A stretch of DNA of 64,000 nt from Terriglobia bacterium (GTDB taxonomy: Bacteria; Acidobacteriota; Terriglobia; Terriglobales; Acidobacteriaceae), in contig JAIQFF010000028.1 in the NCBI GenBank assembly GCA_020073395.1, positions 1-64,000 on the forward strand. Reading direction: 5' to 3'. The notes beneath the pieces were generated by a model that ran no database searches, was not told the DNA's origin, and saw nothing but the letters and a program-made list of their open reading frames with translations. The position numbers and the translations under genes are program-made. Of this stretch, positions 1 to 64,000 are shown in pieces (positions within the stretch are counted from its first letter, which is position 1; each line of letters begins with the position of its first letter).

Positions 1-1
1 C

Positions 2-1114
2 AGCGTGTACGAAGTGCATCACGAGCACGAGTACAACGCCATCCGCAATGCGGCCGCGCTTATCGATATTTCGCCACTCTACAAGTATCTGATCACGGGC
101 AAGGATGCCACCAAGCTGGTGAACCGGATCATCACCCGCGATATCACCAAAGTGAGAGTGGGACAGGTGATTTATTGCTGCTGGTGCGACGAGCAGGGGA
201 ACGTGATCGACGATGGCACCATCACGCGTCTGGAAGAAAACAAGTACAGGTGGACCGCCGCCGACCCCAGCCTGCGCTGGTTCCGGCAAAACGGTTTGAA
301 CATGGACGTGCAGGTCGAAGATATTTCGGAACAACTCGCCGCGCTGGCCTTGCAGGGGCCCACGTCCGGCGAGCTGCTGAAGGCGGTCGCCGAGACAGCA
401 GATATCGCCAACCTGAAATACTTTCGCATGACGCGAGGAAAGATTGGCAACGTTTACGTGGACATCTCGCGCACCGGATACACCGGCGATCTGGGCTATG
501 AAATCTGGGTCCCGTGGAACGATGCGGTGAAGGTCTGGGACGCGGTGATGGAAAAGGGCAAGCAGTTCGACATTCATGCCGCCGGGATGCTGGCGCTGGA
601 CGTGGCCCGGGTCGAAGCCGGCCTGCTGCTGATCGAAGTGGACTACACCAGCGCGAAGAAGGCGCTGATCGAGTCGCAGAAATATTCTCCCTACGAACTG
701 GGCTTTGGCAAGATGATCCACCTCGACAAAGAAAATTTTATCGGCAAGGCAGCGCTGGTGAAGCAGCAGAAGCAGGGTGTGCCACGGCAGTTCGTGGGAC
801 TGGAAATCGATTGGCCCGAAGTCGAAGCGCGCTACGAAGAATTCGGACTCACGCCGGCGGCGCCCAGCCAAGCCTCTCGTGTGGCCGTTCCCGTATATCT
901 GGGTGAAAAACAGGTAGGCAAGGCCACGACTACCACATGGTCGCCAGTGTTAAAGAAAATGATCGCGCTAGCCAGTGTGGACACGGCCCACTCACAAATC
1001 GGCACCAAGCTGCAGATGGAAATCACCATCGAGGCCATGCGCCAGCAGGTGACGGCAAAAATTGTGAAGATGCCGTTCTTCAATCCGGAGAGGAAGACGG
1101 CGACGCCGGTCTAA
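2..1114 (+). CDS. GcvT-family aminomethyltransferase, 5' end outside window
   Basis: The frame is already open at the window edge, and the first visible residues (YEVHHEHEYNAIRNAAALID) match the part of GcvT that normally follows about 25-35 N-terminal residues, so the gene starts upstream. The GcvT folate-binding fold is recognisable by the segment RTGYTGDLGYEIW and by ALDVARVEAG, which corresponds to the ARDTLRLEAG region of true GcvT. The C-terminal barrel domain (VPVYLGEKQVGKATTTTWSP) is present. The family transfers one-carbon units between a substrate and tetrahydrofolate. No gcvH or gcvP is visible, and the central motif differs from textbook GcvT, so a specialised demethylase role is possible. 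The fold is certain, the substrate is not. Confidence 0.8.
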   Translation, partial: SVYEVHHEHEYNAIRNAAALIDISPLYKYLITGKDATKLVNRIITRDITKVRVGQVIYCCWCDEQGNVIDDGTITRLEENKYRWTAADPSLRWFRQNGLNMDVQVEDISEQLAALALQGPTSGELLKAVAETADIANLKYFRMTRGKIGNVYVDISRTGYTGDLGYEIWVPWNDAVKVWDAVMEKGKQFDIHAAGMLALDVARVEAGLLLIEVDYTSAKKALIESQKYSPYELGFGKMIHLDKENFIGKAALVKQQKQGVPRQFVGLEIDWPEVEARYEEFGLTPAAPSQASRVAVPVYLGEKQVGKATTTTWSPVLKKMIALASVDTAHSQIGTKLQMEITIEAMRQQVTAKIVKMPFFNPERKTATPV

Positions 1115-1121
1115 ACAGGTT

Positions 1122-1190
1122 GTGTGGGGACGGGTCGGAGCCTGTCCTGAGCGGAGTCGAAGGGGCCCGTCAAGGTCGAGCGCAGCTCGA
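1122..1190. repeat. Family C palindromic repeat carrying a second module in its hairpin tip
   Basis: It reads gtgtggggacgggtc, then 29 foreign bases (1137-1165) containing cctgagcggagtcgaagg, then cccgtc, then a second small hairpin ggtcgagcgcagctcgac. The uninterrupted version is at 28346-28417, where the first hairpin has the 3-nt tip tca. The inserted module recurs in reverse orientation inside a family A element at 16932-16956. Confidence 0.7.
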
Positions 1191-1213
1191 CAGGGTTTTC
1201 CGTGGTCAATGAG

Positions 1214-1262
1214 GTAGCCGAACTTCGCTCGGCTTGACCGGGTCAGAGACCCGGTCCCACAT
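1214..1262. repeat. Family C palindromic repeat, inverted copy
   Basis: Reverse-complement copy of the family C element: its hairpins are gccgaacttcgctcggc and accgggtcagagacccggt, followed by cccacat. It faces the copy at 1122-1190. Its outer 20 bases form the last codons and the stop codon of the permease gene on the minus strand (stop at 1243-1245). Confidence 0.7.
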
Positions 1263-2727
1263 GGCTCGTGCCAGAGGCTTTCTTCTTTCCAGCCAAATAA
1301 ATCCAGCCGCCCGCGGCCATCAACGCGGCCGTGCCTCCAACGATTTTCAGCACGGCCAGCGGCTTGTTGGGATCATCCGCCGGCGGCACGACCGACAACA
1401 GAATGGTGGCAGTGGTCGTGAGCAGCCCGATCACAGAGATCAACACAGCGACGGGTTTCCCTCCCGGTACCCGAATTACCTCCGGGCCGGCAGGCTCCCG
1501 CTGCAACTTGATCATGGCGGCAAAAACGTACAGATAGGGAATGAAGTAGACAATGACGGTCATGCTCGCCAACACATCGTAAGCGCCTTTGACATTGGTT
1601 CCGGCCTGTCCGAGAAAGATGAACAGTATCCCGACAAAATATTGTGTGAACAGAGCGACCCAGGGAGTTTTCCAGCGCGGATGGAGCGTGCCAAATGCGG
1701 GTGGCAGAAAATGATCGATGCCGGCAACGAATGGCAACCGGGCCACCGCGGCCAGATAGGCGGCGGCGGCGCCGACGTTGCTCAACGCGATCAGGAACGC
1801 CGCCAGCGGCAGCGTCCAGAAATATCCAACACGCTCGACCGTCTTCGCGATCGCCTGTACCAGGCCTTGCAGGTTGCTGACTTCCGTCGACGGCAGCGCT
1901 ACCAGCACGCCGAGAGTTCCAATGATGTAGCAGAATGCCACGGTGACACCCGCCGCAAACACCGCCCAGGGAATGGTGCGCCCCGGATTCTTGATTTCCC
2001 CGCCAAGGAATGAGCCGGCTTCGCATCCTCCAAAGGCGAATACCAGCAACGACCAGAAAATAATGTCCTTGAAGTGAATACTCGGCGTCATGGTGTGCAA
2101 GGTGAACGCATTGGCCGACCCAAAGCGGTGCCACGCAATTCCGCCCATCACGATGACGATCACCGCCGGAATCCACATGGCAATCGCGCCTACGTTGTGC
2201 AGCCACTTGCCAACGTCCAGGCCGACCACGTTTACCACCGTGGCGAGCGTCAATGTGAGTAGCGAAAAAATGATGTAGAAGGTGGCGTCGTTAGAGAGAT
2301 GTCCCCAGGCGCTCTGCCGCATGTAAATTACGTTGCTGGCGGCGAAATAAAGCACGGCGGGGAAATAGGGCAGATTGCTGGTCCAATATGCCCAGGCCGA
2401 CATGAATCCGGAAAAATCTCCGAACGCTTTCTTGCTCCAGACGTAAAGCCCGCCTTCGTCAGGATGGCGGGACGACAACTCCACGACGGAGAACGCCAGC
2501 GGGATGTAGAAAACCAGCCAAGCCCCGATCCAGATGACGATCGAACTGGGCCCGGCGGCGGCAGCGGTTGCAATCCAGCGCAGGCTAATGCCAGTGACCA
2601 CGTAGAACAGAACGAGGTCGCGGAAGCCCATTACCCGCTTGGGTTGATTCTGAGTGTCCTGGTCAGCGGAGGTTTCGTGCCCGATATTCAGGGTTGTGGC
2701 GTCGGCGGCTGGTCTGGTGTCGTCCAC
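1243..2727 (-). CDS. APC-superfamily amino acid permease
   Basis: A 494-residue integral membrane protein with about 12 hydrophobic helices after a hydrophilic N-terminal stretch of about 35 residues. The APC signature is visible in helix 1 (VVTGISLRWIATAAAAGPSS), in the helix 2-3 loop (ELSSRHPDEGGLYVWSKKAF) and in FGGCEAGSFLGGEIKNPGRT. It is expected to import or exchange amino acids across the inner membrane; substrate cannot be read from sequence. The last eight residues, TSHVGPGL, are encoded by the end of a family C repeat (1214-1262), so the natural stop may have been overwritten by the repeat. The downstream HerA-like gene lies on the same strand 51 bp upstream of its start. Confidence 0.88.
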   Translation of the reverse strand: MDDTRPAADATTLNIGHETSADQDTQNQPKRVMGFRDLVLFYVVTGISLRWIATAAAAGPSSIVIWIGAWLVFYIPLAFSVVELSSRHPDEGGLYVWSKKAFGDFSGFMSAWAYWTSNLPYFPAVLYFAASNVIYMRQSAWGHLSNDATFYIIFSLLTLTLATVVNVVGLDVGKWLHNVGAIAMWIPAVIVIVMGGIAWHRFGSANAFTLHTMTPSIHFKDIIFWSLLVFAFGGCEAGSFLGGEIKNPGRTIPWAVFAAGVTVAFCYIIGTLGVLVALPSTEVSNLQGLVQAIAKTVERVGYFWTLPLAAFLIALSNVGAAAAYLAAVARLPFVAGIDHFLPPAFGTLHPRWKTPWVALFTQYFVGILFIFLGQAGTNVKGAYDVLASMTVIVYFIPYLYVFAAMIKLQREPAGPEVIRVPGGKPVAVLISVIGLLTTTATILLSVVPPADDPNKPLAVLKIVGGTAALMAAGGWIYLAGKKKASGTSHVGPGL

Positions 2728-2778
2728 TATTGTGTACGGTGCCCGCGAATATCGGACAGTTAGACGGAGACTGTAACC

Positions 2779-4278
2779 TCAGCGGCGACTGCTTCCACCG
2801 AGAAGCGATCCCAGCACGCCGCGAATAATCTGGCGTCCTACGGAACTGCCGATGGATCGCGCCGCACTCTTCATCATCGCATCCACCACGGTGTCGCCGC
2901 GTCGCCCGCCCCCGCCAAGACTGGAAGGAAGGCCGAGAGACGGGAGGTTTTCATACCACGGCTTGTCCTGCGGCGCTTGATTAGGAGCGGTCGCCGTTGA
3001 CGCTTGCGCTTTGCCCTTTAGCCGCTCGTATGCCGAATCGCGATCGACGGTTTTTTCGTACACACCAAACACGACGGAGCCGCGGATGATCTGCTGCCGC
3101 TGCGCGGGGGTGATAGGGCCGATCTGGCTGTGGGGTGGGCACACCAGGGCGCGTTCGACCACTTCCGGCGTTCCTTTTTCGTCAAGAAAAGAAGCCAGGG
3201 CCTCGCCGACTGCAAGTTCGGTGATGACGGTCTCAACATTCAGCTTGGGGTTGGTTCGAAACGTCTGGGCCGCGGCACGCACGGCTCTCTGGTCTTTGGG
3301 AGTGAAAGCGCGGAGCGCGTGCTGGACCCGGTTGCCCAGCTGCCCCAAGACGACCTCGGGCACGTCCAGCGGATTCTGCGTGACAAAATAAACGCCCACG
3401 CCCTTGGAGCGAATGAGGCGGATCACCTGTTCGATTTTGGCCTGCAGGGTTGAGGGCAAATCGGTGAACAGCAGGTGGGCCTCATCGAAAAAGAAAACCA
3501 GCTTCGGCTTCTCCGGGTCGCCGACTTCGGGCAGCTTCTCAAACAATTCCGACAGCATCCACAGCAGGAAGGTCGCATAGAGCTGCGGCGACTCCATGAG
3601 CTTGTCGGCGGCCAGTATGTTGATGACGCCGCGTCCGCTGGTATCGGTTTGCAGCAGGTCGTCGAAATTCAGCGCAGGCTCGCCAAAAAACTTTTCGCCG
3701 CCCTGCTGCTGCAATGCAGTCAGGGAGCGCTGAATGGTGCCGATGCTGGCGGGCGAGATGTTGCCATACTGGGTCTGAAAGTCTTTGGCCGAATCGCCAA
3801 CGTGCTGCAGCATGGCTTGCAGATCTTTCAGGTCAAGCAGCAGAAGGCCGCTGTCATCGGCAATTTTGAAGACGAGAGCCATGACGCCGGACTGGGTGTC
3901 GTTCAGATTCAGGATGCGGCTGATGAGCAGTGGGCCCATCTCCGAAATGGTGGCGCGGACGGGGTGGCCCTGCTCGCCGAAGACGTCCCAGAAGGTGACT
4001 GGAGAACCACTAAACGCGAAGTCAGCCAGGCCCAACCTTTTTATCCGGTCCTGCAGTTTGGGATTGTCATTTCCCGCCTGGCTGATCCCAGAAAGGTCGC
4101 CCTTTATATCGGCGGCGAAAACCGGCACGCCGACGCGGCTGAAGCTTTCAGCCATCACTTGCAGCGTGACAGTTTTGCCGGTGCCGGTCGCCCCGGCAAC
4201 CAGGCCGTGCCGGTTCGACATGCCGGGCAACAAGTACAGCGGATTGTCCCCCTTGGCGATCAGAAGAGGGTCAGTCAT
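2779..4278 (-). CDS. HerA-like (DUF853/YjgR type) ATPase
   Basis: A P-loop ATPase of 499 residues related to the HerA/FtsK helicase group. Walker A is GATGTGKT near residue 30 and Walker B is LVFFFDEAH in the middle; [20 protein letters not shown] resembles the sensor region of the group. The C-terminal tail is glycine- and serine-rich ([19 protein letters not shown]). A longer reading could begin at a TTG at 4290, but the ATG at 4278 has GGAG six bases upstream (4286-4289), and that TTG overlaps this ribosome-binding site, so ATG is chosen. The family is a cytoplasmic hexameric ATPase of unclear cellular role. No NurA nuclease gene is adjacent, so DNA-end processing cannot be inferred. Confidence 0.88.
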
Positions 4279-4384
4279 GAAATTCTCCAAGGCCCCAGCA
4301 AAGGATGGGCGATTCGTTAGTCAGGTGATTGTAAAGACAAGGCGAGCGGATGCCAACTATGGTCCGCCCTGACTCTCACACAGA

Positions 4385-4503
4385 CGTCATCCTGAATCCG
4401 GTCTTAACCGGGTGAAGGATCTGGCGTGCAGTGGATCTGCGGCGTAGGCAGCCGTCCGGGCACACGCGAGATGCTTCGGGACTGAAGTCCCTCAGCATGA
4501 CGC
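4385..4503. repeat. Family D palindromic repeat (GTCATCCTGA type)
   Basis: Begins cgtcatcctgaatccgg, has gaaggatctggcgtg inside, and ends ccctcagcatgacg, so the two ends are inverted. A relative lies at 24315-24424. It fills most of the gap between the divergent-free HerA-like and permease genes (both minus strand). The remaining bases of the gap show no gene. Confidence 0.65.
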
Positions 4504-4521
4504 CAGGGTTGGCTGGAGGCA

Positions 4522-5949
4522 TCAGGAAATGCGCGGCGCATTCCTGCTCAGCCGCTTCCAGTACAAATATCCGGGTACACCAATCGACACGATTGCAGCG
4601 CCCCAGAAAGCCTCGGTCGGTCGTGTGATGATGGTGTTCAGCGTCCAGGCGCCGCCGATCAGCACATAGATTGCGGGCAGCCAGGGATATCCGGTGCAGC
4701 GGTAGGGTCGGGGAAGCTCGGGACGCTTCCAGCGCAGGATGAACAAGCCGATCACGGTGAGCGTGTAAGACAGCACCATGCCGAACATCACGTAGGTGTA
4801 GAGCTGGTCATAACGCCCGCTCAGAGTCAGCACCGCACCCCAGATGCCCTGACCGATCAGGCTGAATGCGGGCGTCCGCCACTTGGGATGGACCTCGGCC
4901 ATCTTCTGGAAGAATGCGCCATCGCGAGCCATAGCGAAGTACACCCGCGCCCCGCTCATGGTGCAGCTGGCCATGGCGCCGAAACAGGACACCGCAATCA
5001 GAGCCGACAGCCACACCGCAGCCGCCGGAGAAAATAGGGCAACCGCGGCGGAGTGCGCGATGATTTCGTGTTTTGCGATTTCGCCCAGCGGCAGGGCGTA
5101 TACGTAAGTCATGTTCATCGCCACGTAAATGATTCCGACGGCGACGACTCCGAGAACCATGGCCCGCGGCACATTGCGGCGCGGGTCTTTGACTTCACCC
5201 GAAACCCACGTGATATACACCCAGCCGTCGTAGGCCCAGAAGACTGCGATCAGCGCTACCCCGAACGCGGAGACCAGCTGCCCGGAGCTCAATCCCAGAG
5301 ATAGGCTTTGTCCGGGAGCAGCAACGAAGTGATGCCAATCGCCCTTGCCGATGGCGAAGCCTAAAATTACGAAGGCGGCCATGGCGGCAAACTTCGCCCA
5401 GGTGGCCAGATTTTGCAGGACCGTACCCCAGCGCAGTCCGACCACGTTGATCCAGGTCACGATGAAGATCGCAACTAGCGCGACGATGTGTGCGCGGGTG
5501 AGAACGATTCCCGCGGCGGCGAAGAGGACGTGTTCCTGGGAAATCGCCGGGACAATTCCGCCCAGGTACGCGGCCGATGCCACCGAGAGCGCCGCGATGG
5601 TGCCGCCGTTGGCGACGCTGAACAGCATCCAGCCATAGAGAAATGCGGGAAGGTCCCCGTAGGCCTCGCGCAGATAAACATACTGGCCGCCGGAGTCAGG
5701 AAACATCGAACCCAGTTCGGCAAAGGCGGTACATCCCAGCAGCGAAATGCCCGCGCCCAGAACCCAGACCAGCAGGAAAAGCACCGGATGCGGCAGCGGG
5801 CCGGCAATGTCTTTTGCCGTCAGGAAAATTGAAGAGCCGATGATGCCTCCGACCAGCAGAAGAACGGAGTCGAGCAGGCTGAGTCCGCGAACCAGGCTGG
5901 GCGATTCGGATTTCGCGGTGGAGGGTGGAGAGACCGAAGGCAGGCTCAT
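4522..5949 (-). CDS. APC-superfamily amino acid permease (LAT-like)
   Basis: A 475-residue membrane protein with about 12 transmembrane helices. Typical APC/LAT features are LLVGGIIGSSIFLTAKDIAG in helix 1, ELGSMFPDSGGQYVYLREAYG in the helix 2-3 region, and FWAYDGWVYITWVSGEVKDP followed by RRNVPRAM in helix 6 and its loop. It is unrelated in detail to the permease at 1243-2727, being of the serine/threonine exchanger or LAT type. The start codon lies two bases after the stop of the 53-residue zinc-ribbon gene, so the pair is very probably one transcript. Substrate is unknown. Confidence 0.88.
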   Translation of the reverse strand: MSLPSVSPPSTAKSESPSLVRGLSLLDSVLLLVGGIIGSSIFLTAKDIAGPLPHPVLFLLVWVLGAGISLLGCTAFAELGSMFPDSGGQYVYLREAYGDLPAFLYGWMLFSVANGGTIAALSVASAAYLGGIVPAISQEHVLFAAAGIVLTRAHIVALVAIFIVTWINVVGLRWGTVLQNLATWAKFAAMAAFVILGFAIGKGDWHHFVAAPGQSLSLGLSSGQLVSAFGVALIAVFWAYDGWVYITWVSGEVKDPRRNVPRAMVLGVVAVGIIYVAMNMTYVYALPLGEIAKHEIIAHSAAVALFSPAAAVWLSALIAVSCFGAMASCTMSGARVYFAMARDGAFFQKMAEVHPKWRTPAFSLIGQGIWGAVLTLSGRYDQLYTYVMFGMVLSYTLTVIGLFILRWKRPELPRPYRCTGYPWLPAIYVLIGGAWTLNTIITRPTEAFWGAAIVSIGVPGYLYWKRLSRNAPRIS

Positions 5950-5951
5950 TA

Positions 5952-6113
5952 TTATCCCATTCCCAGTTCGTCGGGAGATTCCAGCGGGGTCCCACAGCGT
6001 CGGCAGATGACGGCCGAGCAGTCACCGCAAGTCAGCGGGTCGGTAACTTCCTGGCTGCACCGGGGGCAGTAAAGTGGCTCCGGGTCAGGCTCCGGCTGCG
6101 GGGTTGAGCTCAT
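5952..6113 (-). CDS. Small zinc-ribbon protein (53 aa)
   Basis: Four CxxC knuckles or Cys pairs are visible: YCPRC, TCGDC and ICRRCG, ending PLESPDELGMG. The spacing fits a double zinc ribbon. The ATG at 6113 is chosen because residues further upstream in the same frame (a run reading MVRATVVRGAWF) look like translated non-coding DNA. It is followed after two bases by the ATG of the permease gene, suggesting translational coupling. Function is unknown; it could be a metal-dependent accessory or regulator of the permease. The ribosome-binding site is weak, which lowers confidence in the exact start. Confidence 0.65.
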   Translation of the reverse strand: MSSTPQPEPDPEPLYCPRCSQEVTDPLTCGDCSAVICRRCGTPLESPDELGMG

Positions 6114-6182
6114 AAGGATGGCAAATGTAGCACATGTACAGCGATCGAACCATGCGCCTCGAACCACCGTCGCTCGAACCAT

Positions 6183-6297
6183 GTAGGCTCGGACGCCCTC
6201 GTCCGGGCGGGCAAGCGAAGCTCGCCTGATTTTCGCATGCGCAAATGAAACTCCTGCCGGGCTTCGCCCGGCCGGGCGGACGAGAGCGTCCGCCCCC
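6183..6297. repeat. Family B GC hairpin repeats (composite)
   Basis: Two neighbouring palindromic units: ggacgccctcgtccgggcgg followed by gcaagcgaagctcgcctg, then gccgggcttcgcccggc and gggcggacgagagcgtccgccc separated by about 28 bases. The first unit matches the reverse complement of 30101-30145 over about 41 bases. It lies in the divergent promoter region between the zinc-ribbon gene and the methyltransferase gene. Confidence 0.65.
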
Positions 6298-6328
6298 CGT
6301 CGGCATCTATGGCGTTAAGATATGTCGC

Positions 6329-7078
6329 ATGCCCGAGAAACCTCCCACTCCCGATGAGAAGCTACAGCTTGAATTCAATCGCTGGGCGCTGGCCGGTGAA
6401 GGCGAGAAGATGGAAAACCACCATCTCGACATCACCGAGAAAACGCTGCGGTTGATGGACCTGCGCCCTGGCGAGCGCGTGCTTGATCTGGGTTGCGGCT
6501 CGGGGTGGGCGACGCGGTTGCTCTCGCGTTTGGTGGGCGATGGGCCTGAAGGTTTTGGCCAGGTCGTAGGTCTCGATGTATCCGACGAAATGGTTCGGCA
6601 GGCCCGTGCCTCCTCGAAAGACTTTGAAAATATTTTGTATGTGTGGGGATCGGCGCAGCAGATTCCATGGGAAGAGAACTTCTTCGACAAAGTCTTGTCG
6701 GTGGAATCTTTTTACTACTATGCAGACCAGGACCGGGCGCTGTCCGAGCTTTTCCGGGTCATGGCGCCGCACGGGCGCTTGTTCATTCTGATCAATTTGT
6801 ATCGCGATAACCCCTACTCGCTGCAATGGGTAGACAAGCTGAAAGTGCCGGTGCACGTGCTTTCCGAGTCAGAGTATGTCGAGCTCTTGAAGAAGCACGC
6901 GTTCGAAAACGTCGAAGCGCGGCGCATCCCGGACGACACACCTACCCCGGATGACTACCAGACCAAGTCCTTCCACAGCCTGGAGGATTTACGCGCGTTC
7001 AAGAAGATGGGAGCGCTACTGCTGCTGGCATCGAAGCCCGATCTGCGGACGCCAGCCCCCGGCTACACCATTTACTGA
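6329..7078 (+). CDS. Class I SAM-dependent methyltransferase
   Basis: A 249-residue protein with the Rossmann methyltransferase core: motif I is VLDLGCGSGWATR at about residues 51-63, the ribose-binding acidic motif is GLDVSDEMV, motif post-I includes WGSAQQIPWEENFFDKVLS, and motif III region is RVMAPHGRLFILINLY. This places it in the UbiE/Methyltransf_11 group that methylates small molecules. The frame is open upstream to 6245 but that part translates the family B repeat, so ATG 6329 is used. A taagat box lies about ten bases before it, hinting at a very short leader. The methyl acceptor cannot be inferred. Confidence 0.88.
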   Translation: MPEKPPTPDEKLQLEFNRWALAGEGEKMENHHLDITEKTLRLMDLRPGERVLDLGCGSGWATRLLSRLVGDGPEGFGQVVGLDVSDEMVRQARASSKDFENILYVWGSAQQIPWEENFFDKVLSVESFYYYADQDRALSELFRVMAPHGRLFILINLYRDNPYSLQWVDKLKVPVHVLSESEYVELLKKHAFENVEARRIPDDTPTPDDYQTKSFHSLEDLRAFKKMGALLLLASKPDLRTPAPGYTIY

Positions 7079-7082
7079 GACC

Positions 7083-7228
7083 GTGTGGGTCGGACACTCC
7101 TGTCCGACGCCTTTGACTTTGATTTTGATTTTGACTTTGATTTGAGAATCCGGCACTTGAGTGCATGAAGCGTCGCTCCAGGAGAAGACCAAGTCAAAGG
7201 CGTCGGACAGGAGTGTCGGACCCCACAC
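7083..7228. repeat. Family A long inverted repeat, copy 1
   Basis: Left arm gtgtgggtcggacactcc and onward to 7120; right arm 7191-7228 is its reverse complement with small differences. The interior (7121-7190) is TTTGA-rich near the left arm. It separates two convergent genes, where it could serve as a bidirectional transcription barrier. Confidence 0.8.
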
Positions 7229-7237
7229 CACAATAAC

Positions 7238-8395
7238 TTACTTCGCCAGGCGGTTGTATTTCTTTAGCACCTCACGCAGACGATCGTGGGGCAACCCGAT
7301 GACCTCATAGTCGTTGATGCCTTTCATGGTCTTCGCCGCTACCATGGCATTGATCACCGCTTCTTCCGTGGCCTGCACCGTGGCCAGAAAGATGGGATCC
7401 AGGCGCTGGTTGGGAAGCATGGTGAGCTGATGCACGCCTTTCGGTTCCGCCGCTCCGGGGTTGGCGGTTGAGAAAGCGATAAAAATATCTCCTGAACCGT
7501 CTCCCGAAAAACTTCCATCTCTACCCAGGCCCAACGACACTCGACGGGCCACGCGCTTCAATTGGGTCGGAATCAGCGGCGCGTCGGTGGCCACAACCAC
7601 GATGATGGACCCTACGTCGTCATTGCGGACGTTATGCTCGCTGATCTCCCGGCCCACCGGAACTCCGGCAATGCGCAGCTGGCTGCGAATCCCATAGTTG
7701 CATTGCACTAGCACTCCGACCGTATAGCCGCCGTACTTGGCATTGAGCACACGGGAGGACGTCCCAATTCCGCCTTTGAACTCGTTGCAGATCATGCCGG
7801 TGCCGCCGCCCACGCTGCCTTCCTCGACTGGTCCACTCTTCGCCGTGTCTAGAGCATGGAAGACGTGCTCGGGTTTGACGTGAAATCCATTGACGTCGTT
7901 CAACTCGCCGTCCCAGGTCTCGGCCACCACCGGCAGGGACCACCAGTAGCCGTCCTGATCGGGGGGAGCATGTTTCACGCGCCAGGCGATCACCGCGTCG
8001 CGTACCACACCCACGCTGTGAGTGTTTGTGATCATCACCGGACCATCCAGAAAGCCCGAATCCTCGACCCATGTGGTCCCAGTCATTTCGCCGTTGCCGT
8101 TAAGAGTGAACCAGCCGGCGAAAACCGAATCCTGGAAATTGTGGCCGCGAGGCAGAATGGCGGTCACCCCGGTGCGGACGGGGCCGACGCCGACTTTCAG
8201 CGGGCCGCTGCCGGAAATCAGTGTGGTCTGGCCAACCTCCACGCCCTTCACATCGGTGATGGCATTCAGCGGTCCGGGCGTGCCGTCGAAGGGAACTCCC
8301 AGGTCACGGGCGCGAGGTCCGGTCTGGGCCGTGGCGGTTGCGAGCAGTAGTGAAAAAGCCAGGGCAGCGAGCAATGCTCTGCCTGCTTTCAGCAT
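7238..8395 (-). CDS. S58 family peptidase (DmpA/BapA-type aminopeptidase), exported
   Basis: A 385-residue secreted protein with an N-terminal signal peptide (hydrophobic residues 6-23, then ATAQ). It belongs to the N-terminal nucleophile fold family of DmpA and BapA, which cleave D-amino-acid amides or beta-peptides. The family matures by self-cleavage just before the catalytic serine; here the site is Gly262-Ser263 in DVGSIIVVVATDAPL. Other hallmarks are ITNTHSVGVVRDAV and GGGTGMICNEFKGGIGTSSR. ATG 8395 is chosen because GGAGG lies six bases upstream; the longer open frame to 8755 overlaps the opposite-strand small gene and has no family similarity. It is probably periplasmic. Confidence 0.88.
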   Translation of the reverse strand: MLKAGRALLAALAFSLLLATATAQTGPRARDLGVPFDGTPGPLNAITDVKGVEVGQTTLISGSGPLKVGVGPVRTGVTAILPRGHNFQDSVFAGWFTLNGNGEMTGTTWVEDSGFLDGPVMITNTHSVGVVRDAVIAWRVKHAPPDQDGYWWSLPVVAETWDGELNDVNGFHVKPEHVFHALDTAKSGPVEEGSVGGGTGMICNEFKGGIGTSSRVLNAKYGGYTVGVLVQCNYGIRSQLRIAGVPVGREISEHNVRNDDVGSIIVVVATDAPLIPTQLKRVARRVSLGLGRDGSFSGDGSGDIFIAFSTANPGAAEPKGVHQLTMLPNQRLDPIFLATVQATEEAVINAMVAAKTMKGINDYEVIGLPHDRLREVLKKYNRLAK

Positions 8396-8477
8396 CAAAG
8401 TCCTCCGTGGTAAGTTTGGCAGTATAAGGTATCCCGTGTTCGACCTCGGATACAATTCCGTCAAGGCGGAGGGTGGA

Positions 8478-8759
8478 ATGGAAAACTGGAAGGTGGCGCT
8501 GGTGAGCGGTGCGGCGGGCGTGGGCACGGCGATGTTCCTGAAGAAAAAATGGACCGCCGGAATCATCCTGGCGGGCGTCGGACTGGCCACGCTGGCGTCG
8601 GAGTATCCGGAGAAATTCGAGGAGGTGCGCAGGCGGCTGCCCGACTTTATCGAGCGCGGCAACAATTTTCTTGAGGTTGCCACAAGGGTGGGAGACCGTC
8701 TGGCGGAAGCTGCGGAAAGCCGCTCCAAGACGTGGTATGAGTCGCTGCTCACCAACTGA
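8478..8759 (+). CDS. Small hypothetical protein with one hydrophobic segment
   Basis: A 93-residue protein starting at ATG 8478 with GGAGG about seven bases upstream. Residues 5-40 are glycine- and alanine-rich and hydrophobic (SGAAGVGTAMFLKKKW, then AGIILAGVGLATLA), followed by a charged amphipathic region (EKFEEVRRRLPDFIERGNN) ending WYESLLTN. It probably associates with the inner membrane. It is divergent from the S58 peptidase gene, with about 80 bases between starts. I do not recognise the family. Confidence 0.6.
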   Translation: MENWKVALVSGAAGVGTAMFLKKKWTAGIILAGVGLATLASEYPEKFEEVRRRLPDFIERGNNFLEVATRVGDRLAEAAESRSKTWYESLLTN

Positions 8760-8793
8760 CTTCGCTGATCGTGGCGGAGCCGGCCGGAGCTGC

Positions 8794-9114
8794 CTACTCA
8801 ATGCCCAGAGTCTTGCGGGCATCGGGGCTGAGCCGCTCCGGAGTCCAGGGTGGAGTCCATACTACGTTGACCGTGGCATTGCGCACGCCGGGCATTTGTT
8901 CCACTCGGGCCTTGACCTGTTCTCCGATCATGACGTGCGAGGGACAGCCTTGGGCGGTGAGGGTCATTTCCACAGTCACGTCCTGTTTCTCCTCCGGCGC
9001 GGGGTCAAAACGGACGCCGTAAATCAGTCCCAGATCGACGATGTTGACCGGAATTTCCGGATCGTAACATTGCTTTAAGGCGTTTAGAACTTCGTCCTCG
9101 GTTAGAGTAGCCAT
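8794..9114 (-). CDS. SufT/MIP18-like iron-sulfur assembly protein (DUF59)
   Basis: A 106-residue single-domain DUF59 protein. The signature DPEIPVNIVDLGLIY spans about residues 18-32 and the conserved cysteine is in TAQGCPSH (Cys57). The C-terminal half contains VNVVWTPPWTPERLSPDARK, typical of the SufT/PaaD-like branch. The family helps deliver or mature Fe-S clusters in the cytoplasm, and SufT often stands alone or in suf operons. No other suf gene is in the window. The ATG lies next to a divergent gene at 9211, leaving a short shared promoter region. Confidence 0.85.
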   Translation of the reverse strand: MATLTEDEVLNALKQCYDPEIPVNIVDLGLIYGVRFDPAPEEKQDVTVEMTLTAQGCPSHVMIGEQVKARVEQMPGVRNATVNVVWTPPWTPERLSPDARKTLGIE

Positions 9115-9210
9115 GCGTTTTCCTCAGATCGGGCACTCCCTGGGCGATGGGAGTGTTGATACAGAGAGTTTACACGCCCCGGTGCGATCGATGCTCTGGG
9201 TAACAATCCG

Positions 9211-9921
9211 ATGACCTCAGAAGCGAAGCGGAAAATCCAGTTGGTGCTGGTGGTTGCGATCGTCGCAGCAGGCCTTCGTGCCGGCTATGTTGTGTATAAG
9301 CGGCACGCCAACACGGTCAAAGAAGCCAAGCAGCAGGCGCCGCCCCTGAATCCTGACTATTACGTCATTCCCAAGAAGCTCTATCCCTATGACTTGAAGT
9401 CGGCCAAACAGCTGACCCTGCAGCCGGTTTGGGTCCGCGAAGGCTACCGCTTCACGTACTACCCTTACGACCAGGCGCGCCACCGCACTGATTTTGCGCA
9501 TGAGGCTGGTCTGCTGCTACCCATTCAAGAGTTGGAGATCAAAGATGTGGTCACCGATATCTCTCCTCACTCCGCGCATCTGCGCCAGGTGATGGCGATG
9601 TTCGAAATGGACGGTAAGAGTTACGCCCTCCCTATCGGTTCGCAGACCGGTGACAGTTACCAGATCTACTCCGACGAAATGTTCTTCATCCAGGACCCGC
9701 GCGAGTTGTACAAGCATTGGCCGGCCGATGTCTGGGCATCCATCGAGCAACACCAGATCAAGCCCGGGATGAATGAATTTCAGGCGTACTTTGCTATCGG
9801 GATGGGAATCCCCGAGCGGTCCAACGATCCGGCAGTGAAAACCGTGCACTATCCCAACGGAGGCAAGCCGGTGACCATTACATTCCGGGATGGCAAGGCA
9901 GCCGAGATCACAGGCGGGTAG
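9211..9921 (+). CDS. Hypothetical membrane-anchored protein (236 aa)
   Basis: An N-terminal signal anchor (IQLVLVVAIVAAGLRAGYVVY, residues about 9-29) is followed by a soluble domain rich in Tyr, Asp and Pro. Recognisable blocks are PPLNPDYYVIPKKLYPYDLK and the C-terminal PNGGKPVTITFRDGKA. The domain is probably extracytoplasmic. I do not recognise a family beyond conserved hypothetical proteins. Downstream lies a purine/pyrimidine inverted repeat and a convergent gene. Confidence 0.7.
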   Translation: MTSEAKRKIQLVLVVAIVAAGLRAGYVVYKRHANTVKEAKQQAPPLNPDYYVIPKKLYPYDLKSAKQLTLQPVWVREGYRFTYYPYDQARHRTDFAHEAGLLLPIQELEIKDVVTDISPHSAHLRQVMAMFEMDGKSYALPIGSQTGDSYQIYSDEMFFIQDPRELYKHWPADVWASIEQHQIKPGMNEFQAYFAIGMGIPERSNDPAVKTVHYPNGGKPVTITFRDGKAAEITGG

Positions 9922-9933
9922 GAGGAATTTCAG

Positions 9934-10015
9934 ATTGCAGATCTGAGATTGCAGATTTCGGAATCGCAGATTTCCCCAGGTTCCAAAATCTGCAACCTAA
10001 AATCTAAAGTCTGAA
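9934..10015. repeat. Inverted repeat of CAGATTT units
   Basis: Left part is gcagatctgagattgcagat and right part contains aaaatctgcaacctaaaatc, giving an imperfect long hairpin between two convergent genes. Similar arms with other base motifs occur at 28952, 32475, 48354 and 50264. Confidence 0.5.
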
Positions 10016-10021
10016 GTCCCG

Positions 10022-10441
10022 TCACTTCACCACGGGCGATTTCTCAGTCGCCGGGCCTTGCTCATCCGCGTGAATCTCCCCGTCTTCGTCGGCGTAGAAG
10101 GAGCGGTGCTCGGCATCGAGCTGCTTGGGCGTGAGGGTCAAATCGAATCCATCTTTGTTGGGCCGGAAGCCGACGGAGTAGTCGCCGCGGTCCGAGTTCA
10201 CCATGCGCTTGGTAAACGAGCCGGTGTGCACCAGGTCCGTGAGCGACGTGGCGAACTTGTCGTTCTTCTTCTTGTAGAGCTTCTGGGCCCGCAGCACGGT
10301 ACGCATATAGCCCAGGGCCGCGGCTTCCGAGTCCGAGCGCGCGGGATCGCCCTTGAACTTGGGCTGGTATGTCGTCTGTGCCGTAGCGGCCAGGCAGCTC
10401 ATCAGGACCATCGCCGCAACCCACCGAATATGTTGTTTCAC
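10022..10441 (-). CDS. Secreted pilin-like globular protein
   Basis: A 139-residue protein with a Sec-type signal peptide (VAAMVLMSCLAATAQ). The mature part resembles the globular domain of acidobacterial type IV pilin-like proteins: helix EAAALGYMRTVLRAQKLYK, then FATSLTDL, then GDYSVGFRPNKDGFDLTL and AEHRSFYADEDGEIHAD, which parallels the usual pattern ending in FFxDxxGxIR. No type III prepilin leader is visible. GTG 10441 is preferred over ATG 10462 because GAGG lies seven bases before it. Its role is unknown; a periplasmic or surface protein that kept the pilin head is one reading. Confidence 0.6.
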   Translation of the reverse strand: MKQHIRWVAAMVLMSCLAATAQTTYQPKFKGDPARSDSEAAALGYMRTVLRAQKLYKKKNDKFATSLTDLVHTGSFTKRMVNSDRGDYSVGFRPNKDGFDLTLTPKQLDAEHRSFYADEDGEIHADEQGPATEKSPVVK

Positions 10442-10578
10442 CAGTCCGCCTCGCGATTTCATGGGTGGTTACCCATCATATTTTAGATGCTAAACACGTT
10501 ACCGGCGTAATCGCTGTCGGGCAGTCGAATGTTCTCATCGCCGGCAAATGCAGCTATGCTAGTCCAGCTTTTAGAATA

Positions 10579-10611
10579 AAACAGGAAACCCTATCAAACA
10601 GGAAACCCTAT
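10579..10611. repeat. Perfect 16-bp tandem duplication of a ribosome-binding region
   Basis: aaacaggaaaccctat occurs at 10579-10594 and again at 10596-10611, period 17. Each copy holds an AGGA motif spaced for an ATG, but only the second copy is followed by G to make the start codon; the first is followed by C. Confidence 0.8.
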
Positions 10612-11284
10612 GAAGGCTGCAACCGCCATGAAGGCTTCACCAGCAAAAAAACCGGCCATCCGCCTTGCTGTGGTGGAGAGCGATCCACTGCGTTTCGTGG
10701 GATTTCGCGCCCTGTTTGACTCGGAGACGGACTTCGAACTCATCGCGGCTTCTCTACCCGACATCGGGAGCCTGCCGAACATTGATCTGGTGCTTCTGGG
10801 AAACCGCAACGGTCAGAACCTGTTCGATCTCATGGCCAGCCTCAAAGCCAGCCGTCCTGACCTGCGTATCATTGTGACAGGTTCTGGCATGGACGAGGAA
10901 ACCATTCTCAAGGCCATTGCTTCTGGCGCCAAGGGTTACGTCGACGAAGCGGCATCGCCCGCTGAGTTCGTGCAGGCCATCCGCATCGTGAACCAGGGAT
11001 CAGTATGGGCGCCCCGTCGCGTACTTTCCCTGTTCATCGAGCGCGTGAGTTCCGCCCCAGGCCGCGTCTTTCCCGCGGGTCGGGTGACCTTTACCGACCG
11101 GGAGAAGGAAGTGCTGGAGATGCTGGTGGCGGGCCGTTCCAACAAGGAAATCGGCTCTGCCCTCGGCATTGAGGAACGCACCGTCAAGGCCCACGTGGCC
11201 AAGCTCATGCGGAAGGTTGGAGTGCAGAACCGGATCGCGCTTTCGGTGCACGCCATCACCCACTCGCTGGTCACCGCGAAGTAA
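10610..11284 (+). CDS. LuxR/NarL-type regulator with degenerate receiver domain
   Basis: A 224-residue two-domain protein. Residues 17-135 form a CheY-like receiver: the acidic pair is Glu23/Asp25 (VVESDP), Thr90 and Lys108 (GAKGYVDE) are in place, but the phosphoacceptor aspartate normally after two hydrophobics is Gly64 (DLVLLG). It therefore probably cannot be phosphorylated the normal way. Residues 160-215 are a GerE/LuxR helix-turn-helix (FTDREKEVLEMLVAGRSNKE, IEERTVKAHVAKLMRKVGV). It is expected to bind DNA as a dimer. No histidine kinase is adjacent. The start codon follows a duplicated AGGA-containing leader. Confidence 0.88.
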   Translation: MKAATAMKASPAKKPAIRLAVVESDPLRFVGFRALFDSETDFELIAASLPDIGSLPNIDLVLLGNRNGQNLFDLMASLKASRPDLRIIVTGSGMDEETILKAIASGAKGYVDEAASPAEFVQAIRIVNQGSVWAPRRVLSLFIERVSSAPGRVFPAGRVTFTDREKEVLEMLVAGRSNKEIGSALGIEERTVKAHVAKLMRKVGVQNRIALSVHAITHSLVTAK

Positions 11285-11652
11285 GGTAATCTTAAAATTT
11301 ACGAATGGTCGAATTGCCGGATTTAGAAATCAAATTCGGCAATTCTGCAATTCTTCAATCACCCACTTAAAATCCCGCCCTTTCTTGCGGTCGAGGGCGA
11401 GGTTACTTTAGGACAGTGACCAGGGTAATCTTGCCGCTTTACCCGGCTCCACGCATACTCGCTTCACCTACCACAGAACCTGGGAGACGGGGTTGGGAGC
11501 GGAGATTTAGGGTCACCGCTACTGGCCCCGATTTTTTTGGCCGCCCATTCCTCGCAACCCGTTCCGGCACCCCACTTTCCTGCGCGAAATCCGCTAAAAT
11601 CAATGTACTGAGTTGCGAATAAACTCTATCAAGTCCAGAAAGTCAGGAAGAA
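11285..11652. other. Gene-free interval of 368 bp
   Basis: It holds one hairpin: gaattgccggattt at 11311-11324 pairs with aaattcggcaattc at 11332-11345 with one mismatch and no T-run after it. A taaaat box is at 11594-11599, which could be a -10 element for the SYLF gene. A 68-codon open frame at 11416-11622 has no protein-like character and is not called. Confidence 0.5.
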
Positions 11653-12345
11653 ATGAAAAAACTGCTGCTTCTGTGTGTAGTTGCGTGTCTTGCTGTCCCC
11701 ACGTTTGCCAAGGATGATGAAGACCAGAACAAGGCCGAAGACCGCATCAAGGCCGCCAGCACGGTGCTGGATGAGATCGAATCCGCTCCTGACCAAGGCA
11801 TTCCGGAGGAAGTCCTGGGATCGGCCGAATGCGTGGCCGTCGTGCCTACCATGATTAAGGGCGGTTTCATCGTGGGTGCCCGCTTCGGGCGCGGCGTTGC
11901 CAGCTGCCGCACGCCCAAAGGTTGGAGCGCACCGGCCTTCTTCACCATCAAAGGCGGAAGCTTCGGCCTGCAGATCGGCGCCCAGGCGGTCGATCTGGTC
12001 ATGCTCATCATGAACGACAACGGCATGAAGAACCTGCTGAGCAGCCAGTTCAAACTGGGGGCGGATGCCAGCGTAGCGGCCGGGCCAGTAGGCCGACATG
12101 CCGCCGCTGACACCGACTGGAAGCTGAAGGCGCAGGTGCTGAGCTATTCCCGGGCCCGTGGATTGTTCGCCGGCCTGGAACTCAGCGGCGCAGCCATCGA
12201 CCAGGACAAGGACGCGACCCGCCAATTCTACGGCCGCATGGTGCCCTTCAAGACCTCGCTGACGGGCACGATTGACGCTCCTGCAAATGCCTACCCGTTT
12301 CTGAATACACTGGCCAAGTGGGCCAAGACGGCAGCCACCAAGTAA
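11653..12345 (+). CDS. SYLF (Ysc84/DUF500) lipid-binding domain protein, exported
   Basis: A 230-residue protein with a signal peptide (MKKLLLLCVVACLAVPTFA). The SYLF domain covers most of the mature part: LGSAECVAVVPTMIKGGFIV, GARFGRGVASCR, TIKGGSFGLQIGAQAVDLVM, then QVLSYSRARGLFAGLELSGA. Family members bind lipids or phosphoinositides in eukaryotes; bacterial ones are periplasmic and poorly understood. AGGAAG lies seven bases before the ATG. It is followed by a family A repeat and then the lipid A acyltransferase-like gene. Confidence 0.87.
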   Translation: MKKLLLLCVVACLAVPTFAKDDEDQNKAEDRIKAASTVLDEIESAPDQGIPEEVLGSAECVAVVPTMIKGGFIVGARFGRGVASCRTPKGWSAPAFFTIKGGSFGLQIGAQAVDLVMLIMNDNGMKNLLSSQFKLGADASVAAGPVGRHAAADTDWKLKAQVLSYSRARGLFAGLELSGAAIDQDKDATRQFYGRMVPFKTSLTGTIDAPANAYPFLNTLAKWAKTAATK

Positions 12346-12390
12346 GCAGGTTTGAATGTAGGCGCAAAGGCAAAGGTAGCGTTGGCCGAT

Positions 12391-12532
12391 GGGAGTGTGG
12401 GTCGGACACTCCTGTCCGACGCCTTTGACGTTGATTTTACTCTGATAGCCGCAAACCCTGGGCGACTGACAAGGAAGCTCCGGGAAGATCAACTTCAAAA
12501 GCGTCGGACAGGAGTGTCCGACCCACACTCCC
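12391..12532. repeat. Family A long inverted repeat, copy 2 (perfect 32-bp arms)
   Basis: Arms at 12391-12422 and 12501-12532 are exact reverse complements over 32 bases. The 78-base interior differs completely from that of copies 1, 3 and 4. It lies between two genes of the same orientation. Confidence 0.85.
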
Positions 12533-12628
12533 TGGGCGGCGAGACGCCGGCTCGCTCGAGCCTACATCACGGGGCGTCTCGGTTTGACAACCATCTTCCC
12601 CCTTGCTACCGTCACCAGTTTCCTCTAA

Positions 12629-13528
12629 ATGCGTCAGCGATTCGAGTACGCGCTTGCGTGGCCGTTCATCAAGACTCTTAGCCTGTTACCTCGTCCGCTC
12701 TCGCGGGCGGCTGCGATATCTCTCTCCTGGATGGTTTACCTGCTGCATGCGCGTCTGCGCCGGGTCGGCATGCGCAATCTGGCCATGGCGATGCCGGAGA
12801 AGAGCCGGGCTGAGCATGCCCGCATCTTGCGTGGAGAATTCACCTCGCTAGGCCGCCAGCTGGCGGAGGTCTGCCAGTTTCCCCGATATACCAGGGAAAA
12901 CGTGGGCCGGGTGGTAGTCTATGACGGTTTTGAGAACTACGAACGGGCCGCCGCTCGCGGCAAGGGGGTATTGTTTCTTACCGCTCACTTCGGCGGCTGG
13001 GAACTTTCCGCCTTCGTTCATTCCCTGCATGGCCACTGGATGCATGTTGTAGTGCGCAACCTGGACAATGTCTATCTCGACCGTCTGATCCAGCGTTATC
13101 GCTCGATGCACGGCAATACTACGGTGAGCAAAGACAATTTCGTGCGCGGACTCCTGGAGGCGATGAAGGCGGGTGAGGTGGTTGGCCTTCTGATGGACAC
13201 CAATATGACTCCGCCGCAAGGAGTGTTCGTGAATTTCTTTGGCATTCCAGCCTGCACGGCCAGCGGCTTAGCTAGAATCGCGCTGCGCACCGACGCCGCC
13301 GTGGTCCCGGGCTTCACCATCTGGGACCCCACGCTGCGCAAATACCGGTTGCGATTTGATCCGCCCGTCAATCTGGTGCGCACCGGCAACGACGAAGAAG
13401 ATATCGTCACCAACACCCAAATATTCACCAAAATCACCGAAGACTATGTTCGCCGCTATCCCGACCAGTGGTTGTGGGTACACCGGCGCTGGAAGACGCG
13501 GCCGCCGGGGGAGCCAGGGTTGTACTGA
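12629..13528 (+). CDS. LpxL/HtrB-family lipid A acyltransferase-like protein
   Basis: A 299-residue lysophospholipid acyltransferase-fold protein. The catalytic H(X)4E motif is His120-Glu125 in TAHFGGWE, preceded by GKGVLFL; later blocks are VGLLMDTNMTPPQGVFVNFF and a C-terminal PDQWLWVHRRWKTRP, both typical of LpxL/LpxM. A short hydrophobic N-terminus (residues 10-45) would anchor it to the inner membrane. LpxL enzymes add secondary acyl chains to Kdo2-lipid A. The gene is close to lpxD and a core-type glycosyltransferase, which supports an LPS role. No clear ribosome-binding site is visible. Confidence 0.87.
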   Translation: MRQRFEYALAWPFIKTLSLLPRPLSRAAAISLSWMVYLLHARLRRVGMRNLAMAMPEKSRAEHARILRGEFTSLGRQLAEVCQFPRYTRENVGRVVVYDGFENYERAAARGKGVLFLTAHFGGWELSAFVHSLHGHWMHVVVRNLDNVYLDRLIQRYRSMHGNTTVSKDNFVRGLLEAMKAGEVVGLLMDTNMTPPQGVFVNFFGIPACTASGLARIALRTDAAVVPGFTIWDPTLRKYRLRFDPPVNLVRTGNDEEDIVTNTQIFTKITEDYVRRYPDQWLWVHRRWKTRPPGEPGLY

Positions 13529-13530
13529 GA

Positions 13531-13646
13531 AGAAGCTTCTAGCTCCTAACTCCCAGCTGCTAACTTCTTGCGAGATGTCAAGTTCTGAAGGTTCCAGCTG
13601 GAAGGCAGTAGCCGGTAGCTAGAAGCCGGCAGCTAGAAGCTGTTTT
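13531..13646. repeat. AGCTAGAAGC inverted repeat with T-run
   Basis: Left arm agcttctagctcctaact and right arms tagctagaagccggcagct and agctagaagctg form a long imperfect hairpin, followed by tttttt on the plus strand. It may terminate transcription of the acyltransferase gene. A related motif is at 56870-56904. Confidence 0.5.
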
Positions 13647-13790
13647 TTAAAACCAATCGCTGCGGTAGGCGATCCACCAACTGGCGTACGCGATAGGGAT
13701 GGTTGCCACCAGCGCCCACCACAGGGGCAGGATGAAATCCGCGGCCAGCCCCAACACCGTGAAGGCGGCCCAGAAGATTTTCTTCTCCAT
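13647..13790 (-). CDS. 47-residue tryptophan-rich membrane microprotein
   Basis: Translating the minus strand gives a protein starting MEKKIFWAAFTVLGLAADF and ending WWIAYRSDWF. Two hydrophobic stretches (residues 6-24 and 26-41) flank LPLWW, so one hairpin or two short membrane helices are likely. Seven of the residues are tryptophan or tyrosine near the interface positions. It is divergent from lpxD with 60 bases between starts. I do not recognise the family. Its compact composition and defined ends argue that it is a real gene. Confidence 0.6.
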   Translation of the reverse strand: MEKKIFWAAFTVLGLAADFILPLWWALVATIPIAYASWWIAYRSDWF

Positions 13791-13850
13791 GTCAACATTC
13801 TAGACCCGGGCCAGCTTTTCTTTCGCCGGCCAAACGTATACAAAGGTGCA

Positions 13851-14858
13851 ATGAAGCGGTCACTCCTTTCGGTTGCCCAATCCCTGCAGGCGCAGGTGGT
13901 GGGAGATGGCGCGGTCGAAGTCAGTGGAATCGCCAGCATTTCGCAGGCAACCTCGGTGGACCTGGTATTTGTTGAAGATGAAAAAAGCTTGCCGGCGGCA
14001 CTGGGATCGCGAGCCGCCGCGGTCATCGCGGGTGAATTCGCCCGGGCTGAGGGTTCGAAGAAAAAGGGTGAAGGCAAGCCGCTGCTGATATGCAAGCATC
14101 CCAGGCTGGCGTTTGCGCGATCGGCAGAACTTCTTTGCCCCGCGCCGGATCGCCAGCCCGGGACCCATGCCAGCGCGGTGGCGCATGCTTCGGCCCGGCT
14201 TGGCAAGAATGTGATCGTGGCAGAGCGAGCCGTCATCGGCGAGAAGGCCGAGGTCGGCGATCAGACCTGGATTGGTGCTGGTGCGGTGATCGGTGCAGAG
14301 GTTCATATCGGCCGCGATTGCGAGATATATCCCAATGTAACCATCTACCCCGGAGCGCGGCTCGGCGATCGCGTGATCGTTCACGCAGGAGCGGTCCTGG
14401 GCGCTGACGGCTTCGGCTATGTCCGTGATCCCGGCAGCGGACACTATGAGAAGTTTCCCCAGGTAGGACGGCTCGAAATCGGAGACGACGTGGAGATCGG
14501 GGCCAACTCGACCATCGATCGGGGAGCGTTGGAAGTCACTCGCATAGGGCGCGGCGCCAAGATCGATAATCTGGTGCACATCGGGCACAACTGCCAGATC
14601 GGGGAAGACGTGGTGATTGCCGCTCAGACGGGGCTTTCCGGCAGCATCGTAATCGAGAAGAATGTCGTCCTCGGCGGCCAGGTGGGCATCGGAGAGCACG
14701 CCCGCCTTGAAGAAGGCGTGCTGCTGGGTGGACAAGGCGGCGTTCTCCCCAACAAAATACTGCGCGGCAAAGGCGTGGCGTTCTGGGGAACTCCAGCGCG
14801 CCCGGTGCGTGAGTACTTAAAGCAGCTGGCGGCGTTGGCGCGGCTGGCTAGGAAATAG
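13851..14858 (+). CDS. lpxD: UDP-3-O-acylglucosamine N-acyltransferase LpxD
   Basis: A 335-residue protein of normal LpxD length. It transfers a 3-hydroxyacyl chain from acyl carrier protein to the 2-amino group of UDP-3-O-acylglucosamine, the third step of lipid A synthesis, in the cytoplasm. The N-terminal uridine-binding domain covers residues 1-100; the rest is a left-handed beta helix of hexapeptide repeats (VIGEKAEVGDQTWIGAGAVI). The catalytic His is 246 in LVHIGHNCQIG, matching His239 of E. coli. The C-terminal helix (VREYLKQLAALARL) is present. No lpxA, lpxB or fabZ gene is adjacent. Confidence 0.95.
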   Translation: MKRSLLSVAQSLQAQVVGDGAVEVSGIASISQATSVDLVFVEDEKSLPAALGSRAAAVIAGEFARAEGSKKKGEGKPLLICKHPRLAFARSAELLCPAPDRQPGTHASAVAHASARLGKNVIVAERAVIGEKAEVGDQTWIGAGAVIGAEVHIGRDCEIYPNVTIYPGARLGDRVIVHAGAVLGADGFGYVRDPGSGHYEKFPQVGRLEIGDDVEIGANSTIDRGALEVTRIGRGAKIDNLVHIGHNCQIGEDVVIAAQTGLSGSIVIEKNVVLGGQVGIGEHARLEEGVLLGGQGGVLPNKILRGKGVAFWGTPARPVREYLKQLAALARLARK

Positions 14859-14955
14859 TCCTTGGTCGTTGGCCGTTGGCAGACCAATTCCCAGGGATCA
14901 CTGGCACAATGGCCAACGACCAAAGACCAATCACCAAGGGCCAACGACCACGGAC
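14859..14955. repeat. Inverted repeat of TTGGTCGTTGGC / GCCAACGACCA arms
   Basis: Left arm ccttggtcgttggccgttgg at 14860-14879 pairs with two tandem copies of ggccaacgacca on the right. It fills the gap between lpxD and the P-loop NTPase gene. The same motif reappears at 52555-52590. Confidence 0.55.
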
Positions 14956-14963
14956 AAATTCCC

Positions 14964-15596
14964 ATGGCTCTCATCGTCATCGGCGGGCACTCGCGCAATG
15001 TGGGTAAGACCAGCGTGGTCGCAGGCCTGATCTCTGCCTTGCCCGAGTACAACTGGACGGCGCTAAAACTTGCCCAATATGGACATGGCGTTTGTTCGAT
15101 GGACGGGAAGCCATGTCACTGCGCGACTGACGATCATAGCTGGGCGATTTCGGAAGAGACTGATCGCTCCGGCGATTCCGATAGCTCTCGCTTTCTGGCT
15201 GCGGGCGCGGCCCGGGCATGGTGGGTCCGTACCGAGCAGGGACGACTGGCTGAGGCCATGCCCACGATCCGACGCAAACTACAGGAGTCCGAGAATGCGA
15301 TCTTGGAATCGAACAGTATTCTCAAGTTTCTGCGTCCGGACCTCTATCTGACCGTGCTCGATCCCGCGACAGCGGACTTCAAGAATTCTGCTCAGGAGTT
15401 TCTCGATCGGGCGGATGCGGTCATCCTGCACGAAAGGCCAAGCGAGGTCCCGGCATGGCGGGGGACTTCCCTGAAGCCCGTGTCGGGCCGGCCCATATTT
15501 CGGATTTGTCCGCCACAATATGTCACCTCTCAGATCATCGAATTTGTAAGGCTGAAACTAACCACGGAGGACACTGAGGACACGGAGAAAACCTGA
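14964..15596 (+). CDS. P-loop NTPase of unknown function with a Cys triad
   Basis: A 210-residue protein beginning MALIVIGGHSRNVGKTSVVA, where GGHSRNVGKTS (residues 7-17) is a Walker A loop resembling MobB and CobQ/DTBS-like GTPases. A conserved-looking Cys cluster follows at Cys44, Cys51 and Cys53 (GHGVCSMDGKPCHC), then TDDHSWAISEE and DSSRFLAAGAARAWWVR. LESNSILKFLRPDLYLTVLD resembles the Walker B/G4 part of these NTPases. The open frame extends upstream through a repeat, so ATG 14964 is used. The last 11 residues (TTEDTEDTEKT) come from the repeat at 15560-15625. Function is unknown. Confidence 0.75.
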   Translation: MALIVIGGHSRNVGKTSVVAGLISALPEYNWTALKLAQYGHGVCSMDGKPCHCATDDHSWAISEETDRSGDSDSSRFLAAGAARAWWVRTEQGRLAEAMPTIRRKLQESENAILESNSILKFLRPDLYLTVLDPATADFKNSAQEFLDRADAVILHERPSEVPAWRGTSLKPVSGRPIFRICPPQYVTSQIIEFVRLKLTTEDTEDTEKT

Positions 15597-15625
15597 ACGA
15601 TTTATCTCTGTGTCCTCAGTGGTTA
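15560..15625. repeat. ACCACGGAGGACAC-type inverted repeat overlapping a gene end
   Basis: Left arm 15560-15588 (aaccacggaggacactgagg...) pairs with 15605-15625 (tctctgtgtcctcagtggtt). The left arm and loop encode the C-terminus and stop of the P-loop NTPase gene. Confidence 0.75.
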
Positions 15626-15635
15626 TCTTGCGACT

Positions 15636-15986
15636 ATGCCAGCTCCCATCAAGCCGACGGTTTTCCTGGAAGTCCTGAATCAGATTGACATTCGGGTCGG
15701 GACGATCCTCTCTGTGGACGACGTGCCAAACTCCGACAAACTGGTTCAGTTGCGCGTGAGCTTCGGCGATCACGAGCGCACCATCGTTGCCGGAATGAAG
15801 ACGGAACGCACCAACCCGCAAGAGATTGTCGGCAAGCAGGCGCTCTTCGTAGTGAATCTGGAGCCGCGCAAGATGCGAGGTGTGGTATCCGAAGGGATGC
15901 TGTTCGACATCGGTTACGCTGACGGCGTGCGACCCGTGCTGGCCACCCCCGAAAATCCGGTGCCGGACGGGACCAGGGCAGGTTAA
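15636..15986 (+). CDS. csaA: CsaA-like tRNA-binding protein
   Basis: A 116-residue protein made of one EMAP/Trbp111 tRNA-binding OB fold: IDIRVGTILSVDDVPNSDKL, GDHERTIVAGMK, and VNLEPRKMRGVVSEGMLF. Stand-alone versions are CsaA in Bacillus, which binds tRNA and was first linked to secretion, and Trbp111. Length and motif order fit CsaA. The TAA stop overlaps the TAA stop of the convergent glycosyltransferase gene in the palindrome TTAA. Confidence 0.9.
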   Translation: MPAPIKPTVFLEVLNQIDIRVGTILSVDDVPNSDKLVQLRVSFGDHERTIVAGMKTERTNPQEIVGKQALFVVNLEPRKMRGVVSEGMLFDIGYADGVRPVLATPENPVPDGTRAG

Positions 15987-16855
15987 GATTTGCGCGAGTG
16001 CGTCAGTTCCCACACCTTGGCGTATTTCCAGGAAACGTACACTGCGTGGCAGAGGTGCTGCAGCAGTCCTTCACGGCCATCGAGAAAGCCAAGGCGAAAG
16101 AAATAGTTGTAGAAAAATGTCGCCAGCGGACGGAATGCAATGTTGATGACGCTGAATTCGTTGCGTCCCTCGGCGACTGCCATTTCCGCCCCCAGCGAAG
16201 AGTAACGGTTCATGTGATCGATGTAGTCGGAGATCGTGGGATAGCAATAGTGCAGGAGAGCGCCTTGCTTGAGGGTAGCGGTTAGGCCACTGACTTGAAC
16301 CGTCTCGTGCACGGCACGCTCTTCAAAGCGACCGCAACCGCAGCGGAACAGACGGAGCTTGGGGTCCGGCCAGAAGCCTCCATGTCTCATCCAGCGGCCA
16401 AGAAATTCATTCTTGCGCCGGATCCAAACCCCGGCGACTGGCTGCTCGCCTTTTACGTCGATGCAATTTGCTAACTCGGTACGGGCATCCTGCATCATGA
16501 AGGGATGAGCATCGGTCTTTCGCTCTAGCGCCTCCACCCGTTCCAGGTTCTCCAGCGCGGTGGCAATGGCACTCTGCAGTTGCCCGTCCAACTCCTCATC
16601 CGCATCCAGGCTCAAGATCCAATCGCCCGTAGCTTTCTCGATCGCGGAATTTTTTTGCGCGGCGTAGCCCTTCCAGGCCTCCACGAAGACTCTTGCACCA
16701 TACGACTTCGCAATTTCCACGGTCCGGTCGGTGGAACCCGAATCCACCACAATGATCTCGCCTTGGCCGTCGCGTACCAGGGGCCGCACGCTCTCAAGCG
16801 TACGTGCCAGATTAGCTTCTTCGTTGTAAGTGATCAAAACCACGGAGAGCTTCAC
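15983..16855 (-). CDS. Family 2 glycosyltransferase, WaaE/KdtX-like
   Basis: A 290-residue GT-A fold enzyme. The nucleotide-binding start is KLSVVLITYNEEANLARTLE, the acidic metal motif is DAD at 84-86 (SLDADEE), and the acceptor region holds RRKNEFLGRWMRHGGFWPDP and ERAVHETV, which are typical of WaaE (LPS core beta-1,4-glucosyltransferase). The C-terminal hydrophobic patch (AFRPLATFFYNYFFRLGF) suggests membrane association. GTG 16855 is chosen because the N-terminal GT motif begins there; the open frame continues upstream through a family A repeat. Neighbouring LPS genes support an envelope role; the sugar is not known. Confidence 0.85.
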   Translation of the reverse strand: MKLSVVLITYNEEANLARTLESVRPLVRDGQGEIIVVDSGSTDRTVEIAKSYGARVFVEAWKGYAAQKNSAIEKATGDWILSLDADEELDGQLQSAIATALENLERVEALERKTDAHPFMMQDARTELANCIDVKGEQPVAGVWIRRKNEFLGRWMRHGGFWPDPKLRLFRCGCGRFEERAVHETVQVSGLTATLKQGALLHYCYPTISDYIDHMNRYSSLGAEMAVAEGRNEFSVINIAFRPLATFFYNYFFRLGFLDGREGLLQHLCHAVYVSWKYAKVWELTHSRKS

Positions 16856-16914
16856 GCGGAGAGGATAAACCGTAAGGCGGCAGCGGCGGAATGCCCGCTG
16901 GGGTACAAGACCCC

Positions 16915-17085
16915 GTGTGGGTCGGACACTCCCTTCGACTTCGCTCAGGGCAGGCTCTGTCCGACGCCTTTGACTTTGACGTAAGGTTTTAAACGCGATG
17001 CGGCCCGTCACGGGAAACCGCAAACATAGCCATGCACAAACAACCGCAACTTCAAAGACGGCGGACAAGGGTGTCCGTCCCACAC
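16915..17085. repeat. Family A long inverted repeat, copy 3, with nested module
   Basis: The left arm gtgtgggtcggacactc (16915-16931) is interrupted by 25 bases at 16932-16956 (ccttcgacttcgctcagggc, then aggct) before resuming ctgtccgacgcc. The right arm near 17057-17085 is diverged (gcggacaagggtgtccgtcc). It sits between two minus-strand genes. Confidence 0.75.
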
Positions 17086-17096
17086 CAGCTATGCAG

Positions 17097-19142
17097 CTAC
17101 TGCGGCGGAGCCTGGGCCGGCATCACCGAAGCCGGTACGTCGGGCCGCGGGGCCACAAAGGGAACGGAGGGCATGCGCGTAACTTCGCCGCGTTCGGCGT
17201 CGGACAGCAGGATTCCTGAGTGATCCAGCAGCAGTCCGGTCGCGCGGTCCAGTTCCACCTGGGCCTTCTCATACGCCGCCATGGCCGATACCAGGGTGGA
17301 TTCGGCCTGCGCCAGGGCGCTGCGGTTCTGCAGCACTAGGGTGGTGGTGGAAGCCCCCAAAGCGTATTTCTTCTGTTCCGCATCCAGCGACTGGCGGCCC
17401 AGGTCAACCGCCGCCTGGGCAGAAGATACGCTAGCCCGGTTTTCCTGCACCGCAAACTGGGCGTTGCGTATTTCGATGCGGACCTGGTTCTCCAGCTGTT
17501 GCAGCCGCATCTGCGCCTGGCGATATTCCAGTTCTGACCGGATCTGGGTAGCCTGCCCGACCCGGTTCCTCAGCGGTATGGTCAGCTGCAATCCGATGCC
17601 TTTATCCGGAGCGGTTGAATTGACCAACTGGTTGAGCGTGCTGCCGTAGCTCACCGGCGTCACTTGATTAGTCGAGCAACCGAAGGGCTGCGGCGCCGGA
17701 GGCGGCGGGCAGAGGTTATTCGGATTCTGCGCTCCCCCCAGTCCTGATCCGCCATAGTAGCCGTAAAGGTCCAAAGAGGGCAGCAATAAACTGCGCACCG
17801 ACTTCATGCTGATCTCCTGGTTCTTCAGGTTGATCCGCGCTTCCGCCAGCTCGCTGCGACGGCTCAGTGCTTCGTTCACCAGGTCCTGGGTTGGAACCAC
17901 CGGTTCCTGCTCTGGCAACTGCATGGTGGAAGTCGGGATCACCTCGGCATCCGCCAACCTGGGATCCACCAGAGTCCGACTGAGCGCATTCTTCATCAGG
18001 AGTTGCTGCAATTGCAGGTTGGTCTGTGCCAGCGTGAGCTGTTGTTGATCGCTCGCCACCGTGCTCTGTGCCCGGACCGTTTCGATGGGAGCCAGAGTGC
18101 CGATTTCCACCTGTTTCTGAGTGTCAGAAAGCGTCTTCTGCGCGAAGGTCAGGGATTCATTCTGCACCCTAACGTTTTCGTACGCGTACACCAGGTCCCA
18201 GTAGATGTTTTCGATCTGGTCCACGGTGGTAATAATTTGCAGACGAAAGGCCACGTCGGAAATCTCGCGGTTGTTTTTCGCGATGCGGATAAAGCGGGTA
18301 TTGGGCGCGAAGCCAAAGCCCTGCAGCAGGTGCTGGGTAAACCGTGCCTGAAAGTTGGAACCCAGTGTCGGACTCAGGGTGGCAAACGTCGAATCGGTGG
18401 TACTGCGGGTGTTATTAAATCCTACCTGGAGGTTCGAGCCCCACTTGAAGCCCTGCAAATAGGAAAAATTCGCGGTGGTGGAGTTCTGTACAGTGATGGG
18501 AAGGGCAAAAGTACTGGCGGACAGAATATTGTTGTGATCGAACTGTAGCGAGCCGGTAACCAACGGATCGAAGCTGGTGATCTGCGGTCCGCTACCCAGA
18601 GTACTGACTACCAGACCCGACGCGCCTCCGCCGGCGCCTGCAGTTCCGCTCACGCTGGTGCCACCCGGGCCGGACCCAATCGTCCCGCCCAACCCGCCCG
18701 CGTTGCCTCCGGGCGTGCCTTGCAGCAGGCCCAGACTTACGCCCAGCGTGTTCGCGCCCGCGTTGGCGCGCAGTACGTCCGTATCCGCGATGTTAAGGTT
18801 GTATCGGGAAATGGCGATGTCCAGGTTGTTTTCCAGCGCCAGCGCAACCGCGTCGTTCATGGACAAGTAGAGCTTGCCGTCCCGCAACAACTGTTCGATC
18901 CGCGGCGTGTTGAGCAGGTCCGCCGGTGGCAGATGCCGTGGCATGTAGGGCGCCACCGGGTTGGGGAAGTGCGAGTTGGGCCGGGAGTAATCCTTCACTG
19001 CCAGACGCTGCGGTCGCGGGCCGTCGGGCAAGGCCGGGGCCGGTTGGGTCGTGGTCTGGGCCCAACTCGTGGCGGTTAAAGTACCGACGAGGACGACTGC
19101 AAGAGTCCGCCGAAAGGCGCATTGCAATGCCGACAAAAACAT
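17097..19142 (-). CDS. TolC-family outer membrane protein
   Basis: A 681-residue outer-membrane efflux protein with signal peptide (LAVVLVGTLTATSWAQ). Two OEP repeats are seen: the first near LSMNDAVALALENNLDIAIS and the second around SELEYRQAQMRLQQLENQVR, with long coiled-coil helices rich in Ala and Gln (TVASDQQQLTLAQTNLQLQQ). Compared with E. coli TolC (about 470 residues) it is long; extra parts are a glycine-rich insert (roughly residues 130-175) and a Cys-containing loop (CPPPPAPQPFGC). ATG 19142 has GGGAGAG upstream and fits the signal peptide; the frame extends further but without family character. No inner-membrane pump partner is next to it. Confidence 0.88.
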   Translation of the reverse strand: MFLSALQCAFRRTLAVVLVGTLTATSWAQTTTQPAPALPDGPRPQRLAVKDYSRPNSHFPNPVAPYMPRHLPPADLLNTPRIEQLLRDGKLYLSMNDAVALALENNLDIAISRYNLNIADTDVLRANAGANTLGVSLGLLQGTPGGNAGGLGGTIGSGPGGTSVSGTAGAGGGASGLVVSTLGSGPQITSFDPLVTGSLQFDHNNILSASTFALPITVQNSTTANFSYLQGFKWGSNLQVGFNNTRSTTDSTFATLSPTLGSNFQARFTQHLLQGFGFAPNTRFIRIAKNNREISDVAFRLQIITTVDQIENIYWDLVYAYENVRVQNESLTFAQKTLSDTQKQVEIGTLAPIETVRAQSTVASDQQQLTLAQTNLQLQQLLMKNALSRTLVDPRLADAEVIPTSTMQLPEQEPVVPTQDLVNEALSRRSELAEARINLKNQEISMKSVRSLLLPSLDLYGYYGGSGLGGAQNPNNLCPPPPAPQPFGCSTNQVTPVSYGSTLNQLVNSTAPDKGIGLQLTIPLRNRVGQATQIRSELEYRQAQMRLQQLENQVRIEIRNAQFAVQENRASVSSAQAAVDLGRQSLDAEQKKYALGASTTTLVLQNRSALAQAESTLVSAMAAYEKAQVELDRATGLLLDHSGILLSDAERGEVTRMPSVPFVAPRPDVPASVMPAQAPPQ

Positions 19143-19440
19143 TCGATTCTCTCCCTGCACAGGCTGATGGTGAAGAGCGCAAAGGCCTCTGGAAATCAAA
19201 CGATGGTACGCAAAATACGGGCGCCAGGTTTCATTTTTGTGCTTTTGTGCCCGCCTGCGCCATTCCTGTTCTGTTTTTCGTCCCTGGGTCACGAACCTGC
19301 ATCGCGATTTGAATAAAATAGTATAGCTGACGCCGCTGCCTTGACCTGAAGCCGTGCCCCGGCGCCAAGAGTAAAACTTTGTAAAGATTTGCAAGAGCAT
19401 TGGATGATAATCGCCAGCGGGAAGACTCCAAAGAATCGTC

Positions 19441-20226
19441 ATGCGCAATCTCAAATTGGTCCTGGCCTACGATGGTACGGAGTTTTCCGGATGGCAGGTG
19501 CAGCCCCACGCGGCCACCATCCAGGGCGCGCTGGCATCGGCTGTTGGACGGGTGACGGGTGAAAAAGTCCTGCCCCAGGGTTCGGGCCGCACCGACGCAG
19601 GCGTACACGCGCTCGGCCAGGTGGCAAGCTTCATTACCCAATCGCCCATCCCGCCGGAGAACCTGGTAGTCGCGCTGAATGACATTCTGCCGTCCACCAT
19701 CCGGGTGCTACGCGCCGCCGAAGCCCCGGCCGAATTTCACGCCCGAAAGTCGGCTTGCGCCAAGACTTACCGCTACCGCATATATCGCGGCGCCATTTGT
19801 CCGCCTTTTCTGGCACGGTATGTGTGGCACTATCCCTATCCCTTGGACGAAGATCAGATGCGGGAGGTAGCGCCATTGATCGTGGGCGAGCACGATTTCA
19901 CCTCGTTTGCCGCAGTTGATCCCGAGCGGGGACACGAGGCAGACCTGTCGAACCTCCGGCAGATTTTCTGTTCGCGCTGGGAACGGGAGGATGATGAATT
20001 CGTCTACACTGTGCGAGGCAACGGATTTTTGCACCATATGGTGCGTAACCTGGTAGGAACCTTTCTGCTGGTGGGCAAAGGGACTCTGAAGGCTTCCGAT
20101 CTGGCGCGGATTATGGAAGCGCGCTCGCGGTCGGCTGCCGGAGCCACCGTGCCCGCCGGCGGCTTGTGCCTGGTGAGCGTCGAGTATGGCAGTGTGGCCG
20201 CGGGCGACTCACCCGCGGATTCGTAG
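19441..20226 (+). CDS. truA: tRNA pseudouridine(38-40) synthase TruA
   Basis: A 261-residue protein of normal TruA length. It isomerises uridines 38, 39 and 40 in the anticodon arm of tRNAs. The catalytic aspartate is Asp52 in GSGRTDAGVHALGQ; other family blocks are LVLAYDGTEFSGWQ at the start, FHARKSACAKTYRYRI, and GNGFLHHMVRNLVGTFLLVG near the end. The gene is followed closely by an aldehyde dehydrogenase gene. The upstream gap to the TolC-like gene is a divergent promoter region. Confidence 0.96.
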   Translation: MRNLKLVLAYDGTEFSGWQVQPHAATIQGALASAVGRVTGEKVLPQGSGRTDAGVHALGQVASFITQSPIPPENLVVALNDILPSTIRVLRAAEAPAEFHARKSACAKTYRYRIYRGAICPPFLARYVWHYPYPLDEDQMREVAPLIVGEHDFTSFAAVDPERGHEADLSNLRQIFCSRWEREDDEFVYTVRGNGFLHHMVRNLVGTFLLVGKGTLKASDLARIMEARSRSAAGATVPAGGLCLVSVEYGSVAAGDSPADS

Positions 20227-20239
20227 CGATGTACAGGTG

Positions 20240-21826
20240 ATGGTTTTGTTCATGGTGACCGATCTGCAAATCGCCGTTCGTAAGATAGCCTCCATCAATC
20301 CCGCCACTGGCGAGGTTCTGCGCGAATTCGAATGCGCATCGGAAGCCGAAGTCCACGCCGCGGTCGCCCGCGCTCATGCTGCCCAGGCGACCTGGGCCGA
20401 ACTGGGTGTGCGCAAGAGAATTGCGGTTCTGCGTGAGTTTCAGGACTTGGTGCACCAGAGAAAGTCCGAAATCGCGAAGTTGGTTTGCCGCGAAGCCGGC
20501 AAGCCCTATGTCGAGGCCCTGCTCACGGAAGTCCTGGTAGTGCTGGACGCCGCCCGCTTCCTGATCGACAACGCCTACCGGTTGCTGCGAGACGAGCCCG
20601 TCCCGCACGGCAACCTGACCATGAAGACCAAATCCGGGCGCCTGGTGCGCGAGCCCTATGGCGTGATTGGAATCATCTCGCCCTGGAATTACCCCCTTTC
20701 AATTCCGGCCACGGAGAGCCTGGCGGGGCTGGTCGCGGGGAATGCCGTCGTGGTGAAGCCTTCCGAGTTCACCTCGCTTGCCGCGATTGAGCTGGCTTCA
20801 TTACTGCACCAGGTGGGCGTGCCCCGTGACGTCTTTCAGGTGATCGTAGGTGACGGCGCCACGGGAGCGGCCCTGCTCAACTCTGCCCTGGACAAGTTGG
20901 TCTTCACCGGAAGCGTGCCCACCGGAAGGCGGATCGCGCAGAGCGCGGCAGACCGCCTGCTGCCGGTAGCGCTGGAACTGGGCGGCAAAGACCCTATGCT
21001 GGTGCTCGACGATGCCGATGTCGAAATCGCTTCCAGAGGCGCGGTCTGGGGCGCTTTCGTCAATGCCGGGCAGGCCTGTCTTTCGGTCGAGCGCTGCTAT
21101 GTGCATCGCAGCCTGTATGAACCATTTCTCGAGGCCTGCACGCGCCAGGCCCAGCAGTTGCGAGTGGGTAACGGAATGGACCCTGAGATCGATGTTGGCC
21201 CGATGATCCACCAGCGTCAGTTGCTGAATGTGGAATCGCAGGTGGAAGAGTCCCGGGCGCAGGGAGCGCGGGTGATGGCGGGTGGAACACGCCTGCCGGA
21301 AATCGGGCCAAACCATTACGCGCCGACGGTATTGGCGGATGTCACTCACGAGATGCGCATCATGCGCGAAGAGACCTTCGGGCCGGTGTTGCCCGTGATG
21401 CCCTTCGACCGCGATGATGAGGCTGTCCGTCTGGCCAACGATTCGGAATACGGCCTGGCGGCAAGTGTGTGGACCCGGGACCGCGCCCGCGGGGAAGCCC
21501 TGGCGAGACGCATCCACGCGGGAACGGTCATGGTGAACGACGTGGTCTCCTGCTTTGGCATCAGCGAAGCTCCCCACGGAGGTGTGAAGGCGAGCGGCAT
21601 AGGCCGCTCACACGGCCGCTTTGGCCTGGAAGAAATGGTGCGCATAAAATATGTCGCTTCCGATCGGCTGCCAGGAATGGAAAAAATCTGGTGGTACCGC
21701 TATGGGAGCGCTTTCGCGCGCCAGATGGAGGGCCTGCTTGATGCGCAGTTTGCCCGCAGGTTAGGTCATAGGGTGCGGGGCGCGGCGAGAGCAGCGGGAG
21801 CGCTGAAAGGTAAAAAACGCGGCTAG
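20240..21826 (+). CDS. Aldehyde dehydrogenase family protein
   Basis: A 528-residue NAD(P)-dependent aldehyde dehydrogenase. The fold motifs are GVIGIISPWNYPLSIP, NAVVVKPSEFTSLAA, the catalytic Glu near residue 246 (ALELGGKDP) and the nucleophile Cys near residue 280 (VNAGQACLSVER). Normal family length is 470-500; the extra residues are a basic C-terminal tail (GAARAAGALKGKKRG). Start choice between ATG 20240 and ATG 20252 is not decided by the weak upstream purines. It follows truA by 13 bases. Substrate is unknown. Confidence 0.88.
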   Translation: MVLFMVTDLQIAVRKIASINPATGEVLREFECASEAEVHAAVARAHAAQATWAELGVRKRIAVLREFQDLVHQRKSEIAKLVCREAGKPYVEALLTEVLVVLDAARFLIDNAYRLLRDEPVPHGNLTMKTKSGRLVREPYGVIGIISPWNYPLSIPATESLAGLVAGNAVVVKPSEFTSLAAIELASLLHQVGVPRDVFQVIVGDGATGAALLNSALDKLVFTGSVPTGRRIAQSAADRLLPVALELGGKDPMLVLDDADVEIASRGAVWGAFVNAGQACLSVERCYVHRSLYEPFLEACTRQAQQLRVGNGMDPEIDVGPMIHQRQLLNVESQVEESRAQGARVMAGGTRLPEIGPNHYAPTVLADVTHEMRIMREETFGPVLPVMPFDRDDEAVRLANDSEYGLAASVWTRDRARGEALARRIHAGTVMVNDVVSCFGISEAPHGGVKASGIGRSHGRFGLEEMVRIKYVASDRLPGMEKIWWYRYGSAFARQMEGLLDAQFARRLGHRVRGAARAAGALKGKKRG

Positions 21827-21827
21827 C

Positions 21828-21981
21828 GTGTGGGCCGGACACTCTTGTCCGGCGCTTTTGAAGTTGATTCTTGAAGTTGATTTACGTTTTGAATCTTCGT
21901 TGGCCCGCAAGCTCACCGAGGGTGAGCGTTTGCGAGACAAAGACAAAGCCAAAGGCGTCGGACAGGAGTGTCCGACCCACA
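21828..21981. repeat. Family A long inverted repeat, copy 4
   Basis: Left arm gtgtgggccggacactcttg; right arm ggcgtcggacaggagtgtcc then gacccacat. The interior contains a secondary hairpin (gctcaccgagggtgagc). It begins two bases after the aldehyde dehydrogenase stop codon and ends 27 bases before the next start. Confidence 0.8.
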
Positions 21982-22008
21982 TGGGATGAATTTCAAAAGG
22001 AATACGCC

Positions 22009-22497
22009 ATGACTCCGAATTCTGACCCGAAACGCGAACTGCTTCGCCACACCGTGGCCACGCTCGCGTACCGCGGGGGCAAGGCTGTCCGCAACGCTCC
22101 CACCGGGTTTGCCGAGTTTCGCGGCTGCCCCTCGGGGCGCACCGCGGGACAAATCCTGGCCCATCTGGGCGACCTGCTTGATTGGGGACTCTCCATCGTG
22201 CAAGGCAAGCAGAGCTGGAGGAATTCCGAACCCTTGCCTTGGGACAAGGAAACGGATCGGTTCTTTGCCGCGCTCAAGAGCTTCGACGATTACCTGGCTT
22301 CGACCGAGCTGTTGCACGCTTCGGCAGAAAAGCTCTTTCAGGGTCCGGTGGCTGATGCCCTGACCCATGTAGGACAGATCGCCATGCTGCGGCGGATGGC
22401 TGGCGGACCGGTAAAAGGCGAGAATTATCTCGTTGCCGAAATCGTGTGTGGCTGCGTCGGCCCACTGCAGGCCGTACCCAGGAGTGAATTCGATTGA
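22009..22497 (+). CDS. DinB-superfamily-like protein
   Basis: A 162-residue protein with a four-helix pattern: KRELLRHTVATLAYRGGKAV, GRTAGQILAHLGDLLDWGLS, WDKETDRFFAALKSFDDYLA and ADALTHVGQIAMLRRMAGG. The His in AHLGD and the HVGQ motif match the metal-binding pattern of DinB/YfiT-like proteins. AAGG lies eight bases before ATG 22009; the longer frame begins in the family A repeat and is not used. Such proteins are metal-dependent enzymes such as thiol transferases, with unknown substrate here. Confidence 0.72.
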   Translation: MTPNSDPKRELLRHTVATLAYRGGKAVRNAPTGFAEFRGCPSGRTAGQILAHLGDLLDWGLSIVQGKQSWRNSEPLPWDKETDRFFAALKSFDDYLASTELLHASAEKLFQGPVADALTHVGQIAMLRRMAGGPVKGENYLVAEIVCGCVGPLQAVPRSEFD

Positions 22498-22575
22498 GGC
22501 ATGGCAGCGAAACGCCTTCGAGTAAAATGAATCTGTAAATCCGGCGGCGCTCTGCCGCAGCGACGAGGATAGCCA

Positions 22576-22899
22576 TTGGCCATCGAAACCGCGACTGCTC
22601 CTCCCCAGCTTCCCCATCACAAAGTGAAGATCAAGAAGCCGGGCCAGCGTTCCTGCAACGACAAAGACGCCAAGGGGAAGTTCTGTGGCGGACACCTGAA
22701 GCGCTGGTTCTACACCACCGATGTGGTCGAGCAGGCCTGTGGCGACGCCGAGCAGGCCTGGGGACCGGACGCCGAAGTCTATCGCTGCGAGCATTGCAAG
22801 ACGCTGTACTTGCCAAATGAGGAGGGAGTGCGCGGGCTGAACGTGGCTGGGCAGGGGCAGACGTCGGTGTTTGGATTGACGGTGGTGCCTAAGAAATGA
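22576..22899 (+). CDS. Small Cys-containing hypothetical protein (107 aa)
   Basis: It begins at TTG 22576, eight bases after GAGGA. Cysteines occur as SCNDKD, KFCGGH, QACGD and YRCEHCKTLYLP; the CEHC pair with KFCGG could bind one zinc ion. The C-terminus GLNVAGQGQTSVFGLTVVPK is probably a beta-rich tail. I do not recognise the family. It is followed by an inverted repeat of family E type. Confidence 0.62.
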   Translation: MAIETATAPPQLPHHKVKIKKPGQRSCNDKDAKGKFCGGHLKRWFYTTDVVEQACGDAEQAWGPDAEVYRCEHCKTLYLPNEEGVRGLNVAGQGQTSVFGLTVVPKK

Positions 22900-22913
22900 G
22901 TAGCGCGCTCGTC

Positions 22914-22988
22914 GGGAGGGCAGGCCTTTCAGGCGTGCCGCACCAGTAGCCTGGTGATCCCCGGCACGGCTGAAAGCCGTGCCCTCCC
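22914..22988. repeat. Family E inverted repeat
   Basis: Arms gggagggcaggcctttcagg (22914 on) and the matching ctgaaagccgtgccctccc (to 22988) flank an internal hairpin caccagtagcctggtg at 22941-22956. The whole unit is a 75-bp two-level palindrome. The next gene starts 12 bases later. Confidence 0.7.
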
Positions 22989-23000
22989 TCATACTTCACG

Positions 23001-24227
23001 TTGAATACTTCCGAACTTATCTACGACTGGAACCAGATGGATGCCGCCAAATTGCGGCCGACGGGAAGAGTCCTGCTCAACGATGAGACCCTGCGCGATG
23101 GTTTGCAGTCGCCCTCGGTGCGCGATCCTTCGATCGCCGAGAAGATTCAGATTCTTCATCTGATGGAAGGTCTGGGCATCAACTCGCTCGACATGGGCCT
23201 GCCGGGAGCAGGACCGCGCGCACTTGCGGATTGCGAGGCGCTGGCTCACGAGATCGTCCGCCACAAGATGAAGATTCGCGCCAACTGCGCCGCCCGCACT
23301 CATGAAAATGACATCCGGCCGATTGCCGAGATAGTGCAGCGCACCGGGCTGAGCATTCAGGCGGCGACTTTCATTGGGTCAAGCCCGATTCGTCGCTACA
23401 CCGAAGGCTGGACCGACGACTTCCTGCTTGAGACCACGGAAAAGGCTGTGAAATACGCCGTGTCACTCGGCCTCGATACCATGTACGTGACCGAGGACAC
23501 GAGTCGCTGTGATCCGGCGATGGTGAAGCGTCTTTATTCGACTGCGATAAGCTGCGGGGCGCGGGCCATCGTGGTTTGCGATACCGCGGGGCATGCCACT
23601 CCGATGGGCGCCTTCGCCCTGGTGCGCTTCGTGCTCGAAGAAGTGGTGAAGCCTTCCGGAGAAGAGATTCGCGTGGACTGGCACGGACACTGCGACCGCG
23701 GGCTCGCCATTGCGAACTCCATGGCGGCGCTGATGGCGGGTGCGGAATGCGTCCACGCCTGCGCCCTCGGAATTGGCGAACGCGTCGGCAACACCCAGAT
23801 GGATCAGATGCTGGTGAACCTCAAACTCATGGGCATTCCTCCCTGGGCAGAGCAAGACCTGACCAAGCTGAAGGAATATTGCCAGACGGTATCGAAGGCC
23901 ACAGGTGTGCCCATCCCGGCGAACTATCCAGTGGTGGGTGAAGACGCGTTTCGCACTGCAACCGGAGTGCACGCGGCGGCCCTCATTAAGGCCTATAAGA
24001 AGAAAGACGTTGAACTGGCAAATGCCGTGTACTCGGGCGTTCCGTCGCAGATGTTCGGACTGGAGCAGATCATCGACATCGGTCCCATGAGCGGGAAGTC
24101 GAATGTGCTGTTCTGGCTGGAACGCCACGGCGTGCCCGCAACCGATGAAGTCGTGGACAGAATCTATAAACGCGCCAAAGCCTCGAACCACACGCTGAGT
24201 GAGGCGGAAATCCGGCAGTGCCTGTAA
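23001..24227 (+). CDS. 2-isopropylmalate synthase/homocitrate synthase-family enzyme
   Basis: A 408-residue HMGL-like TIM-barrel protein. The family N-terminal motif is NDETLRDGLQSPSV (residues 27-40), the metal-binding histidines are in DWHGHCDRGLA, and GIGERVGNTQMDQML matches the GxGERxGN signature of the LeuA branch. TGVHAAALIKAYKK is also conserved. These enzymes condense acetyl-CoA with a 2-oxo acid. It lacks the C-terminal regulatory domain of LeuA (normal about 500 residues), so it is more like citramalate, homocitrate or Re-citrate synthases. TTG 23001 gives the longest reading; ATG 23037 is an alternative. No leu genes are adjacent. Confidence 0.82.
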   Translation: MNTSELIYDWNQMDAAKLRPTGRVLLNDETLRDGLQSPSVRDPSIAEKIQILHLMEGLGINSLDMGLPGAGPRALADCEALAHEIVRHKMKIRANCAARTHENDIRPIAEIVQRTGLSIQAATFIGSSPIRRYTEGWTDDFLLETTEKAVKYAVSLGLDTMYVTEDTSRCDPAMVKRLYSTAISCGARAIVVCDTAGHATPMGAFALVRFVLEEVVKPSGEEIRVDWHGHCDRGLAIANSMAALMAGAECVHACALGIGERVGNTQMDQMLVNLKLMGIPPWAEQDLTKLKEYCQTVSKATGVPIPANYPVVGEDAFRTATGVHAAALIKAYKKKDVELANAVYSGVPSQMFGLEQIIDIGPMSGKSNVLFWLERHGVPATDEVVDRIYKRAKASNHTLSEAEIRQCL

Positions 24228-24314
24228 GCAATGGAGCACGGGCGTCCCGCCCGCGCTGATTCGTGCGCGTCAACTCGCCCTGATTCACGAGCGTCAACCC
24301 ATGCCCGTGCCGGA

Positions 24315-24424
24315 GTCATCCTGAGGGACTTCGGTCCCGAAGGATCTGGCGCGTGGCAGATGTGCCGATTGCCCCCGATACGTCAGCCGCTGCACGCCGG
24401 ATCCTTCCCAAGCTCAGGATGACG
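24315..24424. repeat. Family D palindromic repeat (GTCATCCTGA type)
   Basis: Starts gtcatcctgagggacttcgg, contains gaaggatctggcgcg and ends ctcaggatgacg. It is related to 4385-4503. It separates the synthase gene from the toxin-antitoxin operon. Confidence 0.7.
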
Positions 24425-24459
24425 CCTTGATTCACAAGAGCAGATGAAAATTGGGGAAT

Positions 24460-24487
24460 TTGACTATATCCAAATATGTAGTAATAT
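24460..24487 (+). promoter_or_regulatory. Sigma-70-type promoter of the toxin-antitoxin operon
   Basis: A -35 box TTGACT (24460-24465) and a -10 box TAATAT (24482-24487) are 16 bases apart, in a short AT-rich island. The imperfect palindrome atgta (24476-24480) and tacat (24491-24495) overlaps the -10 box and could be the antitoxin's operator. The antitoxin ATG is 23 bases downstream. Confidence 0.6.
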
Positions 24488-24510
24488 ATATACATTATTG
24501 GAGATACCCA

Positions 24511-24948
24511 ATGACGGCTACCCCAAACGTGCAGATCGCGGGCGTCACGCTGGACCGGCCGGTTGACCTCTCCAGCAAGAAAATCCAGGAAAAGCTCAGC
24601 CCTTCTGCCATATTGGCCTTCTTCCGGCTCACCGATCTATGGAATCTGCGCGACGAAGATGCTCGGGGTCTGCTAGGGGGGATTTCCAACGGCGCCTATT
24701 ACAGCCTGAAGCGCCGCCCCGCCAAGACCCTCGATCAGGACAAACTCACCCGCATTTCACTGCTGCTCGGCATTTTCAAGGCGCTGAATATCCTGTACAG
24801 CAAGAAACTGGCTGATGCCTGGGTGCAGCTCCCCAACAGCAATCCCGTGTTTGGCGGGGAATCGCCGCTGCTTTCGATGATCAAGGGTGGCGTGCCCGCG
24901 ATGATCCGGGTACGGCAGTTGGTGGACGCGCGGCGCGGCGGTCGCTAG
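24511..24948 (+). CDS. MbcA/ParS/Xre-family antitoxin
   Basis: A 145-residue antitoxin of the Xre-RES type. The N-terminal helical region (residues 25-95) ends with SLLLGIFKALNILYSKKLAD; the C-terminal DUF2384 part is WVQLPNSNPVFGGESPLLSM followed by IKGG and a helix VRQLVDARRGG. The ribosome-binding site GGAGA is seven bases before ATG 24511. Its stop codon overlaps the toxin start by one base (TAGTG), so translation is coupled. The family neutralises a RES toxin and usually represses its own promoter. Confidence 0.88.
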   Translation: MTATPNVQIAGVTLDRPVDLSSKKIQEKLSPSAILAFFRLTDLWNLRDEDARGLLGGISNGAYYSLKRRPAKTLDQDKLTRISLLLGIFKALNILYSKKLADAWVQLPNSNPVFGGESPLLSMIKGGVPAMIRVRQLVDARRGGR

Positions 24949-25646
24949 TGGCTCCTCGTATCACGCAGCTTCATCAGGACGATACCCATCGCCTCATCCC
25001 CGCGCGCTATAGCGATGACGGCGCGAGCGTCCTGGCAAGGCTCACCTCCGACCGGCAGCAGCTGCAGGATCTTTTCCAGCTCGATGGCGCAACTAATGAA
25101 CGGTTGCTGGGAGAAGCGAATCTCCTGCCCGGTGTCACCGTCCATGAACTTGTCTTCGGAGTTCCTAACTGGTACATCGTAAATGCCGCCTTCATCCACG
25201 CGCGTCCCGAGGGCAGCCGCTTCAATGGTCCGGACCGCGGGGCCTGGTATTCCGCGTTCACCCTTGACACCGCGCAAGCCGAAGTTGCGTTTCACTTTGC
25301 CCAGAGTCTGCAAGAAGTGAATTGGCAAGAGAGCGAAACCGCGACCTACCGGGAGTATCTGGCAGATTTCCGCACAGGATTCCACGACATTCGGAGGAGT
25401 CCCCAGTACGCAGCGTGTCTCGATCCGGCAAGCTATGTTGCATCACAACGTCCGGCGCGCGAGCTCTTGAACCAGGGGTCGGCGGGATTGGTCTACCCAA
25501 GCGTTCGCCATCGCGGAGGCACATGCCTCGCCTGCTTTCGGCCTGCGCTGGTGGTCAATGTCCGGAAAGGCTGGGTAGTCACACTAGAATTTCCCCATGC
25601 GTTTGCCACCCCAAAGGTCCGCATCGATAAAGGAAAGAAGACATAA
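24948..25646 (+). CDS. RES-domain toxin
   Basis: A 232-residue RES toxin. The name-giving residues appear in the right order: Arg91 in GSRFNGPDRG, Glu112 in TAQAEVAFH and Ser185 in YPSVRHRGG. Characterised members such as MbcT degrade NAD+ and stop growth; homology of fold and order supports the same reaction here. It starts at GTG 24948, overlapping the antitoxin stop by one base. The length (232) is larger than small RES toxins (150-180), with extra residues at the N-terminus. Confidence 0.88.
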   Translation: MAPRITQLHQDDTHRLIPARYSDDGASVLARLTSDRQQLQDLFQLDGATNERLLGEANLLPGVTVHELVFGVPNWYIVNAAFIHARPEGSRFNGPDRGAWYSAFTLDTAQAEVAFHFAQSLQEVNWQESETATYREYLADFRTGFHDIRRSPQYAACLDPASYVASQRPARELLNQGSAGLVYPSVRHRGGTCLACFRPALVVNVRKGWVVTLEFPHAFATPKVRIDKGKKT

Positions 25647-25692
25647 CCACCGGCCCTGCCGGATGTCGCAACGCTTAGCATCGATCTGAGGT

Positions 25693-25725
25693 CAAAGTCG
25701 GCGGGCAAGAGTGTCCGCCCCACAC
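25693..25725. repeat. Solitary right arm of a family A repeat
   Basis: caaagtcggcgggcaagagt followed by gtccgccccacac matches the right arms of family A, but no left arm is found in the 60 bases before it within the toxin gene end. It may be a decayed copy. Confidence 0.55.
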
Positions 25726-25796
25726 GTTCCTCCGTAATCGGCGCGCGTCCCCAACGCCACCTCCGGCATCCGGCGTAGCGTTGTAAGATGGGAAAG

Positions 25797-25903
25797 CAGT
25801 CGTCAGTCGGCGGTCGTCAGCTGATCTCTTAAGGTTCACGAACGCCGCGGTCACATTCGACTATCGACAGATCGATGGCCAACGACTGACGACCGACGAC
25901 TGT
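25797..25903. repeat. Inverted repeat with GTCGTCAGTCGGCGG / CCGACGACTG arms
   Basis: Left arm cagtcgtcagtcggcggtcg and right arm ctgacgaccgacgactg face each other over about 65 bases, ending four bases before the M20 peptidase start codon. Related arms flank 50264-50500. Confidence 0.55.
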
Positions 25904-25906
25904 CCC

Positions 25907-27166
25907 ATGCCTGGCTCGCGACGCGAAGTCTCGGAGCTATTTCCTGGAGTGCAACAGGAAGTGGCCCATCTTTGTTCACTGCCCGAGATTGGCTCGGCTT
26001 TTACCTGGCTTCGGGCTCAGGAGCCGCAGTTTGTGCACTGGCAGTTGGAGCTGGCGCGCATTCCTGCGCCTCCGTTTGGCGAGAGCGTCCGGGCCCAATG
26101 GTTGGCCGACAAGTTTTGCGAGCTCGGCCTGGAATCGGTCTACACCGATGAAGTGGGCAACGTTTTCGGCACGCATGCCGGCTACGGACACGGCCACGTC
26201 TCGCTTAGCGCGCACCTGGACACGGTATTTCCCGCTGGCACGCCGCTGAACATCCGGCAACAGGGCAGCCGCTTGTACGGCCCGGGCGTTTCGGACAACG
26301 GCGCGGGCGTAACCGCCATGTTGGCCATCGTGGCGGCGCTGCGCGCGTTGAGCATCCGGCACGCTTTGCCCTTTCTGTTTATCGGCAACGTAGGGGAAGA
26401 AGGCGAAGGCGACCTGCGGGGCATGCGTCACATTTTCTCCCAACCACGCTGGAAGGACCAGATCCACTACAGCCTGGTGCTGGACGGCGCGGGCGCGGAC
26501 ACCATCGTGGCTGAAGCCCTGGGCAGCCGCCGTTTCGAGGTGATTGTGCGCGGCCAGGGCGGACATTCCTGGAGCGATTTCGGCGCGCCCAACCCCATCG
26601 TGGTGTTGTCACGCGCGATCCATGCCTTTGCCCAAACTCCGGTGCCGGCATTGCCCAAGACGACCTTCAACGTGGGCGTGATTCGCGGCGGGACTTCGGT
26701 GAATTCGATTCCGGAGTCGGCCAGTATGCGGGTGGACATCCGTTCTACGTCGATGGCGGAAATGGAGCGCCTGGAGCGCGCTCTGCGCCAGGGGCTAGAC
26801 AAGGCGGTGGAAGAGGAAACCCGGGCCACGGAGGCCCGCACGGCTTCACGGCGGCGGCCCTTCGGGCTGAGTTATGAAGTGGTTGTGATCGGCAATCGTC
26901 CCGCGGGCGAGCTGTATCCCAATGCTCGCATCCTGCAGGTGATTCGGGCAGTGGACGCGCAGTTGGGCAACGCGGCACAAGTGCAACGCGCTTCCACCGA
27001 TGCCAATATCCCGCTGTCATTGGGACTCGAGGCCATTGCGATCGGCGGCGGCGGCGCCGGCGGCGGGGCGCACACTTTGCAGGAATGGTTTGACTGCAAT
27101 GGGCGCGAGCTTGGTCTCAAGCGCATTCTGTTGACTCTGCTGGGGCTGGCGGGAGTCGCTCTATGA
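25907..27166 (+). CDS. M20/M28-type metallopeptidase (PepT-like)
   Basis: A 419-residue di-zinc peptidase. Metal ligands can be followed: His103 and Asp105 in SAHLDTVF, Asp130 in GPGVSDNGAG (bridging), the Glu pair in GNVGEEGEGD near 164, an Asp in VLDGAG and a C-terminal His in GGGAHTLQEW. The lid dimerisation domain lies around VIVRGQGGHSWSDFGAPNP. No signal peptide is seen, so it is probably cytoplasmic and acts on di- or tripeptides or N-acyl amino acids. Its TGA stop overlaps the start of the amidohydrolase gene (ATGA). Confidence 0.87.
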   Translation: MPGSRREVSELFPGVQQEVAHLCSLPEIGSAFTWLRAQEPQFVHWQLELARIPAPPFGESVRAQWLADKFCELGLESVYTDEVGNVFGTHAGYGHGHVSLSAHLDTVFPAGTPLNIRQQGSRLYGPGVSDNGAGVTAMLAIVAALRALSIRHALPFLFIGNVGEEGEGDLRGMRHIFSQPRWKDQIHYSLVLDGAGADTIVAEALGSRRFEVIVRGQGGHSWSDFGAPNPIVVLSRAIHAFAQTPVPALPKTTFNVGVIRGGTSVNSIPESASMRVDIRSTSMAEMERLERALRQGLDKAVEEETRATEARTASRRRPFGLSYEVVVIGNRPAGELYPNARILQVIRAVDAQLGNAAQVQRASTDANIPLSLGLEAIAIGGGGAGGGAHTLQEWFDCNGRELGLKRILLTLLGLAGVAL

Positions 27167-28950
27167 AAATGACAATCTTGGTCTTCCTAGTGGCTATAGT
27201 TGCAATCGCGATGACTGGGATCAGGGCGCAGAATCTACCCGCACAACCCAAGGCCGACATCATCTTTCTCAATGGGAACATCTACACCGGGGTGGTGGAT
27301 GCGTCATCGTTCCACGCCATAGAGCGTGCCGAGGCGATAGCCGTGAGTGATGGCCGGGTTGAAGCCGTGGGGCGCGGCGACCAGATCGTGAAGCTGAAGG
27401 GACCGTCCACCGAAGTGATCGATCTCGGCGGGCATTTCGTCATGCCCGGTTTCAACGATGCGCATATGCACCTGGCCGATGCCGGTTTTCAGCGGCTGAC
27501 GGTTGACCTGATGGGAGTGAAGTCACTGACTGAGTTTCGCGAACGCATTCGGGCACGCGTGCAAGACGCAGGGCCGGGCGAGTGGATCGTGGGCAGCGGT
27601 TGGGACCAGACTTCGTGGCCGGTGAAAGAACTCCCCACCCGCTGGGACATCGATGAAGTGACCACTGACCACCCCGTATTTCTCGAACGCGTGGATGGCC
27701 ACATCGCGGTGGCCAACACCCGCGCCCTGCAACTGGCCAGTATTACGGTTGCCAGCAAGGACCCCGCGGGCGGCAAGATTGATCGTGATACAACCGGTCA
27801 AGCCACCGGCATTTTGCGCGAAACCGCGCGCCAAGCCGTGCGCGCCGTCATTCCCAGGCCTAATCATGACAAACGCCGGCAAGCCATTGAAACCGGATTG
27901 CAGGATCTGGCCCGTAGCGGCATCACTTCCGCGCAGGACAATTCCGACTCCGGCGACTCGAAGCTCTCCTGGGACGATTTCCAGATCTTCGAAGAAATTG
28001 AGCGTGAAGGCAAGCTCACGGCGCGGATCACGGAATGGCTGCCCTTCAACGATCCATTGCCCACCTTGCAGGAGCATCGCTCGGCCCATCCCCAGTCGGA
28101 CAATTGGCTGCACACCGGTATGCTCAAGGCCTACATGGACGGATCCCTGGGTTCGCGCACGGCCGCCTTGCTCGCGCCCTATGCCGATGACTCCACCAAT
28201 TCCGGACTACCGCAGTATGAGCAGGATGAGCTTACTCGATTGACGAAAGAACGCGTCAACGCCGGATTCCAGATCGGCTTCCACGCCATCGGCGACAAGG
28301 GGGTGCAGATGGCGCTGGACGCCTTCTCCGCCGCCATCACAGACCGTGTGGGGACGGACCGTGTGGGGACGGGTCTCAGACCCGTCCAGGCCGAGCAAAG
28401 CTCGGCTAAGGCTACACCAAACGCAGCCCCCGACTTCCGCCTGCGTATCGAGCATGCCCAAGTCACCAATCCTCTGCAAGTGGCAAAGTTCAAACAGTTC
28501 AAGGTGATCGCCTCCATGCAGCCCAACCATCTGCTCACCGACATGAATTGGGCCGAGGCCCGGCTGGGGCCGAAGCGCGCGGCGCACTCCTATGCCTGGG
28601 TGGAATTCATGAAGAAGGGAGTGACCCTGGCTTTCGGGACTGACTATCCCGTCGAACCAGTCACGCCCTTCCGTGGCCTCTACGCCGCCGTGACCCGCAA
28701 GAGCGAAGACGGCAAAAAGAAATACTATCCCGAGCAAAAGCTGAACATGGAACAGGCCATCGCCGCCTACACCACCGGTTCGGCCTTCGCCGAATTTGCC
28801 GAGAAGGACAAAGGCACGCTGGCCCCCGGCATGCTCGCCGACCTGGTAGTGCTGGACATGGACATCACTTCCGTGGCCCCGGAAAAAGTTCTGCGAGCCA
28901 AAGTGTTGCGTACGGTTGTGGGCGGGAAGACGGTTTACCAGGCCAAATAG
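27163..28950 (+). CDS. Exported YtcJ-like amidohydrolase with in-frame repeat insertion
   Basis: A 595-residue amidohydrolase with signal peptide (ILVFLVAIVAIAMTGIRAQN). The metal-binding HxH-type motif appears as NDAHMHLADAG, with HAIGDKGVQMALDAF and RIEHAQV later and FGTDYPVEPVTPFRGLYA near the end. YtcJ-type proteins hydrolyse amide bonds of unknown substrates. Residues 394-418 (from a 15-bp tandem duplication giving DRVGTDRVGT, through QAEQSSAKA) are encoded by a family C repeat and do not look like the enzyme family. It is 4 nt overlapped with the M20 peptidase gene, indicating one operon and coupled translation. Confidence 0.85.
   Translation: MKMTILVFLVAIVAIAMTGIRAQNLPAQPKADIIFLNGNIYTGVVDASSFHAIERAEAIAVSDGRVEAVGRGDQIVKLKGPSTEVIDLGGHFVMPGFNDAHMHLADAGFQRLTVDLMGVKSLTEFRERIRARVQDAGPGEWIVGSGWDQTSWPVKELPTRWDIDEVTTDHPVFLERVDGHIAVANTRALQLASITVASKDPAGGKIDRDTTGQATGILRETARQAVRAVIPRPNHDKRRQAIETGLQDLARSGITSAQDNSDSGDSKLSWDDFQIFEEIEREGKLTARITEWLPFNDPLPTLQEHRSAHPQSDNWLHTGMLKAYMDGSLGSRTAALLAPYADDSTNSGLPQYEQDELTRLTKERVNAGFQIGFHAIGDKGVQMALDAFSAAITDRVGTDRVGTGLRPVQAEQSSAKATPNAAPDFRLRIEHAQVTNPLQVAKFKQFKVIASMQPNHLLTDMNWAEARLGPKRAAHSYAWVEFMKKGVTLAFGTDYPVEPVTPFRGLYAAVTRKSEDGKKKYYPEQKLNMEQAIAAYTTGSAFAEFAEKDKGTLAPGMLADLVVLDMDITSVAPEKVLRAKVLRTVVGGKTVYQAK
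28346..28417. repeat. Family C palindromic repeat inside a coding sequence
   Basis: It holds gacgggtctcagacccgtc and gccgagcaaagctcggc hairpins with outer gtgtgg and ctacac ends. The left edge is tandemly duplicated: gaccgtgtggggacg at 28342-28356 and 28357-28371. The element keeps the amidohydrolase frame open. Confidence 0.85.
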
Positions 28951-28951
28951 A

Positions 28952-29050
28952 AATTGTCGAATTTTCGAATTGACAATCTAACCGTGCGCGCCAGTTATCG
29001 TTATCCGGGTTTTCAATTCGTAAATTCGAAAATCCTAAAATCCGACAATC
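28952..29050. repeat. AT-biased inverted repeat (ATTGTCGAATTTTCG arms)
   Basis: attgtcgaattttcgaattg at the left is partly repeated in inverted form at the right (cgaaaatcctaaaatccgac then aat). It fills most of the gap before the exporter gene. Confidence 0.55.
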
Positions 29051-29080
29051 CACTCTCTCTCGTTTGTTACTCTAGCCACT

Positions 29081-30007
29081 GTGTCGCGCTCGCTCAAAGC
29101 CCACCTTTTGTTGGTGCTGATCACTCTCATCTGGGGCTCGAATTTTGTCGTCATCAAGAATGCTCTGGCGGATATTTCTCCCTTTTTTTTCAACGCTGTC
29201 CGCATGAGCCTGGCGGCGGTGGTGCTGGCCGCCGTCTTCTATCGTGAGCTGGGGCGCTTTACCGCGGCGTCTCTGCGTTCAGGTCTGCTGGTGGGCGTTT
29301 TTCTGTTTGTGGGGAACGAACTGCAGACCGTAGGCCTGAAATATACGACTCCGTCAAAATCAGCTTTCCTGACCGGAGTCTCGGTCGTGCTGGTTCCCGT
29401 GTTGCTCGCTCTGTTTTGGAAACGCGGCCTCAATCGCTGGACCGCCGCAGGCGTGCTTCTGGCGTTTGTCGGCCTGCACCTGCTGACGGTACCCGCGTCG
29501 GCCGGCAGCGGACTCAATCTGCGAAGCATGAATCAGGGCGATTTGTTTACTCTGGGTGCGGCCCTGGTGTTTGCCTTCCACATCATTCTCATCGAGCACG
29601 CCACCCGGACCCAGGGATGGCAGCAGATCACGTTGGTCCAGGTGACGGTGACCGCCCTGCTGATGATCGTGACCGTTCCCGTGGCGGAAAAGACTTATGT
29701 AGTCTGGTCTCCGCAGGTGATCTGGGGAATCGGAATCACGGGATTCCTGAGCCTGGCCCTGGCATTCGCCATTCAGGCATGGGCGCAACAATTCACTCCG
29801 GCTACCCATACCGCACTGATCTTTACCCTGGAGCCCGTGTTCGCCTGGCTCACATCATTCATTTTTCTCGGAGAACGGCTGGGCAGCCGTGCCGGGTTCG
29901 GAGCGGCGTGCATACTGGCCGGACTGCTGATTTCGGAAGAGAAGGCGGGCGCCGAGTCGATGGCGGTTTCTCCGGACCACGCTGCCGTCCCCAGCCAGCA
30001 CGGATAG
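29081..30007 (+). CDS. EamA/DMT-family transporter
   Basis: A 308-residue membrane protein with ten predicted helices in two EamA repeats: the first starts HLLLVLITLIWGSNFVVIKN, the second around MNQGDLFTLGAALVFAFHII. The family mostly exports amino acids or metabolites. The GTG start at 29081 fits the beginning of helix 1. The C-terminal tail (EEKAGAESMAVSPDHAAVPS) is hydrophilic. It is separated by about 130 bases from the amidohydrolase gene and could be a separate unit. Substrate unknown. Confidence 0.87.
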   Translation: MSRSLKAHLLLVLITLIWGSNFVVIKNALADISPFFFNAVRMSLAAVVLAAVFYRELGRFTAASLRSGLLVGVFLFVGNELQTVGLKYTTPSKSAFLTGVSVVLVPVLLALFWKRGLNRWTAAGVLLAFVGLHLLTVPASAGSGLNLRSMNQGDLFTLGAALVFAFHIILIEHATRTQGWQQITLVQVTVTALLMIVTVPVAEKTYVVWSPQVIWGIGITGFLSLALAFAIQAWAQQFTPATHTALIFTLEPVFAWLTSFIFLGERLGSRAGFGAACILAGLLISEEKAGAESMAVSPDHAAVPSQHG

Positions 30008-30018
30008 GGACGATCGGA

Positions 30019-30145
30019 GCACCCGGAGGGGCAGGTGCCCTCACCCCGCCCAGCGGAACGAAGCTCCGCAAGAGATTTGGCAGAAGCCAGCGAAAAACTC
30101 AGGCGAGCTCCGCTCGCCCGCCCGGACGAGGGCGTCCGGGCCTAC
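30019..30145. repeat. Family F and family B hairpin repeats
   Basis: aggggcaggtgccctcaccc with agcggaacgaagctccgc (30019-30068) resembles the family F unit at 58406-58513. The second part at 30101-30145 (ggcgagctccgctcgcccg then cccggacgagggcgtccggg) is the inverted copy of the family B unit at 6186-6226. Confidence 0.6.
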
Positions 30146-30199
30146 GTGGCTTGCGGCCTGACCCGCAACACTTTTCCCCCCATCCGCGTCTAACTGACT

Positions 30200-30227
30200 G
30201 TGACTGCCATGGGCTGGAAGGTATAAT
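30200..30227 (+). promoter_or_regulatory. Candidate promoter of the HtrA-type protease gene
   Basis: A perfect TATAAT lies at 30222-30227, with GTGACT (30200-30205, four of six to TTGACA) 16 bases upstream. The ATG of the protease gene is 33 bases after the -10 box, and GGAGG is between them. Confidence 0.5.
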
Positions 30228-30260
30228 CAACCGGGCAGATAATATTCGGAGGAAGTCATT

Positions 30261-31850
30261 ATGAGTCAGCGCGCAAGCGCTCTTTGGGTACGTTTGAAGG
30301 CGAACCGCCTCGCGTACAGCATTTCTATCCTGATTACGTTGACCGTCGGTATCCTGATCGGGACCGTTATCTCCTCTGGAGTGAAGGGCCAGGACAAGAA
30401 ATCATCCTCCTCCGATGCGGCCATGTTAAGCGTGCCCTCGCCGCAGACGCTGTCCAATCAGTTCTCGCAGATCTCGAAGCAGCTCGAGCCCAGCGTAGTC
30501 AACATCAACACCGAATCCACCATCAAGACCCCTCGCCGGCGCCGTGGCGTTCCCAATGGCGACGATGATGCCAATCCGTTCGACGATTTTTTTGACCGTT
30601 TTTTCGGCGGCCAGGGCGGACAGGGCGGCCAGGGTGGTCCTGGCGGCGGGGCGATTCGCGAGCGTTCTCTGGGTTCGGGCGTGATCGTGGACGCCAAGGG
30701 TTATATCGTCACCAATCGGCACGTGGTAGAGAAGGCCGACCGGATTCGGGTAAGACTGCAGGACGATCCACCGGGGGTGCTGCACGAAGCCAAAGTGATC
30801 GGATCGGACCAGGAAACCGACCTGGCCGTCATCAAGATTGAAAGCGAGAAGCCGCTCCCTACCGCCAAGCTGGGCAATTCTGACAGCATGCAGGTAGGCG
30901 ACTGGGTGCTCGCTGTAGGCAGTCCGTTTGGATTGCAGGAAACCGTGACCGCCGGAATCGTCTCCGCCAAAGGCCGCAATATTGTGCCCCAGCGCCAGTT
31001 CCAGTCGTTTATTCAGACTGACGCCGCCATCAACCCGGGCAATTCCGGCGGCCCTCTGGTGAATATGGCGGGCGAAGTGATTGGCATCAACACCGCGATT
31101 CTTACCGACACCAACGCCTACGCGGGCGTGGGCTTTGCCCTGCCTTCGAATACCGTGGCCCAGGTTTACAACCAGCTGGTCGGTCCCGACCACCGGGTGT
31201 CGCGCGGTTCGATCGGAATCATGTTTAACGCGCTGGACAATCCGGCCATCGCGCGCGTGTACGGAACCGGCTCAGGCGTGACCATTTCGGATGTGACCCC
31301 GGGCAGCCCGGCGGAACAGGCCGGACTGAAGGTGGGCGACACCATTGTCGCCGTGGACAACAAGCCGGTGAAGAACGGCGATGAACTGGTTGCCGATATT
31401 GCCGCACGCAAGCCCGGCTCCAAAATCTCGGTGGGATTTATCCGCAACGGCAAGAAGCAGGAAGCCACGGCCACCGTGGCCGATCGGGCCAAACTGTTCG
31501 CCGCCCGCCTGGGCGACGAGGAGGAAGGCGGCCCTGAGGCTGGACCGAAAGAAAGCAAACTAGGCGTCAGCGTCCAGACCCTGAACCAGGAGATGGCGGA
31601 CCGCCTCGACGTTCCCGCGGGCAAGGGTGTAATCGTGAAGGATGTGAAGACCGGATCATTTGCCGAGGATGTGGGCTTGAGCCGGGGTGATATTATCCTC
31701 GAGGTCAACCGGCAGGCGGTGGACAACGAGGAGCAGTTTAACCGCGTCGTCACAACCTTGAAGAGCGGACAGGACGTTGTGTTCCTGGTACGTCAGCGGG
31801 GCGCGGGCCGCCAGGGCGGAACCATCTTTCTGGCCGGTACACTTCCGTAA
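30261..31850 (+). CDS. Do/HtrA-family serine protease with two PDZ domains
   Basis: A 529-residue periplasmic or inner-membrane-anchored protease. An N-terminal anchor ([17 protein letters not shown]) is followed by the chymotrypsin-like domain with His154 (NRHVV), Asp187 (TDLAVI) and Ser262 (NPGNSGGPL). Two PDZ domains follow (around residues 330-420 and 435-525). A Gly/Gln tract ([15 protein letters not shown], residues 116-130) and an Arg run (TPRRRRGVP) precede the protease domain in the loop region of the family. Family members degrade or refold misfolded envelope proteins. A TATAAT box upstream suggests its own promoter. Confidence 0.92.
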
Positions 31851-31961
31851 CCCGAAGCCGGCACAAAGGGGGCTGGTACTGGAGGCGGGGATGGTTTACC
31901 CTTCCTGCTCGATCGGGAATTGCCGGTAACCCGAGCAGAGTGTTACCTCCGGACCACGATT

Positions 31962-32474
31962 GTGAAGCCAGGCGGCTCCATTTCGACAGCATGGTTGAGC
32001 GCGGGCTGCGCTGCGCTCCTGGCTTGTAGCACGCTTGTGGCGCAAACCCAGAGCACTTTATCCGCTGGAACAAAGTCCAAGGCGAAATTGCAGGCTGTGT
32101 CCGCTCATCCCGTTACCCACAAGAACAAGAAGGCGCGCAAGAGCACAAGCTCCCGTAAACGGGGCCAGCAAAAGATCGACGGTGGGCGCGCCCGCGAAAT
32201 CCAGGAGGCCCTGATTCGCGAACATTATCTGGACGGTACGGCGTCGGGAACCTGGGACGCGAAGTCGCAGAGCGCCATGCAGCGCTACCAGGACGACAAT
32301 GGCTGGCAAAGCAAGACGGTCCCAGATTCGCGGGCATTGATCAAACTGGGATTGGGCCCCAACCACGACCACTTGTTGAATCCGGAAAGCGCGATGACGT
32401 CGCGACCCGAAGCGCTCCACGCCGAACCGATGCTAGAGCAGACTTCAACCGTCACAACCCAGCCGCAGAAGTAA
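31962..32474 (+). CDS. Peptidoglycan-binding domain protein, exported
   Basis: A 170-residue protein with a hydrophobic N-terminus (STAWLSAGCAALLACSTLVA) acting as a signal peptide. The Lys/Ser-rich linker (KNKKARKSTSSRKRGQQK) leads to a three-helix PG_binding_1-like domain: ARELQ-like AREIQEALIREHYLDGTASG, TWDAKSQSAMQRYQDDNGW and a final helix with ALIKLGLG. GTG 31962 fits the signal peptide; residues before it in the frame do not. It probably binds cell-wall glycan in the periplasm. Confidence 0.75.
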   Translation: MKPGGSISTAWLSAGCAALLACSTLVAQTQSTLSAGTKSKAKLQAVSAHPVTHKNKKARKSTSSRKRGQQKIDGGRAREIQEALIREHYLDGTASGTWDAKSQSAMQRYQDDNGWQSKTVPDSRALIKLGLGPNHDHLLNPESAMTSRPEALHAEPMLEQTSTVTTQPQK

Positions 32475-32655
32475 ACCTCGAACTTCAGACCTCAGACCTC
32501 AAGCGTCGGACTTCAGACCTTGGGACCTAGAACTCAGGCTTCAGCCCTCAGCCTTTCCGATTTGGTTGCTTGCTTCAGATCCCAGGAAATACAGTCATCC
32601 CAGTCGAGAGAAGAGGATTGGCCGACGCCCGAAGTCTGACGCCTGAGGTCCGACG
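32475..32655. repeat. Imperfect inverted repeat of TCAGACCTCAGACC / GGTCCGAC units
   Basis: The 180-bp gap starts with tandem cttcagacctcagacctcaa units and ends with mirrored gaagtctgacgcctgaggtc. The middle contains no gene. It is likely one long cruciform-forming repeat between two convergent genes. Confidence 0.5.
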
Positions 32656-32662
32656 TCCGACT

Positions 32663-33409
32663 TTACCGACTGCTCTTTTTTATCGCTGGATTGGGAAAAT
32701 AGGGTAGGGGTTTGTTGCTGATAATGGCACGGGGATTCCCGTCCACTAACGCCTGGGCGACTTCCTGGCCGCAGAGTTTCGCGACCTTGTCTCTCGCGGC
32801 TGAGAGCGAGGGAGGGCGGTGCTTGGTGTCGTGGGCGTCCGTGGCCAGCACATGCACGGCGTCTCGTTCGAGCAGCCACTCGGCAGCGCGCGTCGCCTTC
32901 TGTCCCCAGCCTCCAGTCACTGCCGAAGCGGTCACCTGCACCACGCAGCCCCGATCCACCCATTCCAGGACCCGCAGCGGTGTCTGTTGCAGAATCGGAT
33001 TACGCTCGGGATGAGTGAGTACGGGCGTAATGCCAACGTCTGCCATACGGGTGAAGCACTCGTTGATTTGCGTAGGAATGCTGTAGTTGCTCAACTCCAC
33101 CAGCAGGTAGTGGCTGCCTTCAATGGTGTAGCGCTCGGGCGAAACTAGAACATCCTGCAAGTTGTCGTAAGAAAGATGGAAATCGCAGCCCAGGCTCAAC
33201 CGCGGGGTCTTGCCCACCAGCACCCGGAGATACTCCAGATTCTTGTCCAGACGCTGCCGGTCGTACTGAAAACGCTCATTGGCGTGCGGAGTGGCCACGA
33301 TGTGTTCGATACCGTCGTCCGCCGCCATCCGACACATTTCCAGCGACGTGTCCCACGATTTCGGGCCGTCGTCAACTTTAGGCAGGATGTGGCAATGAAT
33401 GTCGATCAC
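32663..33409 (-). CDS. CpsB/Wzb-type PHP-domain tyrosine phosphatase
   Basis: A 248-residue PHP protein. The metal-binding start is IDIHCHILPKVDDGP and later ligands appear in VATPHANE, GCDFHLS and LTHPERNP, with the last metal motif VLATDAHDTKHRPP. This is the layout of CpsB/YwqE phosphatases, which dephosphorylate capsule-type tyrosine kinases. No such kinase or capsule cluster is in the window. GTG 33409 is chosen because the motif starts three residues later; no strong ribosome-binding site is visible. Confidence 0.85.
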   Translation of the reverse strand: MIDIHCHILPKVDDGPKSWDTSLEMCRMAADDGIEHIVATPHANERFQYDRQRLDKNLEYLRVLVGKTPRLSLGCDFHLSYDNLQDVLVSPERYTIEGSHYLLVELSNYSIPTQINECFTRMADVGITPVLTHPERNPILQQTPLRVLEWVDRGCVVQVTASAVTGGWGQKATRAAEWLLERDAVHVLATDAHDTKHRPPSLSAARDKVAKLCGQEVAQALVDGNPRAIISNKPLPYFPNPAIKKSSR

Positions 33410-33563
33410 GTGGACTGCCGAGGGGGAACAGCGGCTACTTAATTTAAGCAGATTTTCATCGAAAGGCCAAGCCGGGTGCGTGCCTTTATTGTCTCGAAAC
33501 CCGCGACAGGGTGGTAACCTGCGATCCCCGGTTACCCCTCCGCCAAAATCTCCCCACACCCAA

Positions 33564-34574
33564 TTATTTGCCCATGGTAAGCACGACGCGGAAGCGCGCC
33601 CGTCCTCTGATCATTTGATCGTAGGCTTCAGCGACCTTTTCCAGCGGATAGCGCTCGATCATGGGGCGAACGCCGGACAGCGAACTGAAGCGCAACGTGT
33701 CCTCGGAATCTTTCGCTGTCCCTGACGGCCATCCCCGGACCGTTCGCCGGGTAAAGATGAGTTGCAGCGGCGTGATGCTAAGCGGCTCCAGGCTGGCGCC
33801 GACAATGACCAGCTTTCCGTCCGGACCCAATCCATCGACCAAAGCGGATATCGCCTTCGAATCCGGTGCGGTGGCCAGAATTACGCTGGCGCCGCCCAAG
33901 GCTTGCAGTGCGGTCGATGGGACAGCGGCATCGCTGTCAATGTAATGGTGAGCTCCCAGTTGCTTGACCAGAGCTTCTTTGTCCCCGCCCCGGCCAATCG
34001 CTGCGGTGCGGAAGCCCATCTGGCGGGCGTACTGAATTCCCAGATGACCCAGTCCGCCGATACCCTGCACCGCCACCAGGTCGCCGGCTCGCGCTCCCGC
34101 ATTGCGCAGAGAGTTGAACACGGTGATGCCGGCGCACATCAGAGGCGCGGCTTCGTCCGCGGGCAACTCATCGGGCATGGCCGCGACGGCCTCGGCCGGG
34201 ACCACCACGTATTCCGCATATCCGCCATCGAAGCTGACGCCGGTAATTTTCTCAACCTGGCAGAGAATAAAATTACCGCGACGGCAGGGGTCGCAGACAA
34301 AGCAGTGCCCGCCATGCCAGCCCACGCCCACGCGCTGTCCTGGCTTCCACTGCGTTACGCCAGCTCCAAGTGCGTCGATGCGTCCGGCAATCTCGTGACC
34401 CGGAACCCGCGGGTATTGCAAGCCGGGAAAGCCCGACTGCTTCACGATGGCGTCACTGTGGCAGACGCCGCAGGCTTCCACCTTGATTCGAACCTGGGCG
34501 CGGCCAGGCTCCGGAATCGGGCGTTCCACTATTTCGAAATTTCCACCAGGTTTGCTGACTTGCGCGGCTTTCAT
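33564..34574 (-). CDS. Zinc-dependent alcohol dehydrogenase
   Basis: A 336-residue MDR-family alcohol dehydrogenase. The catalytic zinc ligands are Cys38 (GVCHSD), His60 (PGHE) and the Cys in LMCAGITV; structural zinc is bound by Cys91, Cys94, Cys97 and Cys105 (HCFVCDPCRRGNFILC). The nucleotide-binding glycines are in VQGIGGLGHLG. The order and the short length fit the propanol-preferring AdhP group (NAD-dependent). It is transcribed on the minus strand, opposite to no neighbour, with a weak link to the aldehyde metabolism genes further downstream. Confidence 0.9.
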   Translation of the reverse strand: MKAAQVSKPGGNFEIVERPIPEPGRAQVRIKVEACGVCHSDAIVKQSGFPGLQYPRVPGHEIAGRIDALGAGVTQWKPGQRVGVGWHGGHCFVCDPCRRGNFILCQVEKITGVSFDGGYAEYVVVPAEAVAAMPDELPADEAAPLMCAGITVFNSLRNAGARAGDLVAVQGIGGLGHLGIQYARQMGFRTAAIGRGGDKEALVKQLGAHHYIDSDAAVPSTALQALGGASVILATAPDSKAISALVDGLGPDGKLVIVGASLEPLSITPLQLIFTRRTVRGWPSGTAKDSEDTLRFSSLSGVRPMIERYPLEKVAEAYDQMIRGRARFRVVLTMGK

Positions 34575-34752
34575 GTTTTCGTCCGTGATCTTAAAGAGTC
34601 ATAGATGACCCAACGGACAGCGGAGATGCAGAAATCAGGAGGGTGCCCTGTCCTCGTCTCTCCGTTCTTTGGGGAGACAGGGCGGAGACTTCACGAACTC
34701 GAACCGGCTCGCACGCCGTGGCACGAGCGGGACGCTCGCCCCCGCACCAGAC

Positions 34753-35970
34753 TTACTTGTATCTTTCCGCGATGAAGTCCGCAATTGATTTGTAGGCCTT
34801 GGCCAGCGTCGGCTCATCGGGCAAGAACACGATGCGGAAGTGGCGAGTGCCCGCCTTTTGACCAAAGCCGGAACCGTGCACCACGAGCACATGTTTCGCC
34901 CGGCAGAGTTCTTTTACGAAGACATCGTCGCCTTCGGCGATCTCGATGCGGGGAAAGGCGTAGAACGCGCCGCGGGGAGACACACAGCTCACGCGCGGCG
35001 TCGAATTGCACCACTGCACCGTTAGATCGCGGCGGGCACGAAGCTTGTTACGGACTTCCACCAGGTGGTCCTGAGGGCCGTCCAGCGCAGGTTTGATGGC
35101 ATACTGTTCGGGATGGTTGGCGCACAGACGCGCGCGCAACAAACGATGAATGCCTTCCACGTAGGGTTTCACGGCGACCGCGTCACCGCTGACCACGCCC
35201 CATCCGATGCGCCAGCCGGGCGCCAGATAATTTTTCGACAGCCCACCGAAAGTCACGACCGGTAGATCGGGGGCTACCGCCGCGATCGAGATGTGTTCTG
35301 TCTGTTCGCCGGAATCCAGAACCAGCTTGTCGTAAATCTCATCAGCGAAAATAACCAGATTGTTGCGTCGGGTCAGTTCCGCCAGTTGTTCCAGCATACG
35401 GCGGGAACACATGGCGCCGGTGGGATTATTGGGATTGATCAGCACAATGGCGCGGGTGCGCGAATTGATCTTGCGTTGGAGATCGATCAGGTCAGGCTGC
35501 CAGGCGTCGTCCTCGTTCAGATCGTAGGGCGTGACCGCAATACCGAGTTTGCACAGCACGGCGGAATAGAGCGGGTAATCCGGGCTGGGAGTCAGAACAT
35601 GTTCGCCGGGATTGACCAGGGCAGTCAGACACACATCCACCGCTTCGCTGGCGCCCGAAGTCACGAACGCGTCTTGCACCGTGGAAATGCCCTTGCGCGC
35701 CGCCTCGCCGCGAATCGCCTCCAACGCCTCCGGGATGCCCGGGGACGGGGCGTAGCCATTCTTGCCATCCCGCATCGCCTTGTACACGGCTTCGATCAGG
35801 TGCGCCGGAGTTTTGAAATCAAAAATGTTGGGATCGCCGACGTTGAGCGCCAGAACCGTGTGGCCTTGCCGGGTGACCTCGTCCGCAACTGACGCCAAAT
35901 CACGAATGGCGTAGCGGACGTTGTCGAGCCGCTGGGCAGCTGTGATTTCGCGAGTAGGTGTGATGGGCAT
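34753..35970 (-). CDS. AlaA-like pyridoxal-phosphate aminotransferase
   Basis: A 405-residue fold type I aminotransferase. The PLP lysine is Lys246 in GGLSKNYLAPGWRIGW, Asp210 in FADEIYDK binds the pyridine nitrogen, Asn182 in INPNNPTGA contacts the cofactor, and GYAPSPGIPEALEAIR is typical of the glutamate-pyruvate/aromatic class. It is closest in pattern to AlaA. The gene follows the aldehyde dehydrogenase gene on the same strand, separated by 35 bases that form a hairpin. Confidence 0.9.
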   Translation of the reverse strand: MPITPTREITAAQRLDNVRYAIRDLASVADEVTRQGHTVLALNVGDPNIFDFKTPAHLIEAVYKAMRDGKNGYAPSPGIPEALEAIRGEAARKGISTVQDAFVTSGASEAVDVCLTALVNPGEHVLTPSPDYPLYSAVLCKLGIAVTPYDLNEDDAWQPDLIDLQRKINSRTRAIVLINPNNPTGAMCSRRMLEQLAELTRRNNLVIFADEIYDKLVLDSGEQTEHISIAAVAPDLPVVTFGGLSKNYLAPGWRIGWGVVSGDAVAVKPYVEGIHRLLRARLCANHPEQYAIKPALDGPQDHLVEVRNKLRARRDLTVQWCNSTPRVSCVSPRGAFYAFPRIEIAEGDDVFVKELCRAKHVLVVHGSGFGQKAGTRHFRIVFLPDEPTLAKAYKSIADFIAERYK

Positions 35971-35977
35971 GTTGTTC

Positions 35978-36005
35978 TGTAGCGCCGCAAGATGCCGGCG
36001 CTACA
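35978..36005. repeat. Short perfect hairpin in an operon gap
   Basis: tgtagcgccg and cggcgctaca are exact inverted arms with an 8-base loop, spanning the whole gap between the two genes and ending next to the aldehyde dehydrogenase stop. It could modulate downstream translation or transcript stability. Confidence 0.7.
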
Positions 36006-37544
36006 TCAATCTATGCGATCGATCTGCGCCTTTTGCAGCCGGTCAGAGTAATCCACGTACACCGCCTTCCACTCGGTGTAGAAGTCAATCGCTCCCATGC
36101 CGCCTTCGCGATGACCGTTGCCCGTGGCCTTGACCCCGCCGAAAGGTAAATGCACTTCGGCGCCGATGGTGGGCGCGTTGATATAAGTGATGCCGGCGTG
36201 GAGATCGCGCATGGCGACGAACGCCTTGTTCACGTCCTTGGTATAAAGCGCGGACGACAGGCCGTATTCAATGCCGTTGGCGATGGCGATCCCGTCTTCC
36301 AGATCCTCGCAGGGGATGATGGACACGACCGGTCCAAAAATTTCCTCCTGGGCGATTCGCATCTTGGGATCAACATCGACAAACACCGTCGGCTCCATAA
36401 AGTAGCCGTATTGGTATTCGCCCTGGTCGAGGCGGTTGCCGCCGCACTTCATCTTCGCGCCTTCGGACTTGCCGATTTCCACGTAGCTGAGATCGGTCTT
36501 GAGCTGGGCTTCGTTGATCGCCGGGCCCATCTCTGTGCTCTCATCCAGACCGTTGCCGACCTTCAGCCCCTTGGCGCGATCCACGTAGCGCTCTACGAAC
36601 TCGGCGTAGACGCCTTTCTGCACGATGATCCGGCTGGTGGCGGTGCAGCGCTGTCCGGTGGTGCCGAAGCCGCCCCATATCCCGCCTTCTATGGCCAGAT
36701 CGAGGTTGGCGTCGTCGAGCACGATCATGGGATTCTTGCCACCCAACTCCAGCGAGCAGTGCTTGAAACTCTGCGCAGCGGTAGTGCCTACGATTCGTCC
36801 CACCGCGGTGGAACCAGTAAGCGAAACTGCGCGGACTTCGGGATGCTCGGTAAGCGGCGTGCCTACCATAGAACCGAATCCGGTCACGATGTTGATCACG
36901 CCGTGGGGTACGCCGGCATCAGCCAGGGTGCGCACCAGGTTGAAGGTGGAGAGCGGCGTGTCCTGCGCCGGCTTGATCACACAGGTGTTGCCGCAGACGA
37001 TGGCGGGAAGAATCTTCCACGAAGGGATCGCCATAGGGAAATTCCACGGCGTGATCATGCCGCAGACGCCGATGGGAGTCCGCACCGCCATGGCGAACTT
37101 GTTGGGCAGCTCCGAAGGCGTGGTGGGTCCAAACATGCGGCGGCCTTCGCCGGCAAAGTAGTAGGCAGTGTCGATGGCCTCCTGAGTGTCGCCGCGAGTT
37201 TCTTTGAGAATCTTGCCCATCTCGCGGGTCATGTCGCGGGAGTATTCTTCCTTGCGCTCGAGCAGCATCTCGGCTGCGCGAAAGACGATCTCGGCGCGAC
37301 GGGGGGCCGGAACCAGTCGCCACTTGGCGAAGGCGCGGCTGGCGGCTTCAACCGCGGCGTCCACGTCTGTTTTTGCCGATTTCTGGAAGATGCCGACTAC
37401 ATCGCGCGTATCGGCAGGGTTGCGATTCTCAAACGTTTCTCCGGTCGAGGATTCCACCCACTCGCCATCGATGAAGTTCTTGTAAACCTTGGGTGCAGTG
37501 CTGCTGCCGAGCGCGGGCGGGCTGGTCAGAGTATCGGTTGCCAT
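36006..37544 (-). CDS. Aldehyde dehydrogenase (ALDH family, aminoadipate-semialdehyde-type features)
   Basis: A 512-residue aldehyde dehydrogenase with catalytic Glu266 (LELGGKNP) and Cys300 (GQRCTATS), and NAD motifs [12 protein letters not shown] and [11 protein letters not shown]. The C-terminal sequence [18 protein letters not shown] and REGG is reminiscent of dehydrogenases of aminoadipate or 2-oxoglutarate semialdehydes. Together with the following aminotransferase it could serve lysine or related amino acid catabolism, but this is inference. The start ATG 37544 is followed upstream by a 500-bp gap. Confidence 0.88.
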
Positions 37545-37685
37545 AAGTCTCCTCAGTTGCGGGGAAGAATGCGTGAACCTCTATGCTACAGGTGGGGTTG
37601 AGGGTGCGGCAAGCGGCGCCCTCGTGACAGCGGCACGCAGGGACTCGTTGACCTGCTGCGTGAAGTGGTTGCGGAGAAGGACGAG

Positions 37686-37855
37686 TTATCCCGAGCGCGG
37701 CTCGAGCCGCGCTCGGCGCGGCGAGAGCAAGTCGACGGACCCCTACCTAGCCGAGGACTCGTCGCAGGAGTCCTTCGACTCCGCTATACGTTTCGGCAGC
37801 GAAACGTATAGTTCCGCTCAGGAGGACAAGAGGGAGGGGATTGGGAGTGAAAAAT
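37686..37855. repeat. Long family D repeat, copy 1
   Basis: Begins ttatcccgagcgcggctcga and continues gccgcgctcggcgcggcgag; ends gctcaggaggacaagaggga. It matches 56974-57150 in order and in most blocks (gagcgcggctcgagccgcgct, gagagcaagtcga, acccctacct, the gcgaaacg hairpin). Internal hairpins are ctatacgtttcggcagcgaa with its matching acgtatag. Confidence 0.75.
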
Positions 37856-37925
37856 AGTTGCGCAACAGCCTCTGAAGGCCGTCAGCATGACTCTGGTGTA
37901 GGCGGCCTAGCATGCGCTCCTTCTC

Positions 37926-37954
37926 TTGACAAGGTTTGGCCCAGAGTACAGAAT
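37926..37954 (+). promoter_or_regulatory. Candidate promoter of the ABC transporter operon
   Basis: Perfect -35 TTGACA (37926-37931), 17-base spacer, and CAGAAT (37949-37954, four of six to TATAAT). The leader to GTG 38068 would be about 105 bases and includes AGGAGG at 38051-38056. Confidence 0.5.
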
Positions 37955-38067
37955 CGCGAGCCTCCCTCGCCCCCGCGCTTTCTGCTGGTCGCAAGGGAAC
38001 CATCAGGGAAGCGGCAACGTACAGAGTTCGAGGGCGCCAGCACCGGCGTCAGGAGGAGCGAATCTTC

Positions 38068-38940
38068 GTGGAATTGCAGATCCAAAATTTATCCAAAGTC
38101 TATCAAAACGGCGTGCGCGCCCTGGACAATGTCTCCCTCACCATTCCCGTGGGCATGTACGGCTTGCTCGGCCCCAACGGTGCAGGTAAGTCCACCCTGA
38201 TGCGCACCATCGCCACTCTGCAGGAGCCGGACAGCGGCGAGATTCATTTGGGGACACTCAATGTCCTGCGCCAGAAGCAGGAGTTGCGCAAGACACTGGG
38301 CTACCTTCCGCAGGAGTTTGGCGTGTACCCGCGCACCTCGGCGCAGGAGATGCTTGGCCACCTGGCGCTGCTGAAGGGAATTACCGACTCGAAGCAGCGC
38401 AAGGACACCGTCGAGGCGCTGCTGCACCGCACTAATCTCCATGAGCATCGCAAGAAAGCGCTCTCCGGATTTTCCGGCGGCATGCGGCAGCGCTTCGGGA
38501 TCGCGCAGGCCCTTCTTGGTGATCCGCGTTTGCTCATCGTCGATGAGCCCACGGCGGGTCTCGATCCGGGAGAGCGCAACCGTTTTTACAGCCTGCTCTC
38601 CGAGATCGGCGAGGACGTCATCGTGATTCTCTCCACTCACATCGTGGAAGACGTGATGGAGTTGTGCACCAACATGGCCGTAATTCACCAGGGCAAGGTG
38701 CTGTTTGCCGGCGCCCCCAGCGAAGCGGTCAAGTCGCTCGAGGGACGCATCTGGCAGAAATCAGTGGCCAAATCCGAGGTCAAGGAACACGAGCAACGCT
38801 ATCGCGTCATCTCCAGCAAACTGATTGCGGGCAAGCCCCTCATCCATATCTACTCCGCAGAGAATCCGGGGAACGGTTTCACCCCGGTGAGTGCGGACCT
38901 CGAAGACGTATTCTTCAGCCGCATTTCCGGGATCGAGTGA
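38068..38940 (+). CDS. ABC transporter ATP-binding protein
   Basis: A 290-residue nucleotide-binding subunit. Walker A is GPNGAGKST (35-43), the signature is SGFSGGMRQR (133-142), Walker B is LLIVDEP (155-161) and the switch His is in STHIVED. GTG 38068 is chosen: AGGAGG lies 11 bases upstream and residue 4 starts the usual LQIQNLSKVY block. The C-terminal part (residues 220-290) is an extension also found in ABC-2 type exporters. It pairs with the permease encoded eight bases downstream. Confidence 0.92.
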   Translation: MELQIQNLSKVYQNGVRALDNVSLTIPVGMYGLLGPNGAGKSTLMRTIATLQEPDSGEIHLGTLNVLRQKQELRKTLGYLPQEFGVYPRTSAQEMLGHLALLKGITDSKQRKDTVEALLHRTNLHEHRKKALSGFSGGMRQRFGIAQALLGDPRLLIVDEPTAGLDPGERNRFYSLLSEIGEDVIVILSTHIVEDVMELCTNMAVIHQGKVLFAGAPSEAVKSLEGRIWQKSVAKSEVKEHEQRYRVISSKLIAGKPLIHIYSAENPGNGFTPVSADLEDVFFSRISGIE

Positions 38941-38948
38941 GACCGTCC

Positions 38949-41162
38949 ATGTTCAAACAGTTCTTCACCTTCGAGGTCCGGTTCTGGCTGCGCTCGTGGA
39001 TGCTCTGGGTATTTTTCCTGATCGTGGCGTTGATGTTTTTCGGGGCGGCCAGCAGCGACCAGATCACCGTCGGCAGTTCGCTGAAAAATACCTACCGCAA
39101 TGCTCCCTGGGTGGTGGAAAACTTCTACGTCGTCTGCAGTTTGCTGACGCTGCTGATGACGACGGCGTTCGTGAACTCAGCCGCCTCGCGTGATTTTGCT
39201 CACAATACTCATCAAATCCTGTTCAGCACGCCCATCCGCAAACTGGATTACCTGGCCGGACGCTTTCTGGGATCGGCGCTGATTGCAACAATCCCGCTGC
39301 TGGGAGTCTCGGTGGGGATCCTGGCCGCGAAATACATGCCGTGGGTGGATGCCGAGCGGTGGGGGCCGGTGGTGTGGTCGGCCCACTGGAAGGCGATTCT
39401 CGTTTTCGCCATTCCCAATACCCTGTTTATCGCGGCGATCATCTTTGCGATCGCGGTGCTGACCCGGAGTACGGTGGTTTCATTTCTGGGCAGCCTGGCG
39501 CTGCTGGCGGGATACGGAATCTCCCGGGTCCTTACCAGCGACCTGAAAAACCAGAAACTGGCGGCGCTGATCGATCCCTTTGGCATCGATCCATTCCTTT
39601 ACGCGACCAAATACTGGACTGTCGCAGAGAAGAACACCCTCTCCATCGGCTACTCCGGATATCTGCTGTGGAACCGGTTGATTTGGCTTGGGGTTGGGGG
39701 CCTGATCTTTGCCTTTGCCTACTGGCGATTCAGTTTCGCCGAAAGGACTGAGAAGAAAAAGAAGTTGAAAGCTCAGGAAAGCGTTTCGATCACGAGCACG
39801 GCGATTCCTGCCTCTGCGCGGAATTTCGGCGCCGGTGCCGAGTGGCTGCAATTCTGGGGCACGGTCAAGATCGAATTCAAGCGCCTGGTCAAGACGACGA
39901 CGTTCATCGTGATCACTGCTTTTGCGCTGCTGAACTGCGTGCCTGCCCTGATTTACAGCAACACGGAGGGCTTCGGAAATACTTTCTTGCCGGTCACCTA
40001 CCGCCTGCTGGAAGTCATTGCGGGGACCCTCTATCTGTTTCTGATCGCCATGATCACCTACTTCGCGGGCGTCCTGGCGTGGGAGGAGCGCGACAGCGGC
40101 ACCGACGAAGTGCATGATGCGCTACCCAGTCCGGAGTGGCCCACCTATCTGGCCAAGCTCACGGCTCTGATGAGCAGCATCGTCATCATTCTCGCTGTAG
40201 TGATGTGCGCGGCTCTGCTGGTGCAGTTCTTCCACGGATATCACCGCTACCAGTTCGGTCTTTTCATTGCCAACCTCTTTGGCATCGATCTCCTCGGCTT
40301 CGTCTTTCTGGCCATTCTGGCGTTCTTTATTCATGTCATCTCGCCCAACAAATACGTCGGCTACTTCGGATACATCACGTTCCTCCTGCTGACCACATTC
40401 GTCTGGCAGCCTTTGCACATCGCCACTTACCTAGTCCAGTTCGGCCAGGCGCAGACCATGACCTACTCGGATTTCTACGGATACCGTCCGTTCCTCGAGA
40501 GCTGGGTGTGGTTCATGCTCTACTGGACCGCGTTTTGCATTTTCATGGCGGCTCTCACGATCCTGCTATGGCAGCGCGGGCGTGAAACCAGCTGGCGCAG
40601 CCGCATACGAAACGCCCGTTTGCGCTATCACGGGGCGGTGCGCCTTATCGCCATCGCGGCCGCGATCGGATTCGTGGCTACCGGCGCCTGGATCTTTTAC
40701 AACACCAAAGTTCTGAACACGGTGCGCAGCGAAAATGACAACGACCGTCTGCAAGCGGACTACGAGAAGACGTACAAGAAATTCGAGAAGCAGCCCGAGC
40801 CGCGGGTCACGGACGTGAAGTACGCGATCGACCTGTATCCGGAATCGCGCAACATGACCATGCGCGGCCAGCAGACCATCGTGAACCAGACCTCAAAGCC
40901 GCTGACCGAAATCCATTTCACCCTGGCCAGTGACTATCAGACCACAATCGACATGCGAGTCGCGGGTGATGCAGTTCACCATGAAGACCCGGGTGCGGGG
41001 TTTCGAGAACACACTTTCCAACCGCGCCGTGCTGCCGAACGGTACGTTCATCCACAGCCAGATCGTCCCTCAGATCGGGTACCAGCCCGGCAACGAATTG
41101 GACGACAAGAACAAACGCAAGCGCTTCGGGCTCAAGGAAAAAGATCTGATGCCTGCGCTTGA
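38949..41162 (+). CDS. ABC-2 permease half of a permease/M1-aminopeptidase fusion, frameshifted
   Basis: Starts at ATG 38949. Residues 1-560 are an ABC-2 type permease with about 12 hydrophobic helices (FWLRSWMLWVFFLIVALMFF, LFLIAMITYFAGVLAWEERD). From about residue 600 a beta-rich domain of M1 aminopeptidases begins (RNMTMRGQQTIVN, TEIHFTLASDYQTTIDM). After that the frame changes: the following 70 residues (AVHHEDPGAGFREH and on) look like wrong-frame translation and end at a TGA at 41160-41162. The catalytic part continues in another frame (see next entry). In related genomes the gene is one chain of about 1200 residues. Confidence 0.8.
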   Translation: MFKQFFTFEVRFWLRSWMLWVFFLIVALMFFGAASSDQITVGSSLKNTYRNAPWVVENFYVVCSLLTLLMTTAFVNSAASRDFAHNTHQILFSTPIRKLDYLAGRFLGSALIATIPLLGVSVGILAAKYMPWVDAERWGPVVWSAHWKAILVFAIPNTLFIAAIIFAIAVLTRSTVVSFLGSLALLAGYGISRVLTSDLKNQKLAALIDPFGIDPFLYATKYWTVAEKNTLSIGYSGYLLWNRLIWLGVGGLIFAFAYWRFSFAERTEKKKKLKAQESVSITSTAIPASARNFGAGAEWLQFWGTVKIEFKRLVKTTTFIVITAFALLNCVPALIYSNTEGFGNTFLPVTYRLLEVIAGTLYLFLIAMITYFAGVLAWEERDSGTDEVHDALPSPEWPTYLAKLTALMSSIVIILAVVMCAALLVQFFHGYHRYQFGLFIANLFGIDLLGFVFLAILAFFIHVISPNKYVGYFGYITFLLLTTFVWQPLHIATYLVQFGQAQTMTYSDFYGYRPFLESWVWFMLYWTAFCIFMAALTILLWQRGRETSWRSRIRNARLRYHGAVRLIAIAAAIGFVATGAWIFYNTKVLNTVRSENDNDRLQADYEKTYKKFEKQPEPRVTDVKYAIDLYPESRNMTMRGQQTIVNQTSKPLTEIHFTLASDYQTTIDMRVAGDAVHHEDPGAGFREHTFQPRRAAERYVHPQPDRPSDRVPARQRIGRQEQTQALRAQGKRSDACA

Positions 41163-42450
41163 GCAGAACTGCACTGCCGACTGCCACGACAGCTACATCA
41201 GCAACAATTCGGACTGGGTGAATGTCGAAACCGTGATCAGCACCTCGCCCGACCAGATCGCGATTGCTCCGGGGTCGCTGCAACGGGAGTGGAGCCAAAA
41301 TGGGCGCCGCTACTTCCAGTACAAGCTGGACCATGCCGGGCTGAACTATTACTCGTTTTTGTCGGCTCGCTATGAGGTCGCCCGCACCGACTGGAACGGC
41401 ATCAACATCGAGGTGTATTACCTCAAAGAGCAGCCCTGGAATGTGCCCAAGATGCTGAACTCGGTGAAGAAGTCTTTCGAGTACTACACCAAAAACTTCG
41501 GGCCCTATCCCCAGAAGCAGGCACGCATTATCGAATTCCCACGCCTGGCTGCCTTCGCTGAGGCCTTTCCCGGCACCATGCCCTACTCGGAGTCCATCGG
41601 CTTCATCGCCAGCATCCAGAAGCCAGATGACATCGACATGGTCTTTTACGTAGTCGCACACGAGATGGCACATCAATGGTGGGGCCACCAGGAGGTGGGA
41701 GCGAGCATGCAAGGGGCCACGCTGCTGGTGGAAACGTTGGCCCAGTACTCGGCGCTGATGACCATGGAAAAAGAATATGGTCGCGACACCATGCGCAAAT
41801 TCATGCAATACGAAATGGATAATTACCTGCGCTCGCGCGGCGCCGAGCTCCTGAAGGAGCGTCCGTTGTTGCGCGTGGAGGCGTCGCAGGGATACATCCA
41901 CTATCGCAAAGGCAGCGTCGTGATGTACTACCTGCGCGAAATGATTGGCGAGGAAGCGGTGAACCGCGCGCTGCGTAAGGTGCTGAACAAGTATGGATAC
42001 CAGCCGCCGCCGTATCCCACTTCGTATGCGCTGGTGGATGCGTTGGGCGAAGAAACGCCGCCCCAATTGCAGTACCTGCTCCAGGACCTGTTCTACGACA
42101 TCACGCTATTCTCCAACCGGGCAGTGACCGCGACTGCTCACAAAGGGCCGGACGGAAAATACCAGGTCACCGTCGAAACCGAAGCCCGTAAATTCAAAGC
42201 CGACGAAAAAGGCAACGAAACTGAAGTTCCAGTTGACGACTGGATCGAGATAGGAGCACTGGCAGCTCCGGAAAAAGGCAAGCGCTTTGGCAAAGTCCTG
42301 CACCGCGAACGCGTTCACATGACCAGCGGCAAAGCCAGCTACAGTTTCACCACGGATGAAAAGCCGGACAAAGCCGGAATCGATCCGCTGCTATTGCTGA
42401 TCGACCGCGTACCGGATGACAACATGGTCGAGGTCACGGTTCAACCCTAG
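40930..42450 (+). CDS. M1-family metallopeptidase half of the broken fusion gene
   Basis: Readable from about 40957 (ESRVMQFTMKTRVRGFEN) to 42450. It contains the gluzincin zinc motif HEMAH (residues 244-248 of this frame), followed by the third ligand in GATLLVETLAQYSALM. The rest is an M1 catalytic and C-terminal domain ending VEVTVQP. The frame has no good start: GTG 40930 and ATG 40969 lack a Shine-Dalgarno site, so it depends on the frameshift. Between TTIDM and ESRVM about 25-30 codons expected for the family are missing, so the lesion is a deletion plus a frame change, not a single-base slip. Confidence 0.8.
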   Translation: MTIRPQSTCESRVMQFTMKTRVRGFENTLSNRAVLPNGTFIHSQIVPQIGYQPGNELDDKNKRKRFGLKEKDLMPALEQNCTADCHDSYISNNSDWVNVETVISTSPDQIAIAPGSLQREWSQNGRRYFQYKLDHAGLNYYSFLSARYEVARTDWNGINIEVYYLKEQPWNVPKMLNSVKKSFEYYTKNFGPYPQKQARIIEFPRLAAFAEAFPGTMPYSESIGFIASIQKPDDIDMVFYVVAHEMAHQWWGHQEVGASMQGATLLVETLAQYSALMTMEKEYGRDTMRKFMQYEMDNYLRSRGAELLKERPLLRVEASQGYIHYRKGSVVMYYLREMIGEEAVNRALRKVLNKYGYQPPPYPTSYALVDALGEETPPQLQYLLQDLFYDITLFSNRAVTATAHKGPDGKYQVTVETEARKFKADEKGNETEVPVDDWIEIGALAAPEKGKRFGKVLHRERVHMTSGKASYSFTTDEKPDKAGIDPLLLLIDRVPDDNMVEVTVQP

Positions 42451-42738
42451 GGCAGAGAATAAACACTGCCGCGTCCGACCAGAAAACACGCGGTGGAAGC
42501 ACGTGTGAACCTCAACCATCTTCTCTTGTCCTCCAACCAGCAGGTTTCCCTGGAATTACAAAATAGCCGCGGAAGTCCGCGAATCTCCGATTCTTACGCA
42601 CTGGCTCAGCGCCAGGCCGATCCCGAAGATTGGCATCATTGCATTGTGTTCCCAATCACAGACAGTTGGTTCACAGAGGGAGTAGCTTATGGTCGGGTTC
42701 TCCTGAGGGAAGAACCTGACAACGAGGGGGGTGCCAAA
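42451..42738. other. Interval of 288 bp before the kinase start
   Basis: The frame of the kinase is open from 42493, but the 82 residues encoded (NHLLLSSNQQVSLELQN and so on) lack kinase or domain character. The TTG at 42739 has GAGGGGGG eight bases upstream and is the better start. No repeat or RNA structure stood out. Confidence 0.5.
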
Positions 42739-45042
42739 TTGGACCCAAGCCCAAGGTTCCCTCCCAAGGTGGTCGAGCAGTTTGGTCCCGGCGAAGTGCT
42801 GGGGCACTACCGTATCGCCGACAAGATCGGCGCTGGCGGGATGGGAGAAGTTTATCGCGCCCGCGATGAGCATCTGGGACGGGATGTCGCGATTAAAGTC
42901 CTGCCTACAGGCACCCTCGCCGACCATCCCACGCGTAAGCGCTTCCGCCAGGAGGCCGATGCTCTCTCCAAGCTGAACCACCCCAATATCGCAACCATCT
43001 ATGACTTCGACACTCAGGCAGGAGTGGACTTCCTGGTGATGGAGTACATCCCCGGAGAAGCGCTCAGTGACAAGCTCTGTCAGGAGCACCTGTCGGAGAA
43101 GGAAGTTGTGCGGCTTGGCGAGCAACTGGCCGAGGGTCTGGCTGCAGCCCACGAACAAGGGGTCATCCATCGGGATCTTAAACCGGGCAACTTACGAATG
43201 ACCCGCGATGGACGATTGAAGATTCTGGATTTCGGATTGGCCAAGCTGGTGCGCCGTCCCAGTCCGATGGCCGACACCGAGAGTTCTCTCGACACGACGG
43301 AAGTATTCGCGGGCACGCTGCCCTATATGGCCCCGGAGCAATTGCGCGGTGCCGCGGGGGATGTACGTACCGACATCTACTCTGCCGGGATCGTGCTGTA
43401 CGAGCTGGCTACCGGGCGCCTGCCCTTCCCGGAGAAGCTTCCGACGGCTCTGTCGGACGACATCCTGCACCAGGCGGTGCCTCCACTCGGTCGCTTGCGG
43501 CCTGAGCTCTCGTCACGATTCGAAGAAATCGTATTGAAGTGCCTGGAGAAAGAAGCCGAGAACCGCTATCAGTCGGCGAAAGAACTGGCGGTGGACCTGC
43601 GGCGGGTCACCTTACCCGCTTCAACTGCAAGTGCCGGTGTCGCTGCCGCTCGCAAACGAACTCGCTCAAGACGTATTCGTTCAGTCGCCGTGCTGCCACT
43701 GAGCAATTTTTCCCGCGATCCTGAGCAGGAGTACTTTGCCGACGGCATGACAGAGGCCTTGATCTGTGACCTGGCCAAGCTCCGAGGTGTGAAAATAACC
43801 TCCCGCACTTCAGTGATGCGCTACAAGGGCTCTGCGACGCCGCTGCCCCAGATCGCCGACGAACTGAACGTCGACGCAGTGGTGGAAGGGTCGGTCATGC
43901 GAGTCGGACGGCGTGTACGCATTACCGCCCAACTTATCCACGCTGCTTCCGATACACACCTGTGGGCGGAGAGCTACGACCGCGAATTCGAGGATGTGCT
44001 CCTGGTGCAGAGTGACATCGCGCGTGCCATTGCCCGGGAGATCCAGGTCGCCATAACGCCCGAGGAAGCAAAGCGACTGAGCACTGCGCGCCGCGTCAAT
44101 CCTGAGGCTTATGAGGCCTACCTCAAGGGCCGCTTCTACTGGTACAAACTTTCTCGAGAACACCTCGACACTGCCCTCAAGTACTTCGAGATAAGCCAGG
44201 AAAGGGATCACCTCGACCCCCTGGCCTACGCCGGCATTGCGTGGGTGTGGGCCTCCCGCGGCGACTGTGGGCTCGTGCCTCCCCGCGAGGCATTTCCGAT
44301 GGCCAAGGCGGCGGCATTAAGAGCGCTTGAACTGGATGACTCTCTTGCTGAAGCGCACTTGAGCCTCGGCATGATTCGAACCTATGGATGGGAGTGGGAC
44401 GAAGCGGCGAAAGAGTACCAACGCGCAATCGAACTGATGCCCAACTCTGCCGAGGCCCACTTCTTCCTGTCGGATTTGTTGCTCTCGCGGCAACGTGTGG
44501 ACGAGTGGAAGACACATATCGAGCGAACCCTGGAGTTGGACCCGCTCAATTTCTTTTTTCAGTGTTTCTACGGTTGGCACCTGTCCTATTTGTGCCGGTA
44601 TGACGAGGCGATCCTCGAACTTCGCAAGGCGCTCAAGACCGAGCCCAATCTTCCCGCCGCGCATCTGCGTCTATGGGGCGCTTTCTGCAAAAAGGGAATG
44701 TACGAGGAGGCGGTGGCAGAAGCAAAGACCTTTTTTGAGGTGTCCGGGGATCAGGAAATTGCGCAGCTTCTTCAGTGCGGCTATGCCCGCGGCGGATACG
44801 TGGAGGGGATGCGTCTGGCGGCGGAGAAGCTGAACGAGCGTTCCCATCTGACCTACGTCCAACCCACGCAGATCGCTCGCCTCTACGCTCATGCCGGCGA
44901 CGGGGACCATGCCCTCGAGTGGCTGGAGAAGGCCTACACGGAGCGCCTCCCTGCGATGGTCCATCTCGGCGTCGACCCCGACTGGAGTTCTCTCCGGAGC
45001 GAGCCGCGCTTTCAGGATTTGATGCGTCGCTTGAATCTTTAG
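42739..45042 (+). CDS. Serine/threonine protein kinase with TolB-like and TPR regions
   Basis: A 767-residue protein. A Hanks-type kinase domain covers residues 23-290: glycine loop GAGGMGEVY (31-39), Lys53 in VAIKVL, catalytic HRDLKPGN (144-151), DFG (164-166) and YMAPEQLRG. A basic linker (RKRTRSRRIRS) leads to a TolB N-terminal-like domain (VAVLPLSNFSRDPEQEYFAD, ADELNVDAVVEGSV, THLWAESYDR), then TPR repeats (for example SLAEAHLSLGMIRTYGWEWD, SAEAHFFLSDLLLSRQRVD). No transmembrane helix is visible, so it is probably cytosolic. This architecture is common in acidobacteria; targets are unknown. Confidence 0.85.
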   Translation: MDPSPRFPPKVVEQFGPGEVLGHYRIADKIGAGGMGEVYRARDEHLGRDVAIKVLPTGTLADHPTRKRFRQEADALSKLNHPNIATIYDFDTQAGVDFLVMEYIPGEALSDKLCQEHLSEKEVVRLGEQLAEGLAAAHEQGVIHRDLKPGNLRMTRDGRLKILDFGLAKLVRRPSPMADTESSLDTTEVFAGTLPYMAPEQLRGAAGDVRTDIYSAGIVLYELATGRLPFPEKLPTALSDDILHQAVPPLGRLRPELSSRFEEIVLKCLEKEAENRYQSAKELAVDLRRVTLPASTASAGVAAARKRTRSRRIRSVAVLPLSNFSRDPEQEYFADGMTEALICDLAKLRGVKITSRTSVMRYKGSATPLPQIADELNVDAVVEGSVMRVGRRVRITAQLIHAASDTHLWAESYDREFEDVLLVQSDIARAIAREIQVAITPEEAKRLSTARRVNPEAYEAYLKGRFYWYKLSREHLDTALKYFEISQERDHLDPLAYAGIAWVWASRGDCGLVPPREAFPMAKAAALRALELDDSLAEAHLSLGMIRTYGWEWDEAAKEYQRAIELMPNSAEAHFFLSDLLLSRQRVDEWKTHIERTLELDPLNFFFQCFYGWHLSYLCRYDEAILELRKALKTEPNLPAAHLRLWGAFCKKGMYEEAVAEAKTFFEVSGDQEIAQLLQCGYARGGYVEGMRLAAEKLNERSHLTYVQPTQIARLYAHAGDGDHALEWLEKAYTERLPAMVHLGVDPDWSSLRSEPRFQDLMRRLNL

Positions 45043-45058
45043 AATTAGGAGGATATTT

Positions 45059-45586
45059 ATGACCAATCGGGAGTTTTTCTTTCGCTGCTGGGAAGACGAG
45101 TACCCAGTTTTCTTGAAGACATTCAAGGCAGTTCCCGCCAACCGACTGGCATACCGGCCAGACCCGAACTCGCGGTCCGCTGCCGATCTGGTCTGGGTGC
45201 AGGTCGTAGAAAAGCGGTGCTGGAACGAACTGCTGGAGACCGGGCAGATCAACTGGAAGGTGCCCCCACCCGCCATGAATCTCGCTGAGATGATCGCCGC
45301 CTACGAGAAAGCTCACCGCGAACTGGCCCCGCGCCTCAAAAATGTCGACGAGACAAGCTGGGAGCGGAAGCTCACCCAGTTTGTGGTGGACGGCAAGGTA
45401 TTCTTCGAGACCAGCCTGGGGCACATGTTCTGGCTCGGTCTGTTTGATGCCATCCATCATCGCGGCCAACTGAGCGTGTACATTCGTCCGATGGGCGGCA
45501 AGGTACCTGCCATCTATGGTCCCTCGGCAGATGATGAGGTTGACATTCACCAGCCGATGGTTGCTGAGTGGCGTGTTGTGGCCTGA
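45059..45586 (+). CDS. DinB-family protein
   Basis: A 175-residue four-helix bundle protein. Motifs: NREFFFRCWEDEYPVFLKTF at the start, and the metal-site-like LGHMFWLGLFDAIHHRGQL, with IHHRGQ being the typical third DinB histidine region. AGGAGG is seven bases before ATG 45059 and the kinase gene ends 16 bases upstream, so the two genes are likely co-transcribed. Function is unknown; DinB proteins are metal-dependent transferases or hydrolases. Confidence 0.82.
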   Translation: MTNREFFFRCWEDEYPVFLKTFKAVPANRLAYRPDPNSRSAADLVWVQVVEKRCWNELLETGQINWKVPPPAMNLAEMIAAYEKAHRELAPRLKNVDETSWERKLTQFVVDGKVFFETSLGHMFWLGLFDAIHHRGQLSVYIRPMGGKVPAIYGPSADDEVDIHQPMVAEWRVVA

Positions 45587-45830
45587 AAACCACAGCAAGG
45601 GCTGGACCGCGCATTCATGAGATGACTTGGCCGACACCTGAGTCTGCAGACCGCTCGCGACATCCTGAAAAGAGGGACAGGTGAAGCGCCGTGACCAAGA
45701 GCCGACCTTCCCCCACACCGCAGGACATGGCCGCCGGAGGTGTGACCCAAGGTAATCAACTGTGCCCTCCCAGTTATGCTTGTGATACTCTCGCAAATAC
45801 CCCATATTCTTAGGGTTTGACTAGTATCCG

Positions 45831-47123
45831 GTGGCCCCTGTGTCTTCTTCAAGTAGCAAACCTGGGATCCATGTAGCCTGGAAGACGGTTACCTACCGCA
45901 GCGTGGCTTTAGCGATGCTGTTTGCCGCGGTGGTGCTCTTTATCGGGATGAATTTTGCCTTCCCGCAATTCACCCAAAAGGGAGTGAAGTCGGTCAGCAA
46001 TCTGGGCAACAGTCTGCTGGAGATGATCGCGGGAGCGGGCACCAAGACCAAATCGGGCTCAGTAAACTCGCAGCAAGCGCATATCACCGCCCTGGACGGA
46101 ACGGTGCGGGTGAAGAAGGCCAGCAGCAACAGCTGGGTGACCGCCGACTACAATGTCCCGCTCGAAAAAGGCGACGTGGTGCAGACCGGTTCCGAAGGCA
46201 TGGCCAAGATCGTCTTCAGCGATGGCACCAATTACACGGTGAAACAGGATTCGCTGATCGTGATTGAGGAGAATTCAGCCAATGACCAGCAGCAGACCAA
46301 CGTGTCGGTGGCGGTGAGTACGGGAACTGTGGATCTGACGACCGCCACGTACGTCCAGGGATCGAAGTCCCAGGTCATCGTGGCCGGAGCGACTGCCTCT
46401 CTGGCGCCGGACAGCGCGGCCATGGTACACAACGATCCCAAGGCCGACCAACACGAGATTCTGGTAAAGAAAGGTTCAGGAGAAATCAGCCGCAACGGCG
46501 AGGTAGTGCACCTGGCAGACTGGGAAAAAGTGGCTTTCCAGTCGCAATCGCCACGCATGGCCAAGGTGAAGGAAATTGGGCCGCCGACGCCCATTTCGCC
46601 GGCCAACATGATGCCAATCTTTACCTCGGGCGCGTCCAAGCCGGTGGAGTTTTCCTGGACGCCTATGACCAATGCAGTGGGCTACCGGCTGCGCATCTCG
46701 CATAACCCGTATTTTTCTTCGACCATTGTCGATCGGCGGGTCAACACGGCCGATGTCATTGTCTCTGGTCTAGGGGAAGGCGCCTATTACTGGCTGGTGC
46801 AGTCCTACGACGCCGAGGACAAGGAGTCTGTGGAAAGCCAGAAGAACCGGTTCACCATTATCCCCAAAGGGCAGAACACGACCGCCATTGACCTGGAACT
46901 GGATCCGTTTATGCAGCACGGGCACGTGATTGAATTGACCGGAAAGACCGAGGTCGGAGCGCGGGTGATGGTCAACGGCAGAGAAGTGCCCATGATTGGC
47001 CCCGACGGCAGCTTTCACTACTTTATGCCTCCCCTTCCGCCGGGTGAGAGCCTGGTTACTATTACGGCTCAGAATGCCAAGGGTGGGGTGAACACGGTCC
47101 AGAAAAAGATCGTGATTCAGTAG
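45831..47123 (+). CDS. FecR-domain protein with C-terminal Ig/fibronectin-like part
   Basis: A 430-residue membrane-anchored protein. One N-terminal helix (SVALAMLFAAVVLFIGMNFA) is followed by a FecR domain (residues about 80-230): ALDGTVRVKKASSNSWVTAD, LEKGDVVQTGSEGMAKIVFS and DSLIVIEENSAND. The rest holds repeated beta units (FSWTPMTNAVGYRLRISHNP, GAYYWLVQSYDAEDKE, VELTGKTEV-like GHVIELTGKTEVGARVMVNG). The family senses or responds to envelope signals with sigma factors, but no sigma/anti-sigma gene is adjacent. It stands 160 bases before mreB, in the same direction. GTG 45831 is the chosen start. Confidence 0.82.
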   Translation: MAPVSSSSSKPGIHVAWKTVTYRSVALAMLFAAVVLFIGMNFAFPQFTQKGVKSVSNLGNSLLEMIAGAGTKTKSGSVNSQQAHITALDGTVRVKKASSNSWVTADYNVPLEKGDVVQTGSEGMAKIVFSDGTNYTVKQDSLIVIEENSANDQQQTNVSVAVSTGTVDLTTATYVQGSKSQVIVAGATASLAPDSAAMVHNDPKADQHEILVKKGSGEISRNGEVVHLADWEKVAFQSQSPRMAKVKEIGPPTPISPANMMPIFTSGASKPVEFSWTPMTNAVGYRLRISHNPYFSSTIVDRRVNTADVIVSGLGEGAYYWLVQSYDAEDKESVESQKNRFTIIPKGQNTTAIDLELDPFMQHGHVIELTGKTEVGARVMVNGREVPMIGPDGSFHYFMPPLPPGESLVTITAQNAKGGVNTVQKKIVIQ

Positions 47124-47235
47124 CAAAAACCGGCCTTTAGGCAGGAACACCCGAGGTGTCGGGACTTTGGTTTGAGGGCGAAGCGGGCATTATCCCATAG
47201 AATTAGGGCACGGCCCCCCCACCCGCACAGAAGCA

Positions 47236-47251
47236 ACCGGGTTCGCCCGGT
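47236..47251. other. TTCG-tetraloop hairpin in the mreB leader
   Basis: ACCGGG at 47236-47241, loop TTCG, and CCCGGT at 47246-47251 give a perfect six-pair stem. It lies 32 bases before the mreB start codon. The rest of the 160-base leader shows no other clear structure. Confidence 0.5.
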
Positions 47252-47283
47252 AATGACAGCGGTTCGAGAGAGCTAAATCGCGT

Positions 47284-48345
47284 ATGTCATCTAATGGATT
47301 CCATTCTTCGACGCGCCTGCACAATCTGAGATCGCTGTTCAGCATATTTTCCAGCGACCTTGCCATCGACCTGGGGACGGCCAACACGCTGGTGTACGCG
47401 CGGGGCAAGGGCATTGTGGTGAACGAGCCCTCCATCGTGGCCATCAACAAGAACACCGGAGAAGTCGAGGCCGTGGGCAAAGAAGCCAAGGAGATGTTGG
47501 GCCGCACGCCTGGCAACATCGTGGCCATCAAGCCTATGAAGGATGGCGTCATCGCCGACTTCAAAGTCACCGAGAAGATGCTCAACTACTTCATCCAGAA
47601 GGCGCACAACCGCAAGATGCTGGTACACCCGCGCATCGTGATCGGGGTGCCTTCGGAAATTACCCAGGTGGAAAAGCGCGCGGTCATGGACTCCGCTTAT
47701 CGTGCCAAGGCCAGCGAAGTGTACCTGGTGGAGCAGGCGATGGTGGCCGCCATCGGCGCCGGACTGCCCATCACCGAGCCCAGCGGCAATATGGTCGTGG
47801 ATATTGGCGGCGGCACCACCGACATCGCGGTGATTTCACTCAGTGGCATTGTTTATTCCCGCTCCGTGCGCATGGCTGGCAACCAGATGGACGAAGCGGT
47901 GATGAACTACCTCAAGCGCAAGTACAACTTGCTGGTTGGCGAACGGACCGCCGAGCAGATCAAGATGGAGATTGGGTCCGCGTATCCCCTGGAAAAGCCC
48001 CTGACCATGGAAATCAAGGGCCGGAACCTGATAGAAGGCGTACCCAAGACCATCACGGTGGACGACAGTGAAATCCGCGAGGCCCTGAGCGAGTGTGTTT
48101 CGACCATCATGAATGCTATCCGGGTGGCGCTCGAACGTACCCCGCCGGAACTGTCCGCGGACATCAGCGACCGCGGCATTGTGCTGACCGGCGGAGGGGC
48201 GCTACTCAAAAATCTCGACAAACGTATTCGCGAGGAAACCGGGTTGCCGGTCTCCATCGCCGACGATCCGCTATGCAGCGTGGTCCTGGGCACGGGCAAG
48301 ATGCTCAGCGATTTCAAATTGCTGCGGAAAATTTCGATCGAGTAG
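47284..48345 (+). CDS. mreB: Rod-shape determining protein MreB
   Basis: A 353-residue actin-like ATPase of normal MreB length. Nucleotide-binding motifs: DLAIDLGTANTLVYARGKGI (phosphate 1), MVVDIGGGTTDIAVISLSGI (phosphate 2) and GIVLTGGGALLKNLDKRIRE (adenosine). The filament forms under the inner membrane and guides lateral wall synthesis. It begins the cluster mreB-mreC-mreD-mrdA-rodA. A short repeat gap separates it from mreC, so an additional promoter there is possible. Confidence 0.96.
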   Translation: MSSNGFHSSTRLHNLRSLFSIFSSDLAIDLGTANTLVYARGKGIVVNEPSIVAINKNTGEVEAVGKEAKEMLGRTPGNIVAIKPMKDGVIADFKVTEKMLNYFIQKAHNRKMLVHPRIVIGVPSEITQVEKRAVMDSAYRAKASEVYLVEQAMVAAIGAGLPITEPSGNMVVDIGGGTTDIAVISLSGIVYSRSVRMAGNQMDEAVMNYLKRKYNLLVGERTAEQIKMEIGSAYPLEKPLTMEIKGRNLIEGVPKTITVDDSEIREALSECVSTIMNAIRVALERTPPELSADISDRGIVLTGGGALLKNLDKRIREETGLPVSIADDPLCSVVLGTGKMLSDFKLLRKISIE

Positions 48346-48353
48346 TTGTGAAT

Positions 48354-48496
48354 CAGTTTCTAGTTTCCGGTTTCTAGTTTCCCGTGTGTTCAGGGGAAGA
48401 CGGGCGTCCTCGCCCGTCCCGCGCCAGTCGTCGCAACCATCCATGGTGCCGCCGATGTCGTGAGACCAGAAACTGGAAACCAGAAACCTGAAACTG
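48354..48496. repeat. Inverted repeat with AGTTTCTAGTTTCC arms and an inner hairpin
   Basis: agtttctagtttccggtttc at the left pairs with gaaactggaaaccagaaacc at the right; the middle has gacgggcgtcctcgcccgtc. It fills the gap between mreB and mreC. Its position could reduce or terminate transcription between the two. Confidence 0.6.
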
Positions 48497-48503
48497 TAAT
48501 TCC

Positions 48504-49739
48504 ATGGAAAATCTGATGAGCCGCTACCGCAACGTCACCATCCTGGTGGCCATCCTGTTTGTGCAGGTGCTGGGACTGGCGGTGCAGGTCAAGCGGCGGT
48601 CCGGCGCCGACGAATCCACCCGAATCATACGCCTGTGGACGGTCAGTGCAGTCACTCCTCTGGAGAAAGCCCTGGTCTGGTGCCAGAACGGCCTGGGCAG
48701 TATCTGGAACAACTACGTTTACCTGCGCGGAGTACGGCAGGAAAACCGCGAGCTGAAATTCGAGATCGAGCGCCTCCGACTGGAGCAGGTGCGGCTGTCC
48801 GACGACGCGCAGCAGGCGCGCCGGCTGCAGGCCTTGCTGAGCTTCAAGGAAACTTACATCGCCAAGACCGTGGCCGCACAAGTCATCGGTTCCAGCGGCA
48901 GCGAACAGTCGCGGTCCGTCTATATCGACAAGGGCACGTCCGCGGGGGTTGACAAAGATATGGCGGTGATTACCGCCGATGGCTTGGTGGGCAGAGTTTT
49001 GCGGGCGTATGGGTCCTCGGCACAGGTACTCCTCATCAACGACCAGAGCAGCGGAGTGGGAGTGATTCTGGACAAGTCGCGCCTACAGGGGGTCATTAAA
49101 GGGACAGCATCCGGCGAGGTCGTCTTGGAAAAGGTGATGACCGACGAACAGGTGACGCCGGGAGAACGGATCGTGACCAGCGGCGGCGACCTGATCTTCC
49201 CCAAGGGCGTTACCGTGGGGACGGTGATGAAGGTTACTCCGGGCGCGGACCTTTTTCTCAATATCCGGGTAAAGCCGTCCGCCAACCTGAGCCGCCTGGA
49301 AGAAGTCCTGGTGATTACAAAGAAAGAGGATCGCGCGCCAGCAGTGGCGGAGACTAATTCAGTACGGGCGGTGGACATTCTGACCCAGCGTCTGCCTTCG
49401 GTCCCTGACAAGCCGCCGGCGGCCGTGAGCCAACCACCCGCACCTGTAACCCCCGCCCCAACTCCCAAAGTCTTAATCGCCTTGCCCAAGCCAAGGAGCG
49501 AAGCGGGCGTGAACAATTCAGCAGCCAGCTCCGCCGCTGCAACAGCCATGAAGCCGGCGACTGGGCATAAGCCCGCCGCTGCAGACAAGCCGGCATCGGA
49601 GCAGCCGGCCAAGTTGGCGGCCGGCAAGCCTGCCGGGCGTGTGGCCTCGAAACCTGTGGTCGCGGCGCCTGGGTCGTCAGCCGTGCCATCCAAACCCGGA
49701 CCATCGCAACCTGGGACTGCGGAGGATATACCGCACTAG
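48504..49739 (+). CDS. mreC: Rod-shape determining protein MreC
   Basis: A 411-residue protein with an N-terminal transmembrane helix (NVTILVAILFVQVLGLAVQV), a coiled coil (ELKFEIERLRLEQVRL) and the MreC beta-barrel domain (VIGSSGSEQSRSVYIDKGTS, GSSAQVLLINDQSSGVGVIL, VTSGGDLIFPKGVTVGTV). It is long because of a Pro/Ala/Lys-rich tail (residues about 295-411), absent from E. coli MreC (367). It is expected to link MreB with PBP2 and RodA in the elongasome. MreD starts two bases after its stop. Confidence 0.94.
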   Translation: MENLMSRYRNVTILVAILFVQVLGLAVQVKRRSGADESTRIIRLWTVSAVTPLEKALVWCQNGLGSIWNNYVYLRGVRQENRELKFEIERLRLEQVRLSDDAQQARRLQALLSFKETYIAKTVAAQVIGSSGSEQSRSVYIDKGTSAGVDKDMAVITADGLVGRVLRAYGSSAQVLLINDQSSGVGVILDKSRLQGVIKGTASGEVVLEKVMTDEQVTPGERIVTSGGDLIFPKGVTVGTVMKVTPGADLFLNIRVKPSANLSRLEEVLVITKKEDRAPAVAETNSVRAVDILTQRLPSVPDKPPAAVSQPPAPVTPAPTPKVLIALPKPRSEAGVNNSAASSAAATAMKPATGHKPAAADKPASEQPAKLAAGKPAGRVASKPVVAAPGSSAVPSKPGPSQPGTAEDIPH

Positions 49740-49740
49740 C

Positions 49741-50259
49741 GTGCCCATCACTTACACATCTCAGGAGCAGGTAGAGGTTTACCGGTTCAGCGCCCCGGCG
49801 GCCATCCTCATTCCGCTGGTTGCGCTTTTTCTGCAGGCGTTTCTGCCGCTGCGGCTGCACTTCTTCTCTCTGTTCGACCTGCCGCTGCTGGTGGTGATTT
49901 TCTTCGCCGTGGCGCGGCGGAGCCAGGTTTCCGGCCTGGTTACCGGATCGCTGATCGGCCTGCTGCAGGATTCGCTCACCCATCAGCCCATCGGGATTTA
50001 CGGGATCGCAAACACGGTGGTGGGGTTCGGGGCCTCGTCCCTGGGTGCCAAGCTGGACGTCGAGAACGTTGGGGCCCGCTTCCTGGTGACCCTGTTTTTC
50101 TACGCCGTGCACGAGGTCGTGTATTTCACGGTGGCGCGCGGCCTGGTGAAGTTGACCCTGCAGTGGAGTTGGGGGCACGAAATAGGTGGCGCATTGATTA
50201 ATGCCGCGACTGCGGCCGTCCTGTTTACCTTGCTGGACCGGTTTAAGCAGAGAGCGTGA
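49741..50259 (+). CDS. mreD: Rod-shape determining protein MreD
   Basis: A 172-residue inner-membrane protein with five or six hydrophobic segments (ILIPLVALFLQAFLPLRLHF, LPLLVVIFFAVARRSQVSGL). GTG 49741 comes one base after the mreC stop and fits normal MreD length; the open frame upstream lies in mreC. The family motif TGSLIGLLQDSLTHQPIGIY matches the conserved region of MreD. It works in the elongasome. Confidence 0.9.
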   Translation: MPITYTSQEQVEVYRFSAPAAILIPLVALFLQAFLPLRLHFFSLFDLPLLVVIFFAVARRSQVSGLVTGSLIGLLQDSLTHQPIGIYGIANTVVGFGASSLGAKLDVENVGARFLVTLFFYAVHEVVYFTVARGLVKLTLQWSWGHEIGGALINAATAAVLFTLLDRFKQRA

Positions 50260-50263
50260 GGCA

Positions 50264-50500
50264 GTCATCAGTCTTCCGTCGTCAGTCCTCAGCCAAAAGC
50301 CAACACCCGCCCTTAGAGGAGCTGCGAAAAGTCCAATCGTCTATGGCCTTGGGTTACCCGCGTCACCAATCCTTTGACAGCGAGCCAGGATTACAATGAA
50401 GTTAACCTCGACCCCAGTCTGAGATTCGCCAGCCTTGATGGTCGAAATCTTGCGCGATAAGAATCGGTTGAAGACTGAAGACTGACGACTGACGACTGAC
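50264..50500. repeat. Inverted repeat between mreD and mrdA
   Basis: gtcatcagtcttccgtcgtc near the left end is mirrored by gactgaagactgacgactg at 50470-50500. The 240-base interval contains no gene and has a long AT/GC mixed interior. Confidence 0.5.
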
Positions 50501-50502
50501 CC

Positions 50503-52452
50503 ATGTTTGGCCGCGACGAAAAAGTATCGGGAACCCGCCTGACTGCGGTGCAATACATGATCCTCGTCGTTTTTCTGGTGCTGGCCTACGGCTTGTGGCG
50601 GCTGCAGGTGGTGCAGAGCGACTTCTACTCGGCCCTGGCGGAAAAGAACAAGACTCGCGAAGTCCCCATTCTGGCGCCGCGTGGCAAGATTCTCGACCGT
50701 GAAGGCCGCGTCATCGTCGACAACTATCCTTCCTTTACGGCTTTGCTGCTGCGCGACTCCACCCGCGATCTGTCTGGGGACGCGGACATGATCGCTCAGG
50801 GCCTCCATCTCGATCCCAAGGAAGTCCGGGAGCGCCTGCACAAATTTGCCGGCACGCCGCAGTACCAGCCCATCTATCTCAAGGAAGACATCACTCCGGA
50901 TGAGCTGGCTTTTATCGAGTCTCACCACAACGAATTGCCCGAACTGGACACCATCGTGGCCCATCGCCGGCTGTACCCGCGCAACGGGTTCATGGCCCAC
51001 CTCGTGGGCTACGTGGGCGAAGTCAGCGAGCAGATGCTGAATCAGCCACGTTGGGAGCTCTACAATCCCGGCGACGTGGTAGGCAAGTCGGGCGTGGAAC
51101 TGCAGTACAACCAGGTCTTGATGGGCAAGAATGGCTCGCGCCAGGTCCTGGTGAACAGCAAAGGAAAGGAAATGGGAGAGCTGGACCAGAAGCCAGCGGT
51201 CCCCGGACATAACCTCAAACTGACGCTGGACATTGATCTGCAGATTGCCGCCGAAGAAGCCATGGGAGACAAGAACGGGGCCATGATTGCGATGGATCCG
51301 CACACCGGAGAAATCCTGGCCATGGTGAGCCGGCCAACTTTCGATCCCAACGATTTCGCGGTTCGAATCTCACGCGCCGAGTGGGCCAAACTGGTGACCG
51401 ACCCTGACAAACCGCTGCTCAACAAAGCCATTCAGGCGCAACTCGCGCCCGGCTCGACCTTCAAGATCCTCATGTCGGTGGCGGGCTGGCAGGAAGGCAT
51501 CGCCCAGACTCTGAACGTGCACTGCAATGGCGGGGCCACGTTTTATGGCCGGCGGTTCGGCTGCTGGGTGAAGACCGGACACGGCGCGGTTGATCTGACC
51601 AAGGCGATCTACCAGTCCTGTGACGTCTTCTTTTACACGCTGGCGGAAAAACTCGGCATCGATCGCATCTCCAAATACGCCACCGCCATGGGGTTGGGCC
51701 AGAAGACAGGTATAGATCTCCCCGAAGAAGCCACCGGTGTCATGCCCTCGGAAGAATGGAAGATTCGCAATTTCAAGCAAAAGTGGTACGCGGGCGAAAC
51801 CATTTCAGTCGGCATCGGACAGGGCGCGGTGGCGACCACGCCGGTACAGTTGATGCGCGCCATCTCCGCCATCTCGATGGACGGCCGCATGGTGGTGCCG
51901 CACGTCGCCAGCCCGACCGGCCTGCCCCCGGAGTACCTTGAGACCCATCACTATACGGACGTGAAGAATATTCCGATCGACCCGGGCGGATTCAACCTGA
52001 TCACGGACGCGATGGCGCGGGTATTGCTGCCCGAGGGCACGGCGCCTTCTGCGCACATCCCGGGAGTCGATATAGCAGGAAAGACAGGATCGGCCCAGAT
52101 CGTATCGCTGAAGGTGCGGGCGCTGCATGCCAACAACGAGGCGCTCAATCAGAATGGATGGTTTGTAGGATTCACGCCCCGGCGCAATCCGGACATCATC
52201 GTTGCCGTTTTGTTCGAAGGCGGCGAGCATGGCAAGCTGGCGGCCCGCCTGGCCACCCAGGTCATCAAAGCCTACGTGGACAAGCAACGCCGGCAACCTA
52301 CTAAGGTGGCCGATAGCTCCGGCAAAGTGGATGTCGGCGCGGTCTGGAATGCGGGTTCAGGCGATGACGATGATCTCCATGGCGGGCATTTCGATTTAGA
52401 GGTACCAAAGTCGCGCTTGCCGTTCGCAGTAGCGGCGCCGGGATTAGAGTAG
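50503..52452 (+). CDS. mrdA: Penicillin-binding protein 2 (PBP2, MrdA)
   Basis: A 649-residue class B PBP. The N-terminal helix is AVQYMILVVFLVLAYGLWRL; then a pedestal domain and the transpeptidase domain with Ser318 of STFK (APGSTFKILM), the SxN-type motif as SCD (YQSCDVFFYT) and KTG at 527-529 (GKTGSAQ). It cross-links peptidoglycan during elongation, paired with the RodA glycosyltransferase encoded next. The SCD variant of SxN occurs in PBP2 proteins. Confidence 0.95.
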   Translation: MFGRDEKVSGTRLTAVQYMILVVFLVLAYGLWRLQVVQSDFYSALAEKNKTREVPILAPRGKILDREGRVIVDNYPSFTALLLRDSTRDLSGDADMIAQGLHLDPKEVRERLHKFAGTPQYQPIYLKEDITPDELAFIESHHNELPELDTIVAHRRLYPRNGFMAHLVGYVGEVSEQMLNQPRWELYNPGDVVGKSGVELQYNQVLMGKNGSRQVLVNSKGKEMGELDQKPAVPGHNLKLTLDIDLQIAAEEAMGDKNGAMIAMDPHTGEILAMVSRPTFDPNDFAVRISRAEWAKLVTDPDKPLLNKAIQAQLAPGSTFKILMSVAGWQEGIAQTLNVHCNGGATFYGRRFGCWVKTGHGAVDLTKAIYQSCDVFFYTLAEKLGIDRISKYATAMGLGQKTGIDLPEEATGVMPSEEWKIRNFKQKWYAGETISVGIGQGAVATTPVQLMRAISAISMDGRMVVPHVASPTGLPPEYLETHHYTDVKNIPIDPGGFNLITDAMARVLLPEGTAPSAHIPGVDIAGKTGSAQIVSLKVRALHANNEALNQNGWFVGFTPRRNPDIIVAVLFEGGEHGKLAARLATQVIKAYVDKQRRQPTKVADSSGKVDVGAVWNAGSGDDDDLHGGHFDLEVPKSRLPFAVAAPGLE

Positions 52453-52640
52453 CAACGGCATACTGCCGCCGAGACGGCGGCACTACTTGCGAGAGTGGGG
52501 GAGGAATCAAAGGTAGTACTCAAAGACTCGGACGGCGGAGGTTGGAAAGTCGTTGCCCAACAACCAAGGGCCAACGACCAAGGACGAATTCCCGGACGAC
52601 TGAAGGCGGACGACCGACGGCTGAAGTCTGACGACTAGAA
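52453..52640. repeat. Small repeats before rodA
   Basis: Contains a short hairpin actgccgccgagacggcggc, a copy of the ggccaacgaccaaggac arm also seen at 14859-14955, and gactgaaggcggacgaccga arms. I see no gene in it. Confidence 0.5.
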
Positions 52641-52644
52641 CTCC

Positions 52645-53730
52645 ATGTCACGCTATATTTCATTTCGCGATTTTGACTGGCTGCTCTTCATCTTTGTGCT
52701 GATGATCTGCGGTCTGGGCGTGATGGAGATTCGCAGCGCCACCTCCCATACCAAATTTGCCGGGGCGCATATCCGGCAGATCTACTGGATTGTTGGCGGA
52801 ATCATCGGCATGTTCCTGGTGAGCCTGGTCAACTACCAGAAGCTGCTGGACCGTGTGCACTGGCTCTACATTGGCGCCATCGTCTCTCTGATGAGCGTGA
52901 TGCTGTTCGGTCAGAAGTATCTGGGAGCCCGGCGTTGGATCAAGATGCCGGGAGGAGCGCACTTCCAGCCGTCGGAATGGGTGAAGCTGATCCTGATTCT
53001 GGCGGTGGCCAAGTACTTCGCCGACCTGCACCAGCGGGACCTTACCTGGCCGGATTTCATGAAGGCGGGTGCCATCGTCCTGGTACCCATGCTGATGGTG
53101 CTGCGGCAGCCCGATTTAGGAACTGGTCTTACCTACCTGCCGATCGCCATCATCGGCCTGTTTCTGGGCGGGGTCCGCTTCAAGCAGGCAGCTATTGTGA
53201 CCATCGCGGCAGCCCTGCTCCTGCCACTGGCATGGCATGCTTTGAAGCCCTATCAGCGTGATCGTCTTACCAGTTTCATGCACCCGGAGGCCGACAGCCA
53301 AGGCTCGGGATACCAGGTTAACCAGTCATTAATCGCCGTTGGATCGGGCGGCATATGGGGGAATTCGGAGGGTTCCCAAACCCATTTAGCGTTTTTACCC
53401 GTCCCACAAACGGACTTTATCTTCGCCGCCTTCGCCGAGGAACATGGTTTTGTAGGAGCCCTGGCGGTAATGCTGTTATACTTTATAGTGCTGATGCGAT
53501 TGACTCAGAACGCGCAAACGGCGCCCGACCGCGCTGGCACGTTCGTAGTGATGGGTGTGGTGGCAGTGCTTAGCTTCCATATCCTGGTCAATGTCGGCAT
53601 GGTGGTTGGCTTTATGCCGGTCACCGGAATACCCCTGCCGCTGATGAGTTATGGCGGGTCTTCTGTCCTGTTTATGTTTCTGGCGTTGGGCATTGTAATG
53701 AATGTCCGCATGCGCCGTTTCGTGAACTGA
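52645..53730 (+). CDS. rodA: RodA, SEDS-family peptidoglycan glycosyltransferase
   Basis: A 361-residue integral membrane protein of SEDS type with about ten helices. Key family blocks are ARRWIKMPGGAHFQPSEWVK, VPMLMVLRQPDLGTGLTYLP, PEADSQGSGYQVNQSLIAVG, and the last-helix region VTGIPLPLMSYGGSSVLFMF. It polymerises glycan strands in the lateral wall together with PBP2. It follows mrdA in the same direction across a repeat gap of about 190 bases. Confidence 0.95.
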   Translation: MSRYISFRDFDWLLFIFVLMICGLGVMEIRSATSHTKFAGAHIRQIYWIVGGIIGMFLVSLVNYQKLLDRVHWLYIGAIVSLMSVMLFGQKYLGARRWIKMPGGAHFQPSEWVKLILILAVAKYFADLHQRDLTWPDFMKAGAIVLVPMLMVLRQPDLGTGLTYLPIAIIGLFLGGVRFKQAAIVTIAAALLLPLAWHALKPYQRDRLTSFMHPEADSQGSGYQVNQSLIAVGSGGIWGNSEGSQTHLAFLPVPQTDFIFAAFAEEHGFVGALAVMLLYFIVLMRLTQNAQTAPDRAGTFVVMGVVAVLSFHILVNVGMVVGFMPVTGIPLPLMSYGGSSVLFMFLALGIVMNVRMRRFVN

Positions 53731-54111
53731 AACAGGGCGAGGAATGGCAGGGGGTAAGCCCGCGCTTGCCATCCGCGCGGAAAAACAAGATTAATTACGA
53801 TCGCCCTCGCGTAAAGAGGGCACACGCCGGCTAGAAAAGCAGTTAGAGCCGGGCAGGATCAAGCAAAGGCGCTGCCAGGCCGGTAACGGCCCCCTCCGAG
53901 TTGAGAGAGCGGTCACAAACCTGGCGAAGCGCAGTGCGATAAGTGCAAAAGATTCCTAAACTTACGCAACGGATTCGGCCACGGAGAGAACTCCGGGGCT
54001 CGGGCTGTCCCTTGTTCAGGGCGGCCATCGCAGCGCTTGATCCTCCCCGAACTTTCCTGCCTTCCACCCGGTGATCCCGCGGCCGCTTGACGGCCTGGGA
54101 CCGGAGTTCGC
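53731..54111. other. Long leader (381 bp) before the RNase E/G gene
   Basis: No open frame looks like a gene. Several stable stems are visible: ggcagggggtaagcccgcgc with ttgcc, gccctcgcgtaaagagggc, and ggccggtaacggcc. The 5' region aacaagattaattacgatcg is AT-rich. It is either an extended 5' untranslated region of the RNase gene or an unknown structured RNA. I could not match it to a known riboswitch. Confidence 0.4.
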
Positions 54112-56865
54112 ATGACGAGAGAATTATTTGTGTCTTCCACGCCCCACGAAACCAAAGTGGGGCTGGTCGAAGACGACCTGCTCGCTGAAATCTACCTCGA
54201 ACGCGAGAACGAATACACCCTGGCAGGTTCCATCTACAAAGGGCGGGTGACCCGCGTACTTCCAGGAATGCAATCGGCTTTTGTAGACATCGGTTTAGAG
54301 CGCGATGCGTTCCTCTACGTCTCCGACTTTATGGAGTTGGAAGATTCCGAGGACCTGGACGAAGTTCCCACCAACCGGCCGGCGCCGGAGCGCTACCAGC
54401 CGCAAGCGCAGACTGAAGCCCATGCAGGTGAATTCTTTGCTGCTCCTGCGCCGGCAGAACCGCAAGTCCAGGAACATTCGGAAGCCGAACCGGGAAATAG
54501 CGAGCCGTCTGCCGCTGGAGAACCGCGCGACAATCGTGGAAGTTTTCGAGGCCGCCGTCGCCGCAGGGGACGCCGTGGCGGACCCATGCCGGAAACGAAG
54601 TTCGCCCACCCCGAAGCGGAGCCGCCGCGAGAAGCCCCTCGCGCTGAGCGGACGGAGCGCCCTGAACGATCTCAGTTCTCCGAACGAGGGGGACGGCCAG
54701 AACGGCCGATGAGGACGGAACGGCCCGAGCGTTCCGAATACGGACCACCGCCGGGATATCAGCCGATCATCCTGCCCGGAGAGTCCATCTCAAAATATCG
54801 AGGACTGGGACAGAGCAGGCCCGCGCCCGCAGGGGAGACGCCTGCAGCACCGGCACAGAACCTTCCGGCACGGCCTATCGCGGAGATATTCGCGGACGAC
54901 GAGCCGATCTTTGCTTCTGCCTCTGCTCCGCCGGCTGAAGCGCAGCCTCGAGCTCACGCCGAAGCCCCAGCGCAGCATCACCAAGCGCCGAGTGACGACA
55001 CGTCGAGCGCGTGGGACCGCGAACAGCAACGCCTCCACCAGATGAACGTGGCCGCTGTGTTCGGCGGTGAAGCGGCGGAAGAAGAAGACGAAGAAGATGC
55101 CAGCGAAGGCGATGCCGACCAGACGGATGAGAAGCTGACGATGGTGATTGAGCATTCCGACCAGCCCGCGCACGCTGCTGCTCCGGGGACGGTGGAGGAA
55201 GAAGAGATCGAAGAGGAAGAGGCGGACCTGGCCCACTACGTTGAGGAGCTCGAGGAAGATGCTGCCTTCGAGGAACTCGAAGAGGAGACCCACGCCGCCG
55301 GGGAGCACGAACCGCCGGAACGGGAAATCGCTGCCTCCGCGGAGCCCACATTGGTCGATGCTGTGCCGTTCTCCGCTGAACCAGTTTCTTCGGAAGCGAT
55401 CGACGTAGCGGCGGCGGACGAAGTTGACGAAGAAGCGGAAGACGAAGCCGAGCTGGACGAAGCCCAGGCGGAAGCGGAAGCAGTCCTGGCCGCTGAAGCC
55501 GGGGGCACAGGAATGACCGAAGCTCGCGCCGAAGTTCGTGCGCCGGCAGGGACGGCGGGCTACACCCAGCGCGCGCCGCGTCCGGGATACGATCGCCGGC
55601 CCCAGCGCGGCGGCCGCCGCGGTGGCGGCGGACGCCGGTCGCGCAGTAACCAGCAACAGAGTATGCCGTTGATCACCGACCTGCTCAAGGAAGGGCAGGA
55701 GATTCTTGTCCAGATCGCGAAAGAGCCCATTGGCAAGAAAGGCGCCCGCATCACCAGCCACATTGCGTTGCCGGGCCGCTTCCTTGTGTACATGCCAACC
55801 GTGAATCACACCGGCGTCTCGCGCAAGATTGCTTCTGAAGAAGAGCGCCAGCGGCTCAAGCGCATCATCCAGAGCGAGCGCGAGAATGGACACGGCGGAT
55901 TTATCGTGCGCACCGCGGCCATGAATGCCGCAGAAGAGGATCTGCGCGCCGACATCCGCTTCCTGAAGGGATTGTGGACTGAAATCAAGTCGCGCGCTGA
56001 TGCCGGCAAAGGTCCAACTCTCATCTATCACGATCTCAACGTAGTTGAGCGCGTGCTGCGCGATCAGGTCACGTCCGACTTCTCCGCCATCTGGGTGGAC
56101 AGCGACGAAGAGTACGAACGCATCCTGCGCTTCGCCAATCGCTTCCAGCCTGCGCTGGTCAAGCGGGTCAAGCTCTACACCAAGGAAACACCGCTCTACG
56201 AGCAATTTGGCCTGAGCGAGGAGATCAACAAGGCGCTCAAGTCGAAAGTGTGGCTGAAGAGTGGCGGCTACATCGTCATCAACCAGACAGAGGCGCTGGT
56301 TGCCATCGACGTGAACACCGGCAAGTACGTGGGCAAGACGACGCGCCTTGAAGACACCATCGTCAAGACCAACGTGGATGCGATCAAGGAAATCGTGCGC
56401 CAGATCCGTCTGCGCGACCTGGGTGGCATCATCGTGATCGATTTCATCGACATGGATGAACGCCGCAATCGCCAGAAAGTCATGCAGGCCCTGGAAGAGG
56501 CCCTGCGCAGCGACCGGGCGCCATCCAAGGTCCTTCAGTTCAACGACTTCGGGTTGGTGGCCATCACTCGCAAACGGGTGAAGCAGTCGCTCGAGCGCAC
56601 CATTGGGACGCCGTGTCCGTACTGCCAGTCCACCGGCTTCGTGAAATCTGTGACCACGGTGTGCAACGAGATCTATCTCGAGATGCGCAAGATCGCGAAG
56701 CACCTGGAGCATGCCGACGTGATGCTGCGGGTCAATCCCGACGTGGCCAAGGCGCTCAAGGCCAACAACGGCAAGGCTCTGATCGAGATGGAAGAGATGA
56801 CCAAGAAAACCGTGATCGTGAAGAGCGATCCGGCGCTGCATCAGGAGCAGTTTGATATCAACTGA
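54112..56865 (+). CDS. rng: RNase E/G-family endoribonuclease with a long insertion in the S1 domain
   Basis: A 917-residue protein. The N-terminal part begins the S1 domain (AGSIYKGRVTRVLPGMQSAF, residues 38-57), which is interrupted from about residue 80 to 515 and resumes with MPLITDLLKEGQEILVQIAK and GKKGARITSHIALPGRFLVY. The insert is disordered: Arg-rich runs (RGRRRRRGRRGG, GGRRGGGGRRSRS), a very acidic tract (EEEIEEEEADLAHYVEELEE) and a proline-rich motif GYQPIILPGESISKYRG. The RNase H and DNase I-like parts follow with the catalytic aspartates in IDVNTGKYVG and IVIDFIDMD, and the zinc-link PCPYCQSTG. It follows the mre/mrd genes, as rng follows mreBCD in some proteobacteria. RNase G versus E function cannot be decided. 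Confidence 0.88.
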   Translation: MTRELFVSSTPHETKVGLVEDDLLAEIYLERENEYTLAGSIYKGRVTRVLPGMQSAFVDIGLERDAFLYVSDFMELEDSEDLDEVPTNRPAPERYQPQAQTEAHAGEFFAAPAPAEPQVQEHSEAEPGNSEPSAAGEPRDNRGSFRGRRRRRGRRGGPMPETKFAHPEAEPPREAPRAERTERPERSQFSERGGRPERPMRTERPERSEYGPPPGYQPIILPGESISKYRGLGQSRPAPAGETPAAPAQNLPARPIAEIFADDEPIFASASAPPAEAQPRAHAEAPAQHHQAPSDDTSSAWDREQQRLHQMNVAAVFGGEAAEEEDEEDASEGDADQTDEKLTMVIEHSDQPAHAAAPGTVEEEEIEEEEADLAHYVEELEEDAAFEELEEETHAAGEHEPPEREIAASAEPTLVDAVPFSAEPVSSEAIDVAAADEVDEEAEDEAELDEAQAEAEAVLAAEAGGTGMTEARAEVRAPAGTAGYTQRAPRPGYDRRPQRGGRRGGGGRRSRSNQQQSMPLITDLLKEGQEILVQIAKEPIGKKGARITSHIALPGRFLVYMPTVNHTGVSRKIASEEERQRLKRIIQSERENGHGGFIVRTAAMNAAEEDLRADIRFLKGLWTEIKSRADAGKGPTLIYHDLNVVERVLRDQVTSDFSAIWVDSDEEYERILRFANRFQPALVKRVKLYTKETPLYEQFGLSEEINKALKSKVWLKSGGYIVINQTEALVAIDVNTGKYVGKTTRLEDTIVKTNVDAIKEIVRQIRLRDLGGIIVIDFIDMDERRNRQKVMQALEEALRSDRAPSKVLQFNDFGLVAITRKRVKQSLERTIGTPCPYCQSTGFVKSVTTVCNEIYLEMRKIAKHLEHADVMLRVNPDVAKALKANNGKALIEMEEMTKKTVIVKSDPALHQEQFDIN

Positions 56866-56925
56866 AGACAGCTTCTAGCCACTGGCTGCTAGCTTCTAGC
56901 TAGTCCGCTCAACCACAAAATGGAG

Positions 56926-56953
56926 AACGGGCGTCCAAGCCCGTTTTCTTTTT
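56926..56953 (+). terminator. Rho-independent terminator after the RNase gene
   Basis: Stem aacgggc (56926-56932) with gcccgtt (56939-56945), six-base loop gtccaa, followed by ttcttttt (56946-56953). Confidence 0.8.
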
Positions 56954-56973
56954 GCCCTGGTTTATTTTTGGCG

Positions 56974-57150
56974 TGTCATCCCGAGCGCGGCTCGAGCCGC
57001 GCTGGCGCGGTGAGAGCAAGTCGAGGGACCCCTACCTGGCCAACGACTGATCGGCTTATAGGGGGCCTTCACTCCGCCAAACGTTCGCAAGCGAAACGCT
57101 GGCTCTGCGCAGGATGACAAAGAGAGAGGGATAGTGGACGAAGAATAGTC
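56974..57150. repeat. Long family D repeat, copy 2
   Basis: gtcatcccgagcgcggctcg at the start; in the middle gagagcaagtcgagggaccc; the inner hairpin is aaacgttcgcaagcgaaacg; it ends gcgcaggatgacaaagagag. It aligns over its length with 37686-37855. It lies downstream of the terminator, in the gap before the hydrolase gene. Confidence 0.75.
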
Positions 57151-57242
57151 TCGCCACGGGTGAGCGACTGTTCTTTCTTGGCGGCGTTTGCCTGACTGTA
57201 GCCTCTCGTTGCACAATGGCAACCCGCGTTCCCGGAGAAATC

Positions 57243-58367
57243 GTGAACAAACTTATCCGAGCCGTTCTCGTAGTTGGGGTCTCTTCCCTGCTCCTCGCGC
57301 TCGCGACATTCACAGCCTCCGCGCAGCTTCCCGCGCATCCCCTGAAAACCCGCAACGTCGTCCTGATCGTGAGCGACGGTTTACGCTGGCAGGAGATTTT
57401 CACCGGGGCCGACCCCACTCTCATGGACAGCGAACATGGCGGCATCTGGGCCGATGGCAACGAACTCAAGCGCAAATTCTGGCGCAACGATATTGCCGAG
57501 CGGCGCCAGGCGCTGTTTCCATTTTTGTGGGGCGTGGTTGCGAAGCAGGGGGAGATTTACGGCAACCAAGCCGAGGGCAGCGTGGCCCACGTCACTAACG
57601 GCATGGCATTTTCCTACCCCGGCTACAACGAGATGCTCACCGGATATCCCGATCCCAAAATCGATCGCAACGAGTTCGGCCCCAATCCCAACATCACAGT
57701 GTTTGAATGGCTCAACCGCATGCCGGAGTTCCGCGGCAAAGTTGCGGTGTACGGGACATGGAATGTGTTCCAGGACATCTTTAACGAAAAGCGCAGCGGC
57801 CTGGTCATGCAAAGCGGATGGAACTTGCCAGAGAAAGGGAAGCTTACGCCACGCCAGGAACTGATCAACGAACTCTACCGTACGACCACGCCTCTGGATA
57901 ACGAAGATACCTACAATTCCTTTATTCAGGTGCCGCTGCTGGACTACGTGAAGACAGCCCATCCCCGTGTGCTGTTTGTGGGCTATGGCGAGACTGACAA
58001 CTGGGCTCACCAGGGCCGCTACGATCTGGTGCTGGAGAGCGCCCACGGGTTTGACCATTTAGTGCAACAACTTTGGGAAACTATGCAAGCCATGCCGGAG
58101 TATCGCGACCAGACGACTTTCATTCTCACCACCGATCACGGACGAGGCAGCGGATTGGTCGAATGGAAAGAGCACGGGGTGGGCGAGAAGGGATCGGAAA
58201 ATATCTGGATTGCGATCATGGGTCCCGACACTCCCGCGCGGGGAGAACGCCAGAATGTCGGGCCGGTCACGCAAGCGCAACTCGCCGCTACCGTCGCCGC
58301 CTTCTTGGGCAAGGATTATCCGCACGATGTGCCCGCGGCAGCCAAAGCATTGCCCGATGTGTGGTGA
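57243..58367 (+). CDS. Exported alkaline-phosphatase-superfamily hydrolase
   Basis: A 374-residue protein with signal peptide (AVLVVGVSSLLLALATFTAS). The superfamily metal sites are in VVLIVSDGLRWQEIF, in YGETDNWAHQGRYDLVLESA and in FILTTDHGRGSGLVEW, with a nucleophile region SYPGYNEMLTGYPDP. This is the pattern of type I phosphodiesterase/sulfatase-like enzymes. GTG 57243 is preferred to ATG 57216 because GGAG lies five bases before it. Expected location is the periplasm; substrate is unknown. Confidence 0.82.
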   Translation: MNKLIRAVLVVGVSSLLLALATFTASAQLPAHPLKTRNVVLIVSDGLRWQEIFTGADPTLMDSEHGGIWADGNELKRKFWRNDIAERRQALFPFLWGVVAKQGEIYGNQAEGSVAHVTNGMAFSYPGYNEMLTGYPDPKIDRNEFGPNPNITVFEWLNRMPEFRGKVAVYGTWNVFQDIFNEKRSGLVMQSGWNLPEKGKLTPRQELINELYRTTTPLDNEDTYNSFIQVPLLDYVKTAHPRVLFVGYGETDNWAHQGRYDLVLESAHGFDHLVQQLWETMQAMPEYRDQTTFILTTDHGRGSGLVEWKEHGVGEKGSENIWIAIMGPDTPARGERQNVGPVTQAQLAATVAAFLGKDYPHDVPAAAKALPDVW

Positions 58368-58405
58368 CAGATTTCAGAATTCTGCGGTCGTCCCAAAAAT
58401 GCGTA

Positions 58406-58513
58406 GGGGCAGATGTCCTCATCTGCCCGGCGGAGCGGAGCTCCGCTGTGTCACGGCATAGTGCAACGCCAAGTCGAGGTTCGCTCGACCGGTCAGATGA
58501 GGACATCTGCCCC
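58406..58513. repeat. Family F inverted repeat
   Basis: Left arm ggggcagatgtcctcatctg and right arm cagatgaggacatctgcccc are reverse complements; between them are cggagcggagctccg and a hairpin tcgaggttcgctcga. It separates two convergent genes. Confidence 0.75.
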
Positions 58514-58588
58514 TTGGCAGTTCGGGATGTATCGAGATGACGTTTTTGCGAGGCTGCGATCGGAGGGCAAAATATCAACGCTTGCTGG

Positions 58589-58804
58589 CTAGCTTTTACC
58601 TCGGCCGGCGATCATGAGCCCGGCTCCGACCACCAGCAGGACGGCACTGATGGCGGGGGAGACTTTTTCGCTCTCATGAGTTTGAACCCCAATATTGACG
58701 TCGCCCGCCTTGATGCCATGATTCTCGGAATGTGGAATCGCGACGAAAAACGACAGGATTCCCAGGATCATGACCGCCAGCCCCACTACAAATAGAGCCT
58801 TCAT
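58589..58804 (-). CDS. Small two-helix membrane protein (71 aa)
   Basis: Two transmembrane segments (FVVGLAVMILGILSFFVAIP and ISAVLLVVGAGLMIAG) flank a hydrophilic loop (HSENHGIKAGDVNIGVQTHE). The short length and clean composition suggest a real inner-membrane protein. I do not recognise a family. Confidence 0.7.
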   Translation of the reverse strand: MKALFVVGLAVMILGILSFFVAIPHSENHGIKAGDVNIGVQTHESEKVSPAISAVLLVVGAGLMIAGRGKS

Positions 58805-58892
58805 TGGAAGCCTCCAGCTTGAGAGTTGAGTGCATGGACCCGAGCGTCCATCGAGCCGCTTAAGATGCGGTCGAGGTCAAACGGGATGCTTC

Positions 58893-60422
58893 TCACCCCT
58901 TGCTATCGGCAAAGTCCCGGGCAAACTCCACCAGGCTGCGGAGGGCGATTCCAGAAGGACCCTTGGCGATCCATGGCTTCTGCTCTTCGGTCCAGGCGGT
59001 CCCGGCGATATCGAGGTGCAGCCAGGGTGTCTCCTCGGCAAACTCTTTGAGAAACATGGCGGCGGTGATGGCGCCGCCCCAGCGCCCGCCGGAGTTGACG
59101 ATGTCGGCGATGTTGGAGCGAATGATTTCCTTGTACTCATCATCCAGCGGCATGCGCCACATTTTCTCGCCCGCCTTGTCGAGTGCATGGCTGAAGCGGT
59201 CGTACATGGCGTCATCGTTGGCGAAGATGCCGGCATTGATGGACCCGAGTGCGACCACGACCGCGCCGGTGAGCGTGGCGGCGTCAATCAGGTGAGTGCA
59301 GCCGAGCTGGCGCGCATAGAAGAGACCATCCGCCAGCACCAGGCGTCCTTCAGCATCGGTGTTGATGATCTCAATTGATTTGCCCGACATGGCAATCTGC
59401 ACATCGCCCGGCTTCTGCGCCTTGCCCGACGGCATATTTTCCGTGGCCAGAATAATGGCCGTGATCTTCAAGTTCGGTTTCAGCAGAGCGATGGCGCGCA
59501 TGGCCCCGATCATGGTTGCTCCGCCCGCCATGTCGTATTTCATTTTTTCCATGCCGTCGCTGGGCTTGATGGAAATGCCGCCGGTGTCGAAGGTGATGCC
59601 TTTGCCAACCAGTCCCAGCACCGGCTTTTCAGGGGCGCCTGCAGGTTCGTAGCGCAGCACGATCAGCGTGGGCGGCTCATCGGAGCCCTGGGCCACGCTC
59701 CAGAAAGCTCCCATCTTGAGTTCCTTGATCTTGTCGGCGCCGTAAACCTCGCACTTCAAACCGACTTCCGCCGCCATCTTCTTTGCGCGGTCGGCGAGGA
59801 TGGTTGGCGTCATGCGGTTGGAGGGCTCGTTTACCAGGTCGCGGGTGAAATTCTGGGATTCGCCGACGATGCGGGCTTCGTCCACCGCCTGTTGAAGCTT
59901 GGCCTGATCACCGCGGGCTACGACGGTCAGGGCATCGATCTTCTGGTCCTTGCGATCGCTCTTGTAGTAGTCCGGATCGAAGTTGCCGACAAACGCGCCT
60001 TCGACGATCGCTCTGACCGCGTCTTCCGCCTTCAGCCCAACTTCGGGCGCGAGGAAGGCGAAGCTGCGCAGACCCTTCGCTTTGAGCGTGCGCACGGCAG
60101 CACCAGCGAGGCGGCGCAGGTCGAACGCGGAAAAAGTCTTGGCTTTGCCGCCGCCCAGAAGCAAAAGCCGCTTGGCCTTCAGTTTCGCCGGCCGGTGCAG
60201 CAGCGTGGTTTCAAAAGCCTTGCCGGTCACCTCGCCTCCGGCGATCACGTCGGCGGCCGCGTCTTTGACGGCGGCGTCTGCGGTTTCAATCGACACCTGC
60301 GGCTTGTCTTTGTCTGGACGCTCTTTGTCGCCGCGATTCTTCTCCGCTCTATCGAGCACGATCACGACCAGGCATTCAGTTTCTACTTCGGCGGGATTGG
60401 AAAGGGAAAGATTAGTTTTCAT
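58893..60422 (-). CDS. pepA: Leucyl aminopeptidase (M17, PepA)
   Basis: A 509-residue cytosolic aminopeptidase. The two-metal site is complete: Lys274 and Asp279 in VGKGITFDTGG, Asp297 (KYDMAGG), Asp356 and Glu358 in NTDAEGRLVLADGL, with Arg360 as the catalytic Arg. The N-terminal domain is a weak macro-like fold (residues 1-170). ATG 60422 is chosen; the frame is open further upstream to 60614, but the extra residues lack family character. It removes N-terminal residues from peptides. The small membrane gene lies 89 bases downstream on the same strand. Confidence 0.93.
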   Translation of the reverse strand: MKTNLSLSNPAEVETECLVVIVLDRAEKNRGDKERPDKDKPQVSIETADAAVKDAAADVIAGGEVTGKAFETTLLHRPAKLKAKRLLLLGGGKAKTFSAFDLRRLAGAAVRTLKAKGLRSFAFLAPEVGLKAEDAVRAIVEGAFVGNFDPDYYKSDRKDQKIDALTVVARGDQAKLQQAVDEARIVGESQNFTRDLVNEPSNRMTPTILADRAKKMAAEVGLKCEVYGADKIKELKMGAFWSVAQGSDEPPTLIVLRYEPAGAPEKPVLGLVGKGITFDTGGISIKPSDGMEKMKYDMAGGATMIGAMRAIALLKPNLKITAIILATENMPSGKAQKPGDVQIAMSGKSIEIINTDAEGRLVLADGLFYARQLGCTHLIDAATLTGAVVVALGSINAGIFANDDAMYDRFSHALDKAGEKMWRMPLDDEYKEIIRSNIADIVNSGGRWGGAITAAMFLKEFAEETPWLHLDIAGTAWTEEQKPWIAKGPSGIALRSLVEFARDFADSKG

Positions 60423-60610
60423 GATTTTGTGTGACTCCAGTATCGTCGGCGGGAAGGGAATTAGGCAAGGGGCGGCCGGGAAAAGCGTAGTGTCTGAGTT
60501 CGGAACAATGCCCCACCCCGGAGTCATCCTGATCGACTTCAGTGGAATCGTGCGCGCATCATGGACGAAGTGGCGGGGACAAGTTCGGATTGAGAACGCT
60601 GGTTTGGGAA

Positions 60611-60919
60611 TCAAAGCACTACGATTGTGATTCCCAAGTTCCGCTTACCCAGATCGGTGTCCTGCTTCAGTTCGGGACGAGCCTTGATCAGGGCCCAGGC
60701 CTGCTCGTCGGATTTGGCCCAGCTCTCGCCGAAAATGCAGGCGCGAATCTCACCTCGACCCTTCATTTCCATCAAGCGTCTTTGCGCCGCGATGCGAATT
60801 TCGCCGCCGGCTCCAGTTGATCCGTAACCGTGAACCAGTTTTACAACTCCACATCCGGTCTGACGAGCGCGGGCCAGTTCGCGATCCAGATGTTGCAAAG
60901 CTTGGGCCACGGTCGGCAT
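60611..60919 (-). CDS. Smr-domain protein, start unclear
   Basis: A 102-residue stand-alone Smr domain. The motif KLVHGYGSTGAGGEIR is the HGxGxG loop. The family normally has an extra strand before GMPTV; here the residues TINLKAG are encoded in the same frame just upstream of the ATG but no ATG, GTG or TTG precedes them. A GAGG motif lies seven bases before an ATC at 60944-60946, so an AUC start is possible. The family binds or cuts nucleic acid. It lies upstream of pepA on the same strand. Confidence 0.8.
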   Translation of the reverse strand: MPTVAQALQHLDRELARARQTGCGVVKLVHGYGSTGAGGEIRIAAQRRLMEMKGRGEIRACIFGESWAKSDEQAWALIKARPELKQDTDLGKRNLGITIVVL

Positions 60920-61229
60920 CCCGGCCTTGAGGTTTATGGTTTTGATGGTATGGCCTCAGTTGGCTAAGGTACCTCAACGCCTGGAGCCGCCGCCAAGATC
61001 AAGGCATTAATGCAACGCTGAAGCGCTGCTTCACCCTTGTCGGCGCCAAGGTCTACGCCGTTCTTGCCCCGTCCTCGACAGGCCTCTGATTGTGGGGGCA
61101 TATCCACAACGTGTGTCGCGACCCACAGCCTGCAAACCTCTGGCCTTCCACAACCCGCGCCGAATCAGTGTCTTCCGCGATGGCTCCTCTCGTGCGATCC
61201 CCCTGGCGGGCAACGACCCAGTAGGAAAT
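60920..61229. other. Divergent promoter interval of 310 bp
   Basis: Lies between the Smr gene and the probable lipoprotein gene. The frame from 61092 is open but its residues have no protein-like pattern. I see no repeat or clear promoter box. Confidence 0.5.
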
Positions 61230-62156
61230 ATGACGCAGCTCAACTTGTCCGGCAGGCAGTCCAACAACCCGCAGCAGAAATCGGCTGCAGAACCCGAAGG
61301 CGGATCGATCAAGAACCAAACCGTGGGCGCGTTGGGAGCGCTCGCCATGTTTGCCGCGGTGATCGTTATCGGCAGCTGCTCTCGCGGCAGCAAGCCCGTG
61401 GCGGTGCAGCAACCCATCCAACCAGCGGCACCGGTCTCAACCCCAGCCGTCACCCCGGCCCCGGCTCCCGCGCCGGTGGCGAAAGCAAAAGCCAAGAGGC
61501 GCCGGGCGGCAACTCTTTCCTATGTCAACCGGGAGTACGGACTGTCATTCGACTTTCCGCGAAACTATCGGCTGAAGACCGGTAATGCGGTAAACGCGGC
61601 CTCGGGGCCGACCCAGCCGGCGCAGATGAATTTTGTCCAACCCGGCGGAATGACCCTGGCAGCAGTGGAGATGCCGGGCAACTCGTATCCCGGGACAGAC
61701 TTTACATCTGGCACCATCAACGTCAACGTGAATCCAGGCATGACTTCTGAAGCCTGCGCCCAATTTGCGCTTCCCGAGCCAGCCCCCGGAACCGATGCGT
61801 CATCCCGAGTAAGAATCGAAGAAGTCAAGATTGGCGCCACCGAATTCCACGAGGTTGAGAACCCCAGCGGCGCTACGATGAAGAAGGCCGACAACAGGTA
61901 CTATCACGTCTTCAATCACGGGGCTTGCTATGAATTCGCCCTAGGAATCGGGACCGACAACGACGTCAACGTGGAAGAAATTACGCCGGTCGATCGGCAA
62001 CAGGTGTTTGGCAAGCTGGAAAAGATTTTGGTCACAGTGAAATTTCAGCCTGTCTTGATGCCGGAGAGTGCGGCTCCAGTTCCGTCGGTTGCTGCTACCA
62101 CCCCGGCTGACTCCTCGACGACCCCAGAACATGAGGTGCCTGCACCAAACTTCTAG
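61230..62156 (+). CDS. Hypothetical membrane-anchored or lipoprotein-like protein
   Basis: A 308-residue protein starting at ATG 61230 with AGGA five bases before it. A hydrophobic segment (VGALGALAMFAAVIVIGSCS) ends with a Cys that could be lipid-modified, then a Pro/Ala/Val linker (APAPAPVAKAKAKRRRA) leads to a beta-rich soluble domain (SYVNREYGLSFDFPRNYRLK, FHEVENPSGATMKKADNRYY). It is probably periplasmic. The stop TAG shares the palindrome CTAG with the stop of the convergent gene. No known family is recognised. Confidence 0.7.
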   Translation: MTQLNLSGRQSNNPQQKSAAEPEGGSIKNQTVGALGALAMFAAVIVIGSCSRGSKPVAVQQPIQPAAPVSTPAVTPAPAPAPVAKAKAKRRRAATLSYVNREYGLSFDFPRNYRLKTGNAVNAASGPTQPAQMNFVQPGGMTLAAVEMPGNSYPGTDFTSGTINVNVNPGMTSEACAQFALPEPAPGTDASSRVRIEEVKIGATEFHEVENPSGATMKKADNRYYHVFNHGACYEFALGIGTDNDVNVEEITPVDRQQVFGKLEKILVTVKFQPVLMPESAAPVPSVAATTPADSSTTPEHEVPAPNF

Positions 62157-63580
62157 CCGGTCGGAGAACCCACAACTGAATAGCCTGGACTGCCGGCGCT
62201 GGCCGACTGTCCGGGCTTCTGACTTCCTGGGGGCTGGTAGGTTTTGAATCCGGCACGCTGCATGCCCCGTGCCGCCTCCGGGTTTTTCATGAAGGTATTC
62301 CAAACAAAGCCGGTGCGAGCGTTCTCCGCCATCAGCAAGGTAATTCCGGTGTCGATAGCGACCACGTCGCCGTCGTACCAGTTTTTCAGCGGATTAAAAG
62401 CGTTCACGAATCCATACGTGCTCCAGGCGTTCGGGTAGCGATTCCTGATGTTGCGAAGCACGCGCATGACTGGTTGAGGCAGAAATGGCAGTGAACCGCC
62501 GGCCGCGCTGGGAACCACGGTGCCATCGATGGGGCCCATGGCCGGGGGGCCGCCCCAAACCACGTAGCCTTTCTCCGAATCCGACGCCGTAATGCCCCAG
62601 AGGTCATCGCTGTAGTCGGGGAATTGCTTTCCCAGTTCAACGCAGAAGCGGCGATGCACATCGGTGGCGATGGCGGAGTTCTGAAAGTAGTCCGCATAGC
62701 GGTCGCGTTTGCCGCGGAAATCGAACCAGGCCTGCGAATACTGGTGCACAAACAGAGGTGCAAACGATCCGATGTAACGCAGCCCGTCATATTCAAATAT
62801 GTTTCGCTTCCAGGCATCCCATGTTTCCGCCTTCAGGGGATGGGAAGTCGAGCCCATGCCCAGCAGATACATCATCATCAATTCGCTGTAATAGTCCCAG
62901 CGGTAGGGCAGGAAACCTACTTCAGGCAGCCAGCCGTGGGGCAGCAGAGTGGTATCCTCCGAGAGCCAAGTCCAGTCCACGCGATCGAATATCGCGCGAC
63001 CCAGATCGCGAATTTCGGAATTTTCGAAATGCTGCCGGCAGCACAGGATGCCGCACAGCAGAATGGCCGTGTCCACCGAAGAGATTTCCGAATCCCACAG
63101 TCTTTCGCCGGTATTCACGTTGGCGAAGTGATAGAAGAATCCCCGATGGTGGGGCAGTGTCTTCCAGAGAAAACGCAATGAGTTAAGCACGCGAGCGCGC
63201 GCCTCGTTCAGCGAAATAAAGCCGCGTTTTTCTCCGATGCACAGCGCCGACAGGCCAAAGCCGGTGGCCGCGATGCTGGCGACCACGGCGTTGTCGGTGG
63301 AAGCTTTTCGTGCATTACATCGGTCTTTGACCAGGCCGGTCAGCGGATTGGCCTGCTCCCAGAAGTAGCAAAAGACGGTCCGCTCGATCTCGTCCAGGAA
63401 CTGGTCATCCTCCTGGGTAATATAAGTTCTGACTGGAGGAGGCGCCGGGCGGGCGCGCTGCTCCGGCGAGGGCGAAGCGAATCCCCATTGCGCGCAGGGC
63501 AGGCAAATTCCCAGGCTGGCCATCTGTCTGAGAAACTCGCGGCGGGAACGGATTATGGGGCCAAACTTCCTCTCATCCAC
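62153..63580 (-). CDS. Tat-exported glucoamylase-like protein
   Basis: A 475-residue protein with a twin-arginine signal (SRREFLRQM at residues 12-20) and hydrophobic region (ASLGICLPCAQWGFA). The mature part matches the Glycoamylase-like (DUF3131) domain: FCYFWEQANPLTGLVKDRCN, STDNAVVASIAATGFGLSAL, and FNPLKNWYDGDVVAIDTGIT. The family includes glucan-processing enzymes and domains of cyclic beta-1,2-glucan synthase. It probably acts in the periplasm on a polysaccharide. Substrate is unknown. Confidence 0.87.
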   Translation of the reverse strand: MDERKFGPIIRSRREFLRQMASLGICLPCAQWGFASPSPEQRARPAPPPVRTYITQEDDQFLDEIERTVFCYFWEQANPLTGLVKDRCNARKASTDNAVVASIAATGFGLSALCIGEKRGFISLNEARARVLNSLRFLWKTLPHHRGFFYHFANVNTGERLWDSEISSVDTAILLCGILCCRQHFENSEIRDLGRAIFDRVDWTWLSEDTTLLPHGWLPEVGFLPYRWDYYSELMMMYLLGMGSTSHPLKAETWDAWKRNIFEYDGLRYIGSFAPLFVHQYSQAWFDFRGKRDRYADYFQNSAIATDVHRRFCVELGKQFPDYSDDLWGITASDSEKGYVVWGGPPAMGPIDGTVVPSAAGGSLPFLPQPVMRVLRNIRNRYPNAWSTYGFVNAFNPLKNWYDGDVVAIDTGITLLMAENARTGFVWNTFMKNPEAARGMQRAGFKTYQPPGSQKPGQSASAGSPGYSVVGSPTG

Positions 63581-63748
63581 TTCACAAATCTAAACGATCC
63601 TGCCTCGAGGAACGATACCGGAGGGCAAACCAGGGTAACAGGGATGGTTACACCGCATGAGCCTAAAGACCTTGACGAAAGACCGGGCGAGACTAAAAAT
63701 CTGGTCTGCAAGGCGGGCGTCGTAGAATGTTCCAATGAAGGTAGCGGG

Positions 63749-64000
63749 ATGACCGGAAAACGCAGGCTGGTCATGTGGACAGCGACCATGGTCGTCGCGG
63801 GCTTGATCATCACCGCGATCCTGCTGACCCGTCCGCACACCCGGCCCATGACCCTGCGGGGCGCGGTGATCAGGCAGGATGCCGATCCCACCAAGGAACT
63901 GCCCCTGGCCGACGTTGAAATCCAGGCGCTCTCCAATGACTCCGTGATCGGCGAGGGCAAGTCGGATGCCTCCGGTTTCTTCACCGTCACCTTGCGCACC
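63749..64000 (+). CDS. Carboxypeptidase-regulatory-like domain protein, 3' end outside window
   Basis: The visible 84 residues start MTGKRRLVMWTATMVVAGLI with a single membrane helix (TMVVAGLIITAILLTR), then a beta-rich segment (RGAVIRQDADPTKELPLADV, EIQALSNDSVIGEG, SDASGFFTVTL) typical of the carboxypeptidase-regulatory-like or CarboxypepD_reg fold. In this phylum it is often the N-terminal part of larger surface or transporter proteins. An AAGG lies about eight bases before the ATG. The gene continues beyond the window. Confidence 0.7.
   Translation, partial: MTGKRRLVMWTATMVVAGLIITAILLTRPHTRPMTLRGAVIRQDADPTKELPLADVEIQALSNDSVIGEGKSDASGFFTVTLRT

Follow-up and report, generated by a model that had tools for sequence, protein, structure and literature searches.

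A REP-type palindromic element carried in frame by an amidohydrolase gene of Terriglobales

An amidohydrolase gene and the element within it

The window, i.e., the whole stretch of 64,000 nucleotides analyzed here, belongs to a 5.5-Mb genome (G000) and contains an amidohydrolase gene with a palindromic repeat in its coding sequence. A preliminary description, made from the letters of this DNA, had read the repeat as a family C element at 28346-28417 that, together with a 15-bp tandem duplication of its left end, encodes residues 394-418 and leaves the frame open. We compared the gene with its counterparts in G001, a genome of the same genus, and in G061 (isolate AA140), a third species; the named carriers of the insert are metagenome-assembled genomes. 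The locus comprises the following features.

27163..28950, + strand: intact host gene of a YtcJ-type metal-dependent amidohydrolase (Amidohydro_3), 595 aa (Pfam, dN/dS, invariant residues)
28339-28353 / 28354-28368, + strand: 15-bp tandem reiteration of the element's left end (14/15 bases match)
28361..28407, + strand: core of the REP-type element (family C), residues 400-415, frame VGTGLRPVQAEQSSA (genome matches, family alignment)
28363..28366, + strand: GTGG foot that abuts hairpin 1 directly, as in GTAG/GTGG REPs (sequence compared with the definition given in PMC6006769)
28367..28387, + strand: hairpin 1, GGACGGGT / CTCAG loop / ACCCGTCC (fold; pairing retained in other copies with compensatory changes)
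28389..28407, + strand: hairpin 2, GGCCGAGC / AAA loop / GCTCGGCT (fold; compensatory changes in copies L010, L013 and L015)
28408..28417, + strand: AAGGCTACAC, possible remnant of the right terminus (CTACAC able to pair with GTGTGG)

The repeat lies in frame and the gene stays open throughout; the duplication is present, and residues 394-418 correspond exactly to 28342-28416. What is conserved, however, is shorter than the element first outlined: the family C alignment ends soon after 28407 (family listing and alignment), and AAGGCTACAC is conserved neither across family C nor in the G001 ortholog. The 47-bp core, GTGTGGGGACGGGTCTCAGACCCGTCCAGGCCGAGCAAAGCTCGGCT, consists of GTGTGG, hairpin 1, a single A and hairpin 2, and contains no stop codon in any of the six frames. 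Folded as single-stranded RNA, 28339-28420 reaches -42.3 kcal/mol (z = -4.1). The segment 28348-28368 also occurs in the G001 ortholog and is absent from that of G061. An Rfam scan of the window gave no match, and a known Rfam RNA was rejected as the identity of the element.

Homologs and the inserted loop

The protein matches PF07969 over residues 84-592 (E 5e-113) and retains all invariant His and Asp residues of the family (H101, H103, H374, H431 and D494; 45 sequences compared), and this full-length domain with its invariant residues places it among the YtcJ-type amidohydrolases. With the insert excluded, dN/dS is 0.075 between G000 and G001 and about 0.07 against G061; by these sequence comparisons the gene is under purifying selection. 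Insertion of a REP within an enzyme might often be expected to be harmful, and the gene could be imagined as a decaying pseudogene whose frame is still open by chance. This is extremely improbable given a dN/dS of 0.07 outside the insert across three species, the full-length Pfam match, the intact invariant residues and a length difference between G000 and G001 of two codons, in frame; pseudogene status was rejected on the dN/dS value.

To place the insert among homologs, we measured the spacer between the HAIGD and R[IV]EH motifs in 77 readable homolog rows, a few of them near-duplicates. The spacer comprises 24-36 residues without the repeat in 71 of the 77, 47 of these having exactly 33. 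The carriers have 49 (the window's gene), 47 (G001) and 38 (G061) residues, a net gain over the usual 33 of 16, 14 and 5. A homolog gap of about 24-25 residues had been predicted; relatives do lack the residues, but between HAIGD and RIEH the net difference is +16 (49 vs the usual 33), and a clean insertion of 24-25 residues is rejected. Homologs with the same residues and no repeat, the other observation named in advance as counter-evidence beside a pseudogene, were not encountered.

The G001 and G061 orthologs are 87% and 73% identical to the window's gene, and in each of these genes the element occupies the same codon and frame (...VGTDRVGTGLRPVQAEQSSA..., ...VGTDRVGTGLRPVQAERSSA..., ...YVGTGVSPVQAERSSA...). 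The carriers group in one clade (SH-aLRT 91), and in the nearest sisters of this clade the 33-residue spacer is empty. Ancestral loop residues, of the EAEKEAREKKVKAANGG type, are unrecognizable in every carrier and must therefore have been replaced, or lost after an insertion; net gains of only 16, 14 and 5 residues likewise mean that the element replaced most of the older loop. Because most of that loop is gone, the original insertion junction is blurred. Unrelated in-frame expansions of 10 or more residues occur in the same loop in other lineages (L042, L110, L114), which makes the loop a general hot spot of length change.

An AlphaFold model built from 45 homologs has a mean pLDDT of 88.2 over the whole amidohydrolase. 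Apart from residues 18-24, which belong to the N-terminal leader, values below 50 are confined to residues 398-421. This segment is situated between helix 378-397 and strand 427-430 and constitutes a barrel loop; the solved homolog 3IGH aligns on both sides, with 2 residues between the matched parts. As far as the model goes, it shows that the element, which is presumably translated, encodes a disordered surface loop of the barrel.

The repeat family, its transposases and other in-frame copies

A search of the window's own genome gave 44 family C matches (best non-self E 4.5e-17), and the 12-mer GTGTGGGGACGG has 27 exact matches vs 0 for a reversed control. Since these counts are joined by the fold z-score given above, we regard the family as real rather than a product of chance. 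Further copies were found in G001, G005, G028, G024 and G061. REPs are defined in PMC6006769 by GTAG or GTGG 0-2 nt 5' of a hairpin with a 7-20 bp stem and a 2-5 nt loop; family C is dispersed in many copies, and its GTGG abuts an 8-bp stem with a 5-nt loop. Its hairpins vary by compensatory changes, with stems such as GGCGAG/CTCGCC, GGTCGAG/CTCGACT and GGACGAG/CTCGTCT and a T-A to C-G exchange in hairpin 1. A scripted count of stem pairs is descriptive only, its register having been picked by best fit, which favors pairing. RNAalifold on a MAFFT alignment of the copies gave almost no covariation, because loop lengths differ and affect gap placement.

The left-end reiteration recurs at 15-18 bp spacing in L014 (182-245), L018 (1484-1565), L066 (1889-1918) and L013. 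Since L014 and L018 have 17-bp reiterations, and a reiterated left end, GTGTGGGGATTGATTGTGTGG, occurs at one end of the transposase unit on contig C90 described below, duplications like the 15-bp one in the gene recur among these elements. Variant forms of the repeat were also noted. At 1121-1262 of the window, a family-C-like copy has its hairpin 1 interrupted by another short repeat of the CCTGTCCTGAGCGGAGTCGAAGGGG type and adjoins an inverted hybrid copy. In G061, a double-foot form, GTGTGG-hairpin-A-GGCGGGTC...GACCCGCC-TCCACAC, is common (L203, L206, L208, L212, L214-L216), whereas the G000 form has a single foot. Some family C copies have a neighbor from a second repeat family, GGACGGGCGTCCC...GGGACGCCCGTCCTCCAT, which is also found flanking another Y1_Tnp gene (L064 on G000:C110, L007, L012).

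Among the eight Y1_Tnp matches in the window's own genome, the gene on C90 is a REP-associated tyrosine transposase (RAYT; NCBIfam NF047646, 95.5 bits, cut-off 80). It is bracketed by 52-nt inverted ends, GTGTGGGACCGGGTCTCCGACCCGGTCAGGCGGCCTGAAAGGCCGCTGGGTT, with the same layout as family C (GTGTGG-GACCGGGTCTCCGACCCGGTC-A-GGCGGCCTGAAAGGCCGC-TGGGTT). G001 has an equivalent locus (L243), and a RAYT gene of G005 (C37) begins some 10 nt beyond GTGTGG-GGACGGGGCTCTGCCCCGTCC-A-AGCCGCGGCTGAGCCGCGGCT, which includes a hairpin 1 of the family C type, so that RAYTs flanked by elements of the same architecture occur in G000, G001 and G005. Exact family C copies flank no RAYT in G000. The hybrid copy at 1217-1262(-) of the window joins hairpin 1 of the C90 RAYT end to hairpin 2 of family C, and it is from shared architecture and such hybrids that we assign a putative cognate RAYT to the family.

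The preliminary description had suggested looking for other genes that hold the element in frame. We scanned the ORFs spanning retrievable copies from six genomes and annotated them with Pfam and NCBIfam. In-frame elements were found in UvrC (G000, G061, G001), at the same place in SelD of G001 and G061, and, in single genomes, in MetH (G001), DusB (G000), RecG (G028) and LipB (G061). An ABC exporter of G000 carries one in a linker, with a degraded counterpart in G024, while CPSase-like and FAD-oxidase-like ORFs of G061 read the element in other frames. Frame VGTGLRPVQAEQSSA is used in 8 of 10 distinct events and a sense frame in all 10, a bias with a chance probability of 2e-5 for six equal frames or 0.003 for the three sense frames only, in a small sample chosen by ORF length to which antisense ORFs, most without families, were also submitted. 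A reasonable guess is that this frame is favored for its hydrophilic peptide without Cys or Trp. In the uvrC ORF of the window's genome (L174, G000:C38:229-2397, minus strand), the last third mismatches its relatives in the frame of the element, which points to a frameshift or an assembly error near residue 450.

Origin, retention and relation to known repeats

The shared position could also have arisen through separate gains in the three species at a hot spot in the loop, or through gene conversion from other family copies that overwrote the one in the gene. The GGGCGTCTCGCCC variant of hairpin 1 in the G061 gene occurs in other G061 copies, the TCTCnGA form of the G000 and G001 genes is common among the copies of those two genomes, and the loop has undergone other lineage-specific length changes. 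Codon, frame and lost ancestral residues are nevertheless identical in all three carriers, which form one clade, and the 15-bp reiteration is common to G000 and G001; we consider independent gain or conversion unlikely and favor a single ancestral insertion.

A related question is whether the copy is kept for a DNA or RNA hairpin that acts in protein binding, mRNA decay or translation control, beyond mere tolerance. Between G000 and G001, third positions of codons 396-417 are identical in 22 of 22 cases, the highest window of the gene, against 62% outside (Fisher p = 0.006 for codons 398-419); elsewhere in the gene, however, windows come as high as 21/22. The core is identical at 45/47 positions against 83% for the gene (p = 0.009), and the UvrC copies of G000 and G061 match at 44/46 in a locus of 77% identity by blastn; a scripted flank value of 0.67 was set aside, since it is diluted by one ORF that departs from the family's frame close to its end. 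Stem pairs in G061 are preserved by compensatory change, whereas the UvrC copy of G001 differs at several positions. Orthologous intergenic copies keep their hairpins as well, so conservation is not specific to the amidohydrolase, and homogenization between copies would look alike. The identity pattern fits hairpin selection, inter-copy homogenization and chance alike, and we give retention for a hairpin function a minor though real chance. More doubtful still is the idea that the family serves as a reusable linker module, with frame VGTGLRPVQAEQSSA strongly preferred and the hairpin under selection in coding sequence; if true, one 47-bp stretch would have filled two roles through long periods of evolution, those of a structured nucleic-acid element and of a peptide linker.

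Our preferred account builds on the established repeat family, its in-frame position, shared ancestry and recurrence, the purifying selection on the host gene and the RAYTs bracketed by elements of the same architecture. The insert is a non-autonomous REP-type element in which a GTGTGG foot is followed by an 8-bp hairpin 1, a single base and a hairpin 2 of 7-8 bp. Its relatives form the inverted ends of units of RAYT, a REP-associated Y1 HuH transposase, and it most likely spread by insertion catalyzed by such a RAYT acting on single-stranded DNA. Three or more Terriglobales species would have inherited a copy that their common ancestor acquired within the alpha-to-beta loop that follows the HAIGD motif, in a stop-free frame and with displacement of most of the old loop. 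The insertion was probably close to neutral and persisted, since the gene is predicted to yield a full-length enzyme whose disordered surface loop has lengthened; insertions of this kind also occurred in UvrC, SelD, MetH, DusB, RecG, LipB and the ABC exporter. Taken as a whole, we regard this account as highly probable.

Di Nocera 2013 (PMC3733652) described intragenic GTAG and CGTC REPs from many bacteria, among them cases from Opitutus terrae, Thauera and Pseudomonas and repair genes including uvrA, uvrB and recB; such repeats were suggested to occupy flexible loops or linkers. In-frame REPs occur even within RAYT genes (PMC6006769). Family C resembles GTAG/GTGG REPs and their RAYT (TnpA-REP) partners, as far as these reports describe them, in the GTGG foot set directly against a hairpin (8-bp stem, 5-nt loop), its dozens of copies, the inverted elements of like architecture around RAYT genes and the in-frame copies in linkers and loops, DNA-repair genes included. 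It differs in combining two different tandem hairpins with a single GTGTGG foot, in its occurrence in Terriglobales and in retention traced through orthologs of three species. 'TIRtrons' of Koribacter versatilis and others (PMC3733652) also have Y1 transposase terminal inverted repeats that occur solo, and Koribacter likewise belongs to the Acidobacteriota, but their GGGGWSAS motif is not exactly present in family C. No family C match was found in G032, a candidate Koribacter, and identity with Koribacter TIRs is unsupported.

A likeness to the palindromic coding elements of Rickettsia had been proposed. RPEs (Ogata 2000, reviewed in PMC2229807) are Rickettsia-specific palindromes of 105-146 bp, one of which was reported to be translated within an active enzyme whose substrate affinity is altered. 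The comparison holds for behavior: both are palindromic, repeated and open in frame, and both lie in frame at tolerant sites of conserved proteins that, on sequence evidence, stay functional. It fails for sequence and size, the Terriglobales core being 47 bp, and family C has a putative RAYT link, of which the text of PMC2229807 available to us states none for RPEs. The element thus appears to behave like an RPE, yet is filed as a GTGG-type REP. The lineage is indeed a different one, but given the published cases the class itself is not new. Our searches of the open-access literature yielded no description of REPs within genes of Acidobacteriota, and the available text of PMC3733652 and PMC6006769 lists no such case; measured against these sources, family C is a new Terriglobales family of REPs that has a habit of lying in coding sequence. 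The initial observation is confirmed and its interpretation supported.

With these results, the known range of coding palindromic repeats comes to include uncultured soil Acidobacteriota, and the comparative evidence is unusually good: an insertion common to three species, sisters with an empty loop, a structural model and a candidate transposase. With recurrent insertion in one preferred frame across housekeeping proteins, it becomes testable whether proteins are shaped by such repeats or simply tolerate them.

Follow-up and report, generated by a model that had tools for sequence, protein, structure and literature searches.

A scaffold-like, predicted disordered insert within the S1 domain of an RNase G-type enzyme of Terriglobia

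The 64,000-nucleotide stretch of a Terriglobia contig that we analysed (hereafter, the window) encodes a ribonuclease of the Rne/Rng family whose S1 domain is interrupted by about 440 residues of predicted disorder. Within this insert lies a nine-residue linear motif, LPGES[IL]xKY, which, judged from alignments and genome scans, surpasses the catalytic core in conservation and is gene-specific within the class. On balance, we favor the view that the S1 loop of an RNase G-type enzyme has grown here into a disordered arm doing the job of the RNase E tail. We read the insert as an internal, independently evolved scaffold for the degradosome and for RNA capture, carrying a class-specific docking motif through which a partner would bind. 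In other words, a soil-acidobacterial RNase has a very long floppy segment running through its RNA-binding domain, which suggests a docking platform for RNA decay placed inside the enzyme and not on its tail.

The enzyme and its S1 domain

The gene (54112..56865, forward strand) is a stop-free open reading frame encoding 917 amino acids, and the protein is the sole match to PF10150 in a profile search of the 5.54 Mb assembly. Its scores place it in the RNase E/G family, both for PF10150 (345.7 bits, with a curated cut-off of 25.5) and for TIGR00757 (487.3 bits, cut-off 325.95); the NCBIfam equivalog of RNase G, NF008689, gave 503.5 bits in two stretches, below its cut-off of 594. The PF10150 domain, comprising the 5' sensor and the DNase I-like catalytic part, spans 55768..56580 (forward strand). 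D733, N735, D777, D780, C835, and C838 are all invariant, as expected of the catalytic and Zn-link residues of an RNase E/G enzyme. Going by the roles known from E. coli RNase E, we take R600 and T601 to belong to the 5' sensor and the four D and N residues to the catalytic part, and C835 and C838 of the CPYC sequence (56614..56625, forward strand) presumably form the Zn-link. The protein stops at the thioredoxin-like RNase_E_G_Thio domain (PF20833; 56611..56859, forward strand), with no C-terminal tail.

Upstream, on the same strand, are mreB (47284-48345), mreC (48504-49739), mreD (49639-50259), mrdA/PBP2 (50503-52452), and rodA (52645-53730), the last gene before the RNase gene. The resulting order, mreB-mreC-mreD-mrdA-rodA-rng (47284..53730, then the RNase gene), together with the absence of a tail, fits RNase G, of which we take the mre/rod neighborhood, known for E. 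coli rng, to be a mark. The window also contains a 683-codon open reading frame antisense to the RNase gene (54790-56841, reverse strand), probably a by-product of codon bias, and a Ser/Thr protein kinase with TPR repeats (42493-45042, forward strand).

The phmmer alignment with E. coli RNase E breaks into two separate stretches, residues 3-72 aligning to 3-72 and residues 517-854 to 86-423, and we therefore place the insert at about residues 77-516 (54340..55659, forward strand). It is preceded by residues 1-76, holding the N-terminal strands and the first half of S1 (54112..54339, forward strand; delimited by phmmer, with pLDDT mostly >90 in the first model described below), and followed at about residues 517-560 by the second half (55660..55791, forward strand; delimited by phmmer, AlphaFold, and structure alignment). 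Measured by one script throughout, the loop has 442 residues in the window protein, compared with 14 in E. coli RNase G and 11 in E. coli RNase E. E, A, P, and R abound in it; there are 42 arginines versus 3 lysines, and no cysteine. The initial annotation, made from the letters of the DNA, had placed about 435 disordered residues in S1 at 54340-55665. The boundaries and length given above agree well with this, and the insert has low confidence in both of our AlphaFold models, with pLDDT <50 across nearly all of residues 84-510 in the first.

An insert within S1 presupposes that the flanking parts together rebuild the domain, a point on which the initial annotation had staked its reading and for which it had called for structure prediction. 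The first AlphaFold model, based on a 53-row alignment (A2) of insert-bearing and short-loop relatives, has a core mostly of pLDDT >90 and closes the domain. By VIA structure alignment, residues 39-559 of this model match the E. coli S1 domain (1smx_B) over 78 of its 81 residues (Z 11.8, rmsd 2.4), and residues 35-643 match the C. crescentus S1/5'-sensor structure 4OXP over 179 residues (Z 20.5, rmsd 2.7). Global Foldseek fits to full-length RNase E rows had an rmsd of 13.9-18.8; the S1 domain alone fits well by VIA. The prediction was divided, as a second model, using the 62 Terriglobia rows only, left S1 open (mean pLDDT 56, pTM 0.29). Taking the better-supported model together with the phmmer alignment as decisive, we conclude that, in model and alignment, residues 1-76 and 517-560 together build S1.

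Conservation of the insert across Terriglobia

The protein was matched in 58 of the 60 genomes sampled from the window's family, and the enzyme was found in 147 of 151 genomes of the class sample, nearly always as a single copy; one genome of the window's family (G370) has two RNase E/G genes, on contigs C26 and C71, with the motif in each. After removing 12 incomplete or unmeasurable rows and 8 duplicates from the 136 Terriglobia rows, we obtained 116 measurable, non-redundant loci. All of them carry the insert, with lengths from 244 to 816 residues (median 441), and no more than 0-2 residues follow the last aligned core residue. The loci come from many assemblies and their reading frame is unbroken and free of stops, and we accordingly rejected an assembly artefact or chance; this also answers the concern, raised with the original proposal, that the insert might be missing in close relatives.

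The linear motif GYQPIILPGESISKYRG occupies residues 215-231 (54754-54804, forward strand), with the core LPGESISKY at residues 221-229 (54772-54798). In the 62-row Terriglobia alignment (A3), the invariant columns of the insert are limited to R146, L221, P222, G223, E224, S225, K228, and Y229. Mean conservation comes to 4.10 bits in the motif, compared with 1.49 over the insert and 3.56 elsewhere in the protein, so that a motif originally picked out by eye proved to be the best-conserved part of the insert. Its codons turn over freely at synonymous positions, from which we conclude that selection acts on the peptide. Every one of the 116 inserts carries an LPGE-type motif and one or more Arg/Lys-rich blocks, a count made with a pattern that fixes LPGE, so that these four columns are conserved by construction there; alignment A3 is free of this constraint. 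The strict motif was found in 97 of 98 non-redundant inserts, the exception (L099) reading LPGETLSKY. By the strict pattern there are one to three copies per insert; at least two are present in 15 of the 116 inserts, one of which (L102) has a pair directly in tandem.

We searched for the motif at the DNA level with a degenerate pattern of 27 bases, confining the surveys to the phylum Acidobacteriota. Among 198 genomes of the phylum it was found in 20, every one a member of the window's family, which contributed 21 genomes, and it was not found in the 177 genomes outside that family, with no match to the reversed control pattern; one of these 177, the Terriglobia genome G228, has a variant of the motif (L142). 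In the 151 class genomes, there were 129 sites in 125 genomes, again with none for the reversed control. By a scripted check of this class sample, 127 of the sites are followed, 459-1752 bases downstream, by a PF10150 match, and the remaining two fall within 5' halves of RNase genes split at contig ends. Thus, all 129 strict sites in the class sample belong to the RNase gene, and within the range of these surveys we rejected the idea that the motif is a general docking code of other proteins. Of the 22 class genomes with the enzyme and without a strict site, 20 were inspected (the other two, G285 and G313, have short open frames), and all 20 have a relaxed LPGE form (e.g., LPGEFIAKY, LPGEALAKY, or LPGESLSKF).

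The other landmarks of the insert are charged. Arg-rich block I, RGRRRRRGRRGG, lies at residues 146-157 (54547..54582), an acidic tract at about residues 320-457 (55069..55482), and Arg-rich block II at about residues 476-510 (55537..55641), all on the forward strand. Across the 62 Terriglobia rows, R146 of block I is invariant and R148, R149, R152, and R155 are nearly so, as are R476, R487, R490, and R495 of block II. In 101 of 116 inserts, an Arg block comes first, followed by the motif, the acidic maximum, and a further Arg block; outside the motif and the Arg blocks, sequence is mostly poorly conserved. Hence, the scaffold-like anatomy that had been suggested for the insert (two Arg-rich blocks, an acidic block, and a short linear motif) can all be located in it. 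Charge segregation in the window insert exceeds that of shuffled sequences (z 7.6, reached by 0 of 1000 shuffles), and the blocks alternate in the order -+-+. Across the class, the median z is 5.0, 95 of 115 inserts are unmatched by any of 100 shuffles, and 97 of 115 have the same order. As yardsticks, the same script gave z 2.2 for the RNase E tail of E. coli and 11.1 for that of S. meliloti. The window insert has the alternating charge patches that characterize BR-body scaffolds. Charge blocks are, however, a widespread feature of disordered tails, and their order is not by itself proof of a scaffold.

Ancestry of the insert

We built a maximum-likelihood tree of the enzyme core from 77 rows, rooted at the midpoint, in which the E. 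coli and Bacteroides rows form long branches. The tree has two sides, one of tailed RNase E and one of RNase G, split with support of 100/99 (92/94 for the tailed rows alone). On the tailed side are the RNase E proteins of E. coli and S. meliloti and the acidobacterial proteins with C-terminal tails, whose loops measure 8-15 residues. The RNase G side includes E. coli RNase G, short-loop and N-extended proteins, and all those with an S1 insert; the window protein groups with E. coli RNase G, away from RNase E, as expected of an RNase G ortholog. The plasmid-borne rne-like locus of S. meliloti (L205, pSymB) served for core and tail alone, because the N-terminal half of its S1 domain was not found in the frame of the catalytic part. 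All 34 rows with an S1 insert can be explained by one change on the tree, on a branch of 42 rows (100/99) that includes five with loops of 35-85 residues. We therefore conclude that an RNase G-type enzyme gained the insert in a single event or in a few. The initial annotation had regarded the insert as possibly a degradosome scaffold relocated into a loop. The scaffold-like anatomy stands, but relocation is not supported: in the tree, the insert-bearing protein belongs to the RNase G side and is separate from the tailed RNase E from which a scaffold would have moved, and tailed RNase E paralogs in other acidobacterial families keep an ordinary loop. What the tree indicates instead is growth of a loop on the RNase G side, where no tailed RNase E turned up.

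Elsewhere in the phylum, extra sequence is found at the N-terminus (families f33, f40, and f44) or at the C-terminus (mostly in families with two copies). The N-extended proteins (L167 and L168 in f33, L161 in f40, L173 and L174 in f44) belong to the RNase G side and have extensions of 259-596 residues and no S1 insert. Other S1 inserts have motifs of their own. A strict FER[IV]xD[DE]-like pattern occurs one to three times per insert in L127 and L157 (f20), L165 and L166 (f31), L128 (f59), and L148 (f10). Two copies of [IVL]LPxx[LIWF], perhaps a remote variant of LPGES, are present in each of L147 (f9), L156 (f19), L182 (f52), L189 (f60), and L191 (f63). The expectation from shuffled sequences is near zero for both patterns, a figure that is descriptive because both were spotted by eye in the same sequences before counting. 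Inserts of at least 100 residues were found in 18 of 33 one-copy families versus 0 of 13 two-copy families (Fisher p 0.0005), in a table compiled by hand in which one copy was measured for most two-copy families and from which the matched families f4, f7, f12, f27, f29, f30, f32, f37, f38, f53, and f67 were left out. Because the test ignores phylogeny and the tree needs one origin, we count this contrast as consistent evidence at most.

Possible function and comparison with known systems

How might such an arm work? The S1 loop adjoins the RNA entrance, and an arm placed there could keep RNA beside the 5' sensor. The Arg-rich blocks may capture RNA at this S1/5'-sensor entrance, by analogy with the AR motifs of P. 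aeruginosa described in the accessible parts of PMC11964227, and the alternating charge blocks may favor RNA-driven condensation, as in the alphaproteobacterial BR-bodies treated in the portions available of PMC12691583. The LPGES motif would dock one partner from the decay machinery, with PNPase or RNase J as the first candidates. The genome encodes both, and a profile search of it returned no RNase Y above cut-off; the enzyme is therefore probably the central decay endonuclease. We also put forward, with somewhat less than even confidence, that the Acidobacteriota evolved a degradosome scaffold of their own by starting from RNase G, not RNase E, and threading a disordered arm into S1, that Terriglobia use LPGES[IL]xKY as their docking code, and that other families wrote other codes (FER[IV]xD[DE], or paired [IVL]LPxx[LIWF]) into the same loop.

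The insert could, as an alternative, be mainly a cis-acting regulator that gates RNA by folding its acidic block or its LPGES motif onto the S1/5'-sensor channel or onto a neighbor in the tetramer, with the Arg blocks as counter-charges. No external partner would then be necessary, and the motif block reaches a pLDDT of 66-70 amid a region mostly <50. There are also precedents in the parts of PMC4245959 available to us: a helix of the C. crescentus S1 insert enters the predicted RNA site, where its acidic side chains might imitate RNA, and the Arabidopsis enzyme is less active once its S1 insert is deleted. Against such gating, the loop is short in RNase G-type enzymes from elsewhere in the Acidobacteriota (22-43 residues in many families), one to three motif copies suit multivalent docking better than a single intramolecular site, and neither model has the contact with confidence. 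As to self-docking of the motif, this moderate pLDDT in both models speaks neither for it nor against it. We consider regulation in cis unlikely, although it deserves to be kept in mind.

It is less probable still that the arm serves RNA capture and condensation while docking no specific protein, and that the LPGES motif makes a local contact with RNA or membrane. The nearly invariant Arg-rich blocks and the charge blocks would suit such an arm, for which the BR-bodies (PMC12691583, in the portions available) offer a precedent. Yet LPGES[IL]xKY, to judge from its letters, is neither strongly basic nor amphipathic, and it is better conserved than the Arg blocks. We give very little credit to the possibility that the insert is low-constraint filler drifting in an insertion-tolerant S1 loop, or an artefact of assembly. 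The insert does range in length from 244 to 816 residues, and most of it shows little conservation, but the motif and the Arg blocks are kept class-wide with synonymous codon turnover, and an artefact is at odds with 116 loci from many assemblies without a stop or frame break. Under the preferred reading of an internal docking scaffold, the partner should be easy to fish out, given a short and invariant motif that is confined to a single gene. More broadly, one phylum presents, in one enzyme family, scaffold-like regions in three places (tail, N-terminus, and S1 loop) with clade-specific motifs. This series is a natural test of what a degradosome scaffold needs, and of whether it makes a difference where the scaffold sits with respect to the active site.

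The classification of RNase E homologs is reportedly covered in a review by Ait-Bara and Carpousis. A full-text literature search, with subscription journals mostly outside its scope, returned no titles or abstracts on acidobacterial RNase E/G inserts or on the LPGES motif. The word-initial letters LPG do not occur in the main text of PMC11964227, the motif is unlike any docking motif in the published passages we examined, and by eye the published NDPR and REER motifs were not recognized in the window insert.

The nearest parallels in position are the S1 insertions of alphaproteobacterial and plant RNase E, which, according to the available parts of PMC4245959, measure 50-150 residues and are highly diverse in sequence; in C. 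crescentus, RhlB binds an RNase E fragment containing the insert. Like these (4OXP), the insert described here is in the S1 domain, consistent with an equal position in the fold, and it is charged and predicted disordered. It differs in its length (442 residues, 244-816 in the class), in its tail-less host enzyme from the RNase G side, and in its invariant LPGES[IL]xKY. The insert-bearing rows form one RNase G-side group and S. meliloti RNase E goes with RNase E, so that the tree, built without plants or C. crescentus, gives no sign of common descent. In its disorder, Arg-rich blocks, short linear motifs, and charge patterning, the insert resembles the C-terminal scaffold of gammaproteobacterial RNase E (E. 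coli and P. aeruginosa; passages of PMC4435900 and PMC11964227), where, in P. aeruginosa, Arg-rich and short motifs provide the binding sites for RNA, RhlB, and PNPase. Unlike that scaffold, it is located inside S1 and in the other paralog; the long non-catalytic C-terminal tail of the E. coli type has no counterpart in class members. It shares alternating charge patches with the disordered region through which RNase E of C. crescentus and S. meliloti forms BR-bodies (PMC12691583, in the portions available), from which it is distinct in location and lineage. With ordinary RNase G (E. coli rng), the enzyme shares its side of the tree and the lack of a tail, but its loop has 440 residues instead of 14. 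S1 insertions as such and disordered RNase E scaffolds were already known; what is new, as far as our literature searches reach, is the size of the insert, its RNase G lineage, its being the only long non-catalytic region of the enzyme, and its class-wide, nearly invariant, gene-specific motif.
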